Source: a virus. From it: 35,602 nt of DNA. The DNA lies in the IMG/VR virus record IMGVR_UViG_3300046007_004688, positions 1-35,602 of that record. The stretch is one strand, 5' to 3'. The notes under the pieces are model-generated. The model worked only from the letters and a program-made list of their open reading frames with translations. It searched no databases and was not told where the DNA came from. Both the position numbers and the translations under genes were made by a program. This document shows positions 1-35,602 of this stretch, piece by piece (position 1 is the stretch's first letter; every line of letters begins with the position of its first letter).

Positions 1-86
1 AAAAAGCGCGATCATTTTGTGCGAGTTTCTTTTTAAAACCTTAATGAAACCTAAAAAAGAATTATAAAATATTCATAAGATTTTTG

Positions 87-122
87 TTTACAAATATTTA
101 GGGCAATATAAAAAATAAAACT
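87..122 (+). promoter_or_regulatory. AT-rich leader with a possible promoter
   Basis: The first 122 bases hold no gene and are very AT-rich. TTTACA at 87-92 resembles a -35 box. TATAAA at 107-112 resembles a -10 box, but the 14-base spacer is short; the alternative TAAAAA at 109-114 gives 16 bases. A start codon follows at 123 with no strong Shine-Dalgarno sequence. This could be the promoter of the left gene block, but neither box is decisive. Confidence 0.25.
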
Positions 123-578
123 ATGACAACAACCACAAAATCCTCAAAACAAAAAACCGAAACCGCAATCGAGGCACTAGCAAAATATTTAGAATGCTCG
201 AAGAGTGATCTCGATGAGCAATCTTATGATTATTACGGCCTAGAAGTTTTTTCTTGCGGCAAAAAAGAATATGCCGTTGGAACTGACGAAGAAGCCGATA
301 AGGCTTGTGGCGAATATATTAAACAAACCGTTTGGGCATTTCGCCCGGAATTCGTGGCCAGCGAGTGCGGCATGCCTGAGGCGGAAGAAATTATTCAAGC
401 CGCTCAAGCAAAATGCGAGGACTCCAATGATGCAATCCTAGCAATAATCAAAGGCTCTTGCGGAATAGCTTCTTTTGTCGATTCTGCTATTTCTGCAGAT
501 GGCCGAGGGCATTTCCTAGCTCAATATGACGGAAACGAAAACGAGCAAGGCAACTTTTATATTTATAGGATCAACTAA
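123..578 (+). CDS. Conserved phage hypothetical protein (151 aa)
   Basis: No function is recognised. The C-terminal half resembles a hypothetical protein I recall from many phages: a segment of type YAVGTDEEAD near residues 50-60, an aromatic/acidic middle, and an ending with DGRGHFLAQYDG followed by a YIYR-type tail. The N-terminal 15 residues are Thr/Lys-rich and probably disordered. There is no signal peptide or membrane segment. It is the first gene of a tight block: its stop TAA overlaps the next ATG (TAATG). The placement next to ParB-like and glycosyltransferase genes is context only. Confidence 0.8.
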   Translation: MTTTTKSSKQKTETAIEALAKYLECSKSDLDEQSYDYYGLEVFSCGKKEYAVGTDEEADKACGEYIKQTVWAFRPEFVASECGMPEAEEIIQAAQAKCEDSNDAILAIIKGSCGIASFVDSAISADGRGHFLAQYDGNENEQGNFYIYRIN

Positions 579-778
579 TGACTCTTGAACAAATATCATC
601 ATTAAGAAAAGCAAAAGAAAAAGTATTTTTTAAAATACAGGAATGGGATGAAAAAAGTTTATGTTGGTCAGAAATACATATAATATATAATACAGAACAA
701 GAAGCAGTTAATGCCGCTAAAAAACTACGAAAATATAGAATTGTAAAAAGAACCGACCAAGGATGGAGGGGAGTATGA
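578..778 (+). CDS. Small basic hypothetical protein (66 aa)
   Basis: An unrecognised 66-residue protein rich in Lys, Arg and Glu, with a predicted mixed alpha/beta pattern and a final WRGV. The start overlaps the preceding stop and its own stop overlaps the ATG of the ParB-like gene (ATGA at 775-778), so it is probably translationally coupled to both. No domain or metal-binding motif is visible. Confidence 0.65.
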   Translation: MTLEQISSLRKAKEKVFFKIQEWDEKSLCWSEIHIIYNTEQEAVNAAKKLRKYRIVKRTDQGWRGV

Positions 779-1410
779 GCGAAAAATATCCAAAGCTATT
801 AACTAAAAAAATTAGCGAGATTTCACCCGCGAAATACAACCCAAGAAAAATTACTGATGAGGCAATAGGACGGCTAACTAAAAGCCTTGCAGAATTAGGC
901 AACCTTCAGCCTATTACTTGGAATGCAAAAACAGGGAATGTAGTTGGAGGGCATCAAAGGCTTAAATGCTATCAAGCCATGGGGAAAGAAGAGGTTGAGG
1001 TGTGGGCAGTATGGCTAGACGAAGCCAAGGAAAAAGCCGCAAATATCGCTCTTAATAAATTGAGCGGTGAGTTCGATATGGTATCATTAAAAGACTTAAT
1101 CGAAGAAATTGATACTGGCGAAATTGATTTAGAGATTACGGGGTTTGCCCAATCGGAGCTTGAGCAAATTATGTCTTATTTTAAAGACCCAACTGTGCCC
1201 GAAGAAGAGTGGAAAGATATGCCAGAATTTGAACAAAATGATAAAAAAGCCTTTAAAGAAATTATCGTAAGATTTATGAACGATTCAGACTATAAGGCTT
1301 TTGCAGGCCTTATTAAACAAAATTTAAGCCAAGAAACAAAATCAATTTGGTTTCCAAAACAAGATCAAGACCAAACAAATAGGAACTATGTCTACGGAAC
1401 AAAAGAATAA
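775..1410 (+). CDS. ParB/Srx-fold nuclease-domain protein
   Basis: The N-terminal 115 residues match the ParB-like nuclease domain: an N-terminal strand with NPR at residues 22-24, a helix ending in SLAELGNLQPI, then the GGHQR signature at 58-62 corresponding to the GxxR box of ParB/sulfiredoxin folds. The C-terminal 90 residues are unrecognised. In phages, stand-alone ParB domains of this type often sit beside DNA base-modification enzymes; here the next gene is a TAGT-type glycosyltransferase, overlapping by 23 bases. The start at 775 is preferred over an in-frame ATG at 763 because GGAGGGG lies at the right distance and the ATG overlaps the upstream stop. It is unlikely to be a partition protein, since no ParA or C-terminal dimerisation domain is seen. 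Confidence 0.85.
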   Translation: MSEKYPKLLTKKISEISPAKYNPRKITDEAIGRLTKSLAELGNLQPITWNAKTGNVVGGHQRLKCYQAMGKEEVEVWAVWLDEAKEKAANIALNKLSGEFDMVSLKDLIEEIDTGEIDLEITGFAQSELEQIMSYFKDPTVPEEEWKDMPEFEQNDKKAFKEIIVRFMNDSDYKAFAGLIKQNLSQETKSIWFPKQDQDQTNRNYVYGTKE

Positions 1411-2242
1411 CCCACAGTTCCCGGTTTATATAATATCGAAAGGGCGGTGGGAAAGCAGGCTAACAGCTAAAGCCCTTGAGGAAATTAAAGTTCCTTACAG
1501 AATAGTAATAGAGCCGCAAGAATTTTTAAACTACTCTAAACATATAGATAATAAAAAAATATTAACCCTTCCATTCAGCAACCTAGGGCAAGGATCAATC
1601 CCAGCTAGAAATTGGGTGTGGGAACATTCAATTAAAGAAGGTCATAAGCATCATTGGATTCTGGATGACAATATTGCTTGGTTTGCAAGAATACATAAAA
1701 ACAAAAAAACAAAAGTTGCTAATGGCTTATGTTTTAAAATTGCAGAAGATTTTTCATTAAGATATACAAATGTTGCATTATCTGGCCTTCAATATGAAAT
1801 GTTTATTCCTGCAAACGGGAAAGCAAAGCCGGTAGTTTTTAATACAAGGATTTATTCTTGCATTTTAATAAGAAATGATATTCCCTTTAGGTGGAGAGGA
1901 AAATATAATGAAGATACAGATTTAAGCATTCGGGCACTTAAAGCCGGGTGGTGCACTATTCTTATACAGGCATTTGTATGTAAAAAAATGACCACAATGA
2001 AAATGAAGGGTGGGAATACAGACTTGCTTTATAAGCAAGACAAGGCATTTGATGGGCGCCTAGAAATGGCTAAATCACTACAAAAACAACACCCAGAAAT
2101 AACAACAATAAAATGGAAATGGGGAAGATGGCAACATGAGGTTGATTATTCTGGCTTTAGGAAAAATAAATTAATTAAAAGACACGGCTTAAAACTAGAA
2201 AATACAATAAATAATTATGGGCTTGAGCTTTTGCCAAAATGA
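1388..2242 (+). CDS. TET-associated-type glycosyltransferase (TAGT), putative DNA base glycosyltransferase
   Basis: A 284-residue GT-A-like enzyme. The signature YIISKGR at 14-20 is the (Y)IPSxGR opening of the TAGT family. It is followed by VIEPQEF (about 40-46), the GSIPARN segment (69-75), the metal-site motif LDDN at 92-95, and a late NEDTD (174-178) followed by an ALKAGW segment, all in family order. TAGTs are known from phages that oxidise 5-methylcytosine with a TET/JBP dioxygenase and then add sugar to the product, and were named for that association. I infer a nucleotide-sugar transferase acting on hypermodified phage DNA. No TET or cytosine methyltransferase is in this window, so the substrate is unproven. 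A weak AGGA precedes the ATG, which overlaps the ParB-like gene. Confidence 0.8.
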   Translation: MSTEQKNNPQFPVYIISKGRWESRLTAKALEEIKVPYRIVIEPQEFLNYSKHIDNKKILTLPFSNLGQGSIPARNWVWEHSIKEGHKHHWILDDNIAWFARIHKNKKTKVANGLCFKIAEDFSLRYTNVALSGLQYEMFIPANGKAKPVVFNTRIYSCILIRNDIPFRWRGKYNEDTDLSIRALKAGWCTILIQAFVCKKMTTMKMKGGNTDLLYKQDKAFDGRLEMAKSLQKQHPEITTIKWKWGRWQHEVDYSGFRKNKLIKRHGLKLENTINNYGLELLPK

Positions 2243-2251
2243 AGTTTTTAT

Positions 2252-2848
2252 ATGTTACAAAAAGAACTTGTAGAAAGATGGGGTTTATCCAAAGGACAAA
2301 TCTCAAAAATGGTAAGACAGGGGATGCCCTTGACCTCCGAGGCCGATGCGATGAAATGGAGACTGCAAAACCAGCAAGCAGTATTCCGAAAAGGCCCGCC
2401 ATTAAGCCAAGACGAATCACAAGAAAAAGAATCTCAAGATTCCTCTAATGATGATCTCTCTGCGCTCAACACGCTTGGTCGGCTCCTTCGGGCGCAACGA
2501 ATGGAAGTTGCGGCTTTTCGGCTCATGGTCAAAGCCTCAAAGGAAAACAACCCGATTGCCACCCGCGCCGCCATCCACGCTTATCGGGATGCTCAAAGAG
2601 TTGTTCGGCAAGCCGAGATAGACCACCATGAAGAACAGGCTCACCTTCGACAAACACTTCCGACTATCGAAGTTCAAGAAAAATACACGAAATACCTTGG
2701 CGGGATTCGTCAATTACTGGATGCGATGCCATCAAGTATCTGCGCGAGGGCAAACCCCAGCGACCCAGAATGTGCCAAGCAAGCGATTGAAGATGGCGTG
2801 AACCAAATCTATATAGCCATTCAAAAGGCAGAGGGGGCTTTCGCATGA
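2252..2848 (+). CDS. Terminase small subunit-like protein (Nu1-type)
   Basis: Residues 1-30 read as a helix-turn-helix of Nu1 type (LVERWGLSKGQISKMVRQG), suited to recognising packaging sites. A Gln/Ser-rich linker follows at about 40-68, then a long helical region that probably forms oligomers. The 198-residue length fits small terminases. It lies two genes ahead of the GpA-type large terminase, as in lambda-like genomes. A competing frame from 2239 (69 aa) is judged a shadow because the frame used here has the HTH and runs much longer. The stop overlaps the following microgene (ATGA at 2845-2848). Confidence 0.75.
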   Translation: MLQKELVERWGLSKGQISKMVRQGMPLTSEADAMKWRLQNQQAVFRKGPPLSQDESQEKESQDSSNDDLSALNTLGRLLRAQRMEVAAFRLMVKASKENNPIATRAAIHAYRDAQRVVRQAEIDHHEEQAHLRQTLPTIEVQEKYTKYLGGIRQLLDAMPSSICARANPSDPECAKQAIEDGVNQIYIAIQKAEGAFA

Positions 2849-2916
2849 ACGAATGTTTTATGGTTATCTTGGCAGGGTTCACGATTACTTGCGTTATTCT
2901 TTCTTTGACCGAATGA
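2845..2916 (+). CDS. 23-residue hydrophobic microprotein
   Basis: A 23-codon frame whose ATG overlaps the small-terminase stop (ATGA at 2845-2848) and whose TGA overlaps the next ATG (ATGA at 2913-2916). The product has one hydrophobic stretch, VILAGFTITCVILSL, flanked by Glu and Asn, so it could be a single transmembrane helix. An AGAGGGGG purine run lies about 10 bases upstream. The double overlap is the main evidence of translation; the function is unknown. Confidence 0.5.
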   Translation: MNECFMVILAGFTITCVILSLTE

Positions 2917-3215
2917 AACGCACCCCACTTAAACGCAAAACCCCCCTCAAGCGAGGAGGAAGGCTTCGACCAGTTTCAAAGAAGCGAGCCAAGCAAAATA
3001 AGGAATACTCCATTTACAGGAACCTATATTTGAACAACCACCCGGCTTGCGAGCGATGCGGGGGCAAGGCAAGCCAGATTCATCATAAGCGAGGCAGATT
3101 CCAAGACCGCCTAAACGAGATGGAGTTTTTTATGAGCGTTTGCCATTCTTGCCACGAGTGGATTCATCGCAATCCCCTAGAGGCTTATGCGAAGGGCTAC
3201 TTGCTTTTGAGATGA
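2913..3215 (+). CDS. HNH-like / zinc-finger endonuclease-type protein (100 aa)
   Basis: The first 35 residues are extremely basic (repeated KRKTPLKR) and resemble the start of phage HNH/NinG-like proteins. CERCGG at about 51-56, then a QIHHKRG segment, then CHSCHEWIH near residue 80 give two Cys-x2-Cys knuckles and several histidines, typical of a small HNH nuclease fold. HNH proteins next to large terminases take part in packaging-related cleavage in several phages; that role is inferred here. I chose 2913 rather than the in-frame ATG at 2853 because the upstream 20 codons overlap the microgene, and MKRTPLKR is the usual beginning. Confidence 0.7.
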   Translation: MKRTPLKRKTPLKRGGRLRPVSKKRAKQNKEYSIYRNLYLNNHPACERCGGKASQIHHKRGRFQDRLNEMEFFMSVCHSCHEWIHRNPLEAYAKGYLLLR

Positions 3216-3218
3216 AAA

Positions 3219-4982
3219 ATGCACGATCAATTTCTACAAGATATTTTTGTTCCAAGAAAAAGGCTTTCCATATCGGAGTGGGCTGAACAGAATTTAGTTC
3301 TCTCGCCGAGGGTGACAAACATCCCCGGCCCCTATTCGACAAGCCTCACGCCATACTGCCGAGAACCCCTAGAAGCCTTTGGGGATGACAACATAAGGCG
3401 AATCGTTTTGGTTTGGGGGGCGCAGACCTCCAAGACAACCACGATCCTTGCGGGGCTTTCGTATCGTCTTGCAGAGCGTCCTTGCCCCGCTCTTTGGGTC
3501 ATGCCAAGCGAAGCCCTAGCCCGATCCTTTAGCGAAACCCGCTGGCTCCCGATGATTGATGATTGCCCCACCCTAGCCAAAGAAAAGCCAGAGAATACCG
3601 ATAAAATCAAAATCCTAGAGCAACATTTTAAGAAGATGAGCCTTTGGTTTGTGGGATCGAATAGCCCAGCCAATCTTTCAAGTCGATCCGTTGCGCTCCT
3701 TATGCTCGATGAGGTGGATAAATTTTCCGATGGCTCCTCCTCGAAAGAAGCCGGAGCCTTGCAGTTGGCCGAGGCCAGAGTTGCGACCTATCCCCAGCAC
3801 CTAGTGGTTGCAACCAGCACCCCGACAACCGCCGACTCAATTATCTGGAACGAATGGCAAAAGGGGGATATGAGATTTTATTTCGTTCCATGCCCTTCTT
3901 GCGGCCATAAACAAAAGCTAATCTGGGGGCAAGTAAAGTGGGCGGACGATGCCAAGGTTGAAGAAGGGGTTTATGATTTTGTTAAGGTTAGGAACTCCGC
4001 TTATTACGAATGCGAGAACTGCAAGGCGCAGATTCGAGACGGCCAAAAAACTAAGATGCTTCGGGAGGGGGAATGGATAGCGACAAACCCAAAAGGTGAG
4101 CCGGGGCGGCGATCCTATCACCTTAACGGCCTATACGCACCTTGGGTGACTTTCGGTTCCTTGGCGGTCAAGTTCCTCCAAGATAAATACAATGGGATTC
4201 TAGGCTTACAAGATTTCGTGAATCGAGTATTGGCCGAACCTTGGATGGAACACGAAAAAGAGAACCTAGAAATTAAGGTTGGCGACTATCGAATGGGCGA
4301 AGTGAGGATGGGCGAAAAGCTAATCATGGCTTGCGACATACAGGAAGCAGGGGGCTTCCACGCTTGGTCAATCGTTAGGGCTTGGGATAACGAAGGAAAA
4401 TCTAGGCTTGTATGGGCGGGAAGGCTTGAGACTTGGGGAGACATCCAAGCCAAGGCCGAGGAGTTTAAGGTGGAGGCCAAGTGTGTTTTCTGCGATTCGG
4501 GCGATCAAACCCGCGATGTTTATTTGCATTGTTGTAAGAACGGATGGATGGCCTTGGTAGGATCAGATAAAACCAGCTTCTCAGAGATTGTCGGCCAACA
4601 AAAGATTCAACGCCCCTTCGCCAGAATTGCCAATGGCGACCCCTTTAGCGGTAAGGCCACAGGCTCAAGGGCAGGGTGGAAGTGGAAACTCTGCCCTGTC
4701 TGGCGTTGGTCGAACCCAGCCTTCAAAGACATCCTTTCGAGCCTCTTAAAAACCGAAGGCTTCATCGCCCAAGATACTCCCTTGGTTTATCACGAACACA
4801 TATCGGCAGAGGCCAAGGTTAAGGTTAAAAATCCCATGACCGGGCGGGAGCGTTATGTCTGGAAACAAGTCGGGAAAAACAACCACTTGCTCGATGCCGA
4901 GTGTATGGGGCTGGTCGGAGCCGCCCTTCATGGAAGGCTTAAAGTTACCCCAGCAGATTTGGCAGAAAACATTGAAGAGTAA
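3219..4982 (+). CDS. Terminase large subunit, GpA family
   Basis: The ATP-driven DNA packaging motor and headful/cos nuclease. Of its 587 residues, the N-terminal ATPase has a Walker A-like GAQTSKTT at 67-74, a Walker B LMLDEVD at 161-167 and a coupling-like VVATSTP at 196-202. A zinc knuckle insertion (CPSC at 225-228, CENC at 265-268) is typical of the GpA family. The C-terminal RNase H-like nuclease begins around MACDIQE (D373), continues with CDSGDQTRD, and ends with a LLDAECMG helix carrying an acidic residue. Its length and order after a small terminase match lambda gpA. It is followed by the TTGACATA signal and the gpW-like gene. Confidence 0.95.
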   Translation: MHDQFLQDIFVPRKRLSISEWAEQNLVLSPRVTNIPGPYSTSLTPYCREPLEAFGDDNIRRIVLVWGAQTSKTTTILAGLSYRLAERPCPALWVMPSEALARSFSETRWLPMIDDCPTLAKEKPENTDKIKILEQHFKKMSLWFVGSNSPANLSSRSVALLMLDEVDKFSDGSSSKEAGALQLAEARVATYPQHLVVATSTPTTADSIIWNEWQKGDMRFYFVPCPSCGHKQKLIWGQVKWADDAKVEEGVYDFVKVRNSAYYECENCKAQIRDGQKTKMLREGEWIATNPKGEPGRRSYHLNGLYAPWVTFGSLAVKFLQDKYNGILGLQDFVNRVLAEPWMEHEKENLEIKVGDYRMGEVRMGEKLIMACDIQEAGGFHAWSIVRAWDNEGKSRLVWAGRLETWGDIQAKAEEFKVEAKCVFCDSGDQTRDVYLHCCKNGWMALVGSDKTSFSEIVGQQKIQRPFARIANGDPFSGKATGSRAGWKWKLCPVWRWSNPAFKDILSSLLKTEGFIAQDTPLVYHEHISAEAKVKVKNPMTGRERYVWKQVGKNNHLLDAECMGLVGAALHGRLKVTPADLAENIEE

Positions 4983-4984
4983 TT

Positions 4985-5005
4985 TTGACATAAGGGTGGA
5001 TTTTT
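4985..5005 (+). promoter_or_regulatory. TTGACATAAG signal upstream of the gpW-like gene
   Basis: TTGACA at 4985-4990 lies 15 bases before the ATG at 5006, followed by TAAGGGTGG, whose GGGTGG may act as ribosome site. The same TTGACATA octamer precedes the starts at 8291, 15475 and 20447. It looks like a -35 box, but no good -10 hexamer lies 16-18 bases downstream. Confidence 0.4.
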
Positions 5006-5242
5006 ATGGCTAGGGGTGCATTTGTTGGTTTGCCCGTAGCTACCCTAACGAGTCTCCGCACAAAGTATCTTGAGTGCTTGGAAGCGATTGCGGTAGCGGG
5101 GGCATCGTATTCCATCGCTGGAAGATCGTTTAGCCGCGCCAATTTGGGCGAGGTTCGGGACACGATTGAAGAATTGACTTACGCCCTCAAGCTGGCAGAT
5201 GGTTCTAGGGTGCTTACCACCTACGCCAAGTTCGGCCCGTGA
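5006..5242 (+). CDS. gpW-like head-tail joining protein
   Basis: A 78-residue protein between large terminase and portal, exactly where lambda W lies. The pattern matches gpW: an N-terminal helical segment with TLTSLRTKYLECLEAI, a beta hairpin at SYSIAGRSFSRANL, and a C-terminal helix (EVRDTIEELTYAL). gpW seals the portal after packaging and builds the connector to the tail. Its stop overlaps the GTG start of the portal gene (GTGA at 5239-5242), so the two are probably translationally coupled. Confidence 0.7.
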   Translation: MARGAFVGLPVATLTSLRTKYLECLEAIAVAGASYSIAGRSFSRANLGEVRDTIEELTYALKLADGSRVLTTYAKFGP

Positions 5243-8200
5243 AGAAAGCCAAGCTAAATCTAATTGATAAGGCCATCGCCTTTATCAATCCAAAGGGCGC
5301 GGTGGATCGGTTGGTAGCCCGCCAAAAGCTGACCAAGTTCGAGTATGATGCGGTCAAATACACAAGGGAACGCAAGGGGCCGAGCGCACTATCCGGGGCG
5401 GAAGATTATCGCTCTAATTATGACCGGGTAGAGCTAATGAAAAGGGCGCGGGACTTGGCCGAGAATGTTGGCCTAGTTCGCTCACTCCTTCTCAAGTTTG
5501 CGGGTCATGTCGCCGGATCAATCAGCTATCAAGCCCGAACCCAGAATCCCCAGATCAATACCGATGTCGAGGCGTATTGGGCTGAATGGTGGGACAAGTG
5601 CGACATTTCCACAAGGCACACAGGCTCAACGCTTATGCAAGTGGCAGTTATGTCCATGTTGCGTGACGGCGATTTTCTTTTCGTCCTAGTTCGAGATGGC
5701 GATGGCAACCTAAAGATTCAAGGCATCGAGGCCGACAGACTAGGCGATCCTTTTAAAGTCTATACCAGCCTAGAGCTAATCGGCGGAATCCATATTGACC
5801 GCACAACTGGCGCACCCACGGCTTACGATATTTACAATCGGAGCATCGGGGATTTTTATACCTACCAACTAACCATTCCCTCAAGCCAAGCCTTCCATCT
5901 TTTTGACCCGCTTCGGATTGACCAGTATCGCGGAGTTTCCGCTTTCCATACAGCCATTAATGACGCAACCGACATTTACGATATTATCAATTACGAAAAG
6001 ATGGCGGCGAAGGTTGCAAGTTCGCAATCTGGAATCGTTAAGCGGAATAACAACAACGCCGCCGACCTTTCTACTCTTTCAAATGATGATGACTTAAGCG
6101 GGAACACAATCAAACTAGAGACAATCGAATCGGGCAAGATTTCCTATTTGGAGCCGGGAGAGGACATTATTTTCCCCAACGGCCCAAGCCGACCCAGCGG
6201 AGCCTTTGCAGAGTTCCATAAGATTCTGCTTCGTAATATCTGCCTTGGTTTAAACATTCCATATTCTTTTGCCGTTGACCCTTCCGCGATGTCCGGCCCA
6301 ACTGCCCGTCTTGAGATGCAACAGGCAGGGCGCACCTTCCGCCGCTACCAGAATCTTTTGAATGATAAGGTGCTTCGGCCTATTAAGAACATCGTCCTAG
6401 CCGATGCGGTTGCTCGTGGGCTTATCAGCGGAACCGAAGGAACCAAGACGACCAAGGGCATCTTTAATTTCGGGGCTAATGTCTCGATTGATTTAGGGCG
6501 GGAATCTGCCTCCGCAATCTCCGAATTTAAGACTGGCTTGCGAACCGCCGCCGACATCTACGCCGAGCGTGGGCAAGACTTTGAGAGTGCTATGAGGCAA
6601 AGGGCAATCGAGGCCAAACTGATTAAGGACTTGGCCGAGCAATACCAGATTGACCCCCAGACGATTTCCGATGTGGTTCCTCCCGCAAAACCAGAACCGC
6701 AGATGCCCAAGGCTCCCGCGCCCCAACCGCCAGTTTCCCAAGAACCCCCACAGGATGACGAAGGCGAGGACGAGGGCGGCGAAGAACCCGAACCCGATGA
6801 GCCTATTGATGGAGGAGATGAGGAGCTAGAATTTGACTGCGGAACTGGTGCTGGCGGATTCAAAGAGGGGAATACTTGCGCTGGCGGAGGAAATGGCGGC
6901 GGGCAAGAGGAAAGATATAGGGACAGAATAGAGGGAACAGACGAAGAGGATAGGAACGAAAAAAGAAAAATCCAAAGGAAAATCAGAAACTTAAACAAAA
7001 AAATTGAGGGCTATAAAAAAACCGAAGCTGAAATTCAAAATAAAATAAGCGACTTAAATAATAAAATAGCCTCACGCACACCCGAATATAATAGCAAATT
7101 AGATATAATTAACAAAGAGTCGGAAAGGATAAAACAAGAGGGCGTTGCGGCAAGGGCGAAAATTCAAGAAAAACTAGATAGGGACTTGGCGAAGATTGAC
7201 GAAAAATTTAAGAAGCGCAGGGAAAAAAGAGCCAGCACATTAAAAGACAGATATGCCAAGCAAGGAAGGGAAGTTCCAGAGGCCATTCAAAAACTTTACC
7301 CAGAATACAAGTTCGAAGAAAAAGAGGATGCGGATAGCGAGGAAACGCCAGAAACAAAAGAAATTGAAGACGCAATCTCTAGGCTTGACGATTTGGCGAA
7401 ACAGCTTGAGGGCATTTTGGCACAAACAGAGAGTCCCGCAAAAGAAGACTTAGAGGGTAAAAAAAAAGTTCTTGAGGCGTTAAGCAAAAAAGATTGGCAA
7501 ATGCTCATCGCGGGGATGATGGGCGGAATTGAGTTGGGCAAATACGATGGGATTGATTTCACTCCCCCAGAAGGAGCAAGAGAGTCCGCAAAGAGGGCTT
7601 TGGATGTAAGGGAGAAAAAACCCGCAAGCCAAAAAGGAATGACCCCGGTGGGCATCGCAAGGGCTAGGGATTTGATGAATGGCGTGAAATTGTCCCCCGA
7701 TACCGTCCGCAGAATGAAAGCCTTCTTTGATCGCCATGAAGTCGATAAGAAAGGAAGCACTTGGGACGAGCAAGGGAAGGGCTGGCAAGCGTGGAATGGA
7801 TGGGGTGGAGATGCTGGTTATGCTTGGGCAAGGAAGGTCGTTAGACAGATGGAGAGCAGAGAAAGGGAGCTTTCGCAGTTCGCTCGCCCCGGCCCCAAGT
7901 CAGCGGCACAAACCCCAGCACCGCCCAAGGAAAGAATCAAAGGCTCCAAGGAGAACCCCGAAGGCACGGCGGCCACTAGGTCAAAGGCTGGGGATATTGA
8001 GATTTCAGAAGCCAACGAACAAGCCCTAAAAGACAAGATTGCCGAGTTCAAAAAGGATCATCCACAAAAGAACGCCCCTAGCCTTGGGACGCTCAAAAAG
8101 GTATTCCGCAGAGGCGCAGGGGCTTTCTCAACCAGCTTTAGGCCAACCATTACAGGCGGAAAACCTAACAGCCGAAACGCTTGGGCGATGGCGAGGGTGA

Positions 8201-8274
8201 ACAAGTTTCTAAAAATGGCTGGCGGTGGAGAGGTCAAAGAATCCTACCGCAAGGCAGATGGCGACCTTCTTTGA
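5239..8274 (+). CDS. Portal protein (lambda gpB-like) with long C-terminal extension
   Basis: Residues 1-475 are a lambda-family portal: a basic N-terminus, SGAEDYRSNYDRVELMKRAR, YWAEWWDKCD, and a QGIEADRLGDP segment. The portal forms the dodecameric ring through which DNA enters. At 1011 residues it is about twice lambda gpB. The extra part holds a Pro/acidic linker (480-530), a CGTGAGGF...NTCAGGG motif at 534-550, a highly charged coiled coil (about 557-745), a module at 801-875 (GIARARDLMNG, MKAFFDRHEVD, WGGDAGYAWARK) and a final module from about 946 (GAGAFSTSFRP, NAWAMARVNKFL). The last two modules recur in phage head proteins. GTG start overlapping the gpW-like stop. Confidence 0.88.
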   Translation: MKKAKLNLIDKAIAFINPKGAVDRLVARQKLTKFEYDAVKYTRERKGPSALSGAEDYRSNYDRVELMKRARDLAENVGLVRSLLLKFAGHVAGSISYQARTQNPQINTDVEAYWAEWWDKCDISTRHTGSTLMQVAVMSMLRDGDFLFVLVRDGDGNLKIQGIEADRLGDPFKVYTSLELIGGIHIDRTTGAPTAYDIYNRSIGDFYTYQLTIPSSQAFHLFDPLRIDQYRGVSAFHTAINDATDIYDIINYEKMAAKVASSQSGIVKRNNNNAADLSTLSNDDDLSGNTIKLETIESGKISYLEPGEDIIFPNGPSRPSGAFAEFHKILLRNICLGLNIPYSFAVDPSAMSGPTARLEMQQAGRTFRRYQNLLNDKVLRPIKNIVLADAVARGLISGTEGTKTTKGIFNFGANVSIDLGRESASAISEFKTGLRTAADIYAERGQDFESAMRQRAIEAKLIKDLAEQYQIDPQTISDVVPPAKPEPQMPKAPAPQPPVSQEPPQDDEGEDEGGEEPEPDEPIDGGDEELEFDCGTGAGGFKEGNTCAGGGNGGGQEERYRDRIEGTDEEDRNEKRKIQRKIRNLNKKIEGYKKTEAEIQNKISDLNNKIASRTPEYNSKLDIINKESERIKQEGVAARAKIQEKLDRDLAKIDEKFKKRREKRASTLKDRYAKQGREVPEAIQKLYPEYKFEEKEDADSEETPETKEIEDAISRLDDLAKQLEGILAQTESPAKEDLEGKKKVLEALSKKDWQMLIAGMMGGIELGKYDGIDFTPPEGARESAKRALDVREKKPASQKGMTPVGIARARDLMNGVKLSPDTVRRMKAFFDRHEVDKKGSTWDEQGKGWQAWNGWGGDAGYAWARKVVRQMESRERELSQFARPGPKSAAQTPAPPKERIKGSKENPEGTAATRSKAGDIEISEANEQALKDKIAEFKKDHPQKNAPSLGTLKKVFRRGAGAFSTSFRPTITGGKPNSRNAWAMARVNKFLKMAGGGEVKESYRKADGDLL

Positions 8275-8290
8275 CATATAGAAAAAACTT
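8271..8290 (+). promoter_or_regulatory. TTGACATA signal upstream of the protease gene
   Basis: TTGACATATA begins at 8271, overlapping the portal stop codon (TGA at 8272-8274), and is 14 bases before the ATG at 8291. It matches the octamer before 5006, 15475 and 20447. The spacer is A-rich and has no clear Shine-Dalgarno sequence. Confidence 0.35.
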
Positions 8291-9496
8291 ATGCCCCTAC
8301 CCACTCCCAGAGGAGACGAATCGGAACAAGACTTTGTGAGTCGCTTTATGGGCAACGACCAAGCAGTTGCAGATTTTCCCGATGAAAAGCAGAGGGCGGC
8401 GGTGGCCTATCGCACCTACCGCGATGAGGATGAGGAAATGGAAGAATTAGAGTTGCCGGGGGTTTCGATCCTAGAGGAAGGAGAGGCCAAGGGGCATGAT
8501 TTGTTTGTGGACAAGCAGAGTCTTTCAAAAGCCCTTGAGATTATGAAGGCCGCCAAGAATGGGGTTAAGGTTAAGATGAACCACGGTTCTGGCCTCGATG
8601 CTGTCGTTGGGTTCGCCCGGAATCCGCGCATCGAAGGAAATCGCCTAGTGGCCGACCTCCGTTTGCTCCGAAACTCCCCTCATTATGGCCTCATCAAAGA
8701 GATGGCCGCAGAGGCTCCCGACCAGTTCGGCGTTTCCCTAGCTTTCGTGAACGAATCCGAAACCATCAATGGCAAAGACTACATTCGACCACAATCTATC
8801 GCTTCCGCCGACCTAGTTTCCAGCCCTGCGGCAACCAACGGGCTTTTCGAGGAGATGGTTAAATTTATGCAAAAATTCGGCTATATGGCCGGAGGAAAAC
8901 CGATCCCGGTCGATCTGCCAGAAGCAGTTATCGAAGGAGAGGGTTTGACAAAAGAGGAGAAATCAATGGAAAACAAAGCAGATTACTCGAAAGACATCGA
9001 GGACATCAAGGTGCGTCTCTCCGCCCTTGAGGAGTCCATGAAACCCAAAGACGAAGAGAAAAAAGAAGAAGCCCCCGAAATCAGCGTTGAGGTTGAGGGC
9101 AACGAGGAAGAGGAAGGCGACAACTCCGAAATGGAAGCCCTTTCCAAAAAGCTTAAGGGACAAAGCAAGCTGAACCCCCCGAAGAGCAAGGCCGATGTGA
9201 AGCGCGGCATGGCTGGCATGGGCAAGAAGCTTTCCGAGGGAGAGAATGCTGATAGCGAAGTTGAGCTTTCTGATGTTGTGAAGAAGGTCTTAACTGAGTT
9301 TGGCATCAAGCCCGTCCCGGCTTCGCCAGTGACTGAAGAGGCTCCCGCCAAAAAGGAAGAGCCGAAGAACTTCGAGGCTCTTGTGTCGGCTCACCCCGAA
9401 TACAAGAACTCAAAGCTGAACGCCATGAAGGCTGTCATGCTTTCAAACCCCAACGAATACCGCGAGGCTCTAGCCCGTGGCATTAAGAACATCTAA
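8291..9496 (+). CDS. Prohead protease with C-terminal scaffold domain
   Basis: A 401-residue capsid maturation protease. Residues 1-45 carry a phage head-protein module (PLPTPRGDESEQDFVSRFMG, then DFPDEKQRAAVAY). The protease domain spans about 55-190: AKGHDLFVDKQSL, a probable catalytic His98 in MNHGSG, Ser149 in FGVSLAF, and a closing SADLVSSPAATNGLF. Residues 226-401 are highly charged and helical, as expected for scaffold, ending in NPNEYREALARGI. This matches the lambda C/Nu3 layout in which the scaffold is the C-terminal part of the protease gene. The catalytic assignment is by pattern, not alignment. Confidence 0.85.
   Translation: MPLPTPRGDESEQDFVSRFMGNDQAVADFPDEKQRAAVAYRTYRDEDEEMEELELPGVSILEEGEAKGHDLFVDKQSLSKALEIMKAAKNGVKVKMNHGSGLDAVVGFARNPRIEGNRLVADLRLLRNSPHYGLIKEMAAEAPDQFGVSLAFVNESETINGKDYIRPQSIASADLVSSPAATNGLFEEMVKFMQKFGYMAGGKPIPVDLPEAVIEGEGLTKEEKSMENKADYSKDIEDIKVRLSALEESMKPKDEEKKEEAPEISVEVEGNEEEEGDNSEMEALSKKLKGQSKLNPPKSKADVKRGMAGMGKKLSEGENADSEVELSDVVKKVLTEFGIKPVPASPVTEEAPAKKEEPKNFEALVSAHPEYKNSKLNAMKAVMLSNPNEYREALARGIKNI
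8966..9496 (+). CDS. Nested in-frame scaffolding protein (predicted)
   Basis: An internal ATG in the protease frame (codon 226) is preceded by a strong Shine-Dalgarno AGAGGAGA (8953-8960) and by TTGACA at 8945-8950, the same arrangement that precedes several other structural genes. Independent initiation would give a 176-residue, Glu/Lys-rich, coiled-coil-prone protein lacking the protease domain. Lambda Nu3 arises this way from gene C. The translation start is inferred from sequence only. Confidence 0.65.
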   Translation: MENKADYSKDIEDIKVRLSALEESMKPKDEEKKEEAPEISVEVEGNEEEEGDNSEMEALSKKLKGQSKLNPPKSKADVKRGMAGMGKKLSEGENADSEVELSDVVKKVLTEFGIKPVPASPVTEEAPAKKEEPKNFEALVSAHPEYKNSKLNAMKAVMLSNPNEYREALARGIKNI

Positions 9497-9513
9497 CCCA
9501 AGGACAAACTACA

Positions 9514-9879
9514 ATGGGAACCCAGAACGATTCTAACTTCAAAACTTTCACTTTCGCTTCGGCGATTAGTGCTTACCGGGCTGTTCAGCCCACTTCGACC
9601 GCTGGCCGCGCTCAAGCGGCTGTGACCGGGGCGACTCTCGCCATCGGCTTCACGCAGGAAGATGTGGCCGCTGGTGAAACTGGAACGGTCAAACTTTTTC
9701 ATAATACTTTTTTCGCAACCGTATCGGGCACTTGCGCCGTTGGGGATTCGCTTTCCTTCGATTCAAGCGGTCTTGTGACCACGGCGGCTTCCAACACGGT
9801 TTCGGCTGGTATCGCCCTTGAGGCGGCTACCGCTGATGGCGCGGTGATCGAGATTGCGATTCCGCTAAAGGTTGACTAA
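9514..9879 (+). CDS. Capsid decoration protein, DUF2190-like
   Basis: A 121-residue Ala/Thr/Gly-rich beta protein placed directly before the major capsid gene, where lambda-like phages encode gpD-type decoration proteins. Features of DUF2190-type proteins include an early VQPTSTAGRAQ, a VKLFHNTFFATVSG strand region, CAVGDSLSFDSSG and a late SAGIALEAATADGAVIEIA. Such proteins sit on the capsid surface and stabilise it after expansion. There is no signal peptide. AAGGAC before the ATG serves as a moderate ribosome site. Confidence 0.75.
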   Translation: MGTQNDSNFKTFTFASAISAYRAVQPTSTAGRAQAAVTGATLAIGFTQEDVAAGETGTVKLFHNTFFATVSGTCAVGDSLSFDSSGLVTTAASNTVSAGIALEAATADGAVIEIAIPLKVD

Positions 9880-9910
9880 AAATTTAACCAATAACAAAGG
9901 ATAAAATAAA

Positions 9911-10876
9911 ATGAGTTATATTGCTGGCGGATCGACAATTCGGGCGGACATCAACCAAGCGTTGATCGAAGGCCCGGCGGCTGATGTGGGGCTGATCGGG
10001 GCGACCCTCCTCCCCCTCCAGAATGTGCAAGCCAAGAGCGGAACCTACCTCAAGGTTGAGCTGGCTGGCGGCGAGCTTCTTTCCAACAATGCGGCCTCCC
10101 GTTCGGCGGGTAGCGGCTATCAGAGGAGCATCCGTTCCTTCACGAGCGCGAACTACGCCACCGAGGAGTTCGGCTTGGAGGAGCTTCTGGACGATTCCAA
10201 TGTGCAGGATTTGAACAGGTTTTTTTCGTACGAAAGCGAAACTGCCCGTTTCCTTCTGCGCCAACTGAAGCTATCCCATGAGAAGCGGGTTTCCGACCTT
10301 CTCTGGGCCAACACCACCCCCTTCACCACGAGCGATCAGTCCCGCGCCGTTGCCTATACGCAAGGCAATGTCACTACGATTGATGTCGCCCGTGATGTGG
10401 CCGCCGCCAAACTCGCTCTCGCCAAGTTGGGCTACGAAGCCAACTGCGTTGCGATGTCGGCCAATGTGTTTGAGTTGATCCGCCGTAGCACCCTCCTCCA
10501 GAATCAGTTCTTCGGAGTTATCTCCGACACTGGTGCGCGGTTGCTGACGGAAGCCGAGATTGCGGCGGCTCTGGGTGTCCAGACTCTCGCCGTGGGTCGT
10601 GCGGCCATCAACTCCGCCAACAAGGGCAAGGCTTACTCCGGCGGATTCGTTGTGCCGGACACCAAGATCATCGTGGGTCAGATCGCTGGCGGTGAGTTCA
10701 CCGCTGGTGGTATCGGCCGCACCTTGGTTTGGGCGGCTGATGCGGCAGGGTTTGTCTCCGAGAGCTATCGTGATGAAGCTCGCCGCTCCAATGTTCTGCG
10801 GGTTCGCATGAACACGGACGAGGTTGTGATCGACCCCAATGCGGCGGTTCGTATCACCACCGACTTCTCTGCCTAA
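9911..10876 (+). CDS. Major capsid protein
   Basis: A 321-residue protein located after protease/scaffold and decoration genes. It has a lysate-abundant-protein look (GC-rich, even codon use) and capsid-like segments: an N-terminal arm followed by GATLLPLQNVQAKSGTYLKV, a FTSANYATEEFGLEELLDD stretch, SHEKRVSDLLW, a middle domain with NCVAMSANVFELIRRS, and a C-terminal VIDPNAAVRITTDF. This is the layout of phage coat proteins that bind to scaffold and later to the decoration protein. AAAGGATAAAATAAA before the ATG gives a good ribosome site. A strong terminator follows at 10899. Confidence 0.85.
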   Translation: MSYIAGGSTIRADINQALIEGPAADVGLIGATLLPLQNVQAKSGTYLKVELAGGELLSNNAASRSAGSGYQRSIRSFTSANYATEEFGLEELLDDSNVQDLNRFFSYESETARFLLRQLKLSHEKRVSDLLWANTTPFTTSDQSRAVAYTQGNVTTIDVARDVAAAKLALAKLGYEANCVAMSANVFELIRRSTLLQNQFFGVISDTGARLLTEAEIAAALGVQTLAVGRAAINSANKGKAYSGGFVVPDTKIIVGQIAGGEFTAGGIGRTLVWAADAAGFVSESYRDEARRSNVLRVRMNTDEVVIDPNAAVRITTDFSA

Positions 10877-10898
10877 AGATTGGTTTGTGTGTTCCTCG

Positions 10899-10942
10899 AA
10901 AGGGGGAGTTAGGATGAAAGTCCTAGCTCCCCTTTTCCTTTT
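10899..10942 (+). terminator. Stem-loop terminator after the capsid gene, covering the next gene's start
   Basis: Bases 10899-10914 pair with 10921-10936 in a 16-base-pair stem (14 Watson-Crick pairs and 2 G-T pairs) closing a six-base loop TGAAAG. The descending arm ends in TTTT, then CC and TTTT (10939-10942), as in a Rho-independent terminator. The stem also contains the GGGGGAG ribosome site and the A of the ATG of the lipoprotein gene starting at 10914. It can therefore limit read-through from the capsid gene and restrict lipoprotein translation. Confidence 0.75.
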
Positions 10943-11051
10943 GGCAGTTCTTTCTAGTTGCCAAAAGCCAATCAAATATGAGGAGTTACCAGAAACCAAG
11001 TATCCAGAAACCCCCACGATGGGGGCTTGGGAGCATTGGGAAAAGAATTGA
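10914..11051 (+). CDS. Small lipoprotein (45 aa)
   Basis: A type II signal peptide is visible: Met-Lys, hydrophobic LAPLFLLAVL, then lipobox L-S-S-C with the acylated Cys at residue 16. The 30-residue mature part is polar and Glu/Pro-rich (YEELPETKYPETPT) with no known fold. A capsid-adjacent lipoprotein might act in superinfection exclusion or lysis; this is a guess from location. The start at 10914 is chosen over an in-frame ATG at 10839 because the longer form reads through the capsid gene end and hides the signal peptide. Its start codon lies in the stem-loop described at 10899. Confidence 0.65.
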   Translation: MKVLAPLFLLAVLSSCQKPIKYEELPETKYPETPTMGAWEHWEKN

Positions 11052-11076
11052 CACATAGCATTTAGAAATCCTTAAT
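11048..11076 (+). promoter_or_regulatory. Candidate promoter of the glycosyltransferase cassette
   Basis: TTGACA (11048-11053) and CTTAAT (11071-11076) are separated by 17 bases, a sigma70-like arrangement with a perfect -35 and a 4-of-6 -10 element. It lies between the terminator at 10899 and the ATG at 11089. The leader would be only about 6 bases. Confidence 0.4.
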
Positions 11077-11088
11077 CTTGAAATCCTA

Positions 11089-12744
11089 ATGAAACACAAG
11101 GTTTCTGTTTATCTGATTGCCGGAAATGAAGAGGCATATATTGAAAGATGTATTCGTTCCTTTGCCCCACTTGCCGCTGAAACAGTTGTATGTATCGCAA
11201 GGGGAAATAAAGAACCAGACAAGACCGAGGAGATTGCCAAAAGCCTTGGGGCCAAAGTCATTCATTATCAGAATCAAAAAACTGATTGGCCTCATATAGA
11301 TGATTTTGCCAGCGCAAGGAATACGGCCCTAGATGCCTGTTCTTGTGATTGGTCTTTCTGGGTGGATGCCGATGACGAGATGGCGAAGGATGCCCCGAAG
11401 ATTGTAGATGACGCGATTGAGCAAGCCAACAAACAGGGTGCTGATTTAATTGCATTTAGATATTGGGTTGAAAACGCCCAGCTTAATCCCCTTCGAGAGA
11501 TGGCCTTAAGAAAAGGCAGGGGGAGGTGGAAAAACAGAGTCCATGAAATGCTCTGCGCCCACGACCAGACAAAACTTATTGGCGTTGATAAAATTGTAAG
11601 GATTCACAAGCCCCACGGATACAAGCAAACATCAGCCGAAAGAAACTTTAGAATTTTAGAGGATGTGATAGAGCCAGCCCCCAATGCCCTTTATTACAAG
11701 GCCCAAGAACAATTTCTATCCGGCAAATATTCAGAATGTTATGAGACAAGCAAAAAGGCTCTTATGTTTGAGGGCTTGGATGAAACTCTTCGATATGATG
11801 TGCTGACCAACTTGGGTAGGATTTCTCCAGAAAAGGAAAGGCTAAAGTGGCTTGGCGAAGCCATAACCTTGTCCCCGGATCGAAGGGAAGCCTATTTTTT
11901 GGCTGGTCAAGAATATGCAAGCAAAGGCAAATGGCTAAAATGCTATGGGGTGATGAGGTCTTGCATGACCCTCCCAAGGCCGAAGGTTCATTATTGGAAT
12001 CTCAACGAGGCAATTTATCAATGGCAGTCTATGGATTTGTATGAAACCGCCGCTGTTTCTGCAGGGGAAATGGGCGAGGTTGAAAAAATGAAAAAAGCTA
12101 GGCCAACCCCTAAAATATCAATTATTCACGCAACAAGGGGAAGGCCACAAATTGCGTGGCAAAGACGCTGGCAGTGGCTTTGTTTGGCCCAAAAGCCCCT
12201 AGAGGTTGAATGGATTTTTGTTGTCGATCACGATGACACTCAAGACTACACCCCGCACCAAGCCATCCGATGCAACCCCGGAGGTATTATTAACGCTTGG
12301 AATTATGGGGCAAAGCAAGCAAGAGGAGGAATCATCATTCAGATGAGCGATGATTGGAGTCCGGCAAGACATTGGGATGCCCTAATTTCAAACGCTATTG
12401 GGCCTACAAATGAGCCTAAAGTCTTGGCAATAGCTGATGGCCTAAGAACCGATAAACTCCTCTGTATGGCGATTTTAACGCAAAAGAGGCTTGAGCAACA
12501 GGGGGGATTCATGTTTCACCCCGACTACCAAGAAAGTGACGGCATCTATTCCGATAATGAATTTACCGAAAGAGCTTATAATGAGGGGGTTGTGATTGAA
12601 GCTAGACATATTCAATTCAAGCACGAAAACCCTTTATTTACGGGCGGCAAGCCAGATGATCTAATTAGGCATCACAATAAGCCAGAGTTTTATGAAAGGG
12701 GGAAGGCAATCTATGAGAAGCGAAAAGCCTCAAATTGGAATTAG
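11089..12744 (+). CDS. Bifunctional glycosyltransferase with two GT-A domains
   Basis: A 551-residue protein with two GT2-like domains. The first (1-180) starts with VSVYLIAGNEEAYIERCIRS, has a FASARNTAL segment and the metal motif DADDE at 93-97, then WKNRVHE, a layout common in SPBc2-type/TPR-linked transferases. A helical TPR-like middle (about 190-330) has repeats such as ALYYKAQEQFLSGKYSECY. The second domain (about 340-545) begins KISIIHATRGRP, has VDHDD at 379-383 and QMSDDWSP. Both domains keep acidic metal motifs, so both may be active, possibly adding successive sugars. It heads a six-gene cassette between capsid and head-completion genes. Acceptor unknown: virion protein, DNA base or host glycan. 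Confidence 0.85.
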   Translation: MKHKVSVYLIAGNEEAYIERCIRSFAPLAAETVVCIARGNKEPDKTEEIAKSLGAKVIHYQNQKTDWPHIDDFASARNTALDACSCDWSFWVDADDEMAKDAPKIVDDAIEQANKQGADLIAFRYWVENAQLNPLREMALRKGRGRWKNRVHEMLCAHDQTKLIGVDKIVRIHKPHGYKQTSAERNFRILEDVIEPAPNALYYKAQEQFLSGKYSECYETSKKALMFEGLDETLRYDVLTNLGRISPEKERLKWLGEAITLSPDRREAYFLAGQEYASKGKWLKCYGVMRSCMTLPRPKVHYWNLNEAIYQWQSMDLYETAAVSAGEMGEVEKMKKARPTPKISIIHATRGRPQIAWQRRWQWLCLAQKPLEVEWIFVVDHDDTQDYTPHQAIRCNPGGIINAWNYGAKQARGGIIIQMSDDWSPARHWDALISNAIGPTNEPKVLAIADGLRTDKLLCMAILTQKRLEQQGGFMFHPDYQESDGIYSDNEFTERAYNEGVVIEARHIQFKHENPLFTGGKPDDLIRHHNKPEFYERGKAIYEKRKASNWN

Positions 12745-12970
12745 AAAAGCCAAGCCAAGTGACCCAAAAAATTTGGGTGTAATTAAATTTGGCAAGTCCC
12801 GCCCAGACAAAACTAAGTATGTGATTGTTGATTTTGAATATGATGAAAGGGCTGGGAATAGCTTATACAAAATCGGCATGAAACTACTTGCCAAAGACAA
12901 GGAAGCCGTCATCAATTATTTGATCGTTCAAGCCATAAAAAACACAGCCAAATTAAAATGCGAGAAATAA
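12713..12970 (+). CDS. Small hypothetical protein in the glycosyltransferase cassette (85 aa)
   Basis: Unrecognised. The product is basic at its N-terminus and has a beta-rich core (YVIVDFEYDERAGNSLYKIGMKLLAKD). The start at 12713 lies inside the end of the preceding transferase gene, with GGGGAAGG upstream. The in-frame ATG at 12692 is less likely because that ATG is further from a ribosome site. The end overlaps the FkbM-like gene by 13 bases, so it belongs to the same transcript. Confidence 0.55.
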   Translation: MRSEKPQIGIRKAKPSDPKNLGVIKFGKSRPDKTKYVIVDFEYDERAGNSLYKIGMKLLAKDKEAVINYLIVQAIKNTAKLKCEK

Positions 12971-13464
12971 CAAGCGAAAGGCCATTAGAGCATTGGTGGA
13001 TGGTGAATTGCATGGGCAAATCCATCCTCGATCTGGGCTGTGCTTATAATGATGTGGATGAAGAAAGGACTAGGGAAAACAAACTAGGAACCCCACATTA
13101 TTTTATTTCTCAAGAGCCATTGGCATATTTGGGGGTAGATTCATTTTGCCAAGACATTCAACAATTAAGGGCTGAATTTCCCAAGGCCAGATTCCTTTGC
13201 GAGTCAATAGATTCACCAGAAAAAATCCGTGGCTATATCATAGATGCAAAGCCTCAAATCATTAAATGTGATATTGAGGGGGCGGAAATATTTTTCCTTG
13301 GGCTTCCCAAGCTGTCTTTTGTTGAGGAGCTTTGTATTGAGCTTCATGGCCCACACATCGAAAAGCCTTTTTTGGAATGGGCAAATGGGCTTGGATTTTT
13401 CTTGAAAGAAAGGGCAATTCTTGCCAAGCATAGGCATATTTCGGTTGTTCATTTATGCAAATAA
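12958..13464 (+). CDS. FkbM-like SAM-dependent methyltransferase
   Basis: A 168-residue class I methyltransferase fold. Motif I is SILDLGCAYND at about 22-32 (SAM-binding glycine loop), and the FkbM hallmark IKCDIEGAE is near residues 100-108, followed by a CIELHGPH strand. FkbM-family enzymes usually methylate sugar hydroxyls or related small groups, which fits a cassette of glycosyltransferases: it may cap the transferred glycan. It is short for the family (commonly 200 or more residues). It overlaps the next gene by 10 bases. Confidence 0.75.
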   Translation: MREITSERPLEHWWMVNCMGKSILDLGCAYNDVDEERTRENKLGTPHYFISQEPLAYLGVDSFCQDIQQLRAEFPKARFLCESIDSPEKIRGYIIDAKPQIIKCDIEGAEIFFLGLPKLSFVEELCIELHGPHIEKPFLEWANGLGFFLKERAILAKHRHISVVHLCK

Positions 13465-14024
13465 ACATTATTACAGCCTTTTTAAATGCCGGAGATGTAA
13501 GGGTTAATTTTGCCCAAAGCCTTTTCCTTTCTTCAATTTCAAGGTTTCCAGAGATTAGGCCGATCATTATTCCCGGCCATCCACGCCCAAGATTCAATGA
13601 AATGCTTGCCACCGCTAGGCTTGGCGGGGTGGGGGATTATTTTGGATGGATCAACTCTGATTGCCAACTACTCCTTTCCCCAAGGGTCATCATATTTGAA
13701 AATCAAGAGCTTGATGTTATTGGGCTAAGGAGAATTGAAATTGCCACGGGGGAGAAATGCGGCGGTGTTGATGGCTATTTGGTAAAGAAAGATTTCTACG
13801 ACAAGCATCTTGCCAATGGGCCAAGCCTTTGGGTTGGGGCTACTCATATAGATTGGTGGGTGACTAGGGCGGCACAAAAGGCCGGGAAATACGGAGAAGG
13901 ATTTTTCCTTGCCCATATTCCACACGAAAAAACAAATGCTAGCGCGGGAATTGATGAGATTGGGCAAGAAAATATTAGAGCCTACAATGATTGGGCCGAT
14001 AAAAACGGAATTTCAAAATGCTGA
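13455..14024 (+). CDS. GT-A-like glycosyltransferase (189 aa)
   Basis: A compact Rossmann-like protein. The opening INIITAFLNAGD resembles a GT2 start; FGWINSDCQLL has the position of a DxD metal motif but reads NSDC, and GVDGYLVKKDFY resembles the acceptor-side loop of phage GT-A proteins. A WVGATHIDWW segment and a late histidine (AHIPHE) are further family-like features. I infer a transferase, perhaps with altered metal use. The start overlaps the upstream gene by 10 bases; the stop overlaps the next start by 7. Confidence 0.6.
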   Translation: MQINIITAFLNAGDVRVNFAQSLFLSSISRFPEIRPIIIPGHPRPRFNEMLATARLGGVGDYFGWINSDCQLLLSPRVIIFENQELDVIGLRRIEIATGEKCGGVDGYLVKKDFYDKHLANGPSLWVGATHIDWWVTRAAQKAGKYGEGFFLAHIPHEKTNASAGIDEIGQENIRAYNDWADKNGISKC

Positions 14025-14785
14025 CCATTTTCACGATTGTATTAAATGGCGAGCCTTATATTTCAAAAAAGCTAGAGGCATACCAAAAATTGCAAATCCC
14101 TTGGCAGTGGAGGATTGTTGAGGGTGTTTCAAGCCCAAGAAATTGTACAAGATGGTGCAAGGAAGTTCCCTCCAAATGGCATAGGGAATATGTTTCAATA
14201 GACGGAACACATGAATATCTAAAGAACCTAAACCATAAGAATGTCTCTGTTTATTTTCAAAACAAGCCCTTTGATGGAAAGATTGAAATGGTGAACAAGG
14301 CTTTAGAGGGTGTGGATTGTGGAGTAGTAATGGAACAAGATGCCGATGAGTTTTGGACTCCCGAACAAATGACCCGCCTTTATGAATTGATGAAAGATAA
14401 GCTGGTCGGAACAGTTGCCCAATTTCATTGTAATTACCATATTGGGAAAAAGATTGTGGTAAGCCGAAGCGGTCTTGGCTCCTATCCCTATGAATGGTAT
14501 AGGGCTTGGAAATGGGGCGAGGGAATCCATTTTATCAGCCATGAGCCTCCGCAATTAAATCATCAAACCAGCAGAATCCCCCGTGGAATCACCGAGGAAT
14601 TTGGCCTTGTGTTTGAACACTTCGCGTACTGTACGGCTCAAAATGTGGCCTTTAAAGAGGACTTCTATGGCTACGCTGGCCTTCTAAAATCTTGGGAGGA
14701 ATTACAAAAGACACATGGCCCGGTTCGACTAAATAGATTCTTCAACCATATTCAAGACCGAAGCGTGGTAGATGATGCAACCTAA
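14018..14785 (+). CDS. GT2-like glycosyltransferase (255 aa)
   Basis: The N-terminus LTIFTIVLNGEPYISKKLEAY is a typical GT2 nucleotide-binding beta-alpha unit. VVMEQDADEFW (near residues 105-115) carries the DxD motif, and the protein ends in a region with several His and aromatic residues (HFISHEPPQLNHQ). Length 255 fits a single GT-A domain. It overlaps the genes on both sides, so it is co-translated with the cassette. The sugar and acceptor cannot be read from the sequence. Confidence 0.75.
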   Translation: MLTIFTIVLNGEPYISKKLEAYQKLQIPWQWRIVEGVSSPRNCTRWCKEVPSKWHREYVSIDGTHEYLKNLNHKNVSVYFQNKPFDGKIEMVNKALEGVDCGVVMEQDADEFWTPEQMTRLYELMKDKLVGTVAQFHCNYHIGKKIVVSRSGLGSYPYEWYRAWKWGEGIHFISHEPPQLNHQTSRIPRGITEEFGLVFEHFAYCTAQNVAFKEDFYGYAGLLKSWEELQKTHGPVRLNRFFNHIQDRSVVDDAT

Positions 14786-15458
14786 AATCATTAAGTACCA
14801 AGAAAGGCTGGGCGATGTGCTTCGTTGCCTTCCGGCTTGCAAGTATTTGGCCGATCAAGGGCATGAGGTTCTTTTTGATTGTTTTCAACAATATCACGGC
14901 GTTTTTGATGTTGTATCATACGCAAGTCCGATGGGGGCGATTCCTTGGAATGGTGAAATTATTGATCTTCAAATATGGCCCGCAAGATATGGCGAGTTTC
15001 TAAAATCAAAAAAGGCATGGCATGATTTTGTTTATAGCCATCCAGCAATCGCGGGGGCCGATAAAACAAATATTGTCCTAGATAGGCTTGGGGCAGAAAA
15101 AGCAGTTGGACTACCAGAAAAATACAACCTAGTTGCCCCATTTGGAATATCCCAAAGCTATAAAAGAAACCCAATCCAACTTATGCAATTAGCCATTAAA
15201 GAGCTTGGAAAAGATGACACATTTATTTTATGCCCCCCAGAGTTTCAGATTCAAGGGCTTAATACCTATACCGCCCCAAGCATAGAACAGATGATTAAGG
15301 CCATAAGGGATGCTGACCAGTTTTGGGCCATCAACTCATCCCCAATTATCATTGCCTCTGCGGTAAGAAGAGAAAAAGAAAGCAGATTTTGGGGGGAGAA
15401 AAATGGCTCTGAAAATCAGAATGTTTTTGATTTTGAAGGGCTAGTAAAGATGGATTGA
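14772..15458 (+). CDS. GT9/heptosyltransferase-like protein
   Basis: A 228-residue GT-B-like protein. KIIKYQERLGDVLRCLPACKYLADQGHEVLF is the N-terminal pattern of GT9 (heptosyltransferase-like) enzymes: a strand, a GD helix start, and a second strand. Later, YNLVAPFGIS and FWAINSSPIIIASA correspond to the nucleotide-sugar-binding half. It is shorter than true GT9 enzymes (about 320 residues), so the N-terminal domain is trimmed or degenerate. GT9 enzymes act on lipopolysaccharide core in host bacteria; here the target is open. Start ATGATG; 14775 is an alternative. The stop is embedded in the TTGACATA signal of the next gene. Confidence 0.65.
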   Translation: MMQPKIIKYQERLGDVLRCLPACKYLADQGHEVLFDCFQQYHGVFDVVSYASPMGAIPWNGEIIDLQIWPARYGEFLKSKKAWHDFVYSHPAIAGADKTNIVLDRLGAEKAVGLPEKYNLVAPFGISQSYKRNPIQLMQLAIKELGKDDTFILCPPEFQIQGLNTYTAPSIEQMIKAIRDADQFWAINSSPIIIASAVRREKESRFWGEKNGSENQNVFDFEGLVKMD

Positions 15459-15474
15459 CATAAGGGTTGGGTTT
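15455..15474 (+). promoter_or_regulatory. TTGACATAAGG signal upstream of the connector gene
   Basis: TTGACA at 15455-15460 includes the stop codon of the GT9-like gene and is 14 bases before the GTG at 15475. TTGACATAAGGGT followed by TGG is nearly the same as the signal at 4985, and GGGTTGGG may serve as ribosome site. Confidence 0.4.
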
Positions 15475-15792
15475 GTGGGCGGGGCTATTTCCACCTCTTA
15501 TTTCGGCACTGACTTGTCCTATGTAATCAACGACCTATGGACAAGCGTAACTGGCCTTGCAAGCAACCCAGTTTCCGCATCGGTGACTGACCTTGGGACG
15601 GCCTCTGAGCTTGATGTCGGGGGAGAAATTTTTAGGATCACGCAAAGTTTGGTGGTTTGTGCCGGGGTTATTTCTGCCCCAGCCATCGGCAATCTTGTCA
15701 CCCTTAACGGCAACGAAAGAATGATCGCAGGGTTTAGCCTATCCACGGATGGCATTTCCTACACAATAGAGCTTGCCGAAATCACAACCTAG
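15475..15792 (+). CDS. Head-tail connector-like protein (105 aa)
   Basis: A small Ser/Thr/Gly-rich beta protein beginning at GTG (MGGAISTSYFGTDL). It comes after the glycosyltransferase cassette and before two paralogous completion proteins, the position of lambda FII-type connector genes. A VNDLW-like helix followed by repeated beta strands (SELDVGGEIFRITQSLVV, VTLNGNERMIAGF) fits such a fold. No specific family signature is recognised, so the assignment rests mostly on order and size. Confidence 0.5.
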   Translation: MGGAISTSYFGTDLSYVINDLWTSVTGLASNPVSASVTDLGTASELDVGGEIFRITQSLVVCAGVISAPAIGNLVTLNGNERMIAGFSLSTDGISYTIELAEITT

Positions 15793-15795
15793 TTT

Positions 15796-16212
15796 ATGGC
15801 CTCGATTGAAAGGGAGGTTGAGAAGGGGCTTCTCAATGCTGTCTCCGGCGTTACAGGGGTAAATCCATATACAAGCGAAAGAAGTTCCCCAAGGCTCCTC
15901 CCAAGCCTAGTGGCCCAAGCCCAAATAGGGGGTGAGCTTTTGGGAAGGTTCACTGGCATCTTTAGCGTTCCGGCCACACTGACCTACACTGCAAGAGCCG
16001 ATGGGAACACTAGGGCGGCCTTTGATTCAAAGTTTCAAAGCATTATGACAGAGCTTTATAGAGAACCAGACTTGGCCTCTTACATGACTAACGCTACAAG
16101 TTTATCTGTTTTTGTGGCGAGAGTTGCAAACGATAATCCTCAAATTATTTCAAGAAATAGAACTTGGGCCAAAACAATAACCCTAGACATAAACGCAACC
16201 GCAAAAAAATGA
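15796..16212 (+). CDS. Head-tail/tail completion protein, paralogue A (138 aa)
   Basis: An alpha/beta protein with core GLLNAVSGVTGVNPYTSERSS near residues 11-31, then LLGRFTGIFSVPATLTYTARAD. It aligns by eye with the next gene along its whole length, so the two are tandem paralogues. They occupy the Z/U-type position in the lambda order, suggesting tail-completion or terminator roles. The stop overlaps the next ATG. Confidence 0.55.
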   Translation: MASIEREVEKGLLNAVSGVTGVNPYTSERSSPRLLPSLVAQAQIGGELLGRFTGIFSVPATLTYTARADGNTRAAFDSKFQSIMTELYREPDLASYMTNATSLSVFVARVANDNPQIISRNRTWAKTITLDINATAKK

Positions 16213-16700
16213 GCCACTCCATTCAATATCTAGTAGAGGATGCCGTGGCGGGGCTTCTCGGTGGAATTACAGGACTTCATATCTATACAAGCAACAGAAC
16301 CGGGGCAAGGCTTTTTCCATATGTAACCGTTCAATCATCCATCAATACACAGCTTCTTGGAAACTATACAGGAGTTTATGATTTAAATGTAGTCGTGAAC
16401 TATTCCGATACCGCTGTTAGGGTCACACAAGAAGAATTTGATGCTGAATATTGCTTAATTTTCGAGGCATTTTATTCAGAAACGCCAACCTTAAAAGACA
16501 AGCTTGAGAACGAAATTGTTTCTGGAACTGTATATATGGCAAGGATTTCAAGCCAAACCCCAACCATAAGGACAAATAAAAGGGCTTGGCAAAGGGGATT
16601 GACAATTTCTTGCGTTGCGACTCCGGCTGGGATTTCATCTTTTATTGCATCTTTGGATTTTTCAGAGCATCGCAATTCTCAATATATCGGGGCAATTTAA
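16209..16700 (+). CDS. Head-tail/tail completion protein, paralogue B (163 aa)
   Basis: Shares with the preceding protein the pattern AGLLGGITGLHIYTSNRTGARLFP followed by QLLGNYTGVYDLNVVVNYSD, and near the C-terminus ARISSQTPTIRTNKRAW against ARVANDNPQIISRNRTW. The start at 16209 gives an ATGA overlap with the paralogue; an in-frame ATG at 16164 lies within the upstream gene and is less likely. Role as a tail terminator-type protein is inferred from location. Confidence 0.55.
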   Translation: MSHSIQYLVEDAVAGLLGGITGLHIYTSNRTGARLFPYVTVQSSINTQLLGNYTGVYDLNVVVNYSDTAVRVTQEEFDAEYCLIFEAFYSETPTLKDKLENEIVSGTVYMARISSQTPTIRTNKRAWQRGLTISCVATPAGISSFIASLDFSEHRNSQYIGAI

Positions 16701-16718
16701 CAAGAAAGGTAGAATTAA

Positions 16719-18782
16719 ATGGCACTTCCAGTTTTAGACGGGAACCAGACAGCAACCACGCTCTCCTCGGTAGTCACGGGCGGGGAACATATTGTAGCCC
16801 ATAGCGTTGTAAGCCTTGGGGCAAATGCCATCGCTAATATTACATCAGCAGTCAGCGGAAGCGTTGTCTCCATCTCAAACTTCCCCCCCACCCAGACGAT
16901 TGCGGGCACGGTGACGGCGAATGCTGGTGGTGATTTCGCCAATTCAATAGAAAGTGTTTTTGATGTTGGTAATGTAAGCAAAAAAATTGCCGTACAACTT
17001 TATGATGATAATGGAGGTGCGGTTGGGGTTCCAAATAATCCTTTGCCCATCTCCGGGACGGTGACGGTTGGGGGATTTTCCAGCGTTAGTGTTGGAAGTG
17101 GGGCTATTTTAATTGCGGGGGATCGCGGTGGTACAATTACTCCAATTCCAATCGATTCTGGGTCTGGTCAAGTTGGTGTTCAGCTTAAACAAAGCTCTGG
17201 CCCGTCTATTGATCCAATTTCACAAACCAACGGTCTTTGGGTAAGACAAGCTAACGGCTCATCTATCACCGTAGGCAACTCCGTCACCATCGGCTATCTT
17301 CCAAATTCGCTTTCCATAGTAAATAGTTCGTCAGTTACAAAAGCCAATGTTCAATATACTGCGATTGCTGGCTCAGTAAATGCATCTGATGGTGCGCCGA
17401 CATATACGATGCGACCTATTGGAGTAAATTCATCTGGTCAAATTTACATTGACGCTAATCCTGCCGGGCAAAGCGTTTTTTCAAATGACGGAACTTCACA
17501 TATATTTGTAAAACCAACGCCCAACACATCCGTCACCATCGGCTCGCTTCCCGCCATAAGCGGCACGGTGACGGCGAATCTTTTTGGAGAAGCAGTTGGG
17601 GGCGGGCCAAATGAGCCAACGAAACTTCAATGTGATTCCAACGGCTTTCTAATTACCAGCCTGTATAGAAGCGGGTCTGACGCAGTAAATTACGACCCTG
17701 TTGCTGGCAATGTTTCGGTTAATGTTAAAAATGTATCCTCTGTCACCATCAGCTCTCTCCCGGCCATCAGCGGCACGGTGACGGCGAATTTGCTCGCCCA
17801 AAAACAAATAGCAACAGCCGCTCCGACATCAGCAGTTTTAGCTGGAATAAAATTTGATGATGATGGGACAATTCAACCAATTTCTTCGGCCTATCCAGTT
17901 CCAGCATATTTGCCATTAGAATCAAGCGGCATAGGTGCATCTCAACCCAATAACGCAATTCAAGTTGGCTTTGAAACGGGAGGAAATTATGTAGCGGCGG
18001 GTTCGTCATTTCCATTCCCTGTAACTGGAACTGTCACCATCGGCTCGCTTCCCGCGATCAGCGGGACGGTGACGGTTGGAAATAACAATTTTAATATTAA
18101 AACAGTTATTGCACAAGATGGCTCGGCAAACTTTACGGTATTTAACGGAACTCAATTTAGGCTATATACGCCAACAGGGGCATCTAAAACTCTTAATAAT
18201 ATTTTTGGGGCAACGCCCTCTTGGGTAGTTGCATTTTCAGATTCGGTTACATGGTTTTCTGACTCTGGAACACAAGTGGCATATTTTCACGATGGAACCC
18301 AATGGACTTTGGATGATTTTACAACCCCAGCCGGAACGCTTGCGCTTGATGGGTCTGTTTTCGTAACAAATCTTTCGTACGAATCGAACATAAATATTCT
18401 TAATGGATTTACTGCGGCACAGTTGGGGACGGCCTATATAAATGGCTCTGGTGCTTTGCGAGTTAGTGTTTACTCTGGCACAGTCACAGCGGCCGCTCCC
18501 AACGGCTCGCTAACCACCCGCTTTGGAACGCCCACCACGGCCAACACCGCCTTTGCCACCAGCGCAGTCACCAATGCGAACCGCAAATATCTTTTAATTC
18601 AGAATGTGACCACGGGATCGAATGTGATTACCGTGGGGATCGGTTTTACGCCTACCACCACCCAAGGTATCCAGCTAACAGCTGGGGCGGGGATCACCTT
18701 TGAATCGTCTTATATACCTACGGGAGCCGTGCAGATTTTATCCAGCGTGACGGCCTCCAACTTCACCATCTTGGAGGCGTAA
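16719..18782 (+). CDS. Repeat-containing fibre/adhesin-like structural protein (687 aa)
   Basis: A Ser/Thr/Gly/Val-rich beta protein built on copies of VTIGSLPAISGTVTA (three full copies near residues 273, 343 and 440, plus partial copies near 63, 110 and 190). This repeat occurs in phage head-fibre or tail-fibre-like proteins. The C-terminal 100 residues form a separate domain (RKYLLIQNVTTGSNVITVGIGF, then GAVQILSSVTASNFTILEA) common at the ends of phage surface proteins. The location is unusual, between head-tail joining genes and the tail tube. AAGAAAGG supports the ATG. A receptor-binding or decoration role is inferred. Confidence 0.65.
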   Translation: MALPVLDGNQTATTLSSVVTGGEHIVAHSVVSLGANAIANITSAVSGSVVSISNFPPTQTIAGTVTANAGGDFANSIESVFDVGNVSKKIAVQLYDDNGGAVGVPNNPLPISGTVTVGGFSSVSVGSGAILIAGDRGGTITPIPIDSGSGQVGVQLKQSSGPSIDPISQTNGLWVRQANGSSITVGNSVTIGYLPNSLSIVNSSSVTKANVQYTAIAGSVNASDGAPTYTMRPIGVNSSGQIYIDANPAGQSVFSNDGTSHIFVKPTPNTSVTIGSLPAISGTVTANLFGEAVGGGPNEPTKLQCDSNGFLITSLYRSGSDAVNYDPVAGNVSVNVKNVSSVTISSLPAISGTVTANLLAQKQIATAAPTSAVLAGIKFDDDGTIQPISSAYPVPAYLPLESSGIGASQPNNAIQVGFETGGNYVAAGSSFPFPVTGTVTIGSLPAISGTVTVGNNNFNIKTVIAQDGSANFTVFNGTQFRLYTPTGASKTLNNIFGATPSWVVAFSDSVTWFSDSGTQVAYFHDGTQWTLDDFTTPAGTLALDGSVFVTNLSYESNINILNGFTAAQLGTAYINGSGALRVSVYSGTVTAAAPNGSLTTRFGTPTTANTAFATSAVTNANRKYLLIQNVTTGSNVITVGIGFTPTTTQGIQLTAGAGITFESSYIPTGAVQILSSVTASNFTILEA
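17532..18077 (+). repeat. GC-rich direct repeats within the fibre-like gene
   Basis: A segment of about 47 bases that begins GTCACCATCGGCTCGCTTC and ends CGGCACGGTGACGGCGAA recurs at 17532-17579, 17742-17789 and 18033-18077. Partial copies appear at about 16901-16922, 17052-17070 and 17283-17300. The units are almost the same at the DNA level although the intervening sequence is AT-rich and differs, so they are probable recombination points for swapping modules. Confidence 0.75.
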
Positions 18783-18785
18783 CAG

Positions 18786-19628
18786 ATGGCCTTCTTCGGC
18801 GGCGGCGGGGCGAGCGTGGATCTGGCATCTCCTAGTGCCATCGGCTCGACCACGCCCAATACGGGGAAGTTTACAACCCTAGAAGCAACCACATCGCTTC
18901 AAATCTCAACAAGCGGATTTCTTTTTGGCGGCACAAATTTTCTTGAACAGCGCAATTTAACATCAGCCCAAACCTTCCGCCTCTACAACACCTTCACGGA
19001 CGCAAGCAATTACGAGCGTGGGTTCTTTCGGTGGAACTCAAACATTCTTGAGATTGGGCATGAGGTCGCTGGAACTGGAGTAAATAGAAATGTTAGGATT
19101 ATTACTAGGTCGCAAAGTAGTCATGTGGCTCTTGGAAGTGGATCAGCGGCTGGGTTTGGAATAAACGGCGATGGTTCACCTTCCGTAATTATAGGTTCAT
19201 CTGAAAGAGCTACTTTTGCCGCCGACGGCCTTACTCTGTCTGGTGATTCAAGTCCAAGGGTAGCGTTTAGCGGCGCGGCGGCTTTTCAAAATGATTTGGT
19301 TATCAGAAGGGATGCGGCTCATATTCTTGCACAAAGATTTGGAACCAACGCCCAAACCTTCCGCCTGTATAGGACTTTCACAGACGCATCCAACTATGAG
19401 CGTCTAGGATTCATTGCGACAAGGACAACCCGCTTCGCCATCGCCGCTGAAAAAGCAGGCACAGGGGCGGCCCGCTCTCTGGAAATCTCATTTTACACAT
19501 CAGCCTCCGATCCAACTTCCACAGACATAACGGATGGCTGTTTCTCCGTCTGGAAAAATTCTGGCACAGGCACAATCAAATTGTGGGCCAATGATGGCGG
19601 CACGATGAAATCCGTGGCCTTGGCGTAA
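18786..19628 (+). CDS. Tail fibre-like protein (280 aa)
   Basis: The N-terminus FGGGGASVDLASPSAIGSTT followed by PNTGKFTTLEAT is a pattern widely seen in phage tail/side fibre proteins. The middle contains two copies of AQTFRLYxTFTDASNYER (residues about 61-78 and 189-206), i.e. an internal duplication. The end (WKNSGTGTIKLWANDGG) resembles trimeric beta-prism tips. No catalytic motif is visible. GGAGGCG just upstream of the ATG is a good ribosome site. Likely a receptor-contact or fibre protein encoded with the repeat protein. Confidence 0.7.
   Translation: MAFFGGGGASVDLASPSAIGSTTPNTGKFTTLEATTSLQISTSGFLFGGTNFLEQRNLTSAQTFRLYNTFTDASNYERGFFRWNSNILEIGHEVAGTGVNRNVRIITRSQSSHVALGSGSAAGFGINGDGSPSVIIGSSERATFAADGLTLSGDSSPRVAFSGAAAFQNDLVIRRDAAHILAQRFGTNAQTFRLYRTFTDASNYERLGFIATRTTRFAIAAEKAGTGAARSLEISFYTSASDPTSTDITDGCFSVWKNSGTGTIKLWANDGGTMKSVALA
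18968..19404 (+). repeat. Internal duplication in the fibre gene
   Basis: A unit of about 54 bases starting CCCAAACCTTCCGCCT is present near 18968-19020 and 19350-19404, encoding the two AQTFRLY...YER segments. The copies differ mainly at third codon positions. Confidence 0.6.
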
Positions 19629-19634
19629 AAAATT

Positions 19635-19790
19635 ATGAAACAAATCACCCTCACCGAAGAACAGGCCAAAAACACCATGCAACTGCTCGATCTAGCCGTG
19701 AAGGCTGGGGGCTTGAACGCCTCCGTCCTTGCGTTGCCGATAGCGCAGGCGATTGAGGAACAGCTAACCGCCAAGGAGAAATCCGAATGA
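19635..19790 (+). CDS. Small hypothetical protein, microgene 1 (51 aa)
   Basis: Begins MKQITLTEEQAKN and contains an amphipathic helix (MQLLDLAVKAGGLNASV), then AQAIEEQLTAKEK. It resembles the short helical proteins often found after phage fibre genes. Stop overlaps the next ATG by ATGA. No function is assigned. Confidence 0.6.
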   Translation: MKQITLTEEQAKNTMQLLDLAVKAGGLNASVLALPIAQAIEEQLTAKEKSE

Positions 19791-19966
19791 CCTTTACCAT
19801 CGAAATCACCGACTCAAGCTACCTCGCAGGCATCACCGCCGCAAGGGAGGCGTATAACGCCAGTCAGCCCGAAGGTTCAGAGAACCTGCTATCCACCGAT
19901 GCCGACTATGTGCAGTTCGTCATGGCGAGTGCGGCTGAAAGTTACAGCAAGCAGTACAATACATGA
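19787..19966 (+). CDS. Small acidic hypothetical protein, microgene 2 (59 aa)
   Basis: Begins MTFTIEITDSSYLAGITAAREAYN, with a later TDADYVQFVMASAAESY. The acidic composition and helix pattern suggest a soluble protein. It overlaps the previous gene (ATGA) and its TGA overlaps the ATG at 19963. AAGGAGAAA before the ATG is a good ribosome site. Function not recognised. Confidence 0.6.
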   Translation: MTFTIEITDSSYLAGITAAREAYNASQPEGSENLLSTDADYVQFVMASAAESYSKQYNT

Positions 19967-20040
19967 TCCTCGCCGCCACTTCCAACGAGGCCGCCGATGC
20001 GGTGCAGTTCATCCCGCCGAGCGTGCCGGAGGTGTTGTGA
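19963..20040 (+). CDS. Microgene 3 (25 aa)
   Basis: A 25-codon frame overlapping the previous stop (ATGA) and ending directly before the next ATG. The product starts MILAATSNEAADAV and ends in PPSVPEVL. The strict head-to-tail packing suggests translation, but the small size and lack of a domain leave doubt. An alternative is that it is the remnant of a longer fused protein. Confidence 0.4.
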   Translation: MILAATSNEAADAVQFIPPSVPEVL

Positions 20041-20181
20041 ATGAGCGCGGCCTACACTTACAGCGACTTCCTTGCGGCGTTGGAATACCTAGAGGCCGAG
20101 GGCTACATCGAACGCTTCTTTGATTCTGACGGATCGGAATGCGTTAGAATCTGTGAGGGTGCAGAGGATTGTGAAGTATGA
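20041..20181 (+). CDS. Small acidic hypothetical protein, microgene 4 (46 aa)
   Basis: Begins MSAAYTYSDFLAALEYLEAEG, followed by acidic and Cys-containing tail ECVRICEGAEDC with three cysteines. It directly abuts microgene 3, and GGAGGTGTTG gives a Shine-Dalgarno before its ATG. The TGA overlaps the ATG of the XhlA-like gene. Function unknown. Confidence 0.55.
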   Translation: MSAAYTYSDFLAALEYLEAEGYIERFFDSDGSECVRICEGAEDCEV

Positions 20182-20411
20182 GCCAAGATGACCATGATGT
20201 GCTAATTTCTGTTAGGGAAGCCGTTGCAAGGATGGAAACCCGGCAAGCCTATATTCTTGAGCTTCTAACAGATCACAAGGGCAAGATGGACAGGATAGAA
20301 GCCGAAGCCCATAGCCTAAAGGGTAGGGTTTGGCTAGTCTCAACCATTGTGTTTGGGGTGCTTGCCGCCGCTTGGGAAATCATCAAAAACAGACTTCTAG
20401 GACATCCTTAA
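20178..20411 (+). CDS. XhlA-like membrane protein (77 aa)
   Basis: An N-terminal coiled-coil helix (ISVREAVARMETRQ, then KMDRIEAEAHSLKG) ends in a transmembrane segment VWLVSTIVFGVLAAAWEII. This resembles the haemolysin XhlA family, whose members attach to the membrane and often assist phage lysis. The gene is outside the main lysis cassette at 28035, so it may instead be a membrane-attached structural factor. It overlaps microgene 4 by ATGA. Confidence 0.55.
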   Translation: MSQDDHDVLISVREAVARMETRQAYILELLTDHKGKMDRIEAEAHSLKGRVWLVSTIVFGVLAAAWEIIKNRLLGHP

Positions 20412-20419
20412 AGCAAAAT

Positions 20420-20446
20420 TTGACATAAAAGAAAGGATACTTAATT
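20420..20446 (+). promoter_or_regulatory. TTGACATAAA signal upstream of the tail tube gene
   Basis: TTGACA at 20420-20425, followed by AGAAAGGA as ribosome site (20430-20437), precedes the ATG at 20447. This is the longest spacing (21 bases) of the TTGACATA group. Confidence 0.4.
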
Positions 20447-20800
20447 ATGGCCGCAACAACTATTGGAACTACCGGGCTTGCTTTTGGACTTACCACGGAA
20501 ACCGTTGGGCTTGTTCAGAGCTTTAGCGAAACCAGAAATATTGAGAAATCGGAAATTAGAAACAATGTTGGTGAAATCGTTGGAATTTCCTACTTTAACC
20601 CAACCACCGCCTATTCGCTTTCTTTTGCCGCAGTAACTAATGGTAGCTATCTTGTTCAAGCTGGCTCCGCGATTGCGGCTCTTGCCAATGCGGCCACCCT
20701 CGGAACAACCCGAATTGACTCCATCACGGTCAATAAATCAAACGATGCCTTTGTGACCGTGGACATCGCGGCCACTGGCTATCCGAATGTAACAACATAA
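20447..20800 (+). CDS. Major tail tube-like protein (117 aa)
   Basis: A small beta-rich protein with a TGLAFGLTTETVGLVQSF start, an RNNVGEIVGISYFNPTTAYSLSF core resembling tail tube proteins (a GxVVGxSxYN-type strand), and an NKSNDAFVTVDIAA end. It is placed ahead of the frameshifted tail chaperone pair and the tape measure gene, the usual position of the major tail protein, which forms the tail tube in stacked hexamers. The assignment rests on pattern and order. Confidence 0.55.
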   Translation: MAATTIGTTGLAFGLTTETVGLVQSFSETRNIEKSEIRNNVGEIVGISYFNPTTAYSLSFAAVTNGSYLVQAGSAIAALANAATLGTTRIDSITVNKSNDAFVTVDIAATGYPNVTT

Positions 20801-20803
20801 GGC

Positions 20804-20818
20804 AGGGTTCAAAACCCT
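20804..20818 (+). other. Short hairpin after the tail tube gene
   Basis: AGGGTT (20804-20809) and AACCCT (20813-20818) form a perfect six-base-pair stem with a CAA loop just after the stop at 20800. No T-run follows, so it is a weak terminator at best, or an RNA-stabilising structure for an abundant transcript. Confidence 0.35.
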
Positions 20819-20838
20819 CCTTGAAATCCTAATCTTGT

Positions 20839-21222
20839 ATGGAAGGCACAGCATTTTGGGGAACAACAAATCTCAAGGTTGCGGCGGCTGTCTCTACATT
20901 TGGCGGGAAACTTCGCAAACAAGACCCTGTAACTAGGTTTATTAAGGATAATGGGGATTGCCAAGTAACATTCTGGTTTGAGTCTGATGGGGATTGTGCT
21001 GATAAGGCTAGGACTGAAATGGAAAGAAATTGGTCTGAAATGGCTTCAGACCCAGAAGACCCCATAAGGTATGTAAGGGCGGCGTTGGAAAACAGGGAAA
21101 CGCTTCTTGGCTTGGTTAAAAGAGCCGAGCCTATACGGGTAATACAAAGGGGCGGGCAAACCCTCATCGTGGCCGAGAAAGCCCCCCTAGAGCTAAAAAA
21201 GGCCATTATTAAACATATATGA
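20839..21222 (+). CDS. Hypothetical tail-module protein (127 aa)
   Basis: Unrecognised. Basic N-terminus (GGKLRKQDPVTRFIKD), an acidic middle (FESDGDCADKARTEMERNW), and a C-terminal KRAEPIRVIQRGGQTLIVAE strand region. It lies between the tube protein and the tail chaperone pair, hence a probable tail assembly or minor structural protein. The stop overlaps the next start by 4 bases (ATGA). The motif GAAATCCTA lies 8-16 bases upstream of its ATG. Confidence 0.6.
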   Translation: MEGTAFWGTTNLKVAAAVSTFGGKLRKQDPVTRFIKDNGDCQVTFWFESDGDCADKARTEMERNWSEMASDPEDPIRYVRAALENRETLLGLVKRAEPIRVIQRGGQTLIVAEKAPLELKKAIIKHI

Positions 21223-21599
21223 GCGAAATCCTAGAAGAAGCACTAAACGAATCCTTCATAAGCCCCAATAGGGTTTTTGATGGGAAAGAGCTTGCCCCAT
21301 ATACAGAAGGCTCCCGCCTTTTGCTCATGCAAGTTAGGGACGATGAGGATTCTTCGGCCTACTTTGTTTGGGCATTTATCTATATTCATATTCTTTTGAA
21401 AGAGAACAGAAAGGAAGCCGTTTCCCTTGCTTGGAACAAGGGCTTGTTTAAGGAAAGGCTTTTGGAATGGGTTTCAACAAAGACAGAGGCAGACAGGGAA
21501 AGGGCAACCGAAGTCTGCTCAAAGATGGTAGAGGAAGCGGCCAAGGCCAGAATTGAGGTAATCCCTAGCCCCCTTCAAAACCCGGAGGGAAACGCATAA
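21219..21599 (+). CDS. Tail assembly chaperone, gpG-like (126 aa)
   Basis: An acidic helical protein of the gpG type, with FVWAFIYIHILLKENRKEAVSLAW in the middle and an EATEVCSKMVEEAAKARIE-type helix near the end. Lambda gpG coats the tape measure protein during tail assembly. Just before its stop codon lies the slippery heptamer GGGAAAC (21587-21593), and a -1 frame continues for 72 codons, so two products are expected, G and GT. Confidence 0.8.
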   Translation: MSEILEEALNESFISPNRVFDGKELAPYTEGSRLLLMQVRDDEDSSAYFVWAFIYIHILLKENRKEAVSLAWNKGLFKERLLEWVSTKTEADRERATEVCSKMVEEAAKARIEVIPSPLQNPEGNA

Positions 21600-21637
21600 C
21601 GCCAGCGGGAACGGCTATTCAAGTTTTCACGCTGGCG
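21587..21637 (+). promoter_or_regulatory. Programmed -1 frameshift site with downstream hairpin
   Basis: The heptamer G GGA AAC (21587-21593), read in the gpG frame as GGA then AAC, fits the X XXY YYZ rule and resembles the lambda G/T site GGGAAAG. Six bases downstream CGCCAGCG (21600-21607) pairs with CGCTGGCG (21630-21637), a perfect eight-base-pair stem with a 22-base loop; a pseudoknot is possible. The gpG stop (21597-21599) lies between the slip and the stem. Confidence 0.85.
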
Positions 21638-21811
21638 GAACGAACTGGCTGGGCGATTGACCACATCTTATGGGAAGTTCCATTATGCCTTCTTTACCAA
21701 GCAACCTTTGTCTCCCTTTGGATGAAGGGAATAAAGTTAAGAAGGGCGGAATCAAAGTTTGCGCCAAGCGAAAGAAAAGAAATAGAAAGACTTCTTGGTT
21801 TGACCAAATGA
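21593..21811 (+). CDS. T-domain extension of the gpGT fusion, -1 frame
   Basis: After a -1 slip at GGGAAAC the ribosome reads CGC, ATA, ACG, CCA and goes on for 72 codons to the TGA at 21809-21811. The extension contains TGWAIDHILWEVPLCLLYQ, FVSLWMKGIKLRR and a final RKEIERLLGLTK. It is long and open only in this frame and gives a 197-residue G-T product. In lambda-like phages this T domain recruits the tail tube protein to the tape measure complex. The stretch has no convincing start codon of its own, which supports production by frameshift. Confidence 0.8.
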   Translation, partial: RITPAGTAIQVFTLAERTGWAIDHILWEVPLCLLYQATFVSLWMKGIKLRRAESKFAPSERKEIERLLGLTK

Positions 21812-21820
21812 CTTATTTTT

Positions 21821-22642
21821 ATGGAAGTTTCTCTTCTAAACCAGCAAAAGTTTAGGGATGTTCTTCAAGACTATAAAATAGTCTCAAGAAAATCTATGGG
21901 TAGGGCTATTAACAATGCCCTTGGGGATGTTGCCCTTACTGCAATTAGAACAACCTATAAAACCAACGCATCGAAAATAGAGGCGGAACTAACAAGAGTT
22001 GCCACAACCACAACCCCGGTATATGAAACCAAAAGAGGATATAAAGCCGCCGCTATGAGGGGCGGGAAAATGCTTGAGTGGCAAAGAAAAATGAAAACTT
22101 CTCGCTTCAAAAAGAAGCAAGTAGCCACGGTTGGCACATATAAGCTTGTGAACTGGATTCTAAAAAACCAAGGGTTGCGTCCGATAGGAAACACACAAGT
22201 TGGTATTGCCGGGATAGGGTTCGGGAAAAGTTCTGGCAAGCAAGGAACCATCGGAAAGTTCGCTCAAAATTTAATTGCGGCTAGAAAAAGATCTATTGGG
22301 TTTCTTGCTGTTGGATGGGCGGCGGCGGCAAGGGTTTTCGGGAAAAGGCCAAGCAAGGGAGATTTCGGAGATAAGACAATGCAAAGGATAGGAGGAGGGG
22401 TTAAAGCACAAGAGGATAGAGCTTTAGTTGAGGGAAGAATTTTTAATAACGCCGGGTCAAGGGATGTTAGATATTTTCCCCCAAGAAAAAGGGTTCCTTC
22501 GGGCATTGTTAAAATTGGGATGCCGGGGATTCTTTCGGCAATGAATGAGGTTTTAACCGATCCAAAAAGAGGCATCATCCCATATATAAAAGAAAGACTT
22601 GACCGCCTTCCCTATTCAAGAAGGAAAGTTTATGGCGGATAG
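21821..22642 (+). CDS. Minor tail protein (273 aa)
   Basis: A basic protein (rich in Lys/Arg, e.g. RKMKTSRFKKKQVATVG) between the gpGT pair and the tape measure protein. The N-terminal helix FRDVLQDYKIVSRKSMGRAINNALGDVALTAIRTTY resembles minor tail proteins of the gpU/HK97 gp10-like type. A Gly/Lys-rich middle (IGFGKSSGKQGTIGK) follows, then PPRKRVPSGIVKIGMPG. I do not recognise a specific family. It overlaps the tape measure gene by 11 bases. Confidence 0.5.
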   Translation: MEVSLLNQQKFRDVLQDYKIVSRKSMGRAINNALGDVALTAIRTTYKTNASKIEAELTRVATTTTPVYETKRGYKAAAMRGGKMLEWQRKMKTSRFKKKQVATVGTYKLVNWILKNQGLRPIGNTQVGIAGIGFGKSSGKQGTIGKFAQNLIAARKRSIGFLAVGWAAAARVFGKRPSKGDFGDKTMQRIGGGVKAQEDRALVEGRIFNNAGSRDVRYFPPRKRVPSGIVKIGMPGILSAMNEVLTDPKRGIIPYIKERLDRLPYSRRKVYGG

Positions 22643-24341
22643 CTCACAAGAATTAATGGTAAGAATCCGTGGGGATTCCACGGGTGCAGAAGCCGCTTTT
22701 GATAAGGTTTCCAAAAAATCAGATGGGCTAAATGTAAGCACCCAGAAACTCACTGCTTCCATGAGGCAGTTTGTAAATGACCTCAAAAACGCAAGGGATG
22801 GAAGCGATGTGTTGGCATCTGCCGCCTCCGCTCTCGGCAAGGTTCTGGCTGGCTCGCTGGCCGGAACTGCCGTTGTTATTGCTGGAAAAGTTCTCTTGGA
22901 TACCTTCAATAAGGTCAAGCAAACCGTTGATGAATCAAGGGTTTCCATTGAAAATGCCATGCGTGGCATTAATGCCGCCGCGAAAAGCCTTAACCTTGCC
23001 GAAGCACAATCACAGGCCAACGGGCTTTATAACGAAGTTTCGAAGGTTGAGTCAAAGGTAAGGGAGATTGAGGGAAGCCCCCTTCAAAAATTTATTGCTG
23101 GAATCACCGGGGCAAAGGATGAAATGGCAAAGCTTGCATCGGAGGCCAAGGCGGTTGCCGACAGAATCTTGGAGCAGGGAATTTTAAATCAAAGGCAACT
23201 AGATATAGTTCAAAGGGGATTTGGTGATGTGGATAAGGCCGCCACAAAACTTGGAGAGTCTTTTGATAAGCTGATTGTTGCGGCCATGCAACTTGGCAAC
23301 ATTGAGTTGCAAAGAAAACTTGAGCTTGAGAAAAGAATCGCTATCGAAACTCTTTATGCCGATGCCAAGAAAAAGCAAAATGAAGAAGAGATGGTTCAAG
23401 CCCAAAAATTATCAGAGGAGCAACGGAAGATAGACGAAAAAGATAAAGAGATTGAAATGAATAATCTCTTTGAAATATCCTCGGCAAAAAGAAAGGCCGA
23501 GGAGGCCGAAAGAAAAGCCATTGAGGATGCTAGGGCCATCGAGGCAGATTTTGAAAAAGAGAGGCAAGCTAGGCACTTGGAGGAACTTAGGAGGTCGGCA
23601 GAACGAGTTGGGTCTATAAATGCGGAAATATCAAAACTTCAAGAAAGATCAGCCACCCTTCAGAAGCAAGCCATGATGGAAGCCGGGGAAAGGGCAATGG
23701 AAACAGCAAGGCGAGGGGGGATGCCGGGGCCATTCGGGAGACAGAGGCAAACAAGCCTAGAAGTAGGGATGGAAAAAAGAGGGGCGCATTTTGCCGAGCT
23801 TGCCAGAAAGCAAGCACAGAGGGAAGAGCGTTCAAATATTGCGGCGCAACTTCGCTCACAAGGAATGCGCTCAGATGCCTATGCTGTTAATAGGGAGCTT
23901 GAAAGACGAAGCACTGCCGCCGGGGTATCTAGGGCTAGGGAGGGGGTATTGGGAACCGGGGAAACCCAAAAACAGATTAGGGAAACCAATAAAGAAATTG
24001 AGAACATGAAACAGGAGTTGGAAAAATCATCCAAAGCCGCAGATGACTATTCCAAGGAGCTTGAAAAAAACAAAGAAAATTATTTTGATATAAATAAAAA
24101 CGCCGAAAGCGTTGTTGAAAAGTTTTTGAAAATGGAGGAACGCCTTGGGGAAACCGAGGATGCTCTTTCCAAATTGAACAAGGAACTTGAGAAGAATGGA
24201 CAACAACAAAAGGCACAAGGAGAAGCAACATCCCAAAAAAGAAGGGAAGAACAGGCCGCTAGGGGAGAACCCCTTGCCGGACTCAAGCAAGTTCTAGAAG
24301 AAAATCTAAAACTTCTTCGCACCTACGCCTTTGTGGAGTAA
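22632..24341 (+). CDS. Tape measure protein
   Basis: A 569-residue protein that is helical and Ala/Glu/Lys-rich almost throughout, with heptad-like coiled coils (about 110-360 and 420-560), and one hydrophobic segment near residue 75-95 (VLAGSLAGTAVVIAGKVLL). It directly follows the gpGT chaperone region, as tape measure genes do. At about 0.15 nm per residue it would specify a tail near 85 nm. The start at 22632 (AAGGAAAG upstream) is preferred over the in-frame ATG at 22599, which lies inside the preceding gene. The N-terminal MADSSQELMVRIRGDSTGAE segment is typical of tape measure openings. Confidence 0.8.
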   Translation: MADSSQELMVRIRGDSTGAEAAFDKVSKKSDGLNVSTQKLTASMRQFVNDLKNARDGSDVLASAASALGKVLAGSLAGTAVVIAGKVLLDTFNKVKQTVDESRVSIENAMRGINAAAKSLNLAEAQSQANGLYNEVSKVESKVREIEGSPLQKFIAGITGAKDEMAKLASEAKAVADRILEQGILNQRQLDIVQRGFGDVDKAATKLGESFDKLIVAAMQLGNIELQRKLELEKRIAIETLYADAKKKQNEEEMVQAQKLSEEQRKIDEKDKEIEMNNLFEISSAKRKAEEAERKAIEDARAIEADFEKERQARHLEELRRSAERVGSINAEISKLQERSATLQKQAMMEAGERAMETARRGGMPGPFGRQRQTSLEVGMEKRGAHFAELARKQAQREERSNIAAQLRSQGMRSDAYAVNRELERRSTAAGVSRAREGVLGTGETQKQIRETNKEIENMKQELEKSSKAADDYSKELEKNKENYFDINKNAESVVEKFLKMEERLGETEDALSKLNKELEKNGQQQKAQGEATSQKRREEQAARGEPLAGLKQVLEENLKLLRTYAFVE

Positions 24342-24350
24342 TAAAATATC

Positions 24351-25139
24351 ATGGCCGCAACATTTGTAGGAACCTCGCTTAATGCAAAGATTCTGCGCTC
24401 CACATCGCAGAATACAGAAACCAATGGGCTTGTGACCCTAGAGGAAACTTATACCATTAAGACCTCTTTAGCGCAATCTGTTATCCCAAGACCAGATACA
24501 AGACATTCATCATTTTCGTCTGCCACAACAAAATATTCAACAATGTTTGTTGAAACAACTTCATTGAAAGAAGAGCTTGGCGGAATTTCAACTTTAACCG
24601 TTCAATATTCTGGGTTACTTTCTAAATCACTTCCAAGACCAGTAATAAGAGCAATCGCAATAGAGCCAACCATTGAGGGTGAGGCAACTTATGATATTTA
24701 TAAAAACTATGTTGGGCCATTTAGATTTGCTGGGTTAGATGGTGATTACGCGGTTAAAACTGAAAATGGCCCAGAATTGCAAATTCAATTTGTAATTTTA
24801 TCATCTGAAACATATTTGCAAAGGGCAAGATCAACATCGGTAGATACGACAAGCGGAAGAATTATAATTGGTGATCCTGTTCCAGCGTTTATTAATAATA
24901 CGCCAATTTTATTTTCTGGGAAAGTTATTAAAGATGAAGTCTCCGGTCAAATTAATATGGGATATGTGTTAATGAACGAGGAGAATTTTAAAAGAGGGAA
25001 CGCAATTATTATTACTCAAATTTATAGGAAAGTTGCTCTTAGGTCAAAAATTAGCCCTCCTCCTCCGAGAACATATTATTACGAAGAACCAGCTTGGTGG
25101 CTACAAAACAGAAGAGAGGGGACGGCCCCGGGGATTTAG
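24351..25139 (+). CDS. Distal tail protein-like (262 aa)
   Basis: A beta-rich protein directly following the tape measure gene, where distal tail or tail-tip proteins are encoded. Features include LVTLEETYTIKTS, YSGLLSKSLPRPVIRAIAIEP, and IYRKVALRSKISPPPPRTYYYEEPAWW, with a Pro/Tyr/Trp-rich end. Length fits a tip hub or Dit-like protein. No catalytic motif was found, and the specific family is not recognised. Confidence 0.5.
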   Translation: MAATFVGTSLNAKILRSTSQNTETNGLVTLEETYTIKTSLAQSVIPRPDTRHSSFSSATTKYSTMFVETTSLKEELGGISTLTVQYSGLLSKSLPRPVIRAIAIEPTIEGEATYDIYKNYVGPFRFAGLDGDYAVKTENGPELQIQFVILSSETYLQRARSTSVDTTSGRIIIGDPVPAFINNTPILFSGKVIKDEVSGQINMGYVLMNEENFKRGNAIIITQIYRKVALRSKISPPPPRTYYYEEPAWWLQNRREGTAPGI

Positions 25140-25142
25140 AAT

Positions 25143-25388
25143 ATGGCAAAAACAGGCAGACTTAATAAGCTAGAAGCCAAAACTAAGTTTGGGCGGGGTT
25201 TTGTAAATAAAATTATTGATAGGATTGAAACTATAAAGCCATTGGCCGGAAGCGGGGTTGTAATAAAGGAAACTGATGATGGCATTGAAATTCGAGTTGC
25301 CGCTCAATATACCGTAGTAACAGCGACAATTTGCGTGAATGGTGCATCTCAAGAAGTTGGGCTATTGACAACTTCTGGAATATCATAA
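25143..25388 (+). CDS. Small tail-tip-region hypothetical protein (81 aa)
   Basis: Lys-rich N-terminus (MAKTGRLNKLEAKTKFGRGFVN), an amphipathic helix IDRIETIKPLAGSG, and a beta C-terminus GVVIKETDDGIEIRVAAQ. It is packed between two structural genes and is probably part of the tail tip or a chaperone for it. Function unknown. Confidence 0.5.
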   Translation: MAKTGRLNKLEAKTKFGRGFVNKIIDRIETIKPLAGSGVVIKETDDGIEIRVAAQYTVVTATICVNGASQEVGLLTTSGIS

Positions 25389-25391
25389 CTC

Positions 25392-27080
25392 ATGTCACAA
25401 ACGCTTGATTTTTATATTGATGTTGATTCCGGCATTATTCTTCCGCAGGGAGCTGTTGCGGCTGGAGTTATTCCAGACCTTACAAGAAATGATGTTTATA
25501 ATTTTAGAGCAAGGCTTTTACAAAAAGATGCCTTTGGAAATTTAAATGATTTTGATACAACTGGTATTGGCGTAAAATTTGCAATCGGAGATATTGATGA
25601 CGGGCCATCTTCCGGCCAATTTAAATTAATTTTTAATGGGGTAACATCAAATGCCATAACATATAGCGAAGATGAAATTACCACCGCCCTTAATATTTAT
25701 ACAGCGGTTTCAAATATTGTTTCAACCGTAACAACCTATGGCCTAGAGGCAGATTCTTATGTTCTCACAGCCACACAATCAAATACAGCACTTTCTTTTT
25801 CTGGCGATTCTTTTACGCTCTTCCCGTCATCGAATGTTCAAATCAGCACGAGAAGGAACCCCGCAACTGGTGTAAATGCACAGCAGATAGTTAAGTTAAG
25901 AAAAAACCCGGCTGTTTATTCAGATTCTTTTATAACATCCCCGACATTGGGAAATACAAGTCTTGTAAAAACTCAATCTGGCTCTGGAAGCCCAGACTAT
26001 AAAAATACAATTTATCTTTTAACTATTGGAAATGATGCTCTTGGAGGTTCTTTTTCATTGGCATTTAGTGGAAATTCAACTACTGGAATACCATTTGGCG
26101 CACTGCCATCAGAAATTACATCTTTACTTAATGCCGTAACGGCGGCTAGACCTTATTATCCTAGCGTGGATTCTGCAAATTCAACTGGTCAATATACGAT
26201 AAGATTTGGAGCACCCGGAGACATTAATGATTTAACCCTTGATGCTGGCGGGCTTCAATATGCCAATTTTCTTCAAGCAACAGTCACAATGGGGACATCT
26301 GAATTAGATGAGCTTTTTGCTGATTCTGGGGAAGATATAATTACCCCAATTCTTGAAATTGAAGTTACAGAATCAAACAAAAAAAGAACTGTTTTTCAAG
26401 GCGAAGTAAATATAAGAAGAGATTTGATTCAAGTCGGAAATGTTGTTCCCGGCGCACAGGCTTCTTATTATACAAAAAGCGAAGCTAATGCGTTGTTTGT
26501 TGAGGACTCCACAAGCGGAACTGCTGGTTCAATAGATGCGGCTAGTTTTAAATTGCGGGATTCATCTGGAAATGAGTCGGTGGATTGGCAAAACAGAAAG
26601 CTATTTGATGGCGCAACTGAATATGTTCGGTGGGATAATGGGCTTGGGTTTTACGGGGCTACGGCGATTGCCAAGCCAACTGGCGTTAATTTAATCAATA
26701 GCGTTTCAAGCCTTGGCCTTCTTTCTTATAGCACCCCGACAGGGAATAATGTTGTAAGCAATCTTGTTTCTGCTGGAATTTTATCAACATCGGCAACCTA
26801 CGGGGTTTTCCCTGCAAGCATAAAAACAATAACAACGACTGTCACCCTTAGTTTTGGAACGGTCAACGCAAACGACACAACCAGCGTTAGCACGACAGTT
26901 ACGGGTGTTTCTGCAAACGATATTGTTTTGCTTGGTTTGCCAACCGCATTAAGCGCGGGGTTAGCTTTTTATGCCCATGTTTCCGCCGCCGATATTGTTG
27001 AGGTTGATGCCGTGAATGGAACAAATACCAGCAGAACGCAAAGCCCTCAAACTTTCAGAATCACGGCCATAGGATACTGA
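25392..27080 (+). CDS. Large tail-tip/receptor-binding-like protein (562 aa)
   Basis: A Ser/Thr/Asn-rich beta protein with LDFYIDVDSGIILPQGAVAAG at its start, several repeated beta blocks (LIFNGVTSNAITYSEDEITTALN and GGSFSLAFSGNSTTG...PSEITSLLNAVTAA have similar spacing, suggesting an internal duplication), and a closing domain with TTTVTLSFGTVNANDTTSVSTTV. These features fit a baseplate or receptor-binding protein. No enzymatic signature is visible. AT-rich codon use is stronger here than in the capsid genes. Confidence 0.55.
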   Translation: MSQTLDFYIDVDSGIILPQGAVAAGVIPDLTRNDVYNFRARLLQKDAFGNLNDFDTTGIGVKFAIGDIDDGPSSGQFKLIFNGVTSNAITYSEDEITTALNIYTAVSNIVSTVTTYGLEADSYVLTATQSNTALSFSGDSFTLFPSSNVQISTRRNPATGVNAQQIVKLRKNPAVYSDSFITSPTLGNTSLVKTQSGSGSPDYKNTIYLLTIGNDALGGSFSLAFSGNSTTGIPFGALPSEITSLLNAVTAARPYYPSVDSANSTGQYTIRFGAPGDINDLTLDAGGLQYANFLQATVTMGTSELDELFADSGEDIITPILEIEVTESNKKRTVFQGEVNIRRDLIQVGNVVPGAQASYYTKSEANALFVEDSTSGTAGSIDAASFKLRDSSGNESVDWQNRKLFDGATEYVRWDNGLGFYGATAIAKPTGVNLINSVSSLGLLSYSTPTGNNVVSNLVSAGILSTSATYGVFPASIKTITTTVTLSFGTVNANDTTSVSTTVTGVSANDIVLLGLPTALSAGLAFYAHVSAADIVEVDAVNGTNTSRTQSPQTFRITAIGY

Positions 27081-27084
27081 TTCA

Positions 27085-27579
27085 ATGATTGTTCTGCCGG
27101 GAAATAGTTGCTTTCCGGCCTACGAGGTTTTTACAGACCAAGTTATTTTAGGGGGGTGTTGCCAGATTCTTTATTTTTATAATCAAAGCGTTGGAATACC
27201 AAGCAACACTTGTTTCGGTCAACAAGAGAATTATTATCCCAACAGATGCACGGGAAGCCCAAGAACTACGCTTGGCAGAATTGGGCCAATGATTTTTCCA
27301 TGCACAGTAAATTGGGATGTAATCGTGGATGACGACGCAATCGTTAATGGAAGCGTATGGGAACCGGGCCAGCACCTAGTAACCCTCGGCGGTGGAATAA
27401 ATGCGGCAGATTGCTCGTCCTTCCTCGGCGGGACAAGCCTTTGCAACGGGGCGCATCGAAGCATTGGGACTGTAACAAGAACTCCGGGCCAATTTTTTAC
27501 TTTTCAAGCCGCAGATAACCACGGTATTCAGTGTTATGCTAATGGGGTTTTTGAGGTTCAGATAGCTGGCGCACCGTGA
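27085..27579 (+). CDS. Cysteine-rich tail-region protein (164 aa)
   Basis: Ten cysteines in 164 residues (GNSC, GGCC, NTCF, NRCT, PCTV, DCSS, SLCN, IQCY), which is unusual for a phage cytoplasmic assembly protein. They could form disulfides or bind metal after assembly. The rest is Gly/Asn/Thr-rich and beta-like. It has no signal peptide. It is encoded between the tail-tip protein and a zinc-binding-like protein, suggesting a small tip component. The GTGA at 27576-27579 couples it to the next gene. Confidence 0.5.
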   Translation: MIVLPGNSCFPAYEVFTDQVILGGCCQILYFYNQSVGIPSNTCFGQQENYYPNRCTGSPRTTLGRIGPMIFPCTVNWDVIVDDDAIVNGSVWEPGQHLVTLGGGINAADCSSFLGGTSLCNGAHRSIGTVTRTPGQFFTFQAADNHGIQCYANGVFEVQIAGAP

Positions 27580-28013
27580 ATGACATAACCCAGCACAAGA
27601 AAGAAGGATTAATTTCTTTTTCTTTCAAATCGCTGGAAGAAACAGCCCTACAAAGACCGCCCGGATATAGGGAAATGGTTTTAAAATATTCCAAGGTTTT
27701 TGAGGGAATGATTTACATGACTCCACAGGATCATCAGAGGATACGCAATTTTTACCTTCATAAAACGCCAATGGAGCCAAGGATGGGGGAGATGGCAAAA
27801 AATTTTGCAACAGCGATGGTAACTTGGGCAACAAACGGATTCCCAGTGGCAAGCGAAGATGAGGTAAAAAAAAGAAATGCCCTTTGCCTTAATTGCAATT
27901 TCTGGGATGCAAGGGCACGGGAGGGTCTTGGTAAATGCAATCATTCAAAATGCGGTTGCACAAAAATCAAATGGTGGTTGGCAACGGAGAAATGCCCTAT
28001 TGGGAAATGGTAG
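27576..28013 (+). CDS. Zinc-binding-like phage protein (145 aa)
   Basis: The C-terminal 50 residues form a metal-binding module: CLNCNFWDARA, then GKCNHSKCGCTKIKWW, then ATEKCPIGKW, giving six cysteines in a C-x2-C, C-x4-C-x-C, C order. I recall a similar closing module in phage proteins encoded near tail or lysis genes, without known function. The N-terminal 90 residues are helical. The GTG start is preferred since it overlaps the previous stop. Confidence 0.6.
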   Translation: MNDITQHKKEGLISFSFKSLEETALQRPPGYREMVLKYSKVFEGMIYMTPQDHQRIRNFYLHKTPMEPRMGEMAKNFATAMVTWATNGFPVASEDEVKKRNALCLNCNFWDARAREGLGKCNHSKCGCTKIKWWLATEKCPIGKW

Positions 28014-28034
28014 GATTGACACCCCGCTATTGAC

Positions 28035-28205
28035 ATGGAAAACATACTCTCACTTGTGACCTCGGTTGATTTGTTTGCTTGGCTTGGTGCGCTCACCGCC
28101 CTTCTGGGTGCGGTCATCGCCATCGCCCAACTGATTCCGGGTGACGAGCCGGAAAACACGCTTCAAAAGATTGTTGATTTCCTAGCCAAGTTCTCTCGGA
28201 AATGA
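28035..28205 (+). CDS. Holin-like small membrane protein (56 aa)
   Basis: Begins MENILSLVTSVDLFAWLGALTA; a hydrophobic stretch from about 10 to 32 (LFAWLGALTALLGAVIAIAQLI) forms a single membrane helix, followed by a polar charged tail. Size, topology and position ahead of spanin and endopeptidase genes suggest a holin or pinholin. The ATG falls inside a TTGACATG. The TGA overlaps the ATG of the next gene (ATGA at 28202-28205). Confidence 0.6.
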   Translation: MENILSLVTSVDLFAWLGALTALLGAVIAIAQLIPGDEPENTLQKIVDFLAKFSRK

Positions 28206-28390
28206 TCGAGGGAGTCCTTGCAGTCGCAGGGGCTTTGTTGGGGGCCTGGGTTTGGTGGTTAAAGAATAGGGCTAAAACCCGCTTGCAAAAATCAGACGAA
28301 GAAATAGAAGCAAGAAATGAACAACGCAAAAAAAATATTGATGGCTGGGTTCGTGGTATTGATCGCAACGCTTGGTGGGTTGATCGTTAG
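28202..28390 (+). CDS. Inner-membrane spanin-like protein (62 aa)
   Basis: An N-terminal transmembrane helix (IEGVLAVAGALLGAWVWWL) is followed by a charged helical region (RAKTRLQKSDEEIEARNEQRKK) ending near residue 60. It overlaps by 74 bases, in another frame, a lipoprotein gene starting at 28317. That is the Rz/Rz1 arrangement, where the inner-membrane spanin and outer-membrane lipoprotein bridge the periplasm for the last step of lysis. It is short for Rz (about 150 residues), so the pairing is tentative. Confidence 0.5.
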   Translation: MIEGVLAVAGALLGAWVWWLKNRAKTRLQKSDEEIEARNEQRKKNIDGWVRGIDRNAWWVDR

Positions 28391-28598
28391 CGGTTGCGCC
28401 ACTACCACCCAAGAAATCACCTATTCCTACCCAACCCCATCAGACATTCTTGGGCTGATGGAGGATTGGGATAGGGTCGAAAAAGAAACCAAAATTTATA
28501 ATAACAAACTACGGGAGCAGTATGCCAAAGCCCTTGTAGAGCTTTCAAACGCCATAGCCGAGGGGGAACGATGGAGGGCTAGGGCAGAACACAAATGA
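28317..28598 (+). CDS. Outer-membrane spanin-like lipoprotein (93 aa)
   Basis: A classic lipoprotein signal: MNNAKK, hydrophobic ILMAGFVVLIATLGGLI, lipobox V-S-G-C with Cys at residue 27. The mature part is helical (PSDILGLMEDWDRVEKETKIYNNKLREQYAKALVELSNAIAE). It begins inside the preceding gene in another frame, supporting a spanin pair. Its stop overlaps the endopeptidase start by 4 bases. A generic phage lipoprotein is the alternative. Confidence 0.65.
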   Translation: MNNAKKILMAGFVVLIATLGGLIVSGCATTTQEITYSYPTPSDILGLMEDWDRVEKETKIYNNKLREQYAKALVELSNAIAEGERWRARAEHK

Positions 28599-29107
28599 CC
28601 TTAAAACAGGCATTAGAGCGTAGCGAAGGCCATATAAAGAAGCTGGAAAAGAACTTCGCCAAGTCGGTAACAAAGTGGTTTCATGACTGCTGGGCTAAGA
28701 AGCTATATGTTTTGATTTACTGCTCTTCCCGAACCCAAGACGAACAAGAGGAGCTATATAAAAAAGGGCGTTCGCTTCCCGGCCCCAAGGTCACAAACGC
28801 CCGTGGGTATCCTCCACAATCGCTTCATATTGACCAAGGCGAGGGGGCTAGGGCGATTGATTTTGTTCCCCTTGGCCAAGGTGGTACGGGCAGTTATTCC
28901 GCAAGCTGGGACGATTCCGAGGCTTATGCCATCGCCCACAAAATCGCCAAGGCCACAGGAGGCTTACGCCGCCTCGACTGGGAGGAGCCTCATCTTGAAG
29001 ATAGCTCGGTAAAGGGATGGCGGGAACTTATTAGCCCCCAAAAAAATGATGAGGTGAAAAAAGAAAAGAAAAGTATTTTCAAAAAGCGTCCGTGGTCTAG
29101 TCGTTAA
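28595..29107 (+). CDS. M15-family peptidoglycan endopeptidase (endolysin)
   Basis: A 170-residue enzyme with the VanY/M15_4 pattern: YCSSRTQDEQEELYKKGRS (substrate-side helix), then SLHIDQGEGARAIDF with His78 and Asp89 as zinc ligands, and EEPHLE with His133 as the third. It is expected to cut a peptide bond in peptidoglycan stem peptides and so lyse the cell after holin release. There is no signal peptide, so export depends on the holin. The C-terminus is Lys-rich (KKEKKSIFKKRPW). Confidence 0.85.
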   Translation: MTLKQALERSEGHIKKLEKNFAKSVTKWFHDCWAKKLYVLIYCSSRTQDEQEELYKKGRSLPGPKVTNARGYPPQSLHIDQGEGARAIDFVPLGQGGTGSYSASWDDSEAYAIAHKIAKATGGLRRLDWEEPHLEDSSVKGWRELISPQKNDEVKKEKKSIFKKRPWSSR

Positions 29108-29111
29108 ACAA

Positions 29112-29474
29112 ATGACAACGGGCAAGGTTGTGGGCGAAAAAGCAAAGCAACTTGAGTTTGAATTTACCGAAGCCCATCGCTATCACTTGGAACAAATAAA
29201 GCTAGCCACTTGCGATTTATTGGATCGAAAATACAAGGCCGGAGTCCAAGCCTACAAGGGAACAAAACTTTGGACGATGCCAGCGGCAAAGATGGTCGAG
29301 AACGCCATCGAGGAAACCGTTGACCAAATTACCTATCTGCTTTCGTTGCGCCAGAATATGCGAATCATAATGGAGCTTGCCCACGAAGGCATGAATGACG
29401 AGTCTCTTTGTGCCACCACAAGCAGGGAGAATTGTCGGGCCATCTGGTACACGATAACAGGATTGGATAAATGA
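29112..29474 (+). CDS. Hypothetical helical protein (120 aa)
   Basis: A helical protein with LEQIKLATCDLLDRKYKAGVQAY followed by a central Trp/Met segment, then MVENAIEETVDQITYLLSLRQN. The latter resembles the metal-binding EExxD-type helix of MazG-like nucleotide pyrophosphohydrolases (E-x3-D, Tyr-Leu), but I cannot show the full motif, so I leave it unnamed. It follows the endopeptidase closely and overlaps the metallophosphoesterase start. Confidence 0.55.
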   Translation: MTTGKVVGEKAKQLEFEFTEAHRYHLEQIKLATCDLLDRKYKAGVQAYKGTKLWTMPAAKMVENAIEETVDQITYLLSLRQNMRIIMELAHEGMNDESLCATTSRENCRAIWYTITGLDK

Positions 29475-30202
29475 CGAAGTGGAAGAAGTTTCTAGCTGTC
29501 TCTTGCTCGCACGGCCATCTGGCTGATGCGAAGGCAACCAAGGCCGCGCTAGAATTTAAGAAACGCTGGAAGCCCGATACCACCCTTCACCTTGGGGACG
29601 CGATTGACCTAGCCGCCTTTCGTTCTGGGGCTATGCGCTCCCCCGATTCTGCGGATAGGGCCGCAAGCATCTCGGAGGATTTCCGCGCGGGGATAAACTT
29701 TTTACAGTTATTAGAGCCAAATGTATTTTTTATCGGGAACCATGAGCATCGCGCTTATGAACACCAGTATTCACCCAACGCAATCCTAGCCCATTGTGCG
29801 ACCAGTTGCCTTGCCGACATTCACCAGACTTGCAAAGACCTTCGTTGCGAGATCGTGCAGTATGATATTGGCAAAGGCTGGCGTGAGTTTGGGGGAACTT
29901 TATTCGGACACGGGTTCATGTTCAACCAGATGGCGACCCGCGACCATGCCGAAATGCTTCGGAAGTCTTGCGTCTTTGGGCATCTTCATCGGGTGGATCG
30001 TGCGGCTGGCCGAAGCATTGGCGCACCCGTTGGTTGGTCTATTGGGTGCTTGGCAAATGTCGATGCCATGGGTTACGCAAGGCGCAACCGCTCAACGCTG
30101 GCTTGGCAACACGGGATAGCTTGGGGAGAATACAACGATAAGGATTGCATCGTGAATGTTCTTAGCCCAACAAGCCAAGGAGAATGGAGGTTCCCGGTAT
30201 GA
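29471..30202 (+). CDS. Calcineurin-like metallophosphoesterase
   Basis: A 243-residue phosphoesterase with the five family blocks: SCSHGH at 11-16, LGDAID at 41-46, GNHEHR at 89-94, GHG at 146-148 and GHLHR at 170-174. These usually coordinate two metals. In block I the normal Asp (D-x-H) reads Cys12, a change worth noting. Family members cleave phosphomonoesters, diesters or nucleic acids; its substrate is not predictable. It may act in nucleotide or DNA processing. ATGA overlaps at both ends. Confidence 0.85.
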   Translation: MTKWKKFLAVSCSHGHLADAKATKAALEFKKRWKPDTTLHLGDAIDLAAFRSGAMRSPDSADRAASISEDFRAGINFLQLLEPNVFFIGNHEHRAYEHQYSPNAILAHCATSCLADIHQTCKDLRCEIVQYDIGKGWREFGGTLFGHGFMFNQMATRDHAEMLRKSCVFGHLHRVDRAAGRSIGAPVGWSIGCLANVDAMGYARRNRSTLAWQHGIAWGEYNDKDCIVNVLSPTSQGEWRFPV

Positions 30203-30492
30203 AAAGAAAAGGTAATGCTGGATGGAGCAAGATGGCTTTTAAGGGGGAGTGGGCAAAGACCCTGCAAAAATATTTAGAAAAAAAACAAGATAGCGTTCCG
30301 CATGGATGGCTAAAGGCTGATGATGCTTTAAATAAAATGGGCTATTCTGGAAATTCAAGCGGCCAGCGAAATAAACTTTTAAATCAAATGGCAAAAGAAG
30401 GGGTACTACTAAAAAAGAACTTTAGAATTTTTGATGCTTCGGGACGCAGAATTTCATCAATAACCCACTATAAATTGTCTAGCCTTTTGTAA
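30199..30492 (+). CDS. Small basic DNA-binding-like protein (97 aa)
   Basis: Basic N-terminus (KRKGNAGWSKMAFKGEW) and a predicted winged-helix-like C-terminal half: VPHGWLKADDALNKMGYSGNSSGQ, NKLLNQMAKEGVLLKKNFR, and HYKLSS. GGAGG at 30186-30190 supports the start at 30199, which overlaps the upstream stop (ATGA). The family is not recognised. Confidence 0.55.
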   Translation: MKRKGNAGWSKMAFKGEWAKTLQKYLEKKQDSVPHGWLKADDALNKMGYSGNSSGQRNKLLNQMAKEGVLLKKNFRIFDASGRRISSITHYKLSSLL

Positions 30493-30555
30493 GTCGTTGG
30501 TATTCAAAGAGAAAAAACTCTTTACATTCCCTTAATAAACCTTAAAGTTGGTTCC
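30493..30555 (+). promoter_or_regulatory. Intergenic region with possible promoter
   Basis: Contains AAAGAG and CTCTTT (30506-30523), a six-base-pair inverted repeat with an A-rich loop, then TTTACA (30521-30526) and TAAAGT (30543-30548), a -35/-10-like pair with 16-base spacing. It precedes the gene at 30556. Its AACCTTAA resembles the leader at the window start. Confidence 0.35.
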
Positions 30556-30744
30556 ATGAAAAAGAAGAACCAACAAACTCGGTGGCTGGTGGCGGTAAAA
30601 CTTCCGAAGGCAAAAGCCCTTTGGATGAAAACAAGAGGTTTTAACAAAAACGAAATCTTTGGCTTTCCCACAAAGAAAGATGCCAAGGATTTTATTTTTG
30701 ATGTTACCCCGCATGGGGTCGAGTGCCTCATCGCAAAAGCCTAA
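30556..30744 (+). CDS. Small basic hypothetical protein (62 aa)
   Basis: Very basic (MKKKNQQTRW) followed by an alternating pattern MKTRGFNKNEIFGFPTKKDAKDFIFDV that suggests a small alpha/beta fold. The N-terminal Lys run suggests nucleic acid binding. No known family. It stands alone between a possible promoter and the next microgene, so it might be independently regulated. Confidence 0.5.
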   Translation: MKKKNQQTRWLVAVKLPKAKALWMKTRGFNKNEIFGFPTKKDAKDFIFDVTPHGVECLIAKA

Positions 30745-30768
30745 CCAACCAAGAAAGGAAATCCTAAA

Positions 30769-30861
30769 ATGAAATATCTAAAATACTACATTCTGTTTAT
30801 GCTAGGCGTTTTGGTCGGCCTCTCGCTTGGCGATTGGATCGAATTGTTGTTGACCAAATAG
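30769..30861 (+). CDS. 30-residue membrane microprotein
   Basis: The sequence begins MKYLKYYILFMLGVLVGLSL and ends DWIELLLTK. Residues 6-20 form one hydrophobic helix with positive residues before it, a typical small inner-membrane protein. AGAAAGGA at 30752-30759 is a strong ribosome site at 9 bases. Function unknown; possibly a host-takeover or superinfection factor. Confidence 0.55.
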   Translation: MKYLKYYILFMLGVLVGLSLGDWIELLLTK

Positions 30862-30885
30862 CCCAACCCAATAAAATCCCAACAA

Positions 30886-31434
30886 GTGAAATCCTATTAC
30901 CCTGCAAGACCCGTGGGCGCGGCTGACCCGGCATGGTCGGAAACCTATAAGGATTGGCACATTGAACCCAAGGCGAATGGCTGGCGTGGGTGGTTCGACC
31001 AAAAGCTGGGCATCGCCTACAATCGCCATGGCAAGGTTGCCTCAAATGCTGGCCTTATGCTTGAGCGGTTGGCAAATGCCGGGATCAAGTCTCGCTTCAT
31101 AGACTGCGAGATTATGGGAATGAGGGAGAGGGCAGGGCTAGGAACCATCATTGTGATTGATGCCTTCGACCCAGAAAACCCGAAGCCCTACTCGCAACGG
31201 GTCAAGGAGTTTGAGGAGATCGAACCAGCATCTTTTAGCCTTAAGCAAAATGCTCTTCTTCGGATGCCGCGCCTAGCCCATAAGAAACTAAAGGCAATCT
31301 GGGATGAGATGAACTTTCAGAATCGGGGCGGTCTGGTTTGGGAGGGCTTCGTAATGAAACAAGACGCTCCCTATGAGGCCGTGGAGAACCCGGCTTACTG
31401 CTCCTACTCATGGCACAAGTGGAGGATTCTATGA
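30886..31434 (+). CDS. Minimal ATP-dependent DNA/RNA ligase-like nucleotidyltransferase
   Basis: The 182-residue product carries the core motifs of ligase/capping enzymes: motif I PKANGWRG with Lys29 as the probable AMP acceptor, motif III FIDCEIMG with Glu75, motif IV WEGFVMKQ (Glu153, Lys158) and a motif V-like HKWR (Lys178). Between them lies a VIDAFDPENP segment like the motif IIIa area. The oligonucleotide-binding C-terminal domain of complete ligases is absent. Motif I reads KANG instead of KxDG. It could seal nicks with a partner or have a different nucleotidyltransferase job. GTG start overlapping a GAAATCCTA motif. Confidence 0.75.
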   Translation: MKSYYPARPVGAADPAWSETYKDWHIEPKANGWRGWFDQKLGIAYNRHGKVASNAGLMLERLANAGIKSRFIDCEIMGMRERAGLGTIIVIDAFDPENPKPYSQRVKEFEEIEPASFSLKQNALLRMPRLAHKKLKAIWDEMNFQNRGGLVWEGFVMKQDAPYEAVENPAYCSYSWHKWRIL

Positions 31435-31640
31435 TCGAAGCCCTTTTAATTTTTATCTGCTTCTTTTTGTATTTTGGGGGCAAGGAGCTTCTAAAATACA
31501 TGGCACAACGGGATTACGAGAAGCGGCGGTTTTACTTGCTAGTCGCCGAGGAATTGGATCGGCTGGATAAACTGACGGAGGAAACCAAGCAAGCTGAACG
31601 GCGTTCTCGCAACCCATCAATTTGGGAGATGCGGAACTAA
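31431..31640 (+). CDS. Small membrane protein with cytoplasmic coil (69 aa)
   Basis: N-terminal hydrophobic helix (IEALLIFICFFLYFGGKELL) then a highly charged helix (YMAQRDYEKRRFYLLVAEELDRLDKLTEETKQAERR). GGAGG at 31421-31425 precedes the ATG, which overlaps the ligase-like stop (ATGA). Resembles membrane-anchored coiled-coil proteins of phages; function unknown. Confidence 0.55.
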   Translation: MIEALLIFICFFLYFGGKELLKYMAQRDYEKRRFYLLVAEELDRLDKLTEETKQAERRSRNPSIWEMRN

Positions 31641-31987
31641 TGACTAAATTTGAAATCCTATGGCGGGCGATGAGCGGGCCAAAGCTGACCCCGGAATACC
31701 GCTTCCACCCCACAAGAAAATGGCGGGTGGACTGGTGGCACGAATCGGGTGTAGCGATTGAAATTGAGGGATCGGTTTGGACAAGGGGAAGGCATACCAG
31801 AGGCTCCGGCTTTTTGGCCGATATGCAAAAATATAATGCTCTAGCAGAGCGAGGCATCTTGCTTTTTCGCATACCCGCCCACCAGATAACCCTTCAATGG
31901 CTTGCGCCTATTCATGATACGATTCAGCGGGGAGGATCAATGTCCTACTTGCGCCTAATGAAAGCCCTAGACCATGCCAGCGTTTAG
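31640..31987 (+). CDS. VRR-NUC/PD-(D/E)xK-like nuclease (115 aa)
   Basis: A short nuclease fold: RFHPTRKWRVDWWHESGVAIEIEGSVW contains the D...ExE-type active site (Asp, then EIEG), followed by GRHTRGSGFLADMQKYNALAERGILLFRI with the Lys/Tyr-containing helix. The GRHxRGxGF...DMxKYN layout is typical of small phage nucleases related to Holliday-junction resolvases and VRR-NUC proteins. A role in resolving branched replication intermediates before packaging is inferred. TAATG overlap at the start. Confidence 0.7.
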   Translation: MTKFEILWRAMSGPKLTPEYRFHPTRKWRVDWWHESGVAIEIEGSVWTRGRHTRGSGFLADMQKYNALAERGILLFRIPAHQITLQWLAPIHDTIQRGGSMSYLRLMKALDHASV

Positions 31988-32339
31988 GGAGGAATATTTA
32001 AAAGAGGCGGACGATATGCGCCGCCAAGAACTAACCGATTGGAAGGAAAGGTTGCTTCGAGTTGAGGAGCCTTTTGTTAAAAGTGAGGAGCAAAAAAAGG
32101 CCGAGGAAAAAGCCCATGATGCCGAGTGCCTACAAAACTTTATTAGGCTTGCCCACGATAACCCCGAATGGCATTTGCGGGAAATGGCAAGGGAGCTTGA
32201 GTGGGAAGTGTTTTGCATAATGAATCGCTTTGAATACAGCCACGGATTCAAAAATGGCTTGCCGGGGTATTGGAACTACCGCCAGCTTCACGGAGAGGAA
32301 TGGATGCTGAACACAAGACAAAGACTTCCCAATGAATAA
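31974..32339 (+). CDS. Hypothetical helical protein (121 aa)
   Basis: A helical, highly charged N-terminal half (coiled-coil-like REEYLKEADDMRRQEL, then KSEEQKKAEEKAHDAE) and a C-terminal half rich in aromatics (WHLREMARELEWEVFCIMNRFEYSHGF). It overlaps the nuclease gene by 14 bases. Function not recognised; it might be a helicase-accessory or packaging factor. Confidence 0.5.
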   Translation: MPAFREEYLKEADDMRRQELTDWKERLLRVEEPFVKSEEQKKAEEKAHDAECLQNFIRLAHDNPEWHLREMARELEWEVFCIMNRFEYSHGFKNGLPGYWNYRQLHGEEWMLNTRQRLPNE

Positions 32340-32354
32340 CCAAGAAAGGAACAC

Positions 32355-33128
32355 ATGAACGACACACAATTAGCAACAACCGAAACTCAAATTGCCGATC
32401 CAGTGGTTCGGCACAAAACAAACCTAGCCCTTGCCAAAGCCGTAAGGGACTCGGTTGAACAGGAAACAATCGAGGTCATGGGGCATCGCTACATCAAAAA
32501 CCCCGGCTGGCTTATCATGGCCGGAGCCGCTGGCTATGTTGTCAGCGGCGGCGAGGTCAAGCGGGAGGGTGATGGATTCATAGCTAAAGCCTACCTTCGC
32601 CGATCCGATAATGGCGTAATCGTGGCAGAGGCCGAGGGCTTCTGTTCCAAGGATGAGAAGCGATGGAAACACGCCGATGAATATGCAGTTCGGTCAATGG
32701 CACAAACACGGGCGGCTTCCAAGGTTTGTAAAATGGCCTTGGCCGCTTGCGTTCCGCTGATGGGGATTAAAAACCTATCGGCAACCCCAGCCGATGAAGT
32801 TCCTCCGGGTGGATTCCAAGATATAAACACGGACAAATACGAAGAGCCAACGGCGGCAGAGGTCAAAGAAATAACTGCCCAGTTGGTCGAGGAAAAGAAA
32901 ACCAAGGATTCCGAGGTCAAGGACATGACGGTGGGGTTTGGTAAATATAAAGGCCAGACCGTCCGGCAAATCGCAAGGTCATCGGAAGGCTTTAGCTGGC
33001 TGATGTGGTTGAGCGAACAACCGCTAAAGAACGCCCCAGACGGGCAACCCTATAAAAAGGATGTTGCCTTGCGGGCAATAATCAAGTCCGTCATCGAGGA
33101 GGATCGCAAAGATGAAATCCCATTCTGA
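32355..33128 (+). CDS. Two-domain DNA-metabolism protein with ExoX-C-like end (257 aa)
   Basis: The N-terminal domain (1-150) carries GHRYIKNPGWLIMAGAAGY, AYLRRSDNGVIVAEAEGFC and SMAQTRAASKVCKMALAACV, a pattern I recall from uncharacterised phage proteins of DNA-metabolism loci. After an acidic linker (about 150-190), MTVGFGKYKGQTVRQIA and GFSWLMWLSEQ match the ExoX C-terminal-like module (DUF3820 type) that assists nuclease or helicase partners. It is likely a recombination or single-strand DNA accessory factor. AAGAAAGGA precedes the ATG. It overlaps the next gene by 17 bases. Confidence 0.7.
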   Translation: MNDTQLATTETQIADPVVRHKTNLALAKAVRDSVEQETIEVMGHRYIKNPGWLIMAGAAGYVVSGGEVKREGDGFIAKAYLRRSDNGVIVAEAEGFCSKDEKRWKHADEYAVRSMAQTRAASKVCKMALAACVPLMGIKNLSATPADEVPPGGFQDINTDKYEEPTAAEVKEITAQLVEEKKTKDSEVKDMTVGFGKYKGQTVRQIARSSEGFSWLMWLSEQPLKNAPDGQPYKKDVALRAIIKSVIEEDRKDEIPF

Positions 33129-33336
33129 GGAAACATCCTCAAGCATATCCATGTCTTACGCCAACCAGACCGCCCAAATGCTAAAGGAGTATGGCGCACA
33201 AGTTGCGGCTCTTGAAAGGGAGCGTTGCGCCATGCTCATAGACCAACTGCGGGACGGAACGGAGGATCAAGTGCAAAAGGACTTGTTCCAAGATGCGGCC
33301 ACAGCAATTAGGAGATCGCCCTATGTCCGCCTATGA
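33112..33336 (+). CDS. Small hypothetical protein (74 aa)
   Basis: An amphipathic helix protein (MLKEYGAQVAALERERCAMLIDQLRDG, then VQKDLFQDAATAIR). Its ATG overlaps the end of the previous gene; GAGGAGG about 9 bases upstream supports it. Function not recognised. Confidence 0.5.
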   Translation: MKSHSEETSSSISMSYANQTAQMLKEYGAQVAALERERCAMLIDQLRDGTEDQVQKDLFQDAATAIRRSPYVRL

Positions 33337-33541
33337 TGTCGAGGTTCCAAGGACAAAATTCAGCCTAATCGAATGGAGGAAACCACATGATAGACCGAAG
33401 GAAAATGATCGAGTTCTTATTATTATTGGAAACGATGTGCTGGCGGCTCGCTACACTCACGGTACTTTTTATGCAAATAATTGGACAAGGGCTGAGGCAG
33501 TTGTTGGCTGGTCGGCGTGGCCGAAGGCTCCTGTCGCATAG
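33323..33541 (+). CDS. DUF551-like small protein (72 aa)
   Basis: Pattern SLIEWRKPHDRPKENDRVLIIIGN, then AARYTHGTFYAN and VVGWSAWPKAPV resembles DUF551-type phage proteins (a strand-rich module ending in a W-x-x-P motif). I assume the start at 33323, with GGAGA upstream, rather than an in-frame ATG at 33293 that lies within the preceding gene. The function of DUF551 is unknown. Confidence 0.6.
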   Translation: MSAYDVEVPRTKFSLIEWRKPHDRPKENDRVLIIIGNDVLAARYTHGTFYANNWTRAEAVVGWSAWPKAPVA

Positions 33542-33549
33542 GGAAATTT

Positions 33550-33693
33550 ATGCTCGAAACATTCTTAAATACTGGCAAGAAGATGGTGGAAATAGGCTTG
33601 GCCGTGGGCTTTATATTGGGCGGGTTGGTCGCCATTATTCTCACCGCCGCCTTCGTGTCGGGCAAAGTTAGGAGGTTTTGGAATGAGCGTTAA
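33550..33693 (+). CDS. Small membrane protein (47 aa)
   Basis: Begins MLETFLNTGKKMVEIG, then a hydrophobic helix LAVGFILGGLVAIILTAAFV, and a basic tail SGKVRRFWNER. It overlaps the next gene by 11 bases, and its own end contains the AGGAGG ribosome site of that gene. Function unknown. Confidence 0.55.
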   Translation: MLETFLNTGKKMVEIGLAVGFILGGLVAIILTAAFVSGKVRRFWNER

Positions 33694-33892
33694 AAGATTA
33701 ACCTATTTGAAACAACTGCTTCGTTACACAACGGCGAGGCTTAAAGAAATGCAGAAGGAATGGAGCCACGCCCAGCATAAATCCTATAAGGATGTTTTGC
33801 ACCATGCCGACCTTGCGGAAGTCATGGCAAAAGAACTCCTAGAACGGGCCAAGAAATACCAAAAGCGTGATTTGGAGAACGGCAAAAAGTGA
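33683..33892 (+). CDS. Small basic helical protein (69 aa)
   Basis: Helical and basic: LTYLKQLLRYTTARLKEMQKEW and MAKELLERAKKYQKRDLENGKK. AGGAGG at 33670-33675 is a strong ribosome site. The stop overlaps the GTG of the initiator gene (GTGA at 33889-33892), so the two are translationally coupled; it might be a replication cofactor. Not recognised. Confidence 0.5.
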   Translation: MSVKRLTYLKQLLRYTTARLKEMQKEWSHAQHKSYKDVLHHADLAEVMAKELLERAKKYQKRDLENGKK

Positions 33893-34632
33893 AGTTGCCT
33901 TGGCTAAAGTTCTATCCTAGCGACTGGCTTTCGGATGAAGCGTTGCGAGGTTGCACCCCGGCGGCAAGGGGTCTTTGGGTCGATATGATTTGCCTTATGG
34001 CAAAATCAAAAAGGCACGGCTATTTGTTGGCTGGGGATAAGGCGATGACGGCTGAACACTTAGCCCGAATTTTCGGTCAAAGCCTTGAAACCACATCCGA
34101 GTTACTTGTCGAGTTGGCGCAAGCTGGCGTGTATTCGATGGACGATGACACCATCTTTTCACGCCGAATGGTGAAGGACGAAGGAGGCCGCAAGTCAAAC
34201 AGGGATAGGGTTTTGCGCTGGCGTAACGCAAATGTAACGCCCGTGAAACGCTTTTGTAATGGAAATGTAACGCCTCAGAAGCCAGAGGCTAGAAGCCAGA
34301 GGCTAGAAAGAGAGAGAGGCGCACAAGTGCGCCCCACGCTCGCACAATGGTCGGATTACGCAAAGAGCATCGGATGGGTAGGCAAGGATGTTCAAGGAGC
34401 CTTCGACCATTATGAGGCTAACGGTTGGAAGGTCGGAGGTCGTGCGCCCGTCAAGAACTGGCAAGCCGCCGCCCGAAACTGCTTTCGCAGAAACCAACAC
34501 ACACAACCGAAAGGAACACAAACCATGCAACCAAAACCACAAATCAAATCATCGTGCGAGTCTGCGCCCCTTTATCGGGTGATGGGCTTTAGCTGTTATG
34601 CGGATTGGCAGAAGGCGGGGTTCCCATCATGA
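33889..34632 (+). CDS. Phage replication initiator, DUF1376-type
   Basis: A 247-residue protein. The N-terminal domain (LPWLKFYPSDWLSDEALRGC, ARGLWVDMICLMAKS, then LARIFGQSLETTSELLVELAQAGV) is the DUF1376 winged-helix pattern seen in phage replication proteins, similar in role to lambda O. A low-complexity linker (about 112-145) is encoded by an 11-bp phased repeat and a 14-bp duplication. The C-terminal part carries a helicase-loader-like patch (WKVGGRAPVKNWQAAARNCFRRN). It likely binds the origin and recruits helicase. GTG start. Confidence 0.75.
   Translation: MKLPWLKFYPSDWLSDEALRGCTPAARGLWVDMICLMAKSKRHGYLLAGDKAMTAEHLARIFGQSLETTSELLVELAQAGVYSMDDDTIFSRRMVKDEGGRKSNRDRVLRWRNANVTPVKRFCNGNVTPQKPEARSQRLERERGAQVRPTLAQWSDYAKSIGWVGKDVQGAFDHYEANGWKVGGRAPVKNWQAAARNCFRRNQHTQPKGTQTMQPKPQIKSSCESAPLYRVMGFSCYADWQKAGFPS
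34223..34277 (+). repeat. Iteron-like array of five 11-bp units, candidate replication origin
   Basis: Units at 34223, 34234, 34245, 34256 and 34267, each 11 bases apart: GTAACGCAAAT, GTAACGCCCGT, GAAACGCTTTT, GTAATGGAAAT, GTAACGCCTCA. Three contain exact GTAACGC; the other two differ at one and at two or more bases. Because 11 is not a multiple of three, the repeat is not a protein repeat and is spaced about one DNA helical turn. It lies in the initiator gene, as the lambda origin does in gene O. Confidence 0.65.
34277..34304 (+). repeat. Tandem 14-bp duplication next to the iteron array
   Basis: AGAAGCCAGAGGCT occurs twice head-to-tail (34277-34290 and 34291-34304). The unit length is not a multiple of three, so the reading frame changes between copies. 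It may be part of the candidate origin or a simple slippage product. Confidence 0.6.
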
Positions 34633-35177
34633 GCCTCTATAAAGCCTTTAATGCGACTGCGGAACGAGGCTTTGTGCCTTACCGCAGAACAACCCCCGCC
34701 TACAAAACCTTGGCCGAGGAAGCCAAAGAATTTGAATATACCCAGACAATCCCCAAGAAACTCAAAGACCTTGAGGAACGGATCGAGAACATCGAAACCA
34801 CCTTGTCTTTAATGCGCCAAGCCAAGGACAACGACCCAGTAAAAGCCTATCTTGAGCCGATTGCGTCTAGAATAGCCCAAATTGAAGCGCAAATAGGGCT
34901 AGAAAAGGCCAAGACCAACGGCCAGCTAGACATCCCCAACATCATCGTTCCCGAAGAACTACGGGTTTTAAAGGGCAAATTGGGGAGGTGCAACAATCGT
35001 AAATACGAAATCGTGAAGCGCAGATGGGCATTGTGGAAGGCTCAATATGAGGCTGGCATACCGATGAACACGATTGCAAGAGCTTGGAACTGCGATCACG
35101 GAACGATTGCCTACGCACGGGCAAACAAATGGAAGGCATCACCGGGTTGGGGTCGGGCAAAGAGGAATCACAAATGA
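34629..35177 (+). CDS. Coiled-coil protein with DnaA-domain-IV-like helix-turn-helix (182 aa)
   Basis: The N-terminal segment has LEERIENIETTLSLMRQ and a further coil; the C-terminal half ends with KYEIVKRRWALWKAQYEAGI, then PMNTIARAWNCDHGTIAYARANKW, a helix-turn-helix with a DHG-T pattern reminiscent of the DnaA C-terminal DNA-binding domain (DHTTV). It follows the initiator gene with an ATGA overlap. I infer an origin-binding or regulatory role. An in-frame ATG at 34605 is rejected since it lies inside the initiator. Confidence 0.6.
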   Translation: MSLYKAFNATAERGFVPYRRTTPAYKTLAEEAKEFEYTQTIPKKLKDLEERIENIETTLSLMRQAKDNDPVKAYLEPIASRIAQIEAQIGLEKAKTNGQLDIPNIIVPEELRVLKGKLGRCNNRKYEIVKRRWALWKAQYEAGIPMNTIARAWNCDHGTIAYARANKWKASPGWGRAKRNHK

Positions 35178-35446
35178 GCTTCCATTTTGCCTCACAACTC
35201 ACAATGGACTTTGTGGAGCCATCCACAACGCACCATCCAAACAAACCATTAGGCTCAAAACAATGCCAACAAGTGCTTTCTCATTTGCAAAGTGGCAAGC
35301 CCATTACGGCACTTGAGGCGTTGAGGCTCTACGGAATATTCCGGCTGGCATCTCGCATCCATGACCTAAAAAAGCACGGCATCGAGGTCAAGGTGCGGGA
35401 TGTCTCCACGGAGAACGGCAAAAAGATTGCCCAATACTATCTTTGA
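35174..35446 (+). CDS. HTH_39-type helix-turn-helix protein (90 aa)
   Basis: KQCQQVLSHLQSGKPITALEALRLY, GIFRLASRIHDLKKHGIEV matches the phage HTH_39 pattern, a winged helix with a conserved IxALEAxRxxGixRLAxRIxDL core; the segment near residues 28-70 is the DNA-binding part. It probably regulates an operon or binds origin DNA. The ATG at 35174 overlaps the previous stop; a longer in-frame start at 35084 overlaps coding sequence and is less likely. Confidence 0.75.
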   Translation: MSFHFASQLTMDFVEPSTTHHPNKPLGSKQCQQVLSHLQSGKPITALEALRLYGIFRLASRIHDLKKHGIEVKVRDVSTENGKKIAQYYL

Positions 35447-35602
35447 AAGCCCACCAAAGAATTGTTAGGGAGCTGAAGGAAAAGACTTCAGCCGGAGATA
35501 ATCTCTTTGGATCATGGTGGGAGTCTGTAAATATAGACATCAAAAACGCGGAGCTAAAAGAAACAGACCTTTCAACCGCCGCTCAAGTCATTAAGGAATA
35601 TC
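35443..35602 (+). CDS. Partial gene cut by the window end, possibly Mom/GNAT-like
   Basis: A TTG start at 35443 overlaps the preceding stop and opens a frame that runs off the window: KAHQRIVRELKEKTSAGDN, then LFGSWWESVNIDIKNAELK, and an AAQVIKEY. I recall this layout from phage proteins of the Mom/GNAT type (DNA adenine modification or acetyltransferase), but only 53 codons are visible and no catalytic motif can be checked. The start codon TTG is inferred from overlap. Confidence 0.4.
   Translation, partial: MKAHQRIVRELKEKTSAGDNLFGSWWESVNIDIKNAELKETDLSTAAQVIKEY

Follow-up and report, generated by a model that had tools for sequence, protein, structure and literature searches.

In the phage represented by IMG/VR virus record IMGVR_UViG_3300046007_004688 (positions 1-35,602), the major capsid gene is separated from the head-tail genes by six overlapping genes, referred to together as the island; this whole stretch of 35,602 nucleotides is called the window here. 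The genes to the left are those for terminase, portal, a protease/scaffold-like protein, a decoration-like protein and the major capsid protein. To the right there are three small genes of conserved position, which are assumed to be head-tail genes, and a gene for a 687-aa Ser/Thr-rich protein. All six island genes were found where the preliminary description had placed them, on the + strand and tightly packed, with successive overlaps of 7-53 nt. Their position and overlapping frames tie the island to the head genes. The features are as follows.

9911 to 10876, + strand: major capsid protein, 321 aa, flanking the island on its left (PHROG 1005 major head protein, 2.7e-25)
10911 to 11051, + strand: lipoprotein-like ORF, 46 aa, with an LSSC lipobox seen in its sequence, in slot A, a variable gap that separates the capsid gene from GT1
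11089 to 12744, + strand: GT1, 551 aa (PF00535, 1.2e-14)
12713 to 12970, + strand: c1, a small conserved protein, 92 aa when read from 12692 and about 85 aa if the likelier start is used
12958 to 13464, + strand: FkbM-like SAM methyltransferase, 168 aa, in the exchangeable middle (PF05050 at E 0.055, below cut-off)
13455 to 14024, + strand: putative GT-A-like protein, 189 aa, paired with the FkbM-like gene (invariant FGWINSDC and HIDWW motifs)
14018 to 14785, + strand: GT2, 255 aa, GT-A glycosyltransferase (PF00535, 8.9e-7)
14772 to 15458, + strand: compact GT-B protein, GT9/heptosyltransferase-like, 228 aa (model pTM 0.85)
15475 to 15792, + strand: small protein of the head-tail region, right neighbour of the island, its position conserved in relatives

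Relatives were retrieved with two queries, the capsid protein and GT1, and the best 80 loci per query were compared; they are cited by locus number (L) and position. The capsid protein has 234 relatives in IMG/VR, and no relative of it was found among GenBank phages or GTDB genomes. The search with GT1 led to two genome contigs, of which L210 clearly comes from a sister-clade phage and L211 is a short contig. The phage group is large, widespread and uncultured, and it appears to be lytic. A scan of promoters and terminators gave counts near those of shuffles. It was also observed that the portal gene of the window (5239-8274) is joined to a long C-terminal extension that includes a PHROG 2859-like part, giving 1,011 aa in total.

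GT1 consists of an N-terminal GT-A domain, a TPR-like middle at about residues 198-320 and a second GT-A domain at about 341-545, with invariant catalytic-type motifs in both GT-A domains (DxDD in the first, SDDW in the second). The two GT-A domains noted in the preliminary description are borne out by the Pfam match of the first, a weak PF00535 match of the second in most of 23 related records, and fold matches over nearly the full length to two-domain polymerases, heparosan synthase 2 among them. The best profile matches were to the glycosyltransferase domain of GmaR (3.7e-11) and to SunS (8.1e-9), along with TPR proteins, and in the fold search SunS and ThuS were at the top (about 1e-15), the best of the other glycosyltransferases reaching about 1e-8. 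The AlphaFold model behind the fold search is of moderate quality (mean pLDDT 71, pTM 0.45, the C-terminal 70 residues poor). Like GmaR, SunS and ThuS, GT1 has a GT2-type GT-A domain with DxD followed by TPR-like helices; it differs from them in its second GT-A domain and in its place in a phage late gene block. SunS acts on a peptide cysteine. The substrate of GmaR is flagellin, and the TPR part of this enzyme has been proposed to recognise the protein acceptor (PMC9638930).

At the other end of the island, GT2 is recognised as a glycosyltransferase from its Pfam match, as had been suggested, and the 14772 protein has a GT-B fold of the GT9 type. The family of the latter gave no Pfam GT9 match in 12 members and no profile match in PDB, yet the confident model matches TibC first (9.8e-7) and then WaaC, WaaF and a GT9 protein (all four at E 1e-6 to 3e-4), and GT9-like RLGD and NSxP motifs are present. 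Unlike the enzymes it resembles, it lacks a sequence-profile match and has only 228 aa, compared with 320-390 in TibC-type and GT9 enzymes. TibC is a dodecameric glycosyltransferase that acts on an autotransporter adhesin. Since GT1 resembles GmaR and SunS and the 14772 protein resembles TibC, both ends of the island resemble protein-modifying enzymes.

The start of c1 is more likely to be 12713 than 12692, because Met8 does not vary and the alignment of many relatives begins only at residues 4-8. The FkbM-like assignment made in the preliminary description is weak for the window gene taken singly (14 bits against a PF05050 cut-off of 22.7), but the family is kept across relatives, where conserved homologues form a common mid-island family; another middle gene of relatives, c5, passed PF05050 at 3e-10. 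For the 13455 protein, which had been called glycosyltransferase-like, the motifs stand as the basis of the assignment, while Pfam, PDB and profile comparison gave no support for a GT-A nature. Of 87 unique loci, 29 have a homologue of the FkbM-like gene and a single locus has the 13455 gene; the pair was found in the same place in five other records (L224-L228).

Across relatives the middle of the island spans 0.6-3.6 kb and is swapped between lineages. Its methyltransferases belong to the Methyltransf_24, FkbM and Methyltransf_23 families. It may also hold enzymes that resemble galactosyltransferases, exostosins or GT2, as well as an NAD epimerase, radical-SAM enzymes of two kinds and transketolase/E1-like halves; in the sister clade an HAD phosphatase adjoins a sugar nucleotidyltransferase. 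Nearly all of the recognisable genes suit sugar transfer or modification. In one locus (L078:2821-5865) the middle is replaced by a radical-SAM enzyme and two transketolase/E1-like halves, which suggests unusual sugar or acyl chemistry, and in two others (L014:4778-7592 and L006:12372-15186) it contains a B12-binding radical-SAM enzyme, a DUF7796-like gene and an NAD epimerase.

In spite of this variation the frame of the island is fixed. GT1 lies directly 3' of the capsid gene in all 74 unique loci that were retrieved with the capsid protein and extend at least 4.5 kb downstream, and in a wider set with at least 2.6 kb downstream it is present in 125 of 125, the gap before it being longer in two. 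The left edge is formed by GT1 and c1 and the right edge usually by GT2 and the GT9-like enzyme, with c1 present in 79 of the 87 unique loci and the two right-edge genes in 77 each; between GT1 and the 15475 homologue there are 0.7 to 5.1 kb. The ends of the island are thus conserved, their genes being universal or nearly so, and only its middle differs across loci. In the sister clade, with a capsid identity of 47-50%, the order is again capsid gene, slot A, GT1, variable genes, usually a GT9-like gene, and the 15475 homologue. Purifying selection on the three core glycosyltransferase genes is strong, with a median dN/dS of 0.08 for GT1, 0.07 for GT2 and 0.12 for the GT9-like gene (0.14 for the capsid gene).

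It had been proposed that the genes form a cassette embedded in the virion genes, AT-richer than the capsid gene and with insertion edges that could be found in related phages lacking it. The difference in composition from the capsid gene is real, as GC is 38-45% in the island genes compared with 59%. However, neighbouring structural genes are equally low (41% in the gene at 16164) and the low-GC pattern recurs in relatives, so that AT-richness is no mark of recent gain and was rejected as a pointer to foreign origin. No relative without the island was found among the best 80 loci per query, although deeper relatives may differ. Since every informative relative has it, the island is not an insertion, and with no cassette-free phage to compare there are no insertion edges to seek; a recent insertion was therefore discarded as an explanation. 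The island is a fixed, modular locus of the whole phage group, so that the finding reaches further than the preliminary description.

Slot A differs in content between relatives. Tiny lipobox ORFs directly after the capsid gene (10911-11051 in the window; L012:8096-8281) are kept in several of them, and these lipoprotein-like ORFs could be exclusion lipoproteins. Elsewhere slot A holds other small lipoproteins or, in many relatives, proteins that begin with a short tag of either of two kinds, MARYGYGMSVSGSRT or M.IKGGIRIGGL (for example L102:1651-2878, L094:1791-2853, L109:2155-2928, L029:1363-2082 and L216:9338-10099). Behind these N-terminal tags come C-terminal domains that are exchangeable (LamG, Gly-rich and others), the same domain being found behind both, and the tags were seen at slot A only; the window is without tagged proteins. 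It is possible that the tags are particle-docking peptides. The tagged proteins are candidates for the particle surface, and possibly for the acceptor, in those relatives that have them. The Ser/Thr-rich 687-aa protein (16719-18782), which has repeated SGTVT-type motifs and, in relatives, conserved ends and a variable middle, is another candidate acceptor.

Identity matrices were also compared between genes. GT1 correlates poorly with the capsid protein (r 0.33), in contrast to the downstream head-tail and tail genes (r 0.62-0.87; 0.85 for the gene at 15475, 0.87 at 15796 and 0.84 at 20447), and the island edge genes correlate mutually (r 0.67-0.83). This shows that recombination has separated the capsid gene from GT1, with slot A at the break, and the correlation of GT1 with the genes downstream is mostly linkage, giving no extra support for the capsid protein as acceptor. 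The matrices name no acceptor, because they show only the break and the linkage of the downstream block, and this route to the acceptor was abandoned.

Taken together, these observations suggest that the island is probably a locus for the glycosylation of virion protein, with a glycan that varies. In the scheme that we infer, from late co-transcription and enzyme activity to acceptor, step order and biological role, the island would be transcribed together with the late structural genes, the TPR middle of GT1 would dock a structural protein and its N-terminal GT-A domain would attach the first sugar. The next sugar may come from the second GT-A domain, and GT2 and the GT9-like enzyme would lengthen the chain. 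The middle genes, here the FkbM-like methyltransferase and the 13455 gene and in relatives the other enzymes listed above, would alter or cap the glycan, and we therefore propose that lineages could exchange surface glycans by recombination, the role being to mask or change the particle surface. The idea in the preliminary description of a virion-protein acceptor, with a possibly methylated glycan, is thus favoured by the resemblance to protein glycosyltransferases, by the lack of DNA-modifying or lysogenic partners in the records searched and by a like layout in an unrelated phage, but the capsid protein in particular gains nothing from linkage.

Glycosyltransferases of isolated freshwater phages have been explained by DNA protection or cell-wall change (PMC10202952). 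The enzymes of the island might alter a host surface protein or glycan, such as flagellin, pilus or LPS, late in infection, against superinfection or the sticking of progeny to debris. By analogy host surface proteins, for example flagellin or pilin, would suit a GmaR- or TibC-like enzyme as well, as GmaR targets flagellin and TibC is an adhesin glycosyltransferase, and the lipoprotein ORF in slot A of the window, with lipoprotein-like ORFs in some relatives, would also fit. Serotype-converting gtr clusters are a known case of phage-borne glycosyltransferases. Unlike these, however, the island has no membrane flippase or membrane glycosyltransferase, its core proteins are without a clear transmembrane segment or partner, and a search for tyrosine integrases found none in 23 related records. 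The place of the genes inside the late structural block, which is fixed in both clades and recurs in an unrelated phage, also speaks against action on the host surface, and we consider it unlikely.

Glycosylation of phage DNA at hypermodified hydroxymethyl-pyrimidines is less probable still. Phage glycosyltransferase sets that place varied glycans on DNA are described by Pyle et al. 2024, as cited in PMC12619734, and the window does contain, outside the island, a TET-associated glycosyltransferase gene (1388-2242; PF20691, 1.7e-45), which is a sign of DNA modification; it adjoins a ParB-like gene (763-1410). However, this gene is present in only 3 of 23 records compared with 23 of 23 for GT1, and the nearest relatives of GT1 are protein glycosyltransferases, which argues against a DNA acceptor. 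Among the 23 long related records, some of which may be incomplete, there was no member of the thymidylate-synthase/dCMP-hydroxymethylase family (PF00303) although controls were detected, and none of TET/JBP (PF12851), a weak result because its control was silent. Both DNA glycosylation and serotype or lysogenic conversion are weakened by the failure to find a gene for hydroxymethylpyrimidine synthesis, a tyrosine integrase or a membrane partner. That the block consists of passenger accessory genes at a tolerant site with no joint pathway, as the wide differences between middle genes might suggest, is about as improbable as DNA glycosylation, given edge genes that are universal or nearly so, strongly selected and mutually correlated, and middle genes that nearly all fit sugar transfer or modification where recognisable.

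If virion-protein glycosylation is indeed the function of the island, then virion glycosylation with a modular glycan would be a core and universally kept trait of a widespread uncultured group; to our knowledge, it has been shown for very few phages. A more tentative extension is that the group varies its particle surface by swapping glycan modules between fixed protein-glycosyltransferase ends. The island would then be a phage surface-variation locus comparable to bacterial O-antigen or flagellin-glycan loci, with unusual sugar chemistry in some members (those with radical-SAM, transketolase-like and nucleotidyltransferase genes). This would make it testable why phages should have to vary their sugar coat, whether for capsid-sensing defence, adsorption, grazing or masking, and the island would be a source of compact protein glycosyltransferases and of enzymes that modify sugars.

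We found no description of this arrangement in the open-access literature, and the closest systems differ from it in several respects. According to the account of Freeman et al. 2023 in PMC12363180, three mycobacteriophages (Che8, Corndog and Myrna) reportedly use glycosyltransferases of their own to modify capsid and tail or tail-tube proteins. The Che8 cluster contains a GT2-Methyltransf_24/TylF fusion (gp108), a GT2 and a GT25. As in the island, glycosyltransferases are clustered there with a sugar-type O-methyltransferase, the counterpart here being the FkbM-like gene and, in the middle of relatives, Methyltransf_24. However, profiles of GT1, GT2, and the 14772 and 13455 proteins had no detectable homology to Che8 gp108-110 (best 2.4 bits), and the Che8 cluster is near the right genome end, whereas the island is beside the capsid gene, universal in its clade and exchangeable in its middle. 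Podovirus ctKR88 (MW202524) has a GT2-TPR protein and more glycosyltransferases and methyltransferases directly after its capsid gene, although its GT1-like domain is fused to a GT-B domain. In ctKR88 a nicotinate-phosphoribosyltransferase-like gene also lies beside a PRPP-synthetase gene (L222:31626-33805), an adjacency seen in phage NAD-rebuilding pathways. The capsid, portal and terminase of ctKR88 have no similarity to those of the phage studied here, and it is an independent case of the same layout.
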